Shown piece after piece: positions 1 to 39,246 of a stretch of 39,246 nt of DNA. The stretch's first letter is position 1, and every line of letters begins with the position of its first letter. A model generated the notes under the pieces. The model saw only the letters and a program-made list of their open reading frames with translations. It did no database searches and was not told where the DNA came from. Source of the stretch: a virus; IMG/VR virus record IMGVR_UViG_3300012685_000009, positions 1 through 39,246 of that record. One strand, 5' to 3'. The position numbers were made by a program, and so were the translations under genes.

Positions 1-70
1 GAGCTCCCACATCAGGCGGTGTAGGCTGCCCAGAATCAGCGGGAGGCGTGGTCACTTCAGGATCAGGCAT
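1..70 (-). CDS. 5' end of a gene cut by the window edge
   Basis: ATG 70 with GAGGAG upstream opens a frame that runs off the left edge after 23 residues (MPDPEVTTPPADSGQPTPPD...). The start overlaps the previous stop by 8 bases (ATGCCTGA), the same junction as at 5731. The Pro-rich N-terminus fits a large internal virion protein, but the rest is missing. Confidence 0.6.
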   Translation of the reverse strand, partial: MPDPEVTTPPADSGQPTPPDVGA

Positions 71-467
71 CGGTCTTCTCCTCAGCAACGGGCTCTTCCA
101 AGAACCACCCCAACCGAACGCCGGTGGGTATCGTATCATCTTTCAACGCGTGGCGTAAAAAATTGACGACGTACTTAAGCGAGCTCGTCGGATTACCGTA
201 AGTCGTCAGCAAATCCACAAGAGGTGACTCTGGCCCAAGTTTCGCCCGGCTCTGACCGCTGCACTTGATCTTCAAGTCCAGCAGCAAGTTTTCATAGCCC
301 GCCACGAAGGTCTTAAACACCCGGTTTCCCTTGTCATCTCGCTCGTGCTTCGGGGAGAACGCTCGCAGCAAACCCGGATTCCGGAGCTGGTAAGCGTCGC
401 TCGCCGGGTCCAGCGCCCCGTACATCTTACAGAGCGAATCAGCTAATGCCTCAATCCTTCTTATCAT
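63..467 (-). CDS. Hypothetical protein (134 aa)
   Basis: A soluble, helical protein (RRIEALADSLCKMYGALD, GYENLLLDLKIKC, LKYVVNFLRHALKDD) with two isolated cysteines. No recognised domain. It overlaps the previous gene by 17 bases and the next start by 8. It is probably another internal virion or tail protein, given its place. Confidence 0.6.
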   Translation of the reverse strand: MIRRIEALADSLCKMYGALDPASDAYQLRNPGLLRAFSPKHERDDKGNRVFKTFVAGYENLLLDLKIKCSGQSRAKLGPESPLVDLLTTYGNPTSSLKYVVNFLRHALKDDTIPTGVRLGWFLEEPVAEEKTDA

Positions 468-1278
468 AGACCACCCTGTCCATCAGCCACTTGACGACGG
501 CCTTCAACACGCGAGACCGTTTCACAAACTTAGCAAACCGCTCACCGAACCGCAGGTATAGAGCACTGAGCGTCGGGAAACGGCCGTCGAAGAATTTGTC
601 ACGGAAGATCAACCACAACGGGCTATCCTCACCATACACAGCCCGAGCGACCCAGCACGGAGGAATCCCAAGAGCTTTATTTGCGCCCCCGGTTGCGACT
701 GTTAATCCACCTTGAATCGCTCCCGTGAGCAGCGATGACAGCAGCGTTGACCGCTCGCTATCCGCCAGGTTGATCGCGCCGGTCGCACCCTGACCCGCGC
801 CGGTCGCGGCGCTCGTGTAGTCCGTCGGTCGGCCCGTAACACCGCTCAGCGCGTTAAGCGCTTGCCCGTACAGTTGGCTACCGGCCTGGTAACCCGAGAG
901 CTTCTCCTGGGAGAGGCTCCGAGCCTTAGACTGCTCTCCCAAGATGCGCGCGTTCTCCTCCAGCTGGGCGCTGGCGCCGGTCGGCAACACGCTCGCCCCG
1001 CCCGCCTTCTGTCGCTCAGCGAGCTGCGTCGCACTGACCACGTTAGCCGTACCCTGGTTTGCACTGTCGATGATCTCGCTCTTCAACAGCGCGTCAACTT
1101 CCGGGGTATATCCGTATTGCTGTGGCCCCTTTTGCAAGATGGGCACCGTCGCATCCATAACAACTTTATGCAAATCCTGCTGCTGGCCGAAGGTAATTTT
1201 TTGCTGTTCGGTGGCCGTCTTGTAGAAGTCCATTTGCGACTTCTCATTTGCTTTTGATTCTGCGCTTGGGCCTCCCAT
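451..1278 (-). CDS. Putative internal virion/ejection protein with CFI-box-like C-terminus (275 aa)
   Basis: The first 170 residues are Ala/Gly/Gln-rich and helical (EQQKITFGQQQDLHKVV, ASAQLEENARILGEQ), as in gp14-like internal proteins of short-tailed phages. Residues 178-205 are hydrophobic with Gly. Residues 208-270, CWVARAVYGEDSPLWLIFRDKF...YLRFGERFAKFVKRS, resemble the CFI-box C-terminal domain (C-x-x-A-x-A-x-YG...FRD...). TAATG overlap with the preceding gene. An ejection role is inferred from position and composition. It overlaps the next gene by 17 bases. Confidence 0.6.
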   Translation of the reverse strand: MGGPSAESKANEKSQMDFYKTATEQQKITFGQQQDLHKVVMDATVPILQKGPQQYGYTPEVDALLKSEIIDSANQGTANVVSATQLAERQKAGGASVLPTGASAQLEENARILGEQSKARSLSQEKLSGYQAGSQLYGQALNALSGVTGRPTDYTSAATGAGQGATGAINLADSERSTLLSSLLTGAIQGGLTVATGGANKALGIPPCWVARAVYGEDSPLWLIFRDKFFDGRFPTLSALYLRFGERFAKFVKRSRVLKAVVKWLMDRVVYDKKD

Positions 1279-1718
1279 TAGGCACCTTCCTTTGGCTTTC
1301 CCTCAAGGTCCGAAAAGTGCAAATTCAACGCCGGAACCTTGACATCATTCCAGCCGTACTTCTTAGCGAAGGCCACGACATTCTCATCATAAGTTACGAA
1401 AAAAGCATCCCCCACATTTTTCTCTGAGGCACGATGGATGAGAACCGCCTGCATCGCCTGAAGAGCTTTGGCCTCAATGATCGGCGGCGTACCTGGCGCG
1501 AAGGCCAATGACTCCAGTATATAAGCCACTGTGATCGGAATGAAACCCCGAATGCCCGTATCGTCAAAAGCCGTCCAGATCTGGGCTTGCTTCTTCTCGA
1601 AGATCTCAGGGCTAAATCTATTCTCGGCACGTCGGGCGTAAAGCCACTCAATGAATAGCTTCCTCTCCGCCGGGTCATTTTCATTATACAACCGTACCCA
1701 AACTTGAACACTCATCAT
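1278..1718 (-). CDS. Putative GNAT-like protein, gp13-like position (146 aa)
   Basis: The sequence reads like a small acetyltransferase fold: WTAFDDTGIRGFIPITVAYILESLAFAPG, then a helical segment and VTYDENVVAFAKKYGW near the end. The T7 gp13 internal virion family is placed by Pfam in the GNAT clan, and this gene lies between tail and putative internal virion genes as gp13 does. Similarity is by eye only; no acetyl-CoA loop is clear. It may be enzymatically dead. Confidence 0.55.
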   Translation of the reverse strand: MMSVQVWVRLYNENDPAERKLFIEWLYARRAENRFSPEIFEKKQAQIWTAFDDTGIRGFIPITVAYILESLAFAPGTPPIIEAKALQAMQAVLIHRASEKNVGDAFFVTYDENVVAFAKKYGWNDVKVPALNLHFSDLEGKPKEGA

Positions 1719-2041
1719 CAGCGCCTCTTACTTCCACGGTCCACCAGGATCAAGATGCCGTCTTTCATCTGACTGTTGGTCTCGGCGATCTGACCCAAGA
1801 TCGCCGTCTGTTGGTTAAGCACCGGCAAGATGTCTCGCGACAGCGTGTCAACGAACACCTTCTCAACGTCACCGCGCAGCTCCAGTCGCTTACCGTTTCC
1901 GTTAACATAGAGCGGTGGCTCAGCGCTCTTGGGCTGTCGTCGCAACAGAACCTTCTCCAAGACGATCCGTGGCAGCTCACGAACCGTCATCCCCACGATT
2001 ACCCCCGCCGCCGAGATGATCAAACCCTCACTGCCTGTCAT
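1718..2041 (-). CDS. Small membrane-associated hypothetical protein (107 aa)
   Basis: Residues 4-18 (EGLIISAAGVIVGM) form a weak hydrophobic helix, followed by a basic amphipathic segment (LPRIVLEKVLLRRQP). The rest is soluble, with a helix near VEKVFVDTLSRDILPVLNQQ and an ILIL patch before a basic end. A lysis or ejection role is conceivable but unsupported. A TGATG overlap leads into the next gene; ribosome-binding site AGAGG. Confidence 0.6.
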   Translation of the reverse strand: MTGSEGLIISAAGVIVGMTVRELPRIVLEKVLLRRQPKSAEPPLYVNGNGKRLELRGDVEKVFVDTLSRDILPVLNQQTAILGQIAETNSQMKDGILILVDRGSKRR

Positions 2042-2060
2042 GCTGAGCCTCTTTTCCCTC

Positions 2061-2651
2061 TTAACGAACCAAGATCAACGTTATCGTTCCACCCGTGGGG
2101 GTCAAAGAGCCCGCCGTTGGATTTGAAAAGTCAACCGTCAATAAGTTGTCACCAGTCACCCGCAGCGCGATAGCGATCACCCCCACCGTCTGGGGAGTCA
2201 CCCACTGGTACCCGATCACCTTGTCCGAGCTCAAGATCCCGGCCACCGTAAAGGTCTGCGTCGTCGTCGTACCCGCCGCGACCGCCACCGGGGTCAATAC
2301 CGCCGTGATCGAGTTGTACCGTCCGAGCGCTGACCCACCCCCGATCGTGGGCGCAACTAGCTTCTTGTTGCTCAAAAATTGAGGAGTTCGATTTCGGCTC
2401 ACCGCATTCGGCGGGATCATGCTACTCGACCTCGAGTTGTCCCGAAACTGTCGCGCACCTGAATAAAAGTCCGTCCCCACGATCAAGTCCGGTGGCAAGA
2501 TCCCCCGTGTCGGTAAGTTCACCGGCGGTTGAAATGTTACCAGCGGCATCGAGACGCGAGAGACAATATTTGACACCGGCTCTGGCCGGACGTCCGGGTT
2601 ATCCACCCGGTAGCGAATATTGCTGCTCACGGCCTCTTTGAGCGTCGGCAT
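2061..2651 (-). CDS. Putative tail/virion protein (196 aa)
   Basis: Start at ATG 2651 (MPTLKEAV), two bases after the nozzle stop; the upstream extension to 2756 only translates that gene in another frame. The N-terminal 100 residues are polar and Pro/Arg-rich (VTFQPPVNLPTRGILPPDLIVGTDFYSGARQ). The C-terminal 85 residues look like a beta-sandwich (TQTFTVAGILSSDKVIGYQWV, GVIAIALRVTGDNLLTVDFSN, GGTITLILVR), a type of end domain seen in phage minor structural proteins. No known family. Confidence 0.7.
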   Translation of the reverse strand: MPTLKEAVSSNIRYRVDNPDVRPEPVSNIVSRVSMPLVTFQPPVNLPTRGILPPDLIVGTDFYSGARQFRDNSRSSSMIPPNAVSRNRTPQFLSNKKLVAPTIGGGSALGRYNSITAVLTPVAVAAGTTTTQTFTVAGILSSDKVIGYQWVTPQTVGVIAIALRVTGDNLLTVDFSNPTAGSLTPTGGTITLILVR

Positions 2652-2653
2652 CG

Positions 2654-5600
2654 TCAGCTTTGCTCCGGCACCAGGGCGCCCCGAACGATCAAGGCGAGCA
2701 GCTCGTCTCGTGTCGCGGTCGCGCCGCCCGAGAGCTTGATCTGCATGTGCTGGCACAACGGCGGCACCGATCCTTGGCTCAGGTGAAACCGGTTGGCGAT
2801 CAACGACGTGCTCGGCGCCAGCTGCGGCGGGTCGTTCACCGAAAGCGACAACGTCTCAAACGGGCCCGTGATCTCGTCCAACAGTACCGCCACCGCAGGT
2901 TGCACACCGTTAGCCGCCCGAACGATGGTGGTGATCGTCTCCGGCTCAGCGAGCGTTCCCGAGGACGCGAGGTACAAGCTGCCGATGGTCGCATTCCAGG
3001 TGTAGGGAACCCCCGCATCAGCAAACACTGTTATGTCACGAAATTGGACGTTAAACGTCGTGGGAAGCGAGTTGAAGTAAAACACCTGCACCAAGATACC
3101 TGAAACGTTGAACGTAACATTTCCGCCGGTGGCGTTAGCCGCCTTGATCTGAAACCCAAAAGATGGGGAGTTAAGATTCGCGGCCGTTAAGACCTGACCC
3201 CAGGTGGAGTTAACCCCGCCGAACGTAAGTTGTCCACTGGCTAGCGGCAACTGAAAAGTATAGGTTGGCGCGGGTCCACTAGGAGGACTAATCCAACTCA
3301 GCGAAACGACCGCATTCGGATCAGCCGACGACTGGCTCCCAACGACGAATACCTTGATTCCGGTAATATTGTCATTAGGCACTCCCAGGTTAAAATTAGT
3401 CGCCTGCAAAAATTGAGAGGAAGTCGAGGCCGCGAGGGTAACCGTCGCTGGTGATCCCGAACTATTCAGGGAGATATTATTTGGACTGGACCAGGGAGTT
3501 CCCGACCCTGAGTTTGACCCGAGTCCGGTCAGCTGTCCGACGGTTTGAATCGACGCGGTACCCACCGCTCCCACCAGGAGCTGTTTTACCCCCGGCGAGG
3601 TCTCGATCGACGAGAACACCTGCGCGCCACCCGTGAGCGTCGCGAACGGTGAGAACACCGGTGAGGGCTCCCCGCTCACGCTGGCGCCCACCTGGTTAGG
3701 ATTTACCCGGTACCAGCCGGTTGAGCTATCACCCACGAAGACCGCATTGTCAAGCGAGCCGCTAATGTGTCGTGCGACACAAGCCTTAGACGGGTCAATC
3801 TTCTGGGCTAGCACGTCCCCGATGGTGAAGCCCAACTCGACCGAGCCCGCACTTGCGTTAACCGATAAGAACTGCTTGTCTGACGTATACATCCAAGTGG
3901 TGCTACCGTCCGAGTCGATGGCGTTATAATTTCTAACACCGTGTCCCGCCAAGATCTTAACCGGATTAAATGACGCGAGGTCACTGCCTGTCGTCAGCCA
4001 CAAGTCTCCCACCGTCCAGGTGAGTATACCTGAGGTCGTCGGCCACGACCGAACGATCGGCTCGTCGAGCGGCTCCACGTTCGCCGGAGCGAACGACTCC
4101 GCGACCACCCCATTTTGGACGATGTTCAGCACCGACGCGTTATCCGGACCTGAAGAAAAATACTGGTTGCTGCTAACGCTCACCCACATGCGAGACTGGT
4201 GCCACACCGGGTTAATCGCTCCGATGGGCGGCGGACTATTAAGCAAACCGATGGGTGCGTAGATTGAACTCAGGTTGACATCTTGGATCACGTCCCCATA
4301 AGTCCAGATCCCGTTGGGAGGATTGCCAAACACGGCCACCTGCAACCAGAAGGCCCCGCCGTCCACGTTACGGTAGAGCGCGATCTGGTTTACCTGCGGG
4401 TCGTTCGAACCCACCCCCGTAATGTTATACTGGATGCCCAAGTTGTTCGAGAAAACCGCAGTGCTCGTGCTGATCGGACTCACGTTGGACGGATGCCCCG
4501 TGTACTGGTTGAGATAAGCGTAATACCACCGGTAACCCGTCTTAGGTGAGAGCCCATTAGGACCTCCATTGACCCAGGTGACGCCGCCGTCCGTCGTCGT
4601 AGCCCCCTTGAGCAAGGACCAGGTGGGCGCGGTTCCGCCTGAAGTTCCGGGCACCGTGACCGTCTCAAGATTGCCGTTTGAGTCAGTGATCGTATCATTG
4701 AGCAGATAAGCGTGCGTCGCTTGCCAGTAGGCGCTCAACACGACCTGGGTCACCACCGGAGCGGTCGTCGGTGCGACGATACCCCAGAGGTAGACGCCCT
4801 GCGGCTGCGTCGTGGTGATCTGAGCAGGGGTCATCGGACCACCCACCTCAAGCTGCGCCGCATAAACTTGAATCGAGCCCACGGCGCTCGGATTACCGAG
4901 GCGAAACACCACTCGGGTGGAGTCCGCCGCGAGCGACCCGGTGACCGAATACCGCGTCCAAGTCTGGCTAAGCGTAACCGTGTTAGACGTGACACTCGTC
5001 CCCGCCTGATTTTGCAGGTACAACGTCACCGTGGGTGTACCGCTACTCGCGCGGATCCAAATCGAGGCGGTGAACGTGTTCAGCGCGATTGGCGTATAGT
5101 TAGGAAACACTGACTGCTGGATAAAAGTTCCAGGTCCCGTTCCTAACCAGTTGATCTGGTATGCGGTCAGGCCTCCGTTCGGGTCAAACTGCAGGTTATT
5201 TAACACTGTGGCATTGGACCTCGGAGACCAAGCGCCATCCGAGAACGTATTGGACTGGAGTAAGAGGTTCGGTCCGCTGACCTTATAAAGATCGACGCCG
5301 TTACCCGTGTACAAGGTATTGACAACACTCCAAAAGTTGGTCTGTCCCGAACCCGGAGTCTTATAGAATAAGATGCCCGAAAACGTAGGACTATAAGTAT
5401 AAACGGCCGTCGGCGTATCAACAACGGTCTGTAACCCCGGCGGGGCCGATGACTTCCACTCGAAGAAAGTCAACGGCGCCGGAATCGCCGGACCGTAGTT
5501 TGTTAAGCCAAACCGACGTTGCAGCGTCAGCGAATTTGAGATCTCACAGTTGCTACCGTCAATCAACGCGTCGGGCTTACCTCCCAAGAATTTTGAGTTG

Positions 5601-5731
5601 TACCGTGTATCGATCGAAGCGAACGGCGACCGTTGGGTCTGTAGACCCCCAATAAACTTTATCGTGGCTAAGGGAGTATGTCTCGTGTCCGCATGCGCTC
5701 CATGAAGCTCAAGTAGAGTATTATCAGGCAT
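2654..5731 (-). CDS. Tail nozzle/tubular protein B-like with inserted carbohydrate-binding-like modules (1025 aa)
   Basis: Large beta-rich tail protein. The N-terminus (GGLQTQRSPFASIDTRYN, GGKPDALIDGSNCEISNSLTLQRRFG) and the central TSGILTWTVGDLWLTTGS...NYNAIDSDGSTTWMYTSD repeats look like the beta-propeller of a podovirus nozzle. Residues 154-298 form an extra jelly-roll (NLLLQSNTFSDGAW...GSIQVYAAQLEVG), typical of carbohydrate-binding modules in phage tails. Residues 335-389 (YWQATHAYLLNDTITDSNG, GTSGGTAPTW, DGGVTWVNGG) form a second small module. ATG 5731 has a GGAGG site. It probably closes the tail tip and touches host sugars; this is inference. Confidence 0.75.
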   Translation of the reverse strand: MPDNTLLELHGAHADTRHTPLATIKFIGGLQTQRSPFASIDTRYNSKFLGGKPDALIDGSNCEISNSLTLQRRFGLTNYGPAIPAPLTFFEWKSSAPPGLQTVVDTPTAVYTYSPTFSGILFYKTPGSGQTNFWSVVNTLYTGNGVDLYKVSGPNLLLQSNTFSDGAWSPRSNATVLNNLQFDPNGGLTAYQINWLGTGPGTFIQQSVFPNYTPIALNTFTASIWIRASSGTPTVTLYLQNQAGTSVTSNTVTLSQTWTRYSVTGSLAADSTRVVFRLGNPSAVGSIQVYAAQLEVGGPMTPAQITTTQPQGVYLWGIVAPTTAPVVTQVVLSAYWQATHAYLLNDTITDSNGNLETVTVPGTSGGTAPTWSLLKGATTTDGGVTWVNGGPNGLSPKTGYRWYYAYLNQYTGHPSNVSPISTSTAVFSNNLGIQYNITGVGSNDPQVNQIALYRNVDGGAFWLQVAVFGNPPNGIWTYGDVIQDVNLSSIYAPIGLLNSPPPIGAINPVWHQSRMWVSVSSNQYFSSGPDNASVLNIVQNGVVAESFAPANVEPLDEPIVRSWPTTSGILTWTVGDLWLTTGSDLASFNPVKILAGHGVRNYNAIDSDGSTTWMYTSDKQFLSVNASAGSVELGFTIGDVLAQKIDPSKACVARHISGSLDNAVFVGDSSTGWYRVNPNQVGASVSGEPSPVFSPFATLTGGAQVFSSIETSPGVKQLLVGAVGTASIQTVGQLTGLGSNSGSGTPWSSPNNISLNSSGSPATVTLAASTSSQFLQATNFNLGVPNDNITGIKVFVVGSQSSADPNAVVSLSWISPPSGPAPTYTFQLPLASGQLTFGGVNSTWGQVLTAANLNSPSFGFQIKAANATGGNVTFNVSGILVQVFYFNSLPTTFNVQFRDITVFADAGVPYTWNATIGSLYLASSGTLAEPETITTIVRAANGVQPAVAVLLDEITGPFETLSLSVNDPPQLAPSTSLIANRFHLSQGSVPPLCQHMQIKLSGGATATRDELLALIVRGALVPEQS

Positions 5732-6542
5732 ACGGCACCTCCTTCAGTCGGAGACGCGCACGTAACCTGTCAAGGTCACCCGCGAACGGACCATGACAAA
5801 TCCGTTGCCGCTCAGCCTCAATTTGTGGCGTGATCTTCAAGCTTGGTTTCTTTCGTCCCGCGATGACATATCCCACGATCGCCAGGTTAGATTCGAGAAA
5901 AGGCTTATCCGCGTGGGCGCCGGGAGTCAAGTAATGGTAATGAGCCACGCTCGGCACCTGCCAGACCTCTCGGCCCAACATCCAGGCTTTTAGCGGTAGA
6001 AAAGATTCTTCACCGCCCCAACCTGTGAGTAAATCGGTATAACCGCCTGACTCTAGGTACCAGTTACGGTCAAGCATAAAGCAAGACGCGCCAAACTGCG
6101 CTACCCAATGTGTGCCACTTCGAACCGGCGAGTAAATCAGCCGCTTGTGCCACAAGTCGCCGTCCCAGTCCGTCGCATGGGCGTAAACATCAAACATATC
6201 TGGGCCCTCGGCTTTTCGCACCGGAAAGGTAATCGCCGACTTAAGATACTGGTGCTCTAGCAGTAACTTGCCGATGTCGCTAACGATCACGTGGGACTCG
6301 AGGACCAGAACGTCAGGATACTTCGCAGCCCGAATTCCTAAGTCACGTGATCCCTGCGGTGAACCCGTGTTGACCCGCAGACACGTCACGCCGGCGTTCT
6401 CCCACTTTTGCTCGGTACCGCCGTCCGCGACGACGATGATCTCGTGCGCTAGGCCATGGGCCTCCAGTTGAGCCTTCACCGCGAAGACCGTTAGGTAGCA
6501 GGTAGCCGCATCGTGATGGGTGGTGATAACTACTGATAACAA
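5724..6542 (-). CDS. GT-A glycosyltransferase (GT2/GT27-like, 272 aa)
   Basis: Start at TTG 6542, because GGGAGG lies just seven bases upstream. The TTG at 6557 is the start of a longer reading but precedes this site. N-terminus LSVVITTHHDAATCYLTV; LVLESHV (79-85) at the DxD position; and GGYTDLLTGWGGEESFLPLKAWMLG (166-190), similar to the GGEE-F-x-x-K-x-W motif of polypeptide GalNAc-transferase-like C-terminal halves of GT27. It may act on a virion protein. The overlap with the HNH gene probably came after that gene's insertion. Confidence 0.8.
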   Translation of the reverse strand: MLSVVITTHHDAATCYLTVFAVKAQLEAHGLAHEIIVVADGGTEQKWENAGVTCLRVNTGSPQGSRDLGIRAAKYPDVLVLESHVIVSDIGKLLLEHQYLKSAITFPVRKAEGPDMFDVYAHATDWDGDLWHKRLIYSPVRSGTHWVAQFGASCFMLDRNWYLESGGYTDLLTGWGGEESFLPLKAWMLGREVWQVPSVAHYHYLTPGAHADKPFLESNLAIVGYVIAGRKKPSLKITPQIEAERQRICHGPFAGDLDRLRARLRLKEVPYA

Positions 6543-7156
6543 GCTTGTCCCTCCCAAATGTCAAAAAAATCGGGATGGCATAATTGGCACTCATAATTAA
6601 ATTTATCACGACGAATATGCCATTGGTTATGACGGGCAGATAAAGCAGCCTGTCGTTGGTGTTCTGAAGTTCGGTATTTGGCCAAAACAGCTTGAGAGTT
6701 TTGGTTAAGACCACCTTTTGTAGATCCTCCGTTATTCCCCTTAAAACCTCCAATCTTTCCCACCCTACTGGTGTGCTCATACGAACGGTTACCGCCCAAT
6801 GGCCCATACTTTTTTCCCAATTCTTTTGCTAACTCTGGGTAAAGTTTTTTTAGTCTAAAACCACCCCTACTTCCAGCTTCACGCTGTTTTTTGGCCGCTT
6901 CAGCATAAGCTACCACATCCTCGACTAATTTTGTTGGGTTCATTCCTTTTGGAGCGGCATAAACACTTTTCTTCCTGTTACAATGAAAATGAGCTAATTG
7001 CAAATTTATTGGATCATCAGTTCCTCCGCCAGCTCTAGGAACTATATGATCAGTACTTGGTGAAGCGGGATGAGGAAAACAAAGAGACATATCTACTGAC
7101 CCTTTGCAGATACCGCATAAAAATTTATCCCGTTGGGCAAGTTGTTGTAGATTCAT
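6530..7156 (-). CDS. HNH homing endonuclease, free-standing (208 aa)
   Basis: Start at ATG 7156 in an ATGA overlap. Residues 14-17 are CGIC, and residues 36-63 are DHIVPR...DPINLQLAHFHCNRKK, the His-Asn-His catalytic ββα-metal region with flanking cysteines. Then comes a Gly/Lys-rich part (RSYEHTSRVGKIGGFKGNNG) that looks like small DNA-binding modules. The C-terminal SARHNQWHIRRDKFNYECQLC matches that of the GIY-YIG enzyme at 23087-23683. The DNA is AT-richer than its neighbours. It separates a tail adaptor gene from a glycosyltransferase and breaks neither. Confidence 0.88.
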   Translation of the reverse strand: MNLQQLAQRDKFLCGICKGSVDMSLCFPHPASPSTDHIVPRAGGGTDDPINLQLAHFHCNRKKSVYAAPKGMNPTKLVEDVVAYAEAAKKQREAGSRGGFRLKKLYPELAKELGKKYGPLGGNRSYEHTSRVGKIGGFKGNNGGSTKGGLNQNSQAVLAKYRTSEHQRQAALSARHNQWHIRRDKFNYECQLCHPDFFDIWEGQACYQ

Positions 7157-8184
7157 ATTAAGACCACGCTCCATCCTGGCCATCCCGGGTAACCCCACGT
7201 GCCGCTTCCGCCTGATTCGCTAGCCCCGCCCTGAATCGGCTGCGCCGGGTAGAATCCGAACTCTTGGTACTCACGGTCCGAACTCTCCATCGCGCTCTGA
7301 ATATCCTCCAGCCACTGAGCGTACTCCCCCGCAAAGTTACTCGCGCGCGCGATACTCTGTTTCGTACAGTAGGCGAGAAAACCTTGCTTCACCAGGTAGT
7401 TAAGGTCATCCGGAATCGGCGCAACCGTCTGTTGCAACGTCGTGATGTTGGGCGGCTTCTTCTGGTACAAAACACGCAGCTCCCACACGACCGACTGAAA
7501 GGTCGCCAGGGCGTCCACGCGCAACGCAACGCCATTAGGATCTTGCACCGTCCACACGACCGTCCCATCAACTACTGTCGTACCCCCCGCCGCGCCGACC
7601 GAGGCCAGCGGTGCGACAGTTCCAGTCATCCCATAGGTAGTCACCAACAGTATATTATTGTTAGCGTCGGTGATCGCCGTCAGCGGGTTGTTGCTCGGGC
7701 CTCCGCCGTTTAGCACGAGCGGGTCAATGTAAGGAACGTTAGGCCCCGGATCACCGGGCCGACCGCGACCCCACACCGCGGTCAGTGCGATCGCATTTGC
7801 GACCCACGACACCTTCTGTGGCCGACCCGTGATCATCGTGGGAAGTAGGCTGTGCACCGTATTGATCGGCAAGATCGGGATCGGATTAGCCGTGTTATTA
7901 ATGTCCGCGATCACCGCCGCCTGCAGCCAACCCATCACGTTCTGACTGATCGACGTCGGGTAGTCCTGTTGGTAAGGTTGTGTCTGAATCGCCGGAAACT
8001 TCGCCGCGTTCCACTTCCACGGGTTGGTCTTCGCCAAGATCTTCTTAACGACCTCATCGAGGAATGACACCGCCGGCTGATCGGTATAGCCCGCTATCCC
8101 CACCACCGGCGTAGCCCAGGGAAACGTGCGCGCGTAGTTGACCAGCAGCTGCGCGGTAAGTGTTGAAGAATTTGTGCTAGGCAT
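7153..8184 (-). CDS. Tail adaptor protein 2, gp4-like paralogue with inserted domain (343 aa)
   Basis: Parallels the preceding gene: FLDEVVKKILAKTNPWKWN, TQPYQQDYPT, VMGWLQAAVIADINN, later VVWELRVLYQKKPP, PIPDDLNYL and GFLAYCTKQ. An insert of about 65 residues (roughly 150-216), ending GAAGGTTVVDGTVVWTVQDPNG, is absent from paralogue 1 and resembles a module in the nozzle protein. The C-terminal tail is Gly/Trp/Pro-rich (GYPGWPGWSVVLI). A GAGG site precedes ATG 8184; the HNH gene starts inside its stop (ATGA). Confidence 0.72.
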   Translation of the reverse strand: MPSTNSSTLTAQLLVNYARTFPWATPVVGIAGYTDQPAVSFLDEVVKKILAKTNPWKWNAAKFPAIQTQPYQQDYPTSISQNVMGWLQAAVIADINNTANPIPILPINTVHSLLPTMITGRPQKVSWVANAIALTAVWGRGRPGDPGPNVPYIDPLVLNGGGPSNNPLTAITDANNNILLVTTYGMTGTVAPLASVGAAGGTTVVDGTVVWTVQDPNGVALRVDALATFQSVVWELRVLYQKKPPNITTLQQTVAPIPDDLNYLVKQGFLAYCTKQSIARASNFAGEYAQWLEDIQSAMESSDREYQEFGFYPAQPIQGGASESGGSGTWGYPGWPGWSVVLI

Positions 8185-8185
8185 C

Positions 8186-8908
8186 TTATAACCTCGACTG
8201 CTTTCCTTGCGTCATCGACAGCTGAGAGTTGCCCTGAGTACGAAGAATCCGCAACTGGTCCTCCAGGAAGATAGCTTTTTCAGTTTCTGTCAAACTTTCA
8301 GCGGCGCCCACAAGCTGCCGGAAAAACATCTCGAGGCTAAATCCATAAAGCTGCGGTGAGTAAATTCCCTGCATGTGCGCCAGCAGGCCCTGCTCGTAGA
8401 GAAACGCGTACCGGTCGGGGATCGGCGCCCAGGTGGTCGCACCTAGAGTGGTCGCGAGGATCGCCGCCTTCTGGTAGATTAGCGTGATCGCGTAGGCCTG
8501 GTCCGGGGCCGGCGACAGCCGAAAGGTGATATTGCCAGCGTTGTCGTCTAGGATCGGCGCGACCTTCTGCACCTGTGCCTGCTTGGTCTCCTTTTCGATA
8601 ACCTGCGAAACTTCCAGGGTGAACGTCGGCGGGTTGTTGGTGCTTAAGAAAGCTGACGCTTTCTCAAGCCAGCCCCAGTTCGCTAAGGAGACGACGTAGT
8701 CAGTGACACCCGGCGTGCAGACGATCGTCGAGTTCTCGACCCGGTTCCAGCTCCAGCGAAACGGTGGTGCCTGGATGGTCTGCATCACCTTGTTGGCCGC
8801 CGTCATTCCGGGCTCGTTGGGGATATTGCCCACACCGGTCGTCGGCCGTTGAACGATAAAGGCTGCGATCCAGGCCAGTGTGTCCGAAATTTTAATCGTG
8901 GTCGCCAT
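8186..8908 (-). CDS. Tail adaptor protein 1, gp4-like (240 aa)
   Basis: A helical adaptor of the type found below portals in podoviruses. It shares an outline with the next gene: FRWSWNR and YVVSLANWGWLEKAS early, then VAPILDDNAGNITFRLSPAPDQAYAITLIYQKAAIL, PIPDRY and a helical end GLLAHMQG. The first 40 residues form the helix DTLAWIAAFIVQRPT. No inserted domain. It lies between the sugar block and the second adaptor, with only TAAG before the next ATG. Assignment rests on pattern and position. Confidence 0.72.
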   Translation of the reverse strand: MATTIKISDTLAWIAAFIVQRPTTGVGNIPNEPGMTAANKVMQTIQAPPFRWSWNRVENSTIVCTPGVTDYVVSLANWGWLEKASAFLSTNNPPTFTLEVSQVIEKETKQAQVQKVAPILDDNAGNITFRLSPAPDQAYAITLIYQKAAILATTLGATTWAPIPDRYAFLYEQGLLAHMQGIYSPQLYGFSLEMFFRQLVGAAESLTETEKAIFLEDQLRILRTQGNSQLSMTQGKQSRL

Positions 8909-8911
8909 CGT

Positions 8912-9688
8912 CTAGTTCACGCTCTCCGGAGCCCCATCCCGATAAAATTGATTCACCGCAAAGGTGTTGCGAGACCGCTTAATTAGTTCTCCGAAGCTTC
9001 GGTGCCGAACCGAGATCTTACGGGCCTCTTCTTCCACCGCGGCGACCTGCACGCTCGTGTTCTGCTGGTCATGGTGCCGAAATATCCCGAGCGTCTGACC
9101 CAAGAACCAGGGCTCTCGCCGCGCCCAAAAACGTAACCACAGGTCGTAGTCTCCGGCGTGCTTATACCGCGGGTCAAACTTTCCCGCCAACTCCATCATG
9201 CCCCGGTTCCAAAACACGCTAGGCTGACCGATGCGGTTGTGCTCCAGGAGCTGGTCATAGGTTATTGGTGCTCCATCGACACCGAGCGACTTTCCCGTGA
9301 TGTCCGCCGATATCGTCTTCCCGTACAACCAATAGGGCCCACCGAAGCGCTCCTGGGTGAAGACCCCGTTCACGGCCGTAAGCGCTCCTGGGCAAAGTAA
9401 ATCATCCGAGCACATGAAGTATAAAATTTCACCGGTAGCCCGTCGTAACGACCTATTCAACGCGTCAAAGATGCCCAAGTCACGCCCGCAAGAATAGCGA
9501 AGATGACCTTCCAAAAGGTCCAAAACGCGTCGGACAGCAGGAACCTCCGCCAACGGCTTCTCAACGTTCCCGTCCTGAACGACCAGCTCGAAGTCATCGT
9601 ACCCCTGCAGCAAGATCGAGTAGACCGCATCACAAAAAACTTGGGCTCGCGCCGCTCCGAAGATGGGCATACACAGAGAGATCTTCAC
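8912..9688 (-). CDS. GT2-family glycosyltransferase (258 aa)
   Basis: A typical GT-A enzyme: N-terminal KISLCMPIFGAARAQVFCDAVYSILLQGYDDFELVVQDGN, DxD-like site CSDD at 93-96 and the catalytic-base region HAGDYDLWLRFW near 180. The order of motifs matches short phage and bacterial GT2 proteins. It is the last gene of the sugar block and ends three bases before the tail adaptor gene. GTG start in a GTGA overlap. Confidence 0.87.
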   Translation of the reverse strand: MKISLCMPIFGAARAQVFCDAVYSILLQGYDDFELVVQDGNVEKPLAEVPAVRRVLDLLEGHLRYSCGRDLGIFDALNRSLRRATGEILYFMCSDDLLCPGALTAVNGVFTQERFGGPYWLYGKTISADITGKSLGVDGAPITYDQLLEHNRIGQPSVFWNRGMMELAGKFDPRYKHAGDYDLWLRFWARREPWFLGQTLGIFRHHDQQNTSVQVAAVEEEARKISVRHRSFGELIKRSRNTFAVNQFYRDGAPESVN

Positions 9689-10596
9689 GCCGCAAGGCCC
9701 ATCACCTTCAGCACTTCTTGCAACCGGTGAGTATACGTATCATGCGCTTTCACGTGCTCGAAGCACCTCTTGCGAATCTCCTCACGCTCAACCACGTGTC
9801 CTAAGTAATAGTCGATCTTCGCAATGAGGTCACCCACGTTCTGCGGTTCATAGGTCGCCGTCGGGATCGTCATCCCTTCCGTCTTCGGATAGACGATAAA
9901 GCCGCCCCGGCCGCAGGTCTCGGGCAAACGATCTGACCAATACTTTGGCTGACCAGCGAAACAGTGATCTCCGACCAGAACCTTCACTGACGCGTACAAG
10001 TTGTTAAGGTCCTGTTCCCGACGGCCCTGAAACACCCGGAATCGCGGACCGTAGTTCTTCTGAAGCGCCTCCACCATCGTCTTACGCCAGGGGTACTCTG
10101 GATGGTAGTTTATGCTACCTGCAAACCCCACATCGATCGAGTCATAAGCCTTTCCCTCATAACAACCATACTCGACCACGCCAGGCGGCAACCAATGGTG
10201 GTTAACACCTCGCTTGCGAAAGTCCTCATCCCGGTCGCCTACCGTGCTAAAGAAGTACTGCACCTTCCACGAAGGATGCTTGCCGATGTTATCTTCACGC
10301 TTGTCCCAAGCGTTCAAACCCCAGTAAACGTCGAGGTGATAAGACATCGTTTTCACGCCCAGCGCGTGAATCGCCGCCAGCATCGACTCACCTGATAGCA
10401 ATCCCGGTAAGCTCCAACCGTGTGTGTGTGTAATTTGGCATAGCTGCGCGCCTTGACACGCGCGAACCACCTCGTCCGACGTGGCCTGATTCTCCTGTAG
10501 CCGCACGACCTGGTGTCCCAACTTCTCCCACGTCCACGCGTGGTGAGACTCGGTCGAGTGCACCGGGCCAAAATTTCCTAAGAACACGATCTTCAC
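9685..10596 (-). CDS. GT-B-type glycosyltransferase, CgeB-like (303 aa)
   Basis: An N-terminal Rossmann-like start (MKIVFLGNFGPVHSTESHHAWTW) is followed by a domain that senses the acceptor, and a C-terminal donor-binding half with KYWSDRLPETCGRGGFIVYP, the segment seen in CgeB-like and GT4-like enzymes. Start placed at GTG 10596 with GGGGTGG just upstream; GTG 10605 would add three residues. Continues the sugar block; donor and acceptor unknown. Confidence 0.78.
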   Translation of the reverse strand: MKIVFLGNFGPVHSTESHHAWTWEKLGHQVVRLQENQATSDEVVRACQGAQLCQITHTHGWSLPGLLSGESMLAAIHALGVKTMSYHLDVYWGLNAWDKREDNIGKHPSWKVQYFFSTVGDRDEDFRKRGVNHHWLPPGVVEYGCYEGKAYDSIDVGFAGSINYHPEYPWRKTMVEALQKNYGPRFRVFQGRREQDLNNLYASVKVLVGDHCFAGQPKYWSDRLPETCGRGGFIVYPKTEGMTIPTATYEPQNVGDLIAKIDYYLGHVVEREEIRKRCFEHVKAHDTYTHRLQEVLKVMGLAA

Positions 10597-11531
10597 GCGA
10601 GCCACCCCGGATTGTCAACATACCAACGAACTGTCTTCTCGAACAGTTTCTCAAAGCTATCGTTCATCTTCCAGTTCACGTGCTCCGGTGTACCCCTCGT
10701 ACTGATGCTGTAGCTAAAATCATGCCCGCTCCAGGCGTACTCTTTCAACTGGTAATTTAACGGCAAGTCCAATATCTGCGCGATCAGCTGCGCCACCTCC
10801 AGGTTTGACTTCCAAACACCCTCCGACACGTGATAGGCTTTCCCGGGCTCACCGTTCTCAGCCAACCAAGCTAGGGCTTTAGCCTGCCCGCCCGCATACA
10901 CCCACTGACGTGACCCAACCACGCCCTCGTGGGCGTGAATGTCAACCACCTCACCCGCCAAGATTTTCTTAATAGCTAACGGCACGAACTTCTCCGGATG
11001 CTGCCGCTCACCAAACATGTTGATCGTCCGGGTGATGAGCGCCGGCACGCCGAAGGAGCGAAAATAACTTCGCACCAAAAATTCTCCACCGGCTTTGGTC
11101 GCCGAGTACGGGTTAGTTGGCTTCAACCGGTCGCCCTCATGGTAAGGCTCATCACCCGCCGGGCCAAACACCTCATCGGTTGAAACATACACAAACTTGT
11201 CAGGCATTTCAAAACGAGCCCATTCCAATAAGTTTAGTGTGCCAATCACATTCGATTGTACGAACAAGCCCGGATCTGTCAATGACCGCAGCACGTGCGA
11301 CTCCGCGCCGTTGTGAATTACATAGTCAAAGTGCCTAAGCTTTGGCAGCGGGTGGCTAAAATCATGATACACAAACTCGAGTCGCGGACTTGATAAGTGC
11401 GCGATGTTTCGCAGCGAACCCGCGTAAGTCAGCGAGTCTAACACCGTAACGTGGTGTCCCTGGGCCAGCAGCTCCTCTACGAGGTGAGACCCCACGAACC
11501 CACAACCGCCGGTGACGAGGAAGCTACTCAC
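10593..11531 (-). CDS. dTDP-glucose 4,6-dehydratase-like extended SDR (312 aa)
   Basis: TGGCGFVG at 7-14 binds NAD. STDEVFG at 117-123 has both the aspartate and glutamate used in water removal by RmlB-type dehydratases, and YSATK at 142-146 is the catalytic Tyr/Lys pair. RTINMFGERQHPEKFVPLAI fits the RmlB substrate loop. It probably converts a nucleotide-activated glucose to the 4-keto-6-deoxy form, the first step to deoxysugars. The paralogue before it would act on the product. Start GTG 11531 in a GTGA overlap. Confidence 0.88.
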   Translation of the reverse strand: MSSFLVTGGCGFVGSHLVEELLAQGHHVTVLDSLTYAGSLRNIAHLSSPRLEFVYHDFSHPLPKLRHFDYVIHNGAESHVLRSLTDPGLFVQSNVIGTLNLLEWARFEMPDKFVYVSTDEVFGPAGDEPYHEGDRLKPTNPYSATKAGGEFLVRSYFRSFGVPALITRTINMFGERQHPEKFVPLAIKKILAGEVVDIHAHEGVVGSRQWVYAGGQAKALAWLAENGEPGKAYHVSEGVWKSNLEVAQLIAQILDLPLNYQLKEYAWSGHDFSYSISTRGTPEHVNWKMNDSFEKLFEKTVRWYVDNPGWLA

Positions 11532-12433
11532 AGATAGCTCCTAGCCGTACTCGCTAAGTCCTCATCAAGATGACAATCAAAGTTAAGGCCAATCTTAGTA
11601 TTTTGCAAAGCATACCGGTGGTCATGTGACGGACCAGGAACGACGGCCCTAAAAGTGGCCGGTCGGTCCAAAGACTTCGCTAAGAGATTAACCACCTCAT
11701 AGTTGTTTCGCTCTGGTCCCACGATGTGATACGTCTCGCCAACGTTTCCTTGCTTAAGTGCCTGGTGGAGTCCTCTCACCAGGTGTCTCACGTGCAACCA
11801 ATTTCGTGAGCCGTAACTTCCGTGTTGATCGACGTGACACGCAAAAGACTGTCCCTCAAGGATCATCTTAACCACCATCGGTACGAAACGCTCGGCAGAC
11901 TGTCCCGGTCCAAACACATTCATCGAACGAACGATAATCGCTGGCACGTTGAACGACACTCGATAAGCGTTCACTAGCGCCTCAGCTGCGGCCTTAGACG
12001 CCGCGTACGGGTTGGACGGTCGCAACGGCGCGCTCTCGTCCGCGAAAAACGGAAACGGCATCGCGCCGACCACCTCACCGGTGGAGACCTGCACGAACTT
12101 CTCAAGGTTGGGCAGCTTTCGCGCCAACTCCAAGACGTTAAAAGTTCCCACCACGTTGGTCGTGACACTCAGTTTTGGGTCAGTCAGTGACTTGACCCCG
12201 CTAACGTCCGCCGCAAGATGAATCAAATAGTCAACATCCTTTACCTGTTCGATGATCTGAGCGGGCACCTCGGCCCGGATATCATGGAACAGCTGGTGAA
12301 CCCGAGATGAGCCGGCCAGTCTCACTGGCAACCGCTCGATAGAATACACCTCCCAATCGGTGTTTAACAGTAAGTGCTCGACGAAGTGTCCACCGATAAA
12401 GCTGGTCCGGCCGGTGATAAGAAGCTTAATCAT
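11528..12433 (-). CDS. NAD-dependent epimerase/dehydratase, extended SDR (301 aa)
   Basis: The Rossmann nucleotide motif is TGRTSFIG at 7-14 (variant of TGGxGFIG), and the catalytic YxxxK is YAASK at 143-147. VSTGEVVG at 116-123 replaces the STDEVYG of dTDP-glucose 4,6-dehydratases, losing its aspartate but keeping the Glu. The downstream MNVFGPGQSAERFVP segment fits a nucleotide-sugar-binding loop. It is a paralogue of the next gene. An epimerase or a reductase with a related sugar substrate is likely. The start is ATG 12433, overlapping FkbM by 8 bases; longer readings upstream are out of frame with a real gene. Confidence 0.86.
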   Translation of the reverse strand: MIKLLITGRTSFIGGHFVEHLLLNTDWEVYSIERLPVRLAGSSRVHQLFHDIRAEVPAQIIEQVKDVDYLIHLAADVSGVKSLTDPKLSVTTNVVGTFNVLELARKLPNLEKFVQVSTGEVVGAMPFPFFADESAPLRPSNPYAASKAAAEALVNAYRVSFNVPAIIVRSMNVFGPGQSAERFVPMVVKMILEGQSFACHVDQHGSYGSRNWLHVRHLVRGLHQALKQGNVGETYHIVGPERNNYEVVNLLAKSLDRPATFRAVVPGPSHDHRYALQNTKIGLNFDCHLDEDLASTARSYL

Positions 12434-13283
12434 TCGCGCCCCAAGCCTTCGCATAGGGCATCCCCGAACAGTCTTTCCAATTTGGGATCTTCTCCTCGAA
12501 GCTCTCGTGCCGGGTACCGTAGGTTCCCCAGGGGCTGTCAACCAGAACGACAGAGTCTTGCCGCTCTTCGGGATAAAAAAATGAGTGCTCCTCATGATCC
12601 ACGCCGAGGTACTGCTCCCAGTAGCCGGCGCTCTCCATCAGATCTCGAACGGCTCGCTTGCTTGCGCCGAAACTCTTCATACGAAGATCAGGGTGAAGAC
12701 TGACCCAAACGAGCGGCCGATGGTTAGCCAATGTCTGAAGCGCTCCTTGTATCACCCTAAACTCCGCGCCCTCCACGTCAATCGTCAACGCCTTCGGCGC
12801 TCGACCGATGACCTCGACGAACCGGTCGACAGTGACCTCAGGACCGGCAGTGTTCGCGTGGATCGTCGACCACGTCGAGAAGTCTGTTAGGGGCTCACCG
12901 GTAACGGCCTCATCAGGCCAGGGGCCGCCGAGCGGACGATATGCTTGGGTGGTCCGGTTACTGACGAAGCCACAGTAGGTCGCCAGGGGTAGGGGCAACG
13001 AGTTGGCATCCCAGACCTGCTTAATCGTCGGCCACAGCTCCGGCACGTGCTCAAACAAACACATGTTCTCGGCGCCCACGAATCGCGCGTAAATCGCTGA
13101 CTGCCATCCCGTCTCGGTCCCGACGTCAAACAGCACATCACCCTTCTTTAAGTTTACCTCCATGGAGGCAAACCGATCCTTCTCGTAGTGCGGGTAGTCC
13201 TCTCGCTCAGCGATGAAGTCAGGCGCTAGCACCTGATACCGTCGTGACCCGTCTTCTTGTAAGAATGTCCTAATTGGCTTCAT
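12426..13283 (-). CDS. FkbM family SAM-dependent methyltransferase (285 aa)
   Basis: SAM-binding motif I is DVGTETG (53-59), and the family motif LTIDVEGAEFRVIQGA (167-182) is plain; both are typical of FkbM enzymes, which O-methylate sugars or polyketides. Start taken at ATG 13283, where GGAG lies five bases upstream; a GTG two codons earlier is possible. Embedded among glycosyltransferases, it most likely methylates a sugar hydroxyl of the glycan or cap. The substrate is inference. Confidence 0.85.
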   Translation of the reverse strand: MKPIRTFLQEDGSRRYQVLAPDFIAEREDYPHYEKDRFASMEVNLKKGDVLFDVGTETGWQSAIYARFVGAENMCLFEHVPELWPTIKQVWDANSLPLPLATYCGFVSNRTTQAYRPLGGPWPDEAVTGEPLTDFSTWSTIHANTAGPEVTVDRFVEVIGRAPKALTIDVEGAEFRVIQGALQTLANHRPLVWVSLHPDLRMKSFGASKRAVRDLMESAGYWEQYLGVDHEEHSFFYPEERQDSVVLVDSPWGTYGTRHESFEEKIPNWKDCSGMPYAKAWGAND

Positions 13284-14023
13284 CACCACTCCGCCGGATC
13301 TTTCTGACCAGTGGCCTCATCAACTCGGCCGTCAATATGAGTAAACGTCCGATGACCGTCAAGATAGATCACGAGCTTGTTGGCCTCCCAGTCCTGGGCC
13401 GCCACCTGGTAGTAGACCGCCGGCTCGATCATCGTTCGAGCGTGTTCCGGAATACTACGCTTCAACAGCTCGACGTGGTAGTCAGTGCGCGACACCAGGG
13501 GCCACTGCGAGTACTGAACTGTCTTGACGAAGCGCGCACCGTCGTGTGAGAGCTCATCACGCATCAGGTACTGGTGTTCATGCCAGATATCGTCCCAGTT
13601 GTAAAATCGTACGAGGTTGACGCCGCCGTTCAACAGCTGCCAAAATATAGCGTCAAAATTTATCGGCGGATCTGGCCGCAAGATCGCGTCATGCTCGACG
13701 AATAGGATGAGCGGCGTCGTCACGTCGTGGTGCAGCGTATTTCGCGTCATGACCGCTTGTTGACTGTGGCTTGAAAATATCTTAAGTATCGTATTTCCTA
13801 ACTTCTGTTCCCCGCACAGCCGGCTCAACCGTTCCAAGTACTCCGCATACTGTTGACGACGGTGCTCAACCTGGGGACGAACACCATCCGCCATGATGAT
13901 GACCCGAGCCGTAGAAAAATAATGACGGATCGAGCTTACACACTGCTCGATCAGTCCCGTGTCAGGGTGACGAGGAATGGGAGACGTGGGAATGAGAATG
14001 GTCACCTCATTATCTAACAGCAT
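13283..14023 (-). CDS. GT2-like (GT-A fold) glycosyltransferase (246 aa)
   Basis: Starts at ATG 14023 behind GAGGAGG; a TTG at 14038 precedes the ribosome-binding site and is not used. The N-terminus EVTILIPTSPIPRHPDTGLIEQCVSSI is the nucleotide-binding strand and helix of a GT-A enzyme. FVEHDAIL at 108-115 takes the place of the DxD metal site (Glu-His-Asp). Further conserved acids lie at YNWDDIWHEH. C-terminal part: WEANKLVIYLDGHRTFTHIDGR. Acceptor unknown. Overlaps FkbM downstream by one base (TGATG). Confidence 0.75.
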   Translation of the reverse strand: MLLDNEVTILIPTSPIPRHPDTGLIEQCVSSIRHYFSTARVIIMADGVRPQVEHRRQQYAEYLERLSRLCGEQKLGNTILKIFSSHSQQAVMTRNTLHHDVTTPLILFVEHDAILRPDPPINFDAIFWQLLNGGVNLVRFYNWDDIWHEHQYLMRDELSHDGARFVKTVQYSQWPLVSRTDYHVELLKRSIPEHARTMIEPAVYYQVAAQDWEANKLVIYLDGHRTFTHIDGRVDEATGQKDPAEW

Positions 14024-14921
14024 TGACGTCCTCCTCAAGCCACCGCGTCATCTTGGCCTTATAACCCTTCCACCACTCTTGCAATCGATCCCGGTTCACG
14101 GGCCAGTCACGCAACGACTGATCGATCAGCGCGGGCCAATCCCGCCAGTCGGTCAAGACCGGAAACGGGGGATCTTCGCCTAACACCAGCTTCCAGTAGC
14201 CCGTCTGTCCGTACCCGCCTAAGCGTGGAAAGAACGGTGGCCACTTGTCCTCCACAACCGGAACGCAACCTGCCTCCAGGGACTCCCAGACCCGAAACGT
14301 GTCCGGTGTCGCGGCGCCTGACGGGCACGGCGCGACCTTGCACGACGCTAACTTCTGGTAGTACTCGTCTCGGGGTAACCCTCCCCAGAACGTAGGAGAC
14401 TCGAAGAGAAAACCGTGGTTGGTCATCTTCAACTGGGCGATGCACTCCCGCCGCCGTTGGTGGTTCACCTGTCCCGAGTAAAACCAGTTGAGCGGTCTTT
14501 CTTTCATCTCCTTTTGACAATGCTGCAAATATACTGGCGCGTCATTCGGATAACCACAGATAAGTCGACGGTCCGCGATGTCATGTACCTTCGGTATTGG
14601 CATCTGGATCCAGACTTTTCTTCGCAATCCCGTCAAGCGGTTGATCGGAAAGACACCCTCCTCATCACAGATTACGATCGAGACGGACCATTTAAGTCTT
14701 AAGATATCTCCCACGACCGCATCAACATCAGTCAACTGGTGTGAACCGTGGATGATGACCACCGCGCCGTCCACGTCAGCTGGAAGTTGCTTGAAACCAT
14801 TTCGGTGGACGAAACCAAGTTCGGCCTTGTCGAGAGAATTATTCACCAGAGTGGCCATACCGTAGTGCGAACGGTTATCTGGGTCCAAACTTGTTTCTGA
14901 CCATACGCAGTTGAGCGTCAC
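14010..14921 (-). CDS. Exostosin-like (GT47-type) glycosyltransferase (303 aa)
   Basis: The C-terminal half has SGAATPDTFRVWESLEAGCVPVV at residues 201-223, the hallmark of the exostosin/GT47 family and related GT-B enzymes, in which a conserved Glu contacts the nucleotide sugar. A second helpful segment is FYSGQVNHQRRRECIAQL, as in the exostosin central region. The N-terminal domain is less clear. GTG start in a GTGA overlap. The enzyme probably transfers a sugar in the same pathway as the neighbouring transferases; specificity cannot be predicted. Confidence 0.78.
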   Translation of the reverse strand: MTLNCVWSETSLDPDNRSHYGMATLVNNSLDKAELGFVHRNGFKQLPADVDGAVVIIHGSHQLTDVDAVVGDILRLKWSVSIVICDEEGVFPINRLTGLRRKVWIQMPIPKVHDIADRRLICGYPNDAPVYLQHCQKEMKERPLNWFYSGQVNHQRRRECIAQLKMTNHGFLFESPTFWGGLPRDEYYQKLASCKVAPCPSGAATPDTFRVWESLEAGCVPVVEDKWPPFFPRLGGYGQTGYWKLVLGEDPPFPVLTDWRDWPALIDQSLRDWPVNRDRLQEWWKGYKAKMTRWLEEDVNAVR

Positions 14922-15157
14922 ACGGGCCTCTCAACGATCTGTACTATGACTTGGCCCAGTGACTTCTTCTCGTTGATCGTCTGACACAACATCGTAAATA
15001 GCCTCAACTCACCGGCGTCACGACAATTTCCAAAGTTAACGATCGACGGCGGCTCAATTGAGAAAGCGAAACCCGCAATCACTACCTTTTCCTCCAGCGC
15101 CACCTGGATCAGGTGCTCAATGGCCGCTTGCGTGTTCGGCGGAACTTCGCTCTTCAC
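14918..15157 (-). CDS. Small hypothetical protein in glycosylation block (79 aa)
   Basis: Begins with GTG at 15157 and is bounded by GTGA overlaps on both sides. No signal peptide, membrane segment or known domain. It reads as a small alpha/beta fold (IEHLIQVALEEKVVIAGFAFSIE, ELRLFTMLCQTINEKKS, GQVIVQIVER). Two isolated cysteines (NCRD, LCQT). Its role among the sugar enzymes is unknown. Confidence 0.6.
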   Translation of the reverse strand: MKSEVPPNTQAAIEHLIQVALEEKVVIAGFAFSIEPPSIVNFGNCRDAGELRLFTMLCQTINEKKSLGQVIVQIVERPV

Positions 15158-16134
15158 GGCACACCCACCAGAGAAAGAAACGTCTTACGGAACGACTCGC
15201 GTGAGGCCAAAAAAGCCTTTCGCACCTCATAGCCTGAACGCGAACCACGGCCTAGGTCAGTACCGTTATCCCCGACAAACTCGCCGCTGTCAGCCGCCTG
15301 AATCGCCTTACCGCAAGCCACCTGTACCCCCACCGGCGTAACGTGGCTAAGCTGTGCTAGCGCCCGCTCCGTCCGAGTCGTTACAGACACCGACCAGTCT
15401 CGCTGCACCCCCGCGAACTCACTCATGGGCGGAGCGTCAGTGGTAATCACCAGGGCGCCGCAACCCAACCCCTCGTTGAGAATGTGCCCAAAGCCCTCAT
15501 AGGCGCTCGGGATGAGGTGAAACCGGTGCGAGTTCATCAGCTGCACGAGCTCCTCTTCCGACGCGCGTACGATACACGTCACACCCGGGACACCCTCGCA
15601 CAGGTTCTGGTACTTCTTCTGGCGTGTGACCACCGTCAGCGGAAGCGGCTTGTACGACCAGTTGCCCATCTTCCAGGCCCCGACGACCGCCTCAGTATTT
15701 TTGAACTCGCTCTCCCCGGCGACGTGAAGAAATTTATTCTCCCGGGTCACGTCCGGACGATAAAGATCCCGCGCTTCAAAGCCAGTGTACACGCACTTTT
15801 GCGGTCCTACCTTCTGGCACCAGATGCGGTAACAGTCAAGCGTCTTACAACAGATCTTTGTAAACCGATCTAGGAATTGATTGTTTCGAGCGTCCCACCA
15901 CTCGCTGTTTGGAAACAGCCAATTTTCTCGTGATAAACTAAAGGCCAGCGGGTGAACGACCTCCAAAAAAATATTTATGTCAGCCCGCACCAATGTCGCA
16001 TTTGCCCAATTACAATAATGGATTCCGACAGTATAGACGTCGTGCGAACTGAGGAGGTCCTTGAGCAGGAGATACTCCCGCTCAAGACCCTTCCCCACGA
16101 GTGATGTAACAACATTAACGTCCTTCTTCGCCAT
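15154..16134 (-). CDS. GT4-like glycosyltransferase (GT-B fold, 326 aa)
   Basis: The C-terminal half has the nucleotide-sugar signature SAYEGFGHILNEGLGCGALVITT with the E-x7-E pair at Glu213 and Glu221, typical of GT4-type retaining enzymes. The N-terminal half is a degenerate Rossmann-like domain (VVTSLVGKGLEREYLLLKDLL). The reading starts at ATG 16134 in a TGATG overlap; the GTG two codons upstream is less likely. It is the first of a run of transferases and probably adds one sugar to a glycan, on host surface or virion protein; the acceptor is unknown. The GTGA overlap with the next gene supports operon structure. Confidence 0.82.
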   Translation of the reverse strand: MAKKDVNVVTSLVGKGLEREYLLLKDLLSSHDVYTVGIHYCNWANATLVRADINIFLEVVHPLAFSLSRENWLFPNSEWWDARNNQFLDRFTKICCKTLDCYRIWCQKVGPQKCVYTGFEARDLYRPDVTRENKFLHVAGESEFKNTEAVVGAWKMGNWSYKPLPLTVVTRQKKYQNLCEGVPGVTCIVRASEEELVQLMNSHRFHLIPSAYEGFGHILNEGLGCGALVITTDAPPMSEFAGVQRDWSVSVTTRTERALAQLSHVTPVGVQVACGKAIQAADSGEFVGDNGTDLGRGSRSGYEVRKAFLASRESFRKTFLSLVGVP

Positions 16135-16601
16135 CACGCTTCAACCATCGCTCCGCGCATAGCATGAGGACCAGATCGCGCCATATTCTTGATCGACTTC
16201 AGGTCATCACGCAACAACCGCAAGTCATCCGGATTGCGCGTGTCAAACTCCGAACGACAAGTACCGCATACACCCATGGTGATGTGATTCGAATGTTCAT
16301 GCCACTTTATGTTGTAGGTGCCATTCTCCCGCTTGTGCGGACAGATTCTCTTGGTCGCTTGCTTCTGTCGCAACTCTAGCGCGATCTGCTTGTGCCGCTC
16401 CTCGAGGTCCTTGCGCTTCTGCTCCAGGACCTTGGGGTCCACGTACGGCTTGCGGCTCTCGAGAATCGCCTCAGCCAGCTGCTTTTGCGACTCGGCTAGG
16501 TCAGTCTGTGTCTTGAGCAGCAACTGAAGAAGCTGCTCGGTGGTAAACGTCAACGGAGTGCTAACCTTAGCCACGACGTCTTGGTTCTTGTTCGGATCCA
16601 T
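16134..16601 (-). CDS. Coiled-coil protein with zinc-binding C-terminal module (155 aa)
   Basis: Residues 21-85 form a long charged helix (TEQLLQLLLKTQTDLAESQKQ, EQKRKDLEERHKQIALELRQ), probably a coiled coil. Residues 87-115 carry CPHK...H...H...CGTC, a plausible single zinc site. The tail is polar. It lies at the head of the sugar gene block. It could be an assembly or DNA-binding factor; the family is not recognised. Its stop overlaps the next start as TGATG. Confidence 0.65.
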   Translation of the reverse strand: MDPNKNQDVVAKVSTPLTFTTEQLLQLLLKTQTDLAESQKQLAEAILESRKPYVDPKVLEQKRKDLEERHKQIALELRQKQATKRICPHKRENGTYNIKWHEHSNHITMGVCGTCRSEFDTRNPDDLRLLRDDLKSIKNMARSGPHAMRGAMVEA

Positions 16602-16684
16602 TACTTTTTCTCCCGCGGGTCGAGTTGGTTTGGGAAGGTGACGCTCTCCCAGTAACGCACGAACACCGTTCTGCTACCTAACAC
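16601..16684 (-). CDS. Possible very short gene (27 aa)
   Basis: A frame starting with GTG at 16684 overlaps the end of the previous gene and ends TAA in a TAATG overlap with the next start. The product begins MLGSRTVFVRYWESV and ends PREKK. Filling the 72-base gap exactly with this junction supports it, but there is no strong ribosome-binding site and the length is minimal. A GTG at 16666 would give 21 aa. Confidence 0.4.
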   Translation of the reverse strand: MLGSRTVFVRYWESVTFPNQLDPREKK

Positions 16685-17420
16685 CGTTATAAAATTCCCA
16701 CAACTGCCGACGATAGTTACTAGCCGTCGGTCCGTTGGTCGGATGACCGAAGGCTGCCTCCGCCTGGAGTGCGCTGATGATCGACGTTGGTCGACCCTTC
16801 AATCCCGGATGTGGGTGCGCCTTAAAGCCCTTTGGATCGTACTGCTCACACTCCTTACAGTGACTTTTTCGACGCGCGATTAACCGTAGCAATAAACTCC
16901 GCCAACCGCGTCGCTGTCCGACCGCTACCTGAACGTCGTTTACCAGGTCGATCTCATACTCGGGGTTATCACCGAGTTCTAACCAGGAAATAAAATATGG
17001 ACAGTCCACCCAGTCCATCTTACGATTCCACAAGGGATAGCCCTGGATCTCTGTAATCGGCGTATTGCGCAGCACGTATAACCCGATGCGGTTCGCCTGT
17101 CCACCGCGACAGACCAGCAGGTTGGGAACGACCGTTCGCAAGCGACGAACGATCTCTGAGTGGTGAAGAACACGACCCAGGCGTCGCTTTACGTCAACGA
17201 ACTCCTCCCACTGCTCCTTGCGAGACTTATGCTGCCGGATAGATTCCAGCTCCTCTTTTTTTGCACAGACCGCCTCATCTGCGCTGAGCTGCATCTTTTT
17301 CAGCTTGTCAACGTCATACTGGGTGATGCCCATCTCCTCCAGGAGATCAGCTTTTCGCTGTTCCTCGAACTCGTCGCCGGGCTCGAAACCTTTTTTTACA
17401 TAGCTGTCGGTTAAAGCCAT
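16674..17420 (-). CDS. Hypothetical accessory protein (248 aa)
   Basis: Start at ATG 17420 after GGGGAG; the 24 codons upstream of it only translate the terminator. The first 90 residues are highly charged and helical (EEQRKADLLEEMG, KKEELESIRQHKSRKEQWEEF). The centre is a mixed domain with several Trp (IQGYPLWNRKMDWVDCPYFISWLE). A basic segment, RRKSHCKECEQYDPKG, with a CxxC pair follows, then a C-terminal tail ending RRQLWEFYNGVR. No known family. It opens the block between head and glycosylation genes. By composition it belongs to the phage and shows no sign of damage. Confidence 0.7.
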   Translation of the reverse strand: MALTDSYVKKGFEPGDEFEEQRKADLLEEMGITQYDVDKLKKMQLSADEAVCAKKEELESIRQHKSRKEQWEEFVDVKRRLGRVLHHSEIVRRLRTVVPNLLVCRGGQANRIGLYVLRNTPITEIQGYPLWNRKMDWVDCPYFISWLELGDNPEYEIDLVNDVQVAVGQRRGWRSLLLRLIARRKSHCKECEQYDPKGFKAHPHPGLKGRPTSIISALQAEAAFGHPTNGPTASNYRRQLWEFYNGVR

Positions 17421-17433
17421 CTTTACTCCCCGC

Positions 17434-17476
17434 AAAAAAAAAATTGCGGCGCGGAGCGGGGGAGGAAGCCCGCTCC
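17434..17476 (-). terminator. Candidate terminator after the capsid module
   Basis: On the minus strand GGAGCGGG (17476-17469) pairs perfectly with CCCGCTCC (17460-17453) around an 8-base loop. A run of ten T's (17443-17434) follows after nine bases, and this run itself sits in a CCGCAA...TTGCGG stem. The next gene starts 13 bases beyond, so partial termination would lower its level relative to the coat protein. Confidence 0.6.
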
Positions 17477-17544
17477 ACACCAACAAAGTCAATGTCAGGC
17501 TTGACTGAGCCTATCGAGAAGCGCTCTCGACCGACGTGATAGCT

Positions 17545-17629
17545 TTAGGCTACCGCAGTTTCCGACAAAATGCGCCGGAAGGGGAGAACAGTGCCCCCCG
17601 CAGCAGGACGCGGCGTGACTACAAATTTG
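17545..17629 (-). CDS. Major capsid protein, exon 2 (27 complete codons)
   Basis: Begins with the C that completes the Phe codon left open by exon 1 (TT|C) and then reads AAA TTT GTA GTC to the TAA at 17547-17545. The spliced protein continues YNFKFVVTPRPAAGG and ends RRILSETAVA. Base composition changes at this point from the AT-richer intron ORF to the GC-rich style of phage structural genes. The same frame is also the 3' end of the intron ORF, so both products would share these codons. Confidence 0.75.
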
Positions 17630-18111
17630 CAGGATGTTATTTCTTTAGAGTAGGCTAAAACTTTTTCAAGTTCATCAAGGGTTGCGTTACCCCTGATGAA
17701 GTTAGCCCGCCAGGAGATAACCACCACGTTGCCCTTCACATAACCTTTATCCAGAAAAATCCGGTCAAGTGTTGGAGCATCCCAGTGATCTTTTCTTGTT
17801 CCTGTTTTGAGAGGTATTCCTAAAACTGGACAAACATCCGGGATAACGATGTCATCCAATTCAAGATTAAAGGGAAGATTCTTCTTTTGCGCACGTATCT
17901 TAGCGCTATGAAGCATCACTTCCCTAAAATTTTCTTCCTTTTTATACCCCTCACGACGATTGGTATTATTGCATGTCTTGCAGAACCAACCACGCTTATA
18001 GCCAGAACAGTGAGCGCGCTTGCTTCCACACTTGGGACAGGTAGATCCTCCACGACAAAACATCCCGCCGCTTTTGATATAACTGTCCACGACATCTATA
18101 GTTTCAATCAT
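17545..18111 (-). CDS. Intron-encoded HNH-type endonuclease (188 aa), reading into exon 2
   Basis: Starts at ATG 18111 with GAGGA just upstream. Residues 24-50 form a zinc ribbon (CPKCG...FCKTC). Residues 94-151 have CPVLGIPL, then PTLDRI, GYVKGNVVVISWRANFIRGNATLDELEKV, a pattern I know from phage HNH/endonuclease VII-like homing enzymes, in which the -SLDRI...KGYV.GNV..IS..AN- core forms the active site region. Residues 1-160 are intron-encoded. Residues 162-188 are encoded by capsid exon 2 in the same frame, so the last 27 residues are capsid sequence. It would cut intronless capsid genes to spread the intron; that is inference. Confidence 0.8.
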   Translation of the reverse strand: MIETIDVVDSYIKSGGMFCRGGSTCPKCGSKRAHCSGYKRGWFCKTCNNTNRREGYKKEENFREVMLHSAKIRAQKKNLPFNLELDDIVIPDVCPVLGIPLKTGTRKDHWDAPTLDRIFLDKGYVKGNVVVISWRANFIRGNATLDELEKVLAYSKEITSCKFVVTPRPAAGGTVLPFRRILSETAVA

Positions 18112-18324
18112 CGTTTCCTCTTTAGAAAGCCAGGTCATTTCTGCCTAGCTCCTACAGTTCTTTTTTTCTGTAGGCTCGGACTGTTGCATCACCCTCACGG
18201 GTGTCCTCTCGCTCAGTCTCTCACGGTGGTTAACTTCAACCTTCCGCCTCGTTGGCATCTCAGCGTTCGAGTCAATCAGAGAGAATTTCACTTTGCGGAT
18301 TACGCCGCAAGTGCTCCATATTCG
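17630..18324 (-). ncRNA. Group I intron in the major capsid gene (695 nt)
   Basis: Folded by hand on the minus strand. P1: CUU/C (18327-18324) with GGAG (18317-18314), a U.G pair at the splice site. P2: CACUUGCGG/CCGCAAAGUG around the in-frame TAA. P3: UUCUCUC (18285-18279) with GAGAGGA (18210-18204). P4: CUCG/CGAG (18271-18268, 18251-18248). P6/P6a: CGG/CCG and GGUU/AACC. P7: GACUG (18218-18214) with CAGUC (18183-18179). P8: CACCC-GUGA-GGGUG (18203-18190). P9: CCUACAG/CUGUAGG (18174-18151). The order and the GAGAGACUG...CAACAGUCC core match the conserved R and S elements of group I introns. The last base is G (17630). P1 and the exact ends are the least certain parts; P5 is weak. Confidence 0.85.
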
Positions 18325-19292
18325 AAGTTGTAGCTCACCGCCCCACCGATTTCTCCACCCGGATCAAAGCTGTTCGGCGCGAATTGATAGATGTTCGCTT
18401 TAAAGTTGCTCTCATCGGGAACATCTTCGAACCCGCCGAGCGCAATCGAAAACATCATCTCATCCGCACTGATATAGGTCGCATAAGACGACTTACCAGA
18501 AGCTGGTAAGTTGGCGATCAACGGAACGTTGGTCGACATAACGAAATCAACTCCGGCGAGCGGAATGATCTCATTATCTTCTGCGAGTCCTGCTTCGATC
18601 CACTTCTGTCCTTCACGGGTAAACTTCTCCGTGTCAAGCACGCCATTCGCGGTCAAATCATTCGCCACATCGGACAGGATGTAGGGATGCATGATCCCGC
18701 GATGCCTGCCGCCGGCGAACGGCCGACCGTTCTTTCCGCGAATCGTCGCTACGGCGGTGTTGATCACCGCACGCGTTACGAACGATCCGTCGGGCACCTG
18801 TACGCTGGCGGTCGAGTCTGTTGAAACAGCCGCATCATAACCTTGCTGGATCAAAGTGTCAACCACGAGCGCGCCACGATAACCCAGCATCTCGCTGAGT
18901 TGCTCGAGTGGCTTTCCGATGTCAACCGCCAGGGCGAAGTCAGATACGTTGACGTAGTCAACATACTGTCCCAGAGTTGCCTGGATGCTCGCCTCAGTCG
19001 GTGTGATCGGTGTGCCCACGGCGCCTTCGGTCGCTGTCGGAGGAGGAGTGTCGCTTACACCGCCGCCGACGTCAAGACCTGCAGCCGAAACGTTCGCCGT
19101 GAAAGGAGCGAGGTTATAGGTGTAGATCTGAGTCGTTCGGCCTGCGTTCTTCGGAATCTGACGTTCTGCAGTCAGACCCTGGAAACCCAGGTGCGCAAAC
19201 AACGACCTCACCGCCAGGCGATCGTAATAGACGGCCTGCGTTGAAGGAAGAGTGGAGCCAATGACAAAACTTGCCGCAGCATTACTGGGCAT
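18300..19292 (-). CDS. Major capsid protein, exon 1 plus unspliced read-through (N4-gp56/P22-like)
   Basis: The coat protein with HK97 fold. Recognisable features of the N4-gp56-type family are the early YTYNLAPF..., PTEASIQATLGQYVDYVNVSDFAL and LEQLSEMLGYRGALVVDTLIQQGYDA segments. The unspliced frame gives 330 residues ending YNFEYGALAA and stops at 18300. I propose that only 18325-19292 (322 codons plus two bases) is exon 1, joined to 17545-17629 after removal of a group I intron, giving 350 residues with the C-terminal end YNFKFVV... The start has a GAGGTGA site. Whether both forms are made is unknown. Confidence 0.9.
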   Translation of the reverse strand: MPSNAAASFVIGSTLPSTQAVYYDRLAVRSLFAHLGFQGLTAERQIPKNAGRTTQIYTYNLAPFTANVSAAGLDVGGGVSDTPPPTATEGAVGTPITPTEASIQATLGQYVDYVNVSDFALAVDIGKPLEQLSEMLGYRGALVVDTLIQQGYDAAVSTDSTASVQVPDGSFVTRAVINTAVATIRGKNGRPFAGGRHRGIMHPYILSDVANDLTANGVLDTEKFTREGQKWIEAGLAEDNEIIPLAGVDFVMSTNVPLIANLPASGKSSYATYISADEMMFSIALGGFEDVPDESNFKANIYQFAPNSFDPGGEIGGAVSYNFEYGALAA

Positions 19293-19339
19293 ATTTTTGT
19301 CACCTCACACAAAGATACCAGGACTCAAAGGACCTGGCG

Positions 19340-20449
19340 TTATCGCTGAGCGCTAGCCGCCCGTCTGTCCGCATCAGCAATCCGCTTTAACTCGGACATC
19401 GGGAGTTTTCGCAATTCCGCTTCTGAGAGTTTACGCGGCTCGCCACCGTCCCCTGAAGATCCCGGCTCAGTTGGTGAGCTGGAGTCTCCCGGTCGCAGGC
19501 CCGTGGTCCCTCTCTTGCGCACCGTCACCGCAGGAATCACAGGAGCCGATACCGCCGCGGGTGCAGCGGGTGGCTCTGTAACTACCGGCACGGAATCCGT
19601 CCGGGCCGGTGCAGATGAAGATGCGGGTGATACCAAAGTCGATGTAACCGGCGTCTCAACCGGCTTACTCTCGCGAACCTTCAACTGATTGCCCTCGGTC
19701 AGCTCCTCGAAGGCATACTCCAGGTTGCGGAGCGTAATAGGAAGCTTATTATTTCCCAAAAAGTCACTGAGCTTCTGAGAGTTGAAACCATCAGGATCAC
19801 GATAAAACTCAGGATGCGCCTCGCGAAAATCCAAAACATTTTGCGTGGCGATAGTCCACAGGAGAGCGTCCTGCGCCTTTCCGTCCATCTTTTCAAAGTC
19901 TTCGGTTGAAACACCGTCAGGCAGCTGGTACTGCCGGTCAAGCTCTGACCAACCCAGCTTCTCACGCCGCACGGCCTTGTTGACTCGCACCGTCGCGTGT
20001 CCCTTACCCTCCAGGAGCTTCAGCATCAGCTCGCTCTTCGTGTTGGCGAAAAAGCGCTCAGTGCCCCCGCTGATCTTATACCGTAACTCAGCCACCCACT
20101 TTCCACCCTCCTGCTTGATCTCTCCGACAAACTGATCCGTCTCGACCCGCTCAACCTTAGGAGCAACCGCGGGCGTAACAACAACCGCAGGAGCAGTGAT
20201 AGGCGCTGCGACCGGTGCTATCTCTTCCTCAAACTCGGACTCGATCACGTCAGCGACCACCGAAGAAACCACAGCTGGTTTTACTTCCAAAGGGGCAGGT
20301 ACCACAACAACAGGAGTTGCTGGTACAGCCACTGCATTCTTCGCCGACAACCCACTGGGGGCCTCCTTGGCCGCAAACATCGCCTTACGTGCTTCATCAA
20401 CTGACGGACCACCATCCCTGAACTTAAGAACCTCTCCTACCTTACCCAT
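19340..20449 (-). CDS. Putative scaffolding protein (369 aa)
   Basis: Assigned by position, directly upstream of the major capsid gene, and by composition. The first 100 residues are Ala/Val/Pro-rich and flexible; the middle contains a folded segment (about 105-260, FVGEIKQEGGKWVAELRYKI...FREAHPEFYRDPDGF); a second Pro/Ala/Thr-rich linker follows; and the C-terminus is a basic amphipathic helix (LSEAELRKLPMSELKRIA). A basic C-terminal helix that binds the coat protein is typical of phage scaffolds. No protease motif is seen. A GGAGAT site precedes ATG 20449. Confidence 0.7.
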   Translation of the reverse strand: MGKVGEVLKFRDGGPSVDEARKAMFAAKEAPSGLSAKNAVAVPATPVVVVPAPLEVKPAVVSSVVADVIESEFEEEIAPVAAPITAPAVVVTPAVAPKVERVETDQFVGEIKQEGGKWVAELRYKISGGTERFFANTKSELMLKLLEGKGHATVRVNKAVRREKLGWSELDRQYQLPDGVSTEDFEKMDGKAQDALLWTIATQNVLDFREAHPEFYRDPDGFNSQKLSDFLGNNKLPITLRNLEYAFEELTEGNQLKVRESKPVETPVTSTLVSPASSSAPARTDSVPVVTEPPAAPAAVSAPVIPAVTVRKRGTTGLRPGDSSSPTEPGSSGDGGEPRKLSEAELRKLPMSELKRIADADRRAASAQR

Positions 20450-20489
20450 CTTATATCTCCTCTCCCGCGCAATCCGGCCCGGGTCGGTT

Positions 20490-20987
20490 CTACCTCTTCG
20501 CTGCTAAAGTCGGTTTGGGCGTGGTAATCGCCTCGTTAATCATCACCTTGATGAAACGCATGAAGTCCTCAGCCGTCTGCTCCCTAATACGCAACGAGAA
20601 GGCCTTATTCGGATCATCACCCTTATAACCCGAGTTCTCCAGTCGGCGTGCGCTCACATAGGTCTTAAGCACCATCTCCTCAAAGCTTTTCCAGCCATCA
20701 GTAAAAGCCACCAGCGCCGCAAGCGCCTGACACCGCATGTAATGAGCGTACTGCGCGTTGTAGTCATCGCGGTTAACAAATGATGCGACCACGTCAACCG
20801 AAGTGTCATCACCCGGATCTTCAATGTCTTGCAAGACCGGTGTAGCCTCAATTGAGTCACGACGCATGCTGGGAAGTACGGTTAACATACCCGCAACTCT
20901 CAACTCCTCCTCAGTCAGCGGCGAGTTCAAATCAAACTGCTCTAAAGAATCATTGATATTGCCAAGTGTAGTCTTCGCCGTGGCCAT
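20490..20987 (-). CDS. Hypothetical head-module protein (165 aa)
   Basis: Mainly helical, without cysteines except one, and without membrane segments. The N-terminal half is acidic (QDIEDPGDDTSVD); the centre is a helical core (YAHYMRCQALAALVAFTDGWKSFEEMVLKTYVSA); the tail is basic (KPTLAAKR). Located between portal and scaffold, where small connectors or assembly factors are often found. The family is not recognised. Confidence 0.7.
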   Translation of the reverse strand: MATAKTTLGNINDSLEQFDLNSPLTEEELRVAGMLTVLPSMRRDSIEATPVLQDIEDPGDDTSVDVVASFVNRDDYNAQYAHYMRCQALAALVAFTDGWKSFEEMVLKTYVSARRLENSGYKGDDPNKAFSLRIREQTAEDFMRFIKVMINEAITTPKPTLAAKR

Positions 20988-20988
20988 C

Positions 20989-23106
20989 TTATACCCCTAC
21001 CAGACTTCCCGAAATCTCTTTCATCTCTTCACGCTCGGCCGCGCGCTCAATTGAACGTGTAATAATCGTCTCTCCCGCGTTTGCCAGCCCCTTCGCATCA
21101 ATCTGCGACATCTTCTGCTGGTGCTCTTGTTGTGAAAGATCTTTATTTTGCTTATGCAGCTGTGCAATACGCTGCTGGGTCGCCTGAGCTTTTAACACCT
21201 CAGGATTTTGGGCCGCTCGACTCTGGATATCTTCCGGCGTCAACGGTATAAAGATATCCTCTTGCGACTTCCAACCAGTAGCTTGTTCGTCACGACGAGC
21301 CATTTCAAGCCAATTTACCTTATATTTGGACTCCGACAAACCCTGTTGGAACGCTGGGGTTGAGAACATCTGCATCTGTAGCGGTAGAGACGCCGCCATT
21401 TTTTGGCGGGCTGCGATGCTAACACCCGCACTCATCACAAACTTGATGTCCGTCGCATTGCACATGTCAACCAGCAGGTCACCATCATGGTCCGCGTCCA
21501 TCGCCTCCCACAACGTCGGGCCTACGATCTGTCGTATCAGCTTTGGCTCAAGAAACCGGCGGTCCATGTGAAGTAACGCGTATAAAAATGGGATGAACAC
21601 CTGGTCGACAATACAGTCCACGTAGCTCTGGATTCGCCCACTCGACGCTCCCCCGATGATTCCAGCCCCAGTGGCAGTTCGTCCCATGGAGCTACGCCCC
21701 CGCTCAGGCATCGCACCCTGCACCGTCTGTTCCTGAGCCCCCGTCGTCTTCTCCGCGTCGGCCGTCAAAACCGACTCCTCTCGGTAAGCTTCAGCAAGAA
21801 CAGGCTGCTTAATAAGCGGCTTGATGCCCTCAGGGTCAGTAACCTTGTGCCGAGCGCCCGGATACATCCGGATCGGCTGACCCGTCAAGTTTGTTCCCTG
21901 TTTCTCGAGCCACACGTTCTGTAAGTTCAAGTTGATGTCATCAAGGCGCAAGTTACGCAGACCTTGGATATGTGTTTGAACGCTGCCAATCCGTCGTGGG
22001 ATGCCGAAGGCGTAGAACGTTCCCGGAATATCATCCCAAAAGCAGCTTAAGAATGGAATCTCACCCAGTTCGTTATTCTCGTTACGAATTATCTTCTTAC
22101 GCTGCAAGGCCACGATGACCGTGTCGTTTGACCAACGCTCGAGAACCTCCAACTTGTGATCCAGCGGATCTTCACTCTCATCAAGGTAGCGAGGCAACGC
22201 CCGGTGTCCCTGCGCCGGAAACGCCGTCGTCTCGGACTCGACCACCGAGCTCGGCGCTTGCTCAGCTGGCGGTGCCGCCAGCTGTTTAAGCTCTGTCTCC
22301 GTCGGAATGTTATAACCCTCAAAGTCACGCAGCTTATTGAGATCACGGATCGTCATATAATCACGATATTCGACGTATCCCGCCCGACGAATATCAGGCT
22401 GTCGCAATCCCGGACTAACCAACACGTGGTTGATCTCACAGCGCGTAAAGAACGGCCGAGACACCATCTCTTCAAACTCTAACTCCTCAAGCTCATCCGA
22501 CTCGGTGGTGTGCAACGTTTGGTCAGGCAGGCCCTTAACTCCAGGAATCTTAGCCGGACTTTGCGCGCGACGATAAATTCTCTTCTTTCGCGGAAATTTT
22601 TCCCAGCCGTACTTGCCGATGCCCGTCCCAAAGATCAACCCATCCTTAGAAATCAACCGTAACTGGGCCTTGAATCCCACCTGACGCAGCTGGTACCCGA
22701 CGATCGACTCCCAACCCCGAGCCACTTGTCGTGGGGTGCCCTCTGTCGGATCAATCGCAAACGGCGGATTCTCCGGAAACAGCGCACTCATCGTCTGGTC
22801 GAGAATCGCGCGAACGTGCTGTGCCACCAGGGGGTACGCATTTGACGCGCGCGGAACGAGCGTGTCCCGCCAGTATTCTTGCTTTACCGCTGCCTCATAG
22901 AGCGCCTTAGCGATCCGCCACTCCGACAGCCAAAGCCGAGCCATCACGAACTTCTCAGCGCGCTGACAGTCCTGAATGACTAGCGCCAGGGCTAGGTCAT
23001 CCTTCGTCAACTCCTTGTTATCTTTTCCCGTCTCCGTCGGGAGCTTAAAATCCTGTGGTACTTGATTAAGCGGCTGGTGAAGATCATTAGGCTGCGGAAG
23101 CAACAT
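20989..23106 (-). CDS. Portal protein (705 aa)
   Basis: The dodecameric head vertex through which DNA enters and leaves. The length is close to that of P22-type portals. The protein starts with a disordered Pro/Gln segment, then a helix-rich region (KFVMARLWLSEWRIAKALYEAA) and a typical portal wing sequence (LVAQHVRAILDQTMSALFPENPPFAI). The last 80 residues are a charged Gln-rich helix (QATQQRIAQLHKQNKDLSQQEHQ), as in portal barrels. It lies between TerL and the scaffold candidate, as expected. ATG 23106 has a GGAGG site; its first bases overlap the GIY-YIG gene end. Confidence 0.87.
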   Translation of the reverse strand: MLLPQPNDLHQPLNQVPQDFKLPTETGKDNKELTKDDLALALVIQDCQRAEKFVMARLWLSEWRIAKALYEAAVKQEYWRDTLVPRASNAYPLVAQHVRAILDQTMSALFPENPPFAIDPTEGTPRQVARGWESIVGYQLRQVGFKAQLRLISKDGLIFGTGIGKYGWEKFPRKKRIYRRAQSPAKIPGVKGLPDQTLHTTESDELEELEFEEMVSRPFFTRCEINHVLVSPGLRQPDIRRAGYVEYRDYMTIRDLNKLRDFEGYNIPTETELKQLAAPPAEQAPSSVVESETTAFPAQGHRALPRYLDESEDPLDHKLEVLERWSNDTVIVALQRKKIIRNENNELGEIPFLSCFWDDIPGTFYAFGIPRRIGSVQTHIQGLRNLRLDDINLNLQNVWLEKQGTNLTGQPIRMYPGARHKVTDPEGIKPLIKQPVLAEAYREESVLTADAEKTTGAQEQTVQGAMPERGRSSMGRTATGAGIIGGASSGRIQSYVDCIVDQVFIPFLYALLHMDRRFLEPKLIRQIVGPTLWEAMDADHDGDLLVDMCNATDIKFVMSAGVSIAARQKMAASLPLQMQMFSTPAFQQGLSESKYKVNWLEMARRDEQATGWKSQEDIFIPLTPEDIQSRAAQNPEVLKAQATQQRIAQLHKQNKDLSQQEHQQKMSQIDAKGLANAGETIITRSIERAAEREEMKEISGSLVGV

Positions 23107-23683
23107 TTATTTTTGCCTCCTGGCACAGCTCACACTTTGGCTGAAAAATACCACGGTTAACATGCCAACGGACATGAGCACTTATTTTTCCCAAGTTGGG
23201 GTGTAATTCATGAGCTCTTTTGCGCCCCCTTGATAAGGCCCTATTTATTAATTCAAAATGAAGTTCATAAACTCGTAAGCCCCCGACAATTCCTCCCTTT
23301 TTTCCCATCTCACTAAATAAATTTGGATGAAGATCCCGGGTAGTCCGACCGCCTAACTTTGAATGGTGCTGAGATACTTGATTTCCGCCGCTTCTAACAT
23401 TGCACAAATTTGGATTGTTCAACTGCCAGTAAATAATCCACTTTTTTTCAGCTCTCTCCCAATCAACCACATTTTCCTCAAGAAACTTCCAGCCTGGTTC
23501 AATACCTTCAGTTTGAAGTTTTTCAAACCAACTTCGTTGCTTTGCGTTTTCGGCTGTGCCTTTTGCCAAAAATTCTTTCCAATGATGGGCCGCTCGCTTC
23601 TCCCCGCCCTTCCCGACGTACATGACGACATCAGGAGAGCGAGGATCGAAGAGACCATAGATGCAAGTTATCTTATCCAGCAT
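23087..23683 (-). CDS. GIY-YIG homing endonuclease, free-standing (198 aa)
   Basis: The N-terminal catalytic motif is visible: CIYGLFDP...PDVVMYVGKGGEKR (residues 7-30), the GIY-YIG pair with the conserved Gly and Arg. The middle contains the LN-x-x-NLCN-x-x-x-GG region, then repeats of the SEMGKKGG/INRALSRGRKRA type that look like small DNA-binding modules. The C-terminus, SAHVRWHVNRGIFQPKCELC, is shared with the HNH enzyme at 6530-7156. The DNA is visibly richer in A/T than TerL and portal, a sign of mobile origin. It is inserted with overlaps between TerL and portal without breaking either gene. Confidence 0.88.
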   Translation of the reverse strand: MLDKITCIYGLFDPRSPDVVMYVGKGGEKRAAHHWKEFLAKGTAENAKQRSWFEKLQTEGIEPGWKFLEENVVDWERAEKKWIIYWQLNNPNLCNVRSGGNQVSQHHSKLGGRTTRDLHPNLFSEMGKKGGIVGGLRVYELHFELINRALSRGRKRAHELHPNLGKISAHVRWHVNRGIFQPKCELCQEAKINVASAA

Positions 23684-25469
23684 GCGCCACCGTCATTGAC
23701 TGTAACCACGCTATATCCGCATTTTCTCTCTCACCGGCGTGTGGGTCAATCTCCATCGGTACCTCCGGCGCAAATGTATGCTCGTTGCCGCTCGACTGCA
23801 TGACCCCCACCGCATTCGGAAAAATTTGCTCCGAGAAACCTTTCAAAATTTGGGCCATACAATCTGGACCGTCGTCTTTCCTACGTAACGCCGGGTTCGG
23901 TGACCAATTCTCAAACATCTTATAGATCTCATCCTTATATGGGATCGTGTTTGAGATCTGCGCCTGACCCTTCTTCATCGCCCCGAGTAACATCGCAATC
24001 GCGATGTTCTTTGAGTTCTCCTTGTTTTCGGCCGGATCCCACATTATCTGCAGCGGCACACCCAGTCGTTTGGCCGTGGAGTTAAGCTCCCCTTCCAACA
24101 TCCGGATGCCGTTATTATCCTCAATCCGGCACACGCCCACGGGACCAATCTTTAACTGACGCGCAAAAAATTGCACGATCGCAGTAGCCGCGTCCGTAGA
24201 TGAAACAAAGACCTCAAGCATCGCATCATAGAAGAATACCCGCCGGGTACTTAGCTCGAACATCGCCGCCACCAAGCACGAATAATCAAACGCGCGCTTA
24301 GGCCGCCGACCCGAAAAGATACCTCCCATGTCACAGTTAACCACCAAGAACCGATCGTGCGGAAACGGCATCCCCTCAGCAAAGGGTCGTGTGCTACTCT
24401 CCAGCAGCTCCTTAGTAAACGACTCAGTCAAGAACAATCCGCGCCAACGAAGTAAATACTGTCCGTTAAACTTACGCGGATTCGCCCGATACTTAGGCCA
24501 CAAAAACTTGCTCGTCAACTTCTCCGGCCATGTTAAGTTCACGTCATCCGGATGCAGCGTACTCTTACGATCACGCTCCATGACATCCGGATCATACGGA
24601 TCTTTGAGCGTCCACACCGGAATCGCAACATACGTCGTATTTTGCTCACCGTCGTGTTCTTTCGCGTACTCCTCACCACGCTGTCTAATCACCTGCGGCA
24701 AGTCAGTCTCTTCCGTCGCCCAGGTGGTACCAAAAAAGTGACGATAACCACCAGGTTCAATCAACCCCTCGGTATCGTCATAGTGCTGTTCATTCTTTTC
24801 CACCAGCTCCGGCGTCGCACAGTTAATCTCATTCGTACAGTCATCAAAGACTAGCAGCTCAAAGTGACCGCCCGCCTTGACTGACTCAAACGTACCAATC
24901 GAGATGGTGGGATCGCGAAGGTTGAGCTCCGGGTTGCGTCGCGGTGACTCAAAGTTATCACCGACGTTGTCCACCTCCTCGAGCGCCCACTCCGGAAAGA
25001 GGTGTTTGACCACCTCGTTTGAGACGAACGGCTGTCGCGCCAGCTGGGTGATCGTCTTCGAATGCTTTAACGCGCCCGACACGACCAAGATGCGAATATC
25101 CGCGTCGCACAAGATCACCTGGGTCAAGAAGCCGCCGACGATCGTGGACTTGGTCGCACCCCGGAACGCCAGGGTGACCCGCTCCTTGATCGGACTCCAC
25201 TCCTCGCACACCTTATCCGGATCCGGCCGCAAGAATGAGTCAAAGATCTTACCGTGAGCTCGTTCGTTAAACGGCAAAAACTTTCGTGACGATGGCCGAA
25301 GAACACAGTTGACCAAAAAACGAAGGTTCGTCTGGCATAGGTACTTGACGACCGTTGCCTCATCCGGCGTCAGCTGTCTGACACCACCAATCGTCAGCCG
25401 AAAGTCCCTAAGCTCATCAAGGCTCGGGGAACTCTTAACCCACAGCGGATTGAAGCCAGCAGGGTACAT
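23673..25469 (-). CDS. terL: Terminase large subunit (598 aa)
   Basis: The packaging motor ATPase/nuclease. The ATPase half has a Walker A-like loop at 102-109 (FRGATKST) preceded by VTLA, a Walker B at 205-210 (LLVFDD) and FGTTW near 246-250 as motif III. The nuclease half has an RNase H-like arrangement of acids: Asp380 (VVNCDMGG), Glu450/Asp451 (CRIEDNN) and Asp533/Asp536 (KDDGPDCMA). The length is normal for TerL. The Walker A deviates from the classical GxxGK[ST] form but fits the R-G-x-x-K-S/T form common in phage. The end overlaps a GIY-YIG gene by 11 bases. It pumps genome DNA into the prohead through the portal encoded just downstream. Confidence 0.93.
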   Translation of the reverse strand: MYPAGFNPLWVKSSPSLDELRDFRLTIGGVRQLTPDEATVVKYLCQTNLRFLVNCVLRPSSRKFLPFNERAHGKIFDSFLRPDPDKVCEEWSPIKERVTLAFRGATKSTIVGGFLTQVILCDADIRILVVSGALKHSKTITQLARQPFVSNEVVKHLFPEWALEEVDNVGDNFESPRRNPELNLRDPTISIGTFESVKAGGHFELLVFDDCTNEINCATPELVEKNEQHYDDTEGLIEPGGYRHFFGTTWATEETDLPQVIRQRGEEYAKEHDGEQNTTYVAIPVWTLKDPYDPDVMERDRKSTLHPDDVNLTWPEKLTSKFLWPKYRANPRKFNGQYLLRWRGLFLTESFTKELLESSTRPFAEGMPFPHDRFLVVNCDMGGIFSGRRPKRAFDYSCLVAAMFELSTRRVFFYDAMLEVFVSSTDAATAIVQFFARQLKIGPVGVCRIEDNNGIRMLEGELNSTAKRLGVPLQIMWDPAENKENSKNIAIAMLLGAMKKGQAQISNTIPYKDEIYKMFENWSPNPALRRKDDGPDCMAQILKGFSEQIFPNAVGVMQSSGNEHTFAPEVPMEIDPHAGERENADIAWLQSMTVAHAG

Positions 25470-25730
25470 TCAGCTCTTTTTCTTCTGTCGTCCGACATAT
25501 ACCCGCCGATACTCAGAGTCACGCTTCGGAGCCTCATCACCGGACGAGATGACCTTCTCACCCTTCTTTAGTAGATAGGCGCCGTCCTTCGTAACGTCAC
25601 CGCCCCCGTGAAAGGCCCCCAGTACCCGCATTGACCCCCCGCCGCCACTTCCCCCGCCCAAGATCGGCATCCCTCCACCTCCTCCCAGGCGACCCACCGG
25701 TCCAGGTTGTAACCCCCGCATACGTATCAT
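25470..25730 (-). CDS. Small Gly-rich protein upstream of TerL (86 aa)
   Basis: The N-terminal half is nearly all Gly, Met, Pro and Arg (RLGGGGGMPILGGGSGGGGSM). The C-terminal part, GGGDVTKDGAYLLKKGEKVIS, resembles the short GG-x-V-x-x-x-G-x-x-x-L-x-x-x-GE-x-V motif found in many small phage head/tail proteins. It ends in a basic tail (GRQKKKS). It lies immediately before TerL (its TGA is followed directly by the TerL ATG). Possibly a minor virion protein. Confidence 0.6.
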   Translation of the reverse strand: MIRMRGLQPGPVGRLGGGGGMPILGGGSGGGGSMRVLGAFHGGGDVTKDGAYLLKKGEKVISSGDEAPKRDSEYRRVYVGRQKKKS

Positions 25731-25996
25731 TTCTTCGGCTCCTTCTCGTCATGGTTCGGGTCACCAAAGTGCGCCTCCAGGTGATCATGCAGACCATCAA
25801 CATCAGCGACAGCATGCTCCTCTCCCTGCATAGGCGCGTCCTGTTCATCGTAATGTTGAACGTGATAGCCTCCGGACTTTAGCTTCTTGAACTTAGCTCC
25901 GTTAGGCCTCTTCTTTTCAACCTTAGACTTCTCAGGCTCCTTCTTCTCACCCCCGAGCAAGTCAAGGGGTGAGGGAGTGAGCTTTTTGCTCGCCAT
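25727..25996 (-). CDS. Small charged hypothetical protein (89 aa)
   Basis: Start at ATG 25996, with GGGGAGG upstream; the GTG one codon earlier is less likely. The first half is Lys/Glu-rich (EKKEPEKSKVEKKRPNG). The second half is a HYDEQD...HAVADVDGLHDHLEAHF segment, rich in His and Asp and probably helical, which could bind metal. Ends NHDEKEPKK. Its stop overlaps the next start as ATGA. Function unknown; it could interact with packaging proteins given its position before TerL. Confidence 0.6.
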   Translation of the reverse strand: MASKKLTPSPLDLLGGEKKEPEKSKVEKKRPNGAKFKKLKSGGYHVQHYDEQDAPMQGEEHAVADVDGLHDHLEAHFGDPNHDEKEPKK

Positions 25997-26008
25997 CACA
26001 CCCTCCCC

Positions 26009-26293
26009 TTAGAACCGATGGCTCTCGGAGACGCGCTCCGCCTTCGCCTGGTTGTGCTTCTCGCCGTTGGCCTCAGGAATCGGCACGTTACCGTCTCCCG
26101 CCTCACGCGTTGGCTGCGTCTCGCCGCCCGTGCGAAGAGTGTAACGTGCATCTTCCTTGATGCGCTCGGCCTTGCTGGCATCGTGGCCCTCTTGGTCTCC
26201 CGAAACCGGAACGTTACCGTCTCCGCCGCTCCGAAACGAGTTATTCGCATTCGGTTGCGGGTCCTTGCTATCTCGAACTTGCCTCAGTGACAT
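26009..26293 (-). CDS. Small hydrophilic protein with two internal repeats (94 aa)
   Basis: The protein is very polar, with no hydrophobic core, so probably unstructured or helical. It contains two copies of a repeat: GDGNVPVSGDQEGHDASKAER and, 40 residues on, GDGNVPIPEANGEKHNQAKAER, each followed by a short acidic/basic segment. The repeat is visible in the DNA too (shared ACGTTACCGTCTCC near 26087 and 26213). AAGGAG precedes ATG 26293. It sits upstream of TerL where a small terminase subunit is often found, but it has no recognisable DNA-binding domain. Role unknown. Confidence 0.6.
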   Translation of the reverse strand: MSLRQVRDSKDPQPNANNSFRSGGDGNVPVSGDQEGHDASKAERIKEDARYTLRTGGETQPTREAGDGNVPIPEANGEKHNQAKAERVSESHRF

Positions 26294-26353
26294 AACATCT
26301 CCTTAAACTACTTGATACAGCTTCCACTCAGCCCCGTCACCGGCGGCTGAAAC

Positions 26354-26665
26354 TTACTTGATATAGATAAACAGCTTGCCGCTCGCGATCTGCGGTACCC
26401 CAAAGTCAAGCCACAATCGTGGCGAGGCCGAAAAATCTTCCTCGACGTCAGGACCAGCCGCCACCGTGTTACGCATCACCAACAGCTGGTTCCCGCCCTG
26501 TGGATCATCAAATACAACTTGATCACCCACCGCAGCCGGTCCTACCCATCGTACCTTGGTAACGATGAGTGTAAACAACGTCCCGAGCGTCGCCGCAACC
26601 TGAGCCTTATAGCTTTGGAATGCCGTATCGACATAGATCGGGTTTCGGGTGTAGATGTTCGCCAT
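26354..26665 (-). CDS. Putative virion protein (103 aa)
   Basis: Start at ATG 26665 (MANIYTRNPIYVDT), with a strong GGGAGGAG site four bases or so upstream; a longer reading from 26752 would overlap the previous gene and gives an Arg/Glu-rich, non-coding-looking stretch. Beta-type sequence dominates (TLFTLIVTKVRWVGP, VGDQVVFDDP, KLFIYIK). It probably forms a small sandwich domain as in head or neck decorations. No family recognised. Confidence 0.65.
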   Translation of the reverse strand: MANIYTRNPIYVDTAFQSYKAQVAATLGTLFTLIVTKVRWVGPAAVGDQVVFDDPQGGNQLLVMRNTVAAGPDVEEDFSASPRLWLDFGVPQIASGKLFIYIK

Positions 26666-26676
26666 CGACTCCTCCC

Positions 26677-27222
26677 TTACTCCATGTCGGCTGAAAAATC
26701 CGTCAACGTGAACAGCGCGTTCGCGTTCGCGTTCGCGATCGTCACCGCACAATTAAACGTTAACGCCGCGAGATTTGCCGGTTGTACATTTGAAGTCAAC
26801 GCCGACTGCACGATCTGTTGGCTGCCGGTCCAGCCAAAAAAGATACCCCGCAAGAACAACGAGGTTGGATCCCACATCGCCACCACTTCAAGAAACCAGT
26901 TGTCGGCCGCCAGACCGTTTAAGGCCAAACCGGTCGTCGCGATCGTTGGCGTGAGTCCCGTTCCCTGGTTGATGTCAATCTGATATCGCTCGCCTCCCGT
27001 TACGTACCCGGCCGCCCGAATGAGAAACGAAATGCCGCTCGCGTTACGACTCGGGAACAACACCTGTGAGTCGATGCACGCCAGGGGATTGGGAAGAGTG
27101 ATATTTACCGGTGCCGAACCTATCGAGAATGACTTGTGAAGCGTGGTCGACGCCGCCATCGTGATCGGTGCTCCGTTATTCTGTTGCAAGATCGCATCAG
27201 AAACGGTATTCGCATTACTCAT
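26677..27222 (-). CDS. Putative minor virion protein (181 aa)
   Basis: This is an all-beta-looking protein without cysteines apart from two isolated ones. Strand-like segments include ITLPNPLACIDSQVLF, ISFLIRAAGYV, and FLEVVAMWDP. The C-terminal part contains an Asn-Ala repeat (ANANANALF) encoded by a short DNA repeat. An AGAGG ribosome-binding site precedes ATG 27222. The context, between small structural genes and TerL, suits a head decoration or fiber-like protein; the family is not recognised. Confidence 0.65.
   Translation of the reverse strand: MSNANTVSDAILQQNNGAPITMAASTTLHKSFSIGSAPVNITLPNPLACIDSQVLFPSRNASGISFLIRAAGYVTGGERYQIDINQGTGLTPTIATTGLALNGLAADNWFLEVVAMWDPTSLFLRGIFFGWTGSQQIVQSALTSNVQPANLAALTFNCAVTIANANANALFTLTDFSADME
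26717..26740. repeat. In-frame hexanucleotide tandem repeat
   Basis: Three exact copies of GCGTTC and one imperfect copy (GCGATC), read on the plus strand. On the coding strand they give the Asn-Ala repeat near the C-terminus of the 181-aa protein. Length changes would stay in frame. Confidence 0.8.
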
Positions 27223-27293
27223 GACTCTTAAACCTCTGTTGAATTTTTTTTTACCGCACGTCCCGACTCCCGACTTACGCCGGAACGCCGGTT

Positions 27294-27320
27294 AAAAATC
27301 CAGTCCCTTACGGGCACCGG
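27294..27320 (-). terminator. Candidate Rho-independent terminator
   Basis: On the minus strand CCGGTGCCC-GTAA-GGGACTGG folds into an 8-pair stem with one G.U pair, one bulge and a 4-base loop, followed by ATTTTT. It lies in the longest plain intergenic gap of the window (27223-27330), just downstream of the 95-aa gene. The five-T run is short, so termination may be partial. Confidence 0.5.
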
Positions 27321-27330
27321 AAGAAATTTT

Positions 27331-27618
27331 TTAATGAGTCGCCGTGCTACTCAGCGCCAGAGTTATTCGCTTAACCGCAAAGTTTATCCCGCCGGTAAAC
27401 ATCAACAGCGGGTAAAAGTTTACGCTCCCCGACTCACCGTCAAACATCAGTCCGCCCACCGTCCGGATCAGCTGTAGAGCGTTGTTGATCAGCGTCGGAT
27501 CTGACGCACCGGGCTCATGAGGGATTGCGATCTCTTGCGAGATGACCTGTCCCGTGGATAACGTTCCCGCAACAGCCACGATACTCTGTCGCAGAACCGG
27601 CTTAGCGCTTGCGCTCAT
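27331..27618 (-). CDS. Small putative structural protein (95 aa)
   Basis: No known domain is recognised. The protein starts with a short basic segment (MSASAKPVLRQS), then hydrophobic beta segments and a Gly-rich middle, ending VKRITLALSSTATH. No cysteines are present. The position suggests a minor virion or decoration protein. A hairpin with a T run follows its stop, so it may close a transcription unit. Confidence 0.6.
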   Translation of the reverse strand: MSASAKPVLRQSIVAVAGTLSTGQVISQEIAIPHEPGASDPTLINNALQLIRTVGGLMFDGESGSVNFYPLLMFTGGINFAVKRITLALSSTATH

Positions 27619-28457
27619 AGCTTCTCCTTCGGTTCGTACCAGTCACTGCAATACTCATCAATCTTTCCGGGAATAACTTCAGAGCCATTCCACCTGATGA
27701 AATTTTCTTTGGTACAACTCTTCTTATCCTCATCCAGGTACTTACAATTTGCACACATCGAGCCACCCTTGGGCACCTGCATTCCAGCCTGATGGTCAGG
27801 AGGATAAAGAGCAAGAGCTTCTGAACCTTGCTGAACGGGCTTGCTGTTCTTGTCCCGAGCCCTCGTGAGCGGTACGATTCCGGCTGCCGTTACCGCGTAG
27901 AGGCCCCCTGGATCAACGATGCCCTCATAACCGACTTTGGCCGCAGACTTGTTAAAGACGTGATTGTGAAGGTACGCCGTGTTCGAGCCGTGCAAACCCA
28001 CCGCTAACTTGCCGCCCCGAAAAGACTTTATCAGCTCAAAAATATCCTGAAAGACCTCCACTTGCCTTTGATTAAAGTCATCCAGGGACTCACCCCCCGG
28101 AATCTTCTTACCAGTCTCCTTGAGGTACGGCTCGACCGGGTGTTCCTTCTTAGACTTTCCCGTCCAATCACCCACGTTCAGCGGGTGAAGCCCCCGAACT
28201 GTCTCGATTCGCGCGTTGGGAAAAAATTGCGAAGCGATCTCGACGGTCTCCACCACCCGGTCAAGCGAGTCAGTAACAAAGATCTCGATAGAAGCGCCGA
28301 TCGCCGCCAGGTAACGACCGGCCTCCTCGGCCTCCCGTCGTCCCTGCGCGTTTAGCTGGGCATCAGGACCATTACTCCAGCCACGATACGTCCCTTTAGT
28401 GTTACCGCCGGTCGTAGCGTGACGGAGACCGAAGAATAGGATGTCATCTAATTTCAT
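27615..28457 (-). CDS. Histidine-phosphatase (phosphoglycerate mutase-like) domain with C-terminal Cys-rich module (280 aa)
   Basis: Residues 7-14 (LFFGLRHA) give the RH(G/A) catalytic start with histidine 13. SLDR (64-67), GES (122-124) and the second catalytic histidine in GLHGSNT (156) complete the histidine-phosphatase (branch 1) pattern. The usual third residue Gly of RHG is Ala here. The last 50 residues add a separate module with cysteines 235, 238, 248 and 270 (C-x2-C-x9-C-x21-C) ending YCSDWYEP, which could bind zinc or an iron-sulfur cluster. The gene sits among virion genes. Substrate unknown; phosphatase activity on a nucleotide or sugar phosphate is an inference. An ATGA overlap links it to the next gene. 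Confidence 0.8.
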   Translation of the reverse strand: MKLDDILFFGLRHATTGGNTKGTYRGWSNGPDAQLNAQGRREAEEAGRYLAAIGASIEIFVTDSLDRVVETVEIASQFFPNARIETVRGLHPLNVGDWTGKSKKEHPVEPYLKETGKKIPGGESLDDFNQRQVEVFQDIFELIKSFRGGKLAVGLHGSNTAYLHNHVFNKSAAKVGYEGIVDPGGLYAVTAAGIVPLTRARDKNSKPVQQGSEALALYPPDHQAGMQVPKGGSMCANCKYLDEDKKSCTKENFIRWNGSEVIPGKIDEYCSDWYEPKEKL

Positions 28458-28466
28458 TCGCCGTCC

Positions 28467-28652
28467 TTAGGCTGTCGCGGCCACATCGACCAAAGTCGGA
28501 CCGGGAACTGGCACTTGAGCCGCCGAGGTCGTTTCATACTGCGCTAAGCGCTTTTGCAACTCCGTATTTTGGGTTTGCAGCGCCGTGATCTGTTGATTCT
28601 TGGCGTCGCACGCTTGGAGTAAAAAATTAATGATCTGTTCCCGCTCGTTCAC
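28467..28652 (-). CDS. Short coiled-coil protein (61 aa)
   Basis: Residues 3-40 form a single heptad-like helix (IINFLLQACDAKNQQ, ITALQTQNTELQKRLAQYE), followed by a flexible Pro/Ala/Val tail. It probably oligomerises. It could be a small scaffold, a neck component or a fiber trimerisation aid; the sequence does not decide. Its start overlaps the zinc protein stop as ATGA. Confidence 0.65.
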   Translation of the reverse strand: MNEREQIINFLLQACDAKNQQITALQTQNTELQKRLAQYETTSAAQVPVPGPTLVDVAATA

Positions 28653-28882
28653 TTTAATTCTCCTTTTTCATTTAACTTCTCGGAGTACATAGGATCACCC
28701 CGAAAACCTGGCTCCAGCTTGCGCTTGACCGCCGCTTTAATCCGCCGGCCCCACTGGGGGGCGCACTCATTACAGATCCACGCATCACACAGACCACAGT
28801 AAAAACACAACCGTGGCGTCACATCAAAGTCCACCAAGCGATGCACATCACAGGCTCGAAGCTGTTGGGTAACGATCGACAT
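28649..28882 (-). CDS. Small zinc-binding phage protein (77 aa)
   Basis: The centre reads CFYCGLCDAWICNECAPQWGRRIKAA, with four cysteines spaced as two CxxC pairs around an Ala-Trp-Ile, typical of a treble-clef-like or RING-like zinc site. Upstream is DVHRLVDFD. Small proteins of this look, with CxxCxAWIC..C....R..AA, are frequent in environmental phage genomes, but I know of no assigned function. It overlaps the next gene as ATGA. Confidence 0.7.
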   Translation of the reverse strand: MSIVTQQLRACDVHRLVDFDVTPRLCFYCGLCDAWICNECAPQWGRRIKAAVKRKLEPGFRGDPMYSEKLNEKGELK

Positions 28883-28883
28883 C

Positions 28884-30149
28884 TTAATTACACACCCACA
28901 CTCCGTTTAAGCGCTTGGCCATTGCGCCCGTGCCCACGCCCGCACAGGGGTTAGCGATCGTACAATCCGAGCAATACACTAGGGCACCATTGGCCGGAGT
29001 TCCCAACGCGGCGAAGAGGAACGCAGGAGGATAGTATAAAAATCCTGCCGCCATCGTGACCTTCCCCTTAAGGGTTCCATCTCCGGGAGTAAGCACTATG
29101 TCTCCCCCGCCTCCACCCCCGGCAAAACCACCCGTACCCGCCGTAATGTTAATAGCCCCACCAACACTCGATGACCCCGTTGCAGGCGACGCAAATAAAT
29201 TAAGAATTTGTCCACTAATAGATGTGCTAAACGCCTGAATAGTAAAGGGCAGATTTAGTTGTCCCTGAAGAGTATTGGTCGCCACATACTGCATGGAGCC
29301 CGCACTACCACCTATCTTAAATTGTATCGAATTGGTAGCTATCCCGCCAAGAATCAGGTTATCAGTTCCGTCAGATGTCATGGCGTTTAGATCAGCGCCA
29401 TTTGCCGCATTTCGAAACTTGACAGCGTCTCCAGATGCGAGGCGAACGACCCCAGACAACGCTGGGTTGGCCGTAGAAGAAATCACGCCGGTCGCAGAGA
29501 TGGTCCCCGTTCCCCCCACCGACAACGAACCCGCGCTACCGATGACCAGCGCACTCGTGTTAGTTCCCGCAGCAACACCTGAAAAGGGTACGCTCGTCGC
29601 AGTAATCGTCCCTGAGCCAGTAGCCACTAACGATCCACCAGTACCGATGGCCAACGCGTTCGCGTTCGTACCCGCCAAGACATTGGCAAAAGTCACGCTA
29701 ATACCCGCCGGTAGGTCAGCGAGCACCAACGGTCTAAACGTCGGTGTGGACGGCGCGCCGGTCGTCGGTCCCGCGAAGACGGCGTTCGCCGCGGCCGAAG
29801 TCGGTAGCAAGATCGCCGGAGCGACACTGACCGGTGTCGCGCTGTTCAAGTTAACCGACGAGCCCGTCAGCGAGTACAAGATGGGCCCGATAGCGCCGCT
29901 CGGCGCGTAATACGTCACCGCGTAGAGCGTGTTGGCCGGCGTGATCGTGTCGTTACCCTGCAAGTTAACCGTAAATGACCCGTTGGCCGCTACAACGACA
30001 TCGGTCGTCACCGGAACGATCAAATTGGTGCCGCTAACCAGCGGGATGGCGCCCTGACCGAAATTAGTCAAGGTAAAGCGCACCGTTCCCGAGGCAGCAT
30101 TCTGCCCCAGAATATTATTGATGTTACCGGTGACGGTGCAGAGGGCCAT
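28884..30149 (-). CDS. Tail fiber/receptor-binding protein C with shared N-terminal anchor (421 aa)
   Basis: The first 115 residues repeat the anchor of fibers A and B (TVTGNINNILG, SGTVRFTL, GNDTITPANTLYAVTYY, TGSSVNLNS), then AVFAGP and FRPLVLADLP. Two tandem repeats follow (AGTNANALAIGTGGSL and AGTNTSALVIGSAGSL, each ending GTGTI-type). A Gly/Ser/Thr-rich shaft follows, and a C-terminal tip, roughly the last 40 residues, has YCSDC...C..GVGTGAMAKRLNGVWVC, a Cys pattern seen at the ends of phage fibers. It is the shortest of the three paralogues and lacks both the beta-helix and the carbohydrate-binding-like insert. Confidence 0.8.
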   Translation of the reverse strand: MALCTVTGNINNILGQNAASGTVRFTLTNFGQGAIPLVSGTNLIVPVTTDVVVAANGSFTVNLQGNDTITPANTLYAVTYYAPSGAIGPILYSLTGSSVNLNSATPVSVAPAILLPTSAAANAVFAGPTTGAPSTPTFRPLVLADLPAGISVTFANVLAGTNANALAIGTGGSLVATGSGTITATSVPFSGVAAGTNTSALVIGSAGSLSVGGTGTISATGVISSTANPALSGVVRLASGDAVKFRNAANGADLNAMTSDGTDNLILGGIATNSIQFKIGGSAGSMQYVATNTLQGQLNLPFTIQAFSTSISGQILNLFASPATGSSSVGGAINITAGTGGFAGGGGGGDIVLTPGDGTLKGKVTMAAGFLYYPPAFLFAALGTPANGALVYCSDCTIANPCAGVGTGAMAKRLNGVWVCN

Positions 30150-30152
30150 AAG

Positions 30153-33100
30153 TTATTTCGCCGTCCAGGCGCCGGTGGCGCCATCACAAACGTAAAATGA
30201 CGTCGTCGTCGTGCCATCGGTACGCAGGTAAATTTTTCCACCCGTTGAGGTCGTACACAGGCCGCCTGTGGGAGCACCTAATCCACTGACAATCGCTGCG
30301 GCTACGCCAGAAGAACCCGACACGAGATACTGTGGTGCGACCACGCCCTGATTTCCTGGTAATAGCATAGTGGGCCCGCCTAATTGGACGCCATTTGAGA
30401 TTGGAGACCCCACGGAGCCGCTGCTCCAGATGGCAGAGGTAGACGTAGCAGGGAATAATGGGCCTGAACCAAAGCCGCCAAATCCTCCGCCATTTCCTGC
30501 GAACACCCCATATTGCTTGGGATTTCCGCCTACGGTCGTCCAGTTAACGGTAATCGTTTGATTGCCTGGAGTCGTCGTGCAACCCGTAGATCGCGGCGAC
30601 TGCGTACCCTCTAGGCCATTCCACCAGTAAGGCTGCACTATAAAAAACCACGTATCGATTGGCACTGAACCGCCCGCGCTCACCGTGCAAGTTGGCGCCG
30701 CTGGAGGCGGCCCATTCACGAAAATGGAATCGTTGTTATAACCAACCGAAATACCCCCGGGACCGGTAACATTAAAGACTAGTGAAGGCGTATTTGTCTG
30801 TGAGCTTACGGTCGGTTGTAGTTGGGTACTCAACGAATTATTAAACACCGTACCAACTGCGGTAAAACTGCTAGTCGCAAACCGCACCACTCCGGTAACG
30901 GACGGAGATTGAAAGATGGTACCAGTGGGGGTACAGCCATTGTTAAAAACATCGGTGGAGCCAAAAAAGACTGAAACGCAGGGATGTCCAATCGTATCCA
31001 TGATGAGCGGAAGGGAAGGTTCGCCCAACTCGATTCCCATGTTCCCACTGCCCCCTACGCTAATAAAGGGAGTAAAACCGCCGTTGTAATGGTCTTCTAT
31101 AACTTTGAAACTTCCTCCTGATGGATTTCCCAAAAAGATAAATCCAGCGCCCGTGCTATAAGCCTTTCTTATTGTGACATCGCCGCAACTGTTACAAAAG
31201 AACGAGGTATTATGAGTGGCACCGTCTACAGCATTGGTGCCAACGCTGAAACTGACCTTATCCATTATTACACCGGATACGGATTGACCGCCTACACCGC
31301 GGAGTATTAACCCGAAACCCATTCTGTCGAGACTACCGGTGCTTGTTGCCCATGAAATATCGTTAAAAGCGATGTTAAAACCATTCTCCGCAAGCATCAA
31401 AAGGACGCCATTTGCTGGGATACCATTAAAAAAGACACCCCCCATCGCGGAGCCGAACGTACTGTCTAGGTATATTCCGGGAACGGCCTCAACTACCCAT
31501 ATCTTCGGATAGTTGCCCCAGGTGTTTGCGCCGCCGCCCCCCGCTCCGCCGGTCGCCGTTGAACGGTCACCCATGTACCGTAGACCGGCACCACGCAGCG
31601 CGAGTGTTTCACGTAAATATAAAGTACCACTTTGCACGATTGAAAGGAGATAGGGAGTTAGGTCTGTAAAACTATTAATGACAAAGAAATTGCCCAATGA
31701 CGGATCAATGGGAATAAAAAGTGGACCTATCCCATTCGCGGCGGCAGCTGCGGCAATTAATCCCGGTCCAGCATCTAACCGAATTCCCGCTCCCGAGACG
31801 GTAGCACCGGCATTTGCATTCAATATAAGCGTGGTCGTGCCAGCGCCGGACAGAATCGTGGTTGAAAGGTTATTGTTCGCTCCTACTCCTGGAGGCGTCG
31901 TTGGGATCCAAGAAGGAAAGCTCATGTTGCTCATGAGGGTAGGGCCGAAATCGTCAAAGGTCGTATCAGTTATGGCTATGGACTGGCCCATGCCTTGTGG
32001 GCGGCTTACACCGATTAGGGTTTCGGCGCCAGCGGCTCCCCCATAGATGTAATAAAGCCAAGCGCCACTAACTACGTTCCAAGATAGATGATTGGCCGCA
32101 AAGAAAGTAACAGTTCCACCCGTGCAGCTGGCCGCAGCTCCATTTCCAGAGTTAGTTGCCGTATCAGTAAACGTAAAGTGTGTGGAATCGGTCGGTGTGA
32201 CCGTCCGCCAGCCACGGAAACTTGAATCGGTTGGACTGCCTGGAGCTCCTCCGATGTAGGCTTCAGCTCCTAGGCCACCAACCAATAAAGGCGTGGGCGC
32301 GGCAGTTGTGCATGTTACCTGAACGCCCGAACGAGTGCAGGAGGTGAGATTAACAGTCACCGCGCCCCGCGTGGCTAACCCTGTCGTGGTACAAATCTCG
32401 GAAGAGGCCGGGGTATAACCACCGCCTGTGGTACGAGCAATAATTTTATAGCAAGTGGTGGTGGAACCGGCGGCACTCGGAGTAGTAAGACCTGTTCCTG
32501 TGCCCATCCTGGCCAGAACGTTCGTAACTACCAGACCAGTTGGCGTGGTTAGCCCTGACGCCGAGCCCGCACCATAAACAACAACTCCATCACCGTTAAT
32601 AAAGGTGCTTGCTGAAGAAATTGTGGCAACAGCCGAGCCTGAAGTCATGTTTGCCGTAAGCCCACCCGCGCAGGGCGTGGCATTTCTATCGCATGCGCGC
32701 GCGCCAAATCTCGTGATGTCTACGTAGGGATTGGGGCCCTTAAAGTGCAAATCCACGTCGAAGGCCAACGGATTAGGAGCGACCACTGGGCTACTTATCA
32801 AACCGGTAGACGCGCAAGAACCACCGATCGTTGTTAGAAGACCGTTGGCACCCGCCTGCACACAGTTACCCGGAGTAAGACCCGTGTCAACCAACGAGTT
32901 GACAGTAACCCCACCCGTAAACGACAACGGACTACCTAGGGGCAAGTCAGCGACCACTAAGGGACGAAACGACGGTAGCTGGGCCGCCGGATCGGTGGTC
33001 ACCCGCACCGGACCTGCGAACACCAAGTTAGGACCGACGCTCGGAGGACCGCCCGTGCCGAGCGGCAACGGCAACGATGCTGCAGTGGCCGCCAGCGTGT

Positions 33101-33425
33101 TCAAGTTTACCGGACCCGCGCCTGTGAACACGTAGAACTGCGGCACGACATTGATATTTGGAATCAAGTACATCACCGAGTAGACGGTGTCAGCCGGAAT
33201 GATGCCGTCATTACCTTGTACCTTCGCGCTAAAGTTACCGTAGAAATCAATCGGCACGTCCAGCTGCGTCGGGAACGACAAGCCCGTGGCCGCCAGCGTC
33301 GGAGTCATGTTCGCGCGCGCCGGCAACACCAGCATGAAACGCACCGTACCACCCGAGTTGAAGGTCGTGGCCGGTCGCAGGCCAAGCAGTGAAACGACGT
33401 TTCCAGTTATGTTTACTAAAGACAT
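30153..33425 (-). CDS. Tailspike-like receptor-binding protein B with predicted beta-helix (1090 aa)
   Basis: Residues 1 to about 120 are the same anchor as in the neighbouring fibers (NITGNVVSLLG, GGTVRFMLVLP, NDGIIPADTVYSVMYL, FTGAGPVNLNTL), followed by LVFAGP and FRPLVVADLP. At about residue 230 comes YVDITRFGARACD. In phage spikes that motif (VtdFGA) opens a pectate-lyase-like right-handed beta-helix, which usually degrades or binds host polysaccharide. Long stretches of short hydrophobic/Gly/Asn repeats agree. No catalytic residues can be assigned by eye. The C-terminus (YLRTDGTTTTSFYVCDGATGAW) is a common fiber ending. Whether it is an active depolymerase is unknown. Confidence 0.8.
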   Translation of the reverse strand: MSLVNITGNVVSLLGLRPATTFNSGGTVRFMLVLPARANMTPTLAATGLSFPTQLDVPIDFYGNFSAKVQGNDGIIPADTVYSVMYLIPNINVVPQFYVFTGAGPVNLNTLAATAASLPLPLGTGGPPSVGPNLVFAGPVRVTTDPAAQLPSFRPLVVADLPLGSPLSFTGGVTVNSLVDTGLTPGNCVQAGANGLLTTIGGSCASTGLISSPVVAPNPLAFDVDLHFKGPNPYVDITRFGARACDRNATPCAGGLTANMTSGSAVATISSASTFINGDGVVVYGAGSASGLTTPTGLVVTNVLARMGTGTGLTTPSAAGSTTTCYKIIARTTGGGYTPASSEICTTTGLATRGAVTVNLTSCTRSGVQVTCTTAAPTPLLVGGLGAEAYIGGAPGSPTDSSFRGWRTVTPTDSTHFTFTDTATNSGNGAAASCTGGTVTFFAANHLSWNVVSGAWLYYIYGGAAGAETLIGVSRPQGMGQSIAITDTTFDDFGPTLMSNMSFPSWIPTTPPGVGANNNLSTTILSGAGTTTLILNANAGATVSGAGIRLDAGPGLIAAAAAANGIGPLFIPIDPSLGNFFVINSFTDLTPYLLSIVQSGTLYLRETLALRGAGLRYMGDRSTATGGAGGGGANTWGNYPKIWVVEAVPGIYLDSTFGSAMGGVFFNGIPANGVLLMLAENGFNIAFNDISWATSTGSLDRMGFGLILRGVGGQSVSGVIMDKVSFSVGTNAVDGATHNTSFFCNSCGDVTIRKAYSTGAGFIFLGNPSGGSFKVIEDHYNGGFTPFISVGGSGNMGIELGEPSLPLIMDTIGHPCVSVFFGSTDVFNNGCTPTGTIFQSPSVTGVVRFATSSFTAVGTVFNNSLSTQLQPTVSSQTNTPSLVFNVTGPGGISVGYNNDSIFVNGPPPAAPTCTVSAGGSVPIDTWFFIVQPYWWNGLEGTQSPRSTGCTTTPGNQTITVNWTTVGGNPKQYGVFAGNGGGFGGFGSGPLFPATSTSAIWSSGSVGSPISNGVQLGGPTMLLPGNQGVVAPQYLVSGSSGVAAAIVSGLGAPTGGLCTTSTGGKIYLRTDGTTTTSFYVCDGATGAWTAK

Positions 33426-33429
33426 TTAG

Positions 33430-33774
33430 CTAATCATCCAAACTTTCAAGGGTAATGTAAAAGTTATAAGTTGAACCGGATGGTGGCGTTCCGCTAACCG
33501 TATACTTGAAAGTTACTCCAGGGGGCACATGAAACATTGCACCAGGGGAAGGTGCCCCAATGGACGCACCCACACCAAATGGACCAAAATTTCCAAGCGA
33601 ATCCTGCCAAGCAACAACGACACTTGCACTAAAATTCGGGCCATTGGCCTGTGCATAAATAGAGATTCTAAAATTCCCACCATCTGGAGTTGTAAAAAAA
33701 TCAGTAAAAGGCAGCGCAGTTGTTTGATTTTCAAGTTGAACTTTAGCAACAATAATCGGTACACTTGGTTTCAT
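33430..33774 (-). CDS. Small fiber-associated beta-rich protein (114 aa)
   Basis: The gene lies between two large fiber/spike genes and has a good ribosome-binding site (AGGAGAATAGC before ATG 33774). It looks like one all-beta domain: alternating strands (FRISIYAQ, FSASVVVAWQ, VTFKYTVSG, YNFYITLESLDD) with Pro/Gly loops and no cysteines. It could be a fiber tip, a small attachment protein or a collar subunit. It looks more AT-rich than its neighbours, consistent with acquisition together with the distal part of fiber A. No family recognised. Confidence 0.65.
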   Translation of the reverse strand: MKPSVPIIVAKVQLENQTTALPFTDFFTTPDGGNFRISIYAQANGPNFSASVVVAWQDSLGNFGPFGVGASIGAPSPGAMFHVPPGVTFKYTVSGTPPSGSTYNFYITLESLDD

Positions 33775-33783
33775 GCTATTCTC

Positions 33784-36027
33784 CTAGTTGATTGTTTGTG
33801 CCACTAACTGTCTTTGTGTCCAAGAATTGCTCGTGCTAGCACTAGCAGAAGCCGCCGTCACCTGTAAGAAAAGCTGCGCAGTATTGTCAATCGTTCCGAC
33901 CGTTGCTGTATTGGAATCAGTAAATATTGAGTCAGCGGCCAGTGCGCTCGTTATATCGATAGTCAACCTACCATGAGCTTCATAAGCAGATGATGCTCCC
34001 GCAGTCTGTGTCGTTGATTGCCCATTAAGATGAAATGGAAAATTAGCCGCTGTCAAAGCTCCAGTAGTTCCAGTAGCGATATTTAACAGTGTAACAACCG
34101 TGCCACTTCCGCATCCAGAAACAGTACAAAGCTTAACCTTATAAGTTAATGATGCCGTAGAAGCGGCAACCGTGGAATAAACACCAGCAATATTAATTTG
34201 AAGTGAACGCCCGACACGGTTTAAGGTCCCAGCAGGCACCGTACAGGCCATTAAGTTCTGATCGGTTGAGACGTTTGCATTAACAGTAACAGGTGTAACA
34301 TTCGTACAAGTCCAAGCACCTGTAAAAGACGTCACCCCCGCGCCGTTGTTCGTAGCAAAACTTGGTGTCACCGTGGTGGAATCAAAAGCGTAAGATGCGG
34401 AGCCACCTCTAGCGTTTGGGGCACCGTTCGCAACTAGCTCAGGAGAAAACAGCACTCCGGTTTGAATTGTTACACCACTACCGTTAAATGCAGCAATCGA
34501 TGCGCCGCCCGCAACGGCAGTGAGAAGTCCTCCTACCGCAGTTATGCCAGTGCTTGTTGCACCAGAAAAACTATACGAGGGTGCAGCTAAAGTACCAGCT
34601 GGAGCCAGCAGAGGGAAACTAGGCGTGATCGTTCCTGTTCCACTCGTGGTTAATGAACCGCCAGTGCCGATGACCAGAGCGTTAGTGTTGGTACCCGCCG
34701 TGATAGCGCTAAAGGGCGGCGTTGACGAAATTGTGGTCCAGGAAGTCTGCTGTGGATTTCCGCCATCGGTCGTAAGTACCTGACCGTTCGTTCCCGTCGT
34801 GACTGGCACATTGATGCGGTTAGGAGTTCCGGCTACGCTTGCCACTCCTAGCGCCGCCGATCCACTCGTAACACCCGCATAGATTGACTGCCCCGCCGGA
34901 ACATTAACCTTATAAAAATTGATAGCGTCATACCACACGGTGCCCGGGGTAGCATTCGGAGTATAACCTAAGCGAACTACGACATAAACCGTTCCCGCGG
35001 GAGCCGTTCCGGTAACCGAAATAGGCGTGCAACTCGTAGAAGTCGTCGTCGCAGCGGGATCAACACCGATACCCGCGTTGTTCTTATCTAAGAAATTAAT
35101 ACGCAGTGTCCCCGCCAGGACTCCGTCCGTTTTTACGATTCCTGAAAGATAGAAAACGTCACCCGGTTGTGCGGCGGTAAAAAAAAGACTACTAATCTTA
35201 TTTCCTCCGGCGGATCCGGGATAAACTGCCTTAAGACTATGGCTTCCCTCGCACGGCGTTGCCGTCTCATAAGATACGGTCACCGGCACATCGGGAATCC
35301 ATCCTGGCGGAGGCATCGCACCGCTTCCTCCAAATCCCGCCTGTTCAAAATTTCCATTAAAAATTAATGGGATAGGCCCTTCTCCAAAGGGCGTCTTTTG
35401 AAAATCTAAACCATCTACAACCGTGTCCAGACTTCCGGTGATGGTCGTCGCCGTGATCGTCCCAGTTCCGATCGCGTTTAGCGTCGCTCCCGTGCCCACG
35501 TGCATCGCCGCCGTGGTGTTAGTCCCGCTGGTGATGACGCTAAAAGACGGAGAAGCCAAGATTGGTGGTAAGTCAGCGGCCACCAGAGGACGAAACGCGG
35601 GCAGCGCCGACGGACCACTAGGCGGGCCTGCAAAGACCAAATTCGCAAGCTGATTGCTAAAAACAGCGTTGGGGCTAACGAACGCCGGTAAGGTGCTCGG
35701 CGTGAGAGTGTTAAGGTTGACCGCCGTACCCGTGAAGTTATAAAAGTTAGGCGCCGCGCTCACGTTCGAGATGAGGAACATCACCTCATAGAGCGTACCC
35801 GCCGGGATGATCCCGTCATTCGCCTGCACCTGCGCGCTGAACGACCCATCGGAGTTGACCGGCACGTCAAGCGACGGCAAGACCGACTGGCCGGAGCTAA
35901 TCACCGCCGGCGCGTTGGTCACCCCCGGCGGCAAGATGAGCGTGAAACGCACCGTGCCCGAGTAGGTGATATTCGGCGACAGGTTCAGGAGGACGTTGAC
36001 GTTTCCCGTGACGGTACAGAGGCTCAT
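33784..36027 (-). CDS. Tail fiber/receptor-binding protein A with shared N-terminal anchor (747 aa)
   Basis: The start is the ATG at 36027, in an ATGA overlap. Residues 1 to about 115 form the anchor shared with the next two fiber genes: TVTGNVN, SGTVRFTLILP, NDGIIPAGTLYEVMFL, FTGTAVNLNTL. LVFAGP and FRPLVAADLP follow. The middle region (from IPLIFNGNFEQ to WYDAINFYKV) resembles a carbohydrate-binding jelly roll: N-terminal NGNFE, a PPGW segment and a terminal beta strand. The region after that carries AGTNTNALVIGTGGSL-type repeats and a Ser/Thr/Ala-rich beta region. It probably forms part of the host-recognition apparatus. By eye the distal third looks more AT-rich than the anchor, suggesting module exchange. 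Confidence 0.8.
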   Translation of the reverse strand: MSLCTVTGNVNVLLNLSPNITYSGTVRFTLILPPGVTNAPAVISSGQSVLPSLDVPVNSDGSFSAQVQANDGIIPAGTLYEVMFLISNVSAAPNFYNFTGTAVNLNTLTPSTLPAFVSPNAVFSNQLANLVFAGPPSGPSALPAFRPLVAADLPPILASPSFSVITSGTNTTAAMHVGTGATLNAIGTGTITATTITGSLDTVVDGLDFQKTPFGEGPIPLIFNGNFEQAGFGGSGAMPPPGWIPDVPVTVSYETATPCEGSHSLKAVYPGSAGGNKISSLFFTAAQPGDVFYLSGIVKTDGVLAGTLRINFLDKNNAGIGVDPAATTTSTSCTPISVTGTAPAGTVYVVVRLGYTPNATPGTVWYDAINFYKVNVPAGQSIYAGVTSGSAALGVASVAGTPNRINVPVTTGTNGQVLTTDGGNPQQTSWTTISSTPPFSAITAGTNTNALVIGTGGSLTTSGTGTITPSFPLLAPAGTLAAPSYSFSGATSTGITAVGGLLTAVAGGASIAAFNGSGVTIQTGVLFSPELVANGAPNARGGSASYAFDSTTVTPSFATNNGAGVTSFTGAWTCTNVTPVTVNANVSTDQNLMACTVPAGTLNRVGRSLQINIAGVYSTVAASTASLTYKVKLCTVSGCGSGTVVTLLNIATGTTGALTAANFPFHLNGQSTTQTAGASSAYEAHGRLTIDITSALAADSIFTDSNTATVGTIDNTAQLFLQVTAASASASTSNSWTQRQLVAQTIN

Positions 36028-36377
36028 CCGATATACCACCCCAGCTTAAGCCAAAGGTTGTGAATCGCCGCCGTAAAGCTGCTCAGCCCGTTGCGCATGA
36101 AGAGGGCCGAAAACGCGACCTGAGCCACCAGCTCGCTAAATCGCTGAAGTCCGAAGTATAAGACTAAACCCATCACCAGGATGACAGCGAACCACGCCGC
36201 CTCGTAGGCCGCCGCGTGCCACGGCACAAAACCATATAATAGGTCCCGCGAGAAGGGATTTGACTCGGCGAAGCCCGCGGGAAAGCGCCGGCTCGTGAGC
36301 ATGTCACACGTCAGGCCCAGCAGATTGAACAGCGGAGCGAGGACCAGCAGCCGGTGCTCATTCATCCAGGTCTTCAT
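36024..36377 (-). CDS. Small polytopic membrane protein (117 aa), DUF5658-like
   Basis: Start chosen at ATG 36377 (MKTWMNEHRLL), preceded by GGTGAG; ATG 36365, with only an 8-base overlap with the upstream gene, is an alternative. Hydrophobic segments are visible at LLVLAPLFNLLGL, HAAAYEAAWFAVILVMGLVLYFGL and, more weakly, VAQVAFSALF. The first is followed by a long polar stretch containing GFAESNPFSRD. An N-x-x-x-L..T...G...E-x-NP pattern occurs in small membrane proteins of the DUF5658 type, but the match is by eye only. It lies directly before the first receptor-binding protein gene (ATGA overlap). Function unknown; a holin is conceivable but unsupported. Confidence 0.6.
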   Translation of the reverse strand: MKTWMNEHRLLVLAPLFNLLGLTCDMLTSRRFPAGFAESNPFSRDLLYGFVPWHAAAYEAAWFAVILVMGLVLYFGLQRFSELVAQVAFSALFMRNGLSSFTAAIHNLWLKLGWYIG

Positions 36378-36537
36378 CCGGTGTCTCACCAAACCCACCC
36401 TTAACGACCTCAAGCAAGATGCTCAACGCGGCCCGCTCAGGCGGCGTCAAGTTTTGTGTCATCCGATCTAGTATCTCGTCCTCGCGATCGAGCGCGACCG
36501 AGGGGATGCTGATAAACTCACGAGGGTAGCTGAACAC
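36358..36537 (-). CDS. Small acidic hypothetical protein (59 aa)
   Basis: I place the start at GTG 36537 (MFSYPREF...). The longer reading from a TTG at 36597 would overlap the preceding short gene for 56 bases and adds a Ser/Arg-rich stretch that looks non-coding. The protein has one acidic helix (LDREDEILDRM) and one hydrophobic helix (PPERAALSILLEVVKGGF), and ends DEDLDE. No family is recognised. It overlaps the membrane protein gene downstream. Confidence 0.55.
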   Translation of the reverse strand: MFSYPREFISIPSVALDREDEILDRMTQNLTPPERAALSILLEVVKGGFGETPDEDLDE

Positions 36538-36541
36538 CGCG

Positions 36542-36703
36542 TCATCCCCGTTTCTCCAAGACCTGCTCGACCCGTCTGATGATCTCCTCGCGCTCAAGCG
36601 GGCTGAGGAGCAGTGCGTTGATACCTGTGGGGTGCCACCGGCAGGGCGTAGGGATGTTTCGCGCCAGCGCCTGGTCCAACTGCCGTTTGGTCTCCTCGCT
36701 CAC
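36542..36703 (-). CDS. Short charged hypothetical protein (53 aa)
   Basis: A GTG start at 36703 overlaps the upstream stop as GTGA, and the frame ends with TGA at 36544-36542. The product is soluble, begins MSEETKRQLD and ends with a charged helix (LEREEIIRRVEQVLEKRG) that could self-associate. It contains one CRWH motif near residue 21. Coding is supported by the overlap and by the helical pattern. In this stretch the other frame gives a Ser/Arg-rich translation with no such pattern. Confidence 0.6.
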   Translation of the reverse strand: MSEETKRQLDQALARNIPTPCRWHPTGINALLLSPLEREEIIRRVEQVLEKRG

Positions 36704-36981
36704 GTCAGCGAGTTGATGAACGCTTGAGCGCCGCCCGCGGAGTAGAACCCACTGCCGTCAAAGATGTCCACGGTATCCAGGTTTCCGGCTCCGCTCGCGT
36801 CGGTCTGGGCCGCGGCGCCGGTTCCCGGCCACAGCACTTTGCCAAACAGTACGACGCCGTTCTTGGTGATCGACACCGTGACGTTATCGGCGTTGATCGT
36901 CGCGCCGTAGTTGTTGCCGCCCGCGACCGTGCGAGCCCTCACGTCACGCATAAAGTCTTGAACATTATTTCGTACCGCCAT
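36700..36981 (-). CDS. Hypothetical protein, possibly structural (93 aa)
   Basis: A short basic N-terminal helix (MAVRNNVQDFMRDVRARTV) is followed by beta-type sequence with Gly/Ala/Asn-rich turns (ADNVTVSITKNGVVLFGKV) and a Gly-rich end. There are no cysteines or membrane segments. The composition suits a minor virion or fiber-associated protein, but that is inference. It has a plain ATG start nine bases after the upstream stop and a GTGA overlap with the next short gene. Confidence 0.6.
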   Translation of the reverse strand: MAVRNNVQDFMRDVRARTVAGGNNYGATINADNVTVSITKNGVVLFGKVLWPGTGAAAQTDASGAGNLDTVDIFDGSGFYSAGGAQAFINSLT

Positions 36982-36990
36982 GTCGCCTCC

Positions 36991-37287
36991 CTACTCCACA
37001 AAGTTGTAAATCGACTGCACGTCCAACTTAGTCTGGCAGCTACCGGGATAACTTCGTAGCTCCGACTTACTCCCACGACAATAACTTCCCGAGGCCTCGA
37101 CCTTAATCGCGCCGATCTCGTTCGCAACAGCAAAGTCCAACTGAGTATTTATGCCCTGCTCGATCCCCACAACCTGGACTTGCTCCTCCGGAATACCCGC
37201 CGTAGATTGCTTTGCGCTCTCGAACTGTTTAGCCAGGGCAGCCTTAACCGCCGCCGGTCTTCCAAATGCGCTTACGCTCCAACTCAT
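36991..37287 (-). CDS. Hypothetical protein (98 aa)
   Basis: The N-terminus (MSWSVSAFGRPAAVKAALAKQFESAKQ) looks like a helix typical of small phage-encoded proteins. The centre is a beta-like segment (VQVVGIEQGINTQLDFAVANEIGAIKVEASGS), and the tail carries two cysteines (YCRGS, GSCQT) that could pair. No known domain is recognised. The start is in an ATGA overlap with the preceding gene; nine bases separate its stop from the next start. Confidence 0.65.
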   Translation of the reverse strand: MSWSVSAFGRPAAVKAALAKQFESAKQSTAGIPEEQVQVVGIEQGINTQLDFAVANEIGAIKVEASGSYCRGSKSELRSYPGSCQTKLDVQSIYNFVE

Positions 37288-37628
37288 ATCTTCTCCTTCG
37301 AAAAGTCAACGCTCCACTCATCACTGCGCACCGGCTCACCGTCCGGCCCGACCACGCCCGCTCGCTGGTAACCGTACAGACCCGAGCGGTGTGGACAACT
37401 CCACTTGATGCCCTTCTCGTCACGCGTGAAGCCGACGCCGAAAAATTTCTCTGTCATCGCGCTCCAGGCCGACAGCTCTTCGTCACTCAGCAGGCCGAGG
37501 TCGTAGTTGTAAACTTTGTCGTTATTAAGGTACCACTTGTGGGGCCAACCATATTTCCAGTCGGCGCCGCTATAGCGCGTTCCCGGCGTCTTCAACAGCT
37601 CGAGGGCCTGAGCGATCGTCAAGCTCAC
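37284..37628 (-). CDS. Hypothetical protein (114 aa)
   Basis: This is a soluble protein, rich in Trp and Tyr (DWKYGWPHKWYLNN, WSVDFSKEKI). A single CPH motif lies near residue 78, and there are no membrane segments. The N-terminus MSLTIAQALELLKTPGT reads like a short amphipathic helix. I do not recognise the family. ATGA overlaps connect it to the Acb2-like gene before it and the next gene after it, so all three are probably co-translated. Confidence 0.65.
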   Translation of the reverse strand: MSLTIAQALELLKTPGTRYSGADWKYGWPHKWYLNNDKVYNYDLGLLSDEELSAWSAMTEKFFGVGFTRDEKGIKWSCPHRSGLYGYQRAGVVGPDGEPVRSDEWSVDFSKEKI

Positions 37629-37879
37629 GACTTCTGGTTCTCCGGCAGCACGGCCATCGCCTTCTTCGCGAAGAATGACGCGATCTCGAGGTGGGTCCGC
37701 ACGATCGCCATCTCACGACCATTTATGAAGTGACCGGGCAGTGTAATACCGCCCTGCTCTGGTGGGCGCAAGCTAAGTTTCTCGATCTTGGTCAACAGCT
37801 CGTCAAACGCGACCGCGAGGGCCTTCGCCTTAGCGATGCCCTCGTCATTCAGCAGGTGAACCTCAAACTCATGGTGCAT
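37625..37879 (-). CDS. Acb2/Tad1-like small helical protein, candidate anti-CBASS/anti-Thoeris sponge (84 aa)
   Basis: The protein has two predicted helices, about residues 13-35 (rich in Ala, Lys, Leu) and 53-77, joined by a Pro/Gly loop. The second helix starts GREMAIVRT and ends FFAKKAMA. From memory, this layout, with an N-terminal H-x-LN-x-x-G segment and a C-terminal RE-x-A-x-V-x-T-x-L-x-x-A...FAKKAMA helix, is typical of small phage proteins assigned to the Acb2/Tad1 hairpin family. Characterised members bind cyclic nucleotide or gcADPR signals and so block CBASS or Thoeris defence. The start has a GGGAGG site upstream, and an ATGA overlap links it to the next gene. The loop between helices (about residues 36-52) may be longer than in some members. 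Function is inferred from family resemblance only. Confidence 0.65.
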   Translation of the reverse strand: MHHEFEVHLLNDEGIAKAKALAVAFDELLTKIEKLSLRPPEQGGITLPGHFINGREMAIVRTHLEIASFFAKKAMAVLPENQKS

Positions 37880-38016
37880 CAGAACTTCCTCCCGAACAGC
37901 TTCGCGGCGACCGTCTCGTACAGGCTATACTGAAACTTATACTCCGCGTACGAGGTCGTGACCCCGGCCGCAAACAAGACGCCGAGCACCGCCAGCACCC
38001 TAATCAAGACGTGCAT
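37879..38016 (-). CDS. Tiny single-pass membrane protein (45 aa)
   Basis: This 45-codon frame fills the space between two genes, with TGATG overlaps at both ends (38018-38014 and 37881-37877). The N-terminus MHVLIRVLAVLGVLFAAGV is a good transmembrane helix or uncleaved signal. A short charged tail follows, ending KLFGRKF. A membrane role such as a small holin-associated or superinfection protein is possible but unproven. GGGAGG near its 3' end provides the ribosome-binding site for the next gene. Confidence 0.65.
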   Translation of the reverse strand: MHVLIRVLAVLGVLFAAGVTTSYAEYKFQYSLYETVAAKLFGRKF

Positions 38017-38237
38017 CACTTCAGCTCCTGCAGCCACGCGTCCGCGTGACCGGTCTTCACACCCGAACCGTCACCCACCGTCACCACACCCGTCGAGTCG
38101 TTGTGGATGACGCGGGCCGCGAAGGCCTGCCCGTTGGCCTTGGTCACCGTCAGGTGGCCCTTCTTCAAGTCGACGCTCACCACGTAACCTGGTTTAGCCG
38201 CGATCTGCTGCGAAAGGTGCAATAGATTTTGCGCCAT
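38016..38237 (-). CDS. Hypothetical beta-rich protein (73 aa)
   Basis: I do not recognise this gene. After a short N-terminal helix (MAQNLLHLSQQIAAK) the sequence alternates hydrophobic and polar residues (YVVSVDLKKGHLTVTKANG, GVVTVGDGSG), as in a small beta barrel or sandwich. It ends WLQELK. There is no signal peptide or cysteine. Its stop overlaps the next start as TGATG. It may be a small virion decoration or a regulatory protein; nothing in the sequence decides. Confidence 0.6.
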   Translation of the reverse strand: MAQNLLHLSQQIAAKPGYVVSVDLKKGHLTVTKANGQAFAARVIHNDSTGVVTVGDGSGVKTGHADAWLQELK

Positions 38238-38240
38238 AGT

Positions 38241-38471
38241 TCACTTCCCTCCCCAACAGGCCGTGATGCCATTGGCCTGGTAGACACAGTCATATCCCTC
38301 GGGGACAGCTTTTAAATCTGGTACCGCATCACAGACGACCGTCTGGTCCGTGTGGACGTCACACACCCACACGTACCGCGGCGGCTCAGTCTCGATCACC
38401 GGGTGGACGGGTTCAACGCGCCGGTGGCAGCCCGACAGTAACAGCGCGACGACGCCCAGGACGACCCTCAA
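38241..38471 (-). CDS. Small putative lipoprotein (76 aa)
   Basis: With the TTG start at 38471 the protein begins MRVVLGVVALLLSGC, a short signal peptide with a lipobox (LSGC) and lipidated cysteine at residue 15. The mature part is about 60 residues, proline-rich at first (VEPVHPVIETEPP), then has four cysteines (WVCDV, VVCDA, DCVYQ, ACWGG) that could form two disulfides in the periplasm. The longer reading from 38549 only translates the upstream gene in another frame. It could be an outer-membrane spanin (Rz1-like) subunit, since those are small Pro-rich lipoproteins, but no inner-membrane partner is visible nearby. Confidence 0.6.
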   Translation of the reverse strand: MRVVLGVVALLLSGCHRRVEPVHPVIETEPPRYVWVCDVHTDQTVVCDAVPDLKAVPEGYDCVYQANGITACWGGK

Positions 38472-38608
38472 TTGAACACCAGCTCTGCGTTCCACCCGTA
38501 TACCGTGCCGACCCGCTCGAGCTGCGGCGGGCACAGCGTGACGACCCAAAATTTAAAACGGCGCTGGGCGCTGCGCCCGACGGCGATCTGGTAGACGACA
38601 GGGGTCAC
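38468..38608 (-). CDS. Short hypothetical protein (46 aa)
   Basis: A short frame fills the gap exactly between the twin-arginine-type lipoprotein gene and the next lipoprotein gene. It starts with GTG at 38608 in a GTGA overlap with the upstream stop and ends with TGA in a TTGA overlap with the downstream start. The product begins MTPVVYQIAV, has a basic centre (AQRRFKFWVV) and ends WNAELVFN. The double overlap is the best evidence that it is real. Function unknown. Confidence 0.6.
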   Translation of the reverse strand: MTPVVYQIAVGRSAQRRFKFWVVTLCPPQLERVGTVYGWNAELVFN

Positions 38609-38985
38609 GCGAGGCTCCGCGTGAAGGGCGTGTCATGGTACGGTACGTCGATCGTTTGACGATACCACAAGCCGTGAAACTTAAAGTGGTCAGGATGCTG
38701 TAGCGTAAACTCGACGTCCGGAAACGTCCGATACTTGCCTCCGTCAAACAACTCGCTAACATCAAACGGATGAATCGGGACCGCGTGCTCAAGGTCATAG
38801 CCCTCGGGACCTGCTAAAATAAGGTTAGGTTCCGAGGTCCGGGGCACGGCGCCCGGATCCCGCAGCACCGCCTCAGTCACGGTCACAGACTTCGGGGCCT
38901 GGGCCGCGAGCGCCGGGACCAACTTCGCGCAGCCCGCGGCGAACGGCGCCAGGGAGAGCAGGGAAAGAAAGCTACGGCGGTTCAT
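38605..38985 (-). CDS. Small exported protein with twin-arginine-type lipoprotein signal (126 aa)
   Basis: The N-terminus MNRRSFLSLLSLAPFAAGC has a twin arginine followed by Ser-Phe-Leu, a hydrophobic stretch and a lipobox-like AAGC. This looks like a Tat-type lipoprotein signal, with cysteine 19 the probable first mature residue. The mature part (about 108 aa) is acidic, rich in aromatic residues and His-Pro pairs, and matches no family I know. A lipid anchor implies a Gram-negative host and an envelope location during infection, for instance in lysis or superinfection exclusion; that role is inference. ATGA and GTGA overlaps link it to both neighbours. Confidence 0.7.
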   Translation of the reverse strand: MNRRSFLSLLSLAPFAAGCAKLVPALAAQAPKSVTVTEAVLRDPGAVPRTSEPNLILAGPEGYDLEHAVPIHPFDVSELFDGGKYRTFPDVEFTLQHPDHFKFHGLWYRQTIDVPYHDTPFTRSLA

Positions 38986-39179
38986 GCGGCCTCCATGCTG
39001 AGCGTGACAAACCTAAATCCCTGGGCCACCATCGCACGGGCGGTGTCATCCACCGTCAAGGTACCCGTCGTGCAAGGAACAAAGGTCGTGTGGCACTGGT
39101 GATGAAGCCCCTCGTACAGCTGGCCGCCGCACTTCACGCAGGACCCGAGAGGCTTGGGCTGGCTCGTCGAGTTAAACAT
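38982..39179 (-). CDS. Small zinc-ribbon-like hypothetical protein (65 aa)
   Basis: I do not recognise this gene. It starts at the ATG at 39179; a TTG one codon upstream is also possible. The N-terminal third holds CVKCGG followed by HHQCH, a Cys/His pattern that could bind one zinc ion. The rest is a short mixed segment ending FVTLSMEAA. It overlaps the next gene by ATGA, so translation is probably coupled. It belongs to the string of tiny genes that opens the window and has no visible enzymatic motif. Confidence 0.6.
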   Translation of the reverse strand: MFNSTSQPKPLGSCVKCGGQLYEGLHHQCHTTFVPCTTGTLTVDDTARAMVAQGFRFVTLSMEAA

Positions 39180-39246
39180 CAACGGGACCCCTGTTCGGAT
39201 TTAGCAACGTCGTAGGAGGTGACCACCATGGGACCTTTTCGGTAAC
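39179..39246 (-). CDS. C-terminal end of a gene cut by the window edge
   Basis: An open frame enters from the right edge and ends with TGA at 39181-39179. It gives 21 residues ending VAKSEQGSR. The stop forms a TGATG overlap with the next start, a junction used repeatedly in this genome, which is why I prefer this frame. A second frame is also open from the edge and stops at 39172, so the choice is uncertain. No function can be inferred. Confidence 0.35.
   Translation of the reverse strand, partial: YRKGPMVVTSYDVAKSEQGSR

Follow-up and report, generated by a model that had tools for sequence, protein, structure and literature searches.

An Acb2-family protein encoded by an uncultured virus, probably a sponge for nucleotide second messengers of host defence

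The minus-strand gene at positions 37625..37879 of a viral DNA (IMG/VR record IMGVR_UViG_3300012685_000009; the window is the whole analysed stretch of 39,246 nucleotides) encodes an 84-aa member of the Acb2 family, an assignment on which Pfam, a profile search of PDB sequences, a fold search and a tree agree. By analogy with Acb2, the protein is probably an oligomeric sponge with the Acb2 fold, and its most likely ligand would be a Thoeris signal of the cADPR type, a cyclic trinucleotide or both, rather than 3′,3′-cGAMP. A sequence-only reading of the same DNA had placed the product in the Acb2/Tad1 family and had named both CBASS and Thoeris; the family call was borne out by these four approaches, and the naming of both systems is judged to have been right.

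The open reading frame starts with ATG and its translation is MHHEFEVHLLNDEGIAKAKALAVAFDELLTKIEKLSLRPPEQGGITLPGHFINGREMAIVRTHLEIASFFAKKAMAVLPENQKS. It carries GREMAIVRTHL...FFAKKAMA, and thus the GRE...FFAKKAMA motif that had been quoted earlier was recovered exactly. A Shine-Dalgarno motif, GGAGG (37888..37892, minus strand), was read in the sequence 8 nt 5′ of the ATG. The start codon overlaps the stop codon of the upstream reading frame (TGATG), and at the other end the TGA runs into the GTG with which the downstream reading frame begins; as judged from this layout, the gene is translationally coupled to both of its neighbours, within a dense run of small genes. The comparison with the nearest relative (L001), which is 71% identical and stems from an otherwise dissimilar virus, yielded a pN of 0.20 against a saturated pS of 0.84 (pN/pS 0.23), indicating that the protein is under purifying selection. 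The reading frame is a real gene.

The sole Pfam match of the protein was PF24729 (Acb2_Tad1_hairpin), with 29.9 bits and an E-value of 6.5e-7, the curated cut-off of that model being 27 bits. A six-frame search of the 39-kb record with the same model found the acb2-like gene as the single matching place, and no match was obtained in 14 control genomes. Scans of IMG/VR retrieved about 50 relatives, which are located in otherwise unrelated viral contigs, and 38 distinct proteins among them were aligned (alignment A2). All 38 matched PF24729 at E<=0.01. While a scan of genome contigs with a two-sequence alignment gave no relatives, the same scan with the 38-member alignment gave five, all from binned metagenome genomes; these bins are of mixed taxa and too unreliable for a host assignment. 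When the A2 profile was compared with PDB sequences, it matched 9PTQ over the entire chain with an E-value of 1.7e-14, and T4 Vs.4 (Acb2) only weakly (E 0.94). A profile-profile comparison of A2 with eleven T4-type Acb2 sequences aligned helix 2 (E 1.1e-6, prob 91).

The AlphaFold2 model of the protein had a mean pLDDT of 87.3. Residues 3-5 are helical in this model and are followed by two long helices, which span residues 12-36 (37772..37846, minus strand) and 54-76 (37652..37720, minus strand) according to DSSP; the two-helix pattern that had been read from the letters was thus found again in the prediction. The second helix contains the signature GREMAIVRTHLEIASFFAKKAMA, as also seen in A2 and in the column table of the alignment. 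The hairpin loop between the helices (residues 37-53; 37721..37771, minus strand; delimited with A2) is the part of the model with the lowest confidence, with a pLDDT of around 60 at residues 41-50. The model has the architecture of Acb2, i.e., a short N-terminal element and two long antiparallel helices, and it lacks any extra domain. Structure prediction had been proposed as a check of the family call, and the helical hairpin that was predicted had 9PTQ as its best fold match in the PDB (Z 8.4, rmsd 1.4 over 65 residues); Foldseek returned the same entry with a probability of 1.00. The matches to 7UQ2 and 8H2J (Z 6.3-6.8, large rmsd) were within the background for helical hairpins. In a fold search against BFVD, the best 7 matches were all named Acb2/Tad1 hairpin proteins.

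For a helical hairpin, a Z-score of 8.4 is modest when taken by itself; the family call is based on sequence and fold agreeing with each other. Hairpins of short helices are a generic fold, and in the same fold search a Z of 6 was reached by unrelated ones, which speaks for a rival reading in which the hairpin was recruited for another role, e.g., as a plain helical dimer that binds a host or phage protein. Such a role is very unlikely, because the sequence-level evidence for the family is independent of the fold, the family residues are kept, and the gene is scattered over dissimilar phages like other anti-defence genes. The label "Acb2/Tad1-type" was correct in its Acb2 part and did not hold for Tad1. 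The Pfam model PF24729 is common to Acb2 and to the hairpin domain of Tad1, which would allow an anti-Thoeris Tad1 protein with a beta domain. The N-terminal part of Tad1 forms an antiparallel beta sheet (PMC12043709); in contrast, the 84-aa protein consists of two helices without such a sheet, and its best structural relatives are Acb2 entries. The helices-only architecture of the model rules out membership in the Tad1 family, to which only a negligible chance was given.

The closest similarity to a known system was found with Acb2 homolog 43, the protein of entry 9PTQ. Both proteins have the motifs F-x-x-H-x-x-N-x-x-G and GRE...T.LE.A.FFA.KA, and 9PTQ keeps residues F5, H8, N11, G14, R55, E56, T62, E65, F69, F70 and K73 of the 84-aa protein. 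The two proteins differ in the hairpin loop, which is longer in the 84-aa protein, and at K72 and M75, which are T and A in 9PTQ. The N-terminal motif F5-x-V-H8-x-L10-N11-x-x-G14 (37838..37867, minus strand; from A2 and the column table) is well conserved: F5, L10 and G14 were present in 38/38 relatives, H8 and N11 in 36/38. R55, T62 and E65 of helix 2 were invariant in all 38 relatives and are also kept in 9PTQ, and they are free of search bias; in contrast, FFAKKAM was itself a pattern in the scans that gathered the relatives, so that its invariance among them is partly by construction. An insert of 10-13 residues in the hairpin loop is present only in the 84-aa protein and its nearest relative among the 38 aligned proteins. 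The same region also varies among T4-type proteins, and therefore the loop is considered a variable site of the fold. The insert could alter the assembly of the protein.

A tree was calculated from 55 sequences with few alignment columns, and it is therefore only a rough guide. In this tree the T4-type sequences form one side of a branch with 100/98 support, and the 84-aa protein is on the other side. The protein, its relatives and 9PTQ are on a common branch with 87/81 support, which is moderate and derives from few columns, and most actinophage homologs form a nearby group (98/93). From these sequence comparisons, the protein is assigned to that half of the family which contains 9PTQ and the actinophage proteins, outside the T4 clade. 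The actinophage Acb2-like proteins, e.g., Mycobacterium phage Bask21 gp102, in which PF24729 was also found, Gordonia phage Anon gp46 and Arthrobacter phage Jasmine gp9, have a helix 2 with GREK(S/A)..TKLEEAMFWANAAIA and an F..H N-terminal motif in common with the 84-aa protein, but they form their separate clade and have neither the LN..G motif nor the loop insert. With the Acb2 proteins of Pseudomonas phages (8H2J, 8H2X) the helical hairpin is shared (Z 6.3-6.5), but the rmsd is about 5 over the chain, and the direct search of PDB sequences gave no significant match to them.

Several further observations were made on homologs in cultured phages. Many phages of Mycobacterium, Gordonia and Arthrobacter encode Acb2-like proteins (L056, L057, L058, L072, L073) that are annotated only as hypothetical. 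An acb2 homolog, also annotated as hypothetical, is located directly 3′ of the lysis-cassette spanin genes in several cultured phages, including HK639 (L066) and 716R3 (L059). In Kosakonia phage Kc259 (L069 3-782, record 429-1208) one annotated reading frame of about 263 aa has PF24729 at its C-terminus (3e-15), and the hairpin is joined to about 170 residues that have no Pfam match.

The protein might still be a classical anti-CBASS Acb2, which would mainly bind cyclic dinucleotides, e.g., 3′,3′-cGAMP, via a T4-type pocket. T4 Vs.4 (Acb2; 7UQ2) has the PF24729 hairpin and the alignable helix 2 in common with it (Z 6.8), and T4 T68 and R79 align with T62 and K73. The pocket positions follow the residues that PMC12657218 and PMC12657230 name for the T4 protein, with the exception of K23, which was assigned by conservation only. 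Y8 of T4 Acb2, the base-stacking residue in the region of the N-terminal motif, is required for dinucleotide binding (PMC12657218), and the exchange T68M lowers the binding affinity of the T4 protein (PMC12657230). However, G7, Y8, N20 and K23, which are invariant in the T4 clade (11/11 T4-type sequences), are replaced by E6, V7, K19 and A22, and the tree places the protein outside that clade. The N-terminal alignment is uncertain, and hence these residue losses only lower the likelihood of cyclic dinucleotide binding. F82 of T4, which corresponds to A76, is not diagnostic, because other T4-type members also carry A at this position. Taken together, a classical T4-like specificity is rather unlikely. 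The lost dinucleotide-pocket residues and the loop insert might alternatively be the marks of a variant sponge whose pocket or ligand is new, e.g., a recently described ADPR-type Thoeris signal, and this option is regarded as unlikely.

The preferred ligands, i.e., a cADPR-type signal and/or a cyclic trinucleotide, are predicted from the clade that the protein shares with 9PTQ, which was solved with 3′cADPR, and from the conserved T62, the equivalent of T4 T68. The ligand of 9PTQ is taken from the title of the PDB entry ("Structure of Acb2 homolog 43 in complex with 3'cADPR"), the source of which is presumably Hadary et al. (2025, bioRxiv). The identity of the 84-aa protein is low, with 22/63 residues to 9PTQ and 16/78 to T4 Acb2, and therefore the ligand specificity cannot be transferred safely. 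Ligand specificity switches within the Acb2 family, which is a further reason why the assignment stays a prediction. It is also possible, but clearly short of an even chance, that the protein binds cyclic trinucleotides only, via the pocket at the threefold axis, and that it acts against CBASS and possibly against type III CRISPR systems that use cA3. According to a review (PMC12043709), the cyclic trinucleotide sites of the family lie where the channel of the hexamer ends, at the interfaces of the trimers, and the helix-2 residues R55 and T62 are among those without any exchange in the relatives. In contrast, it was 3′cADPR with which the nearest solved relative had been crystallised.

If the protein acts as a sponge for the preferred ligands, the helical-hairpin protomers would assemble into a hexamer, by analogy with Acb2, and pockets between the subunits would bind and hold a nucleotide second messenger of the infected cell. 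With the messenger held by the sponge, the defence effector would not be triggered, and the phage would benefit. Sponging may come at the cost of exposure to Panoptes-type guards, which sense it (PMC12657218, PMC12657230).

The sequence-only reading had also proposed that positions 36358-39246 are an accessory region in which further small genes could act against host defence. The small genes around the acb2-like gene matched no family of Pfam, PHROGs or PADLOC, and those that were compared with NCBIfam matched none there either. An all-against-all comparison of the reading frames around the relatives revealed no neighbour in the window that is shared with any of them, except for the antisense shadow reading frame of the acb2-like gene itself. 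Because the neighbours have no defence or anti-defence family and none of them recurs beside acb2 relatives, the claim of an anti-defence region is unsupported. DNA-level relatives of 36400-39200 were not found among phage records, and the lipoprotein encoded at 38605-38985 and the membrane protein encoded at 36024-36377 had no relatives in viral contigs.

The upstream overlapping reading frame (37879..38037, minus strand) had no confident family in Pfam, PHROGs or NCBIfam. As predicted from its sequence, it encodes a short single-pass membrane protein, probably starting with the ATG at 38017, and no part in the sponge function is assigned to it. The downstream overlapping reading frame (37284..37628, minus strand) encodes a 114-aa protein of a widespread unnamed phage family, of which 27 relatives were found elsewhere (L074-L100); none of these (0/27) has an acb2-type gene within 4 kb. 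This protein had no match in Pfam, PHROGs, PADLOC or NCBIfam, and its AlphaFold2 model (pLDDT 87) had no match in the PDB. The motif DWKYGWPHK is invariant in the family, and most members have an N-terminal zinc-ribbon-like part with CxxCGSIHPEDL, which the copy in the window lacks. Two further small minus-strand reading frames, at 38241-38471 and 38605-38985, bear a lipobox, and the former had a very weak match to an Rz-like spanin (E 0.12, PHROGs); both could encode lysis or membrane proteins, e.g., an outer spanin.

The record itself is a 39-kb fragment and encodes a terminase large subunit, a head-tail adaptor and a major head protein, all of which were detected only by PHROGs profiles. 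The distant matches of the terminase were to short-tailed phages, and a search of six records with acb2 relatives did not find this terminase, a negative result obtained without a control. An NAD-dependent epimerase gene (GDP-mannose-dehydratase-like) and a glycosyltransferase gene are located at 10593-11531 and 15154-16137 on the minus strand, respectively, which suggests that they form a sugar-modification block.

The sponge family has so far been studied best in T4 and Pseudomonas phages, and the acb2-like gene adds to it a branch from uncultured viruses, which comprises the IMG/VR relatives and a few members from binned metagenome genomes. This branch groups with a member that was solved with a Thoeris signal, and therefore it leads to a testable prediction: in environmental phages, proteins with the Acb2 fold may often be directed against Thoeris and not against CBASS.
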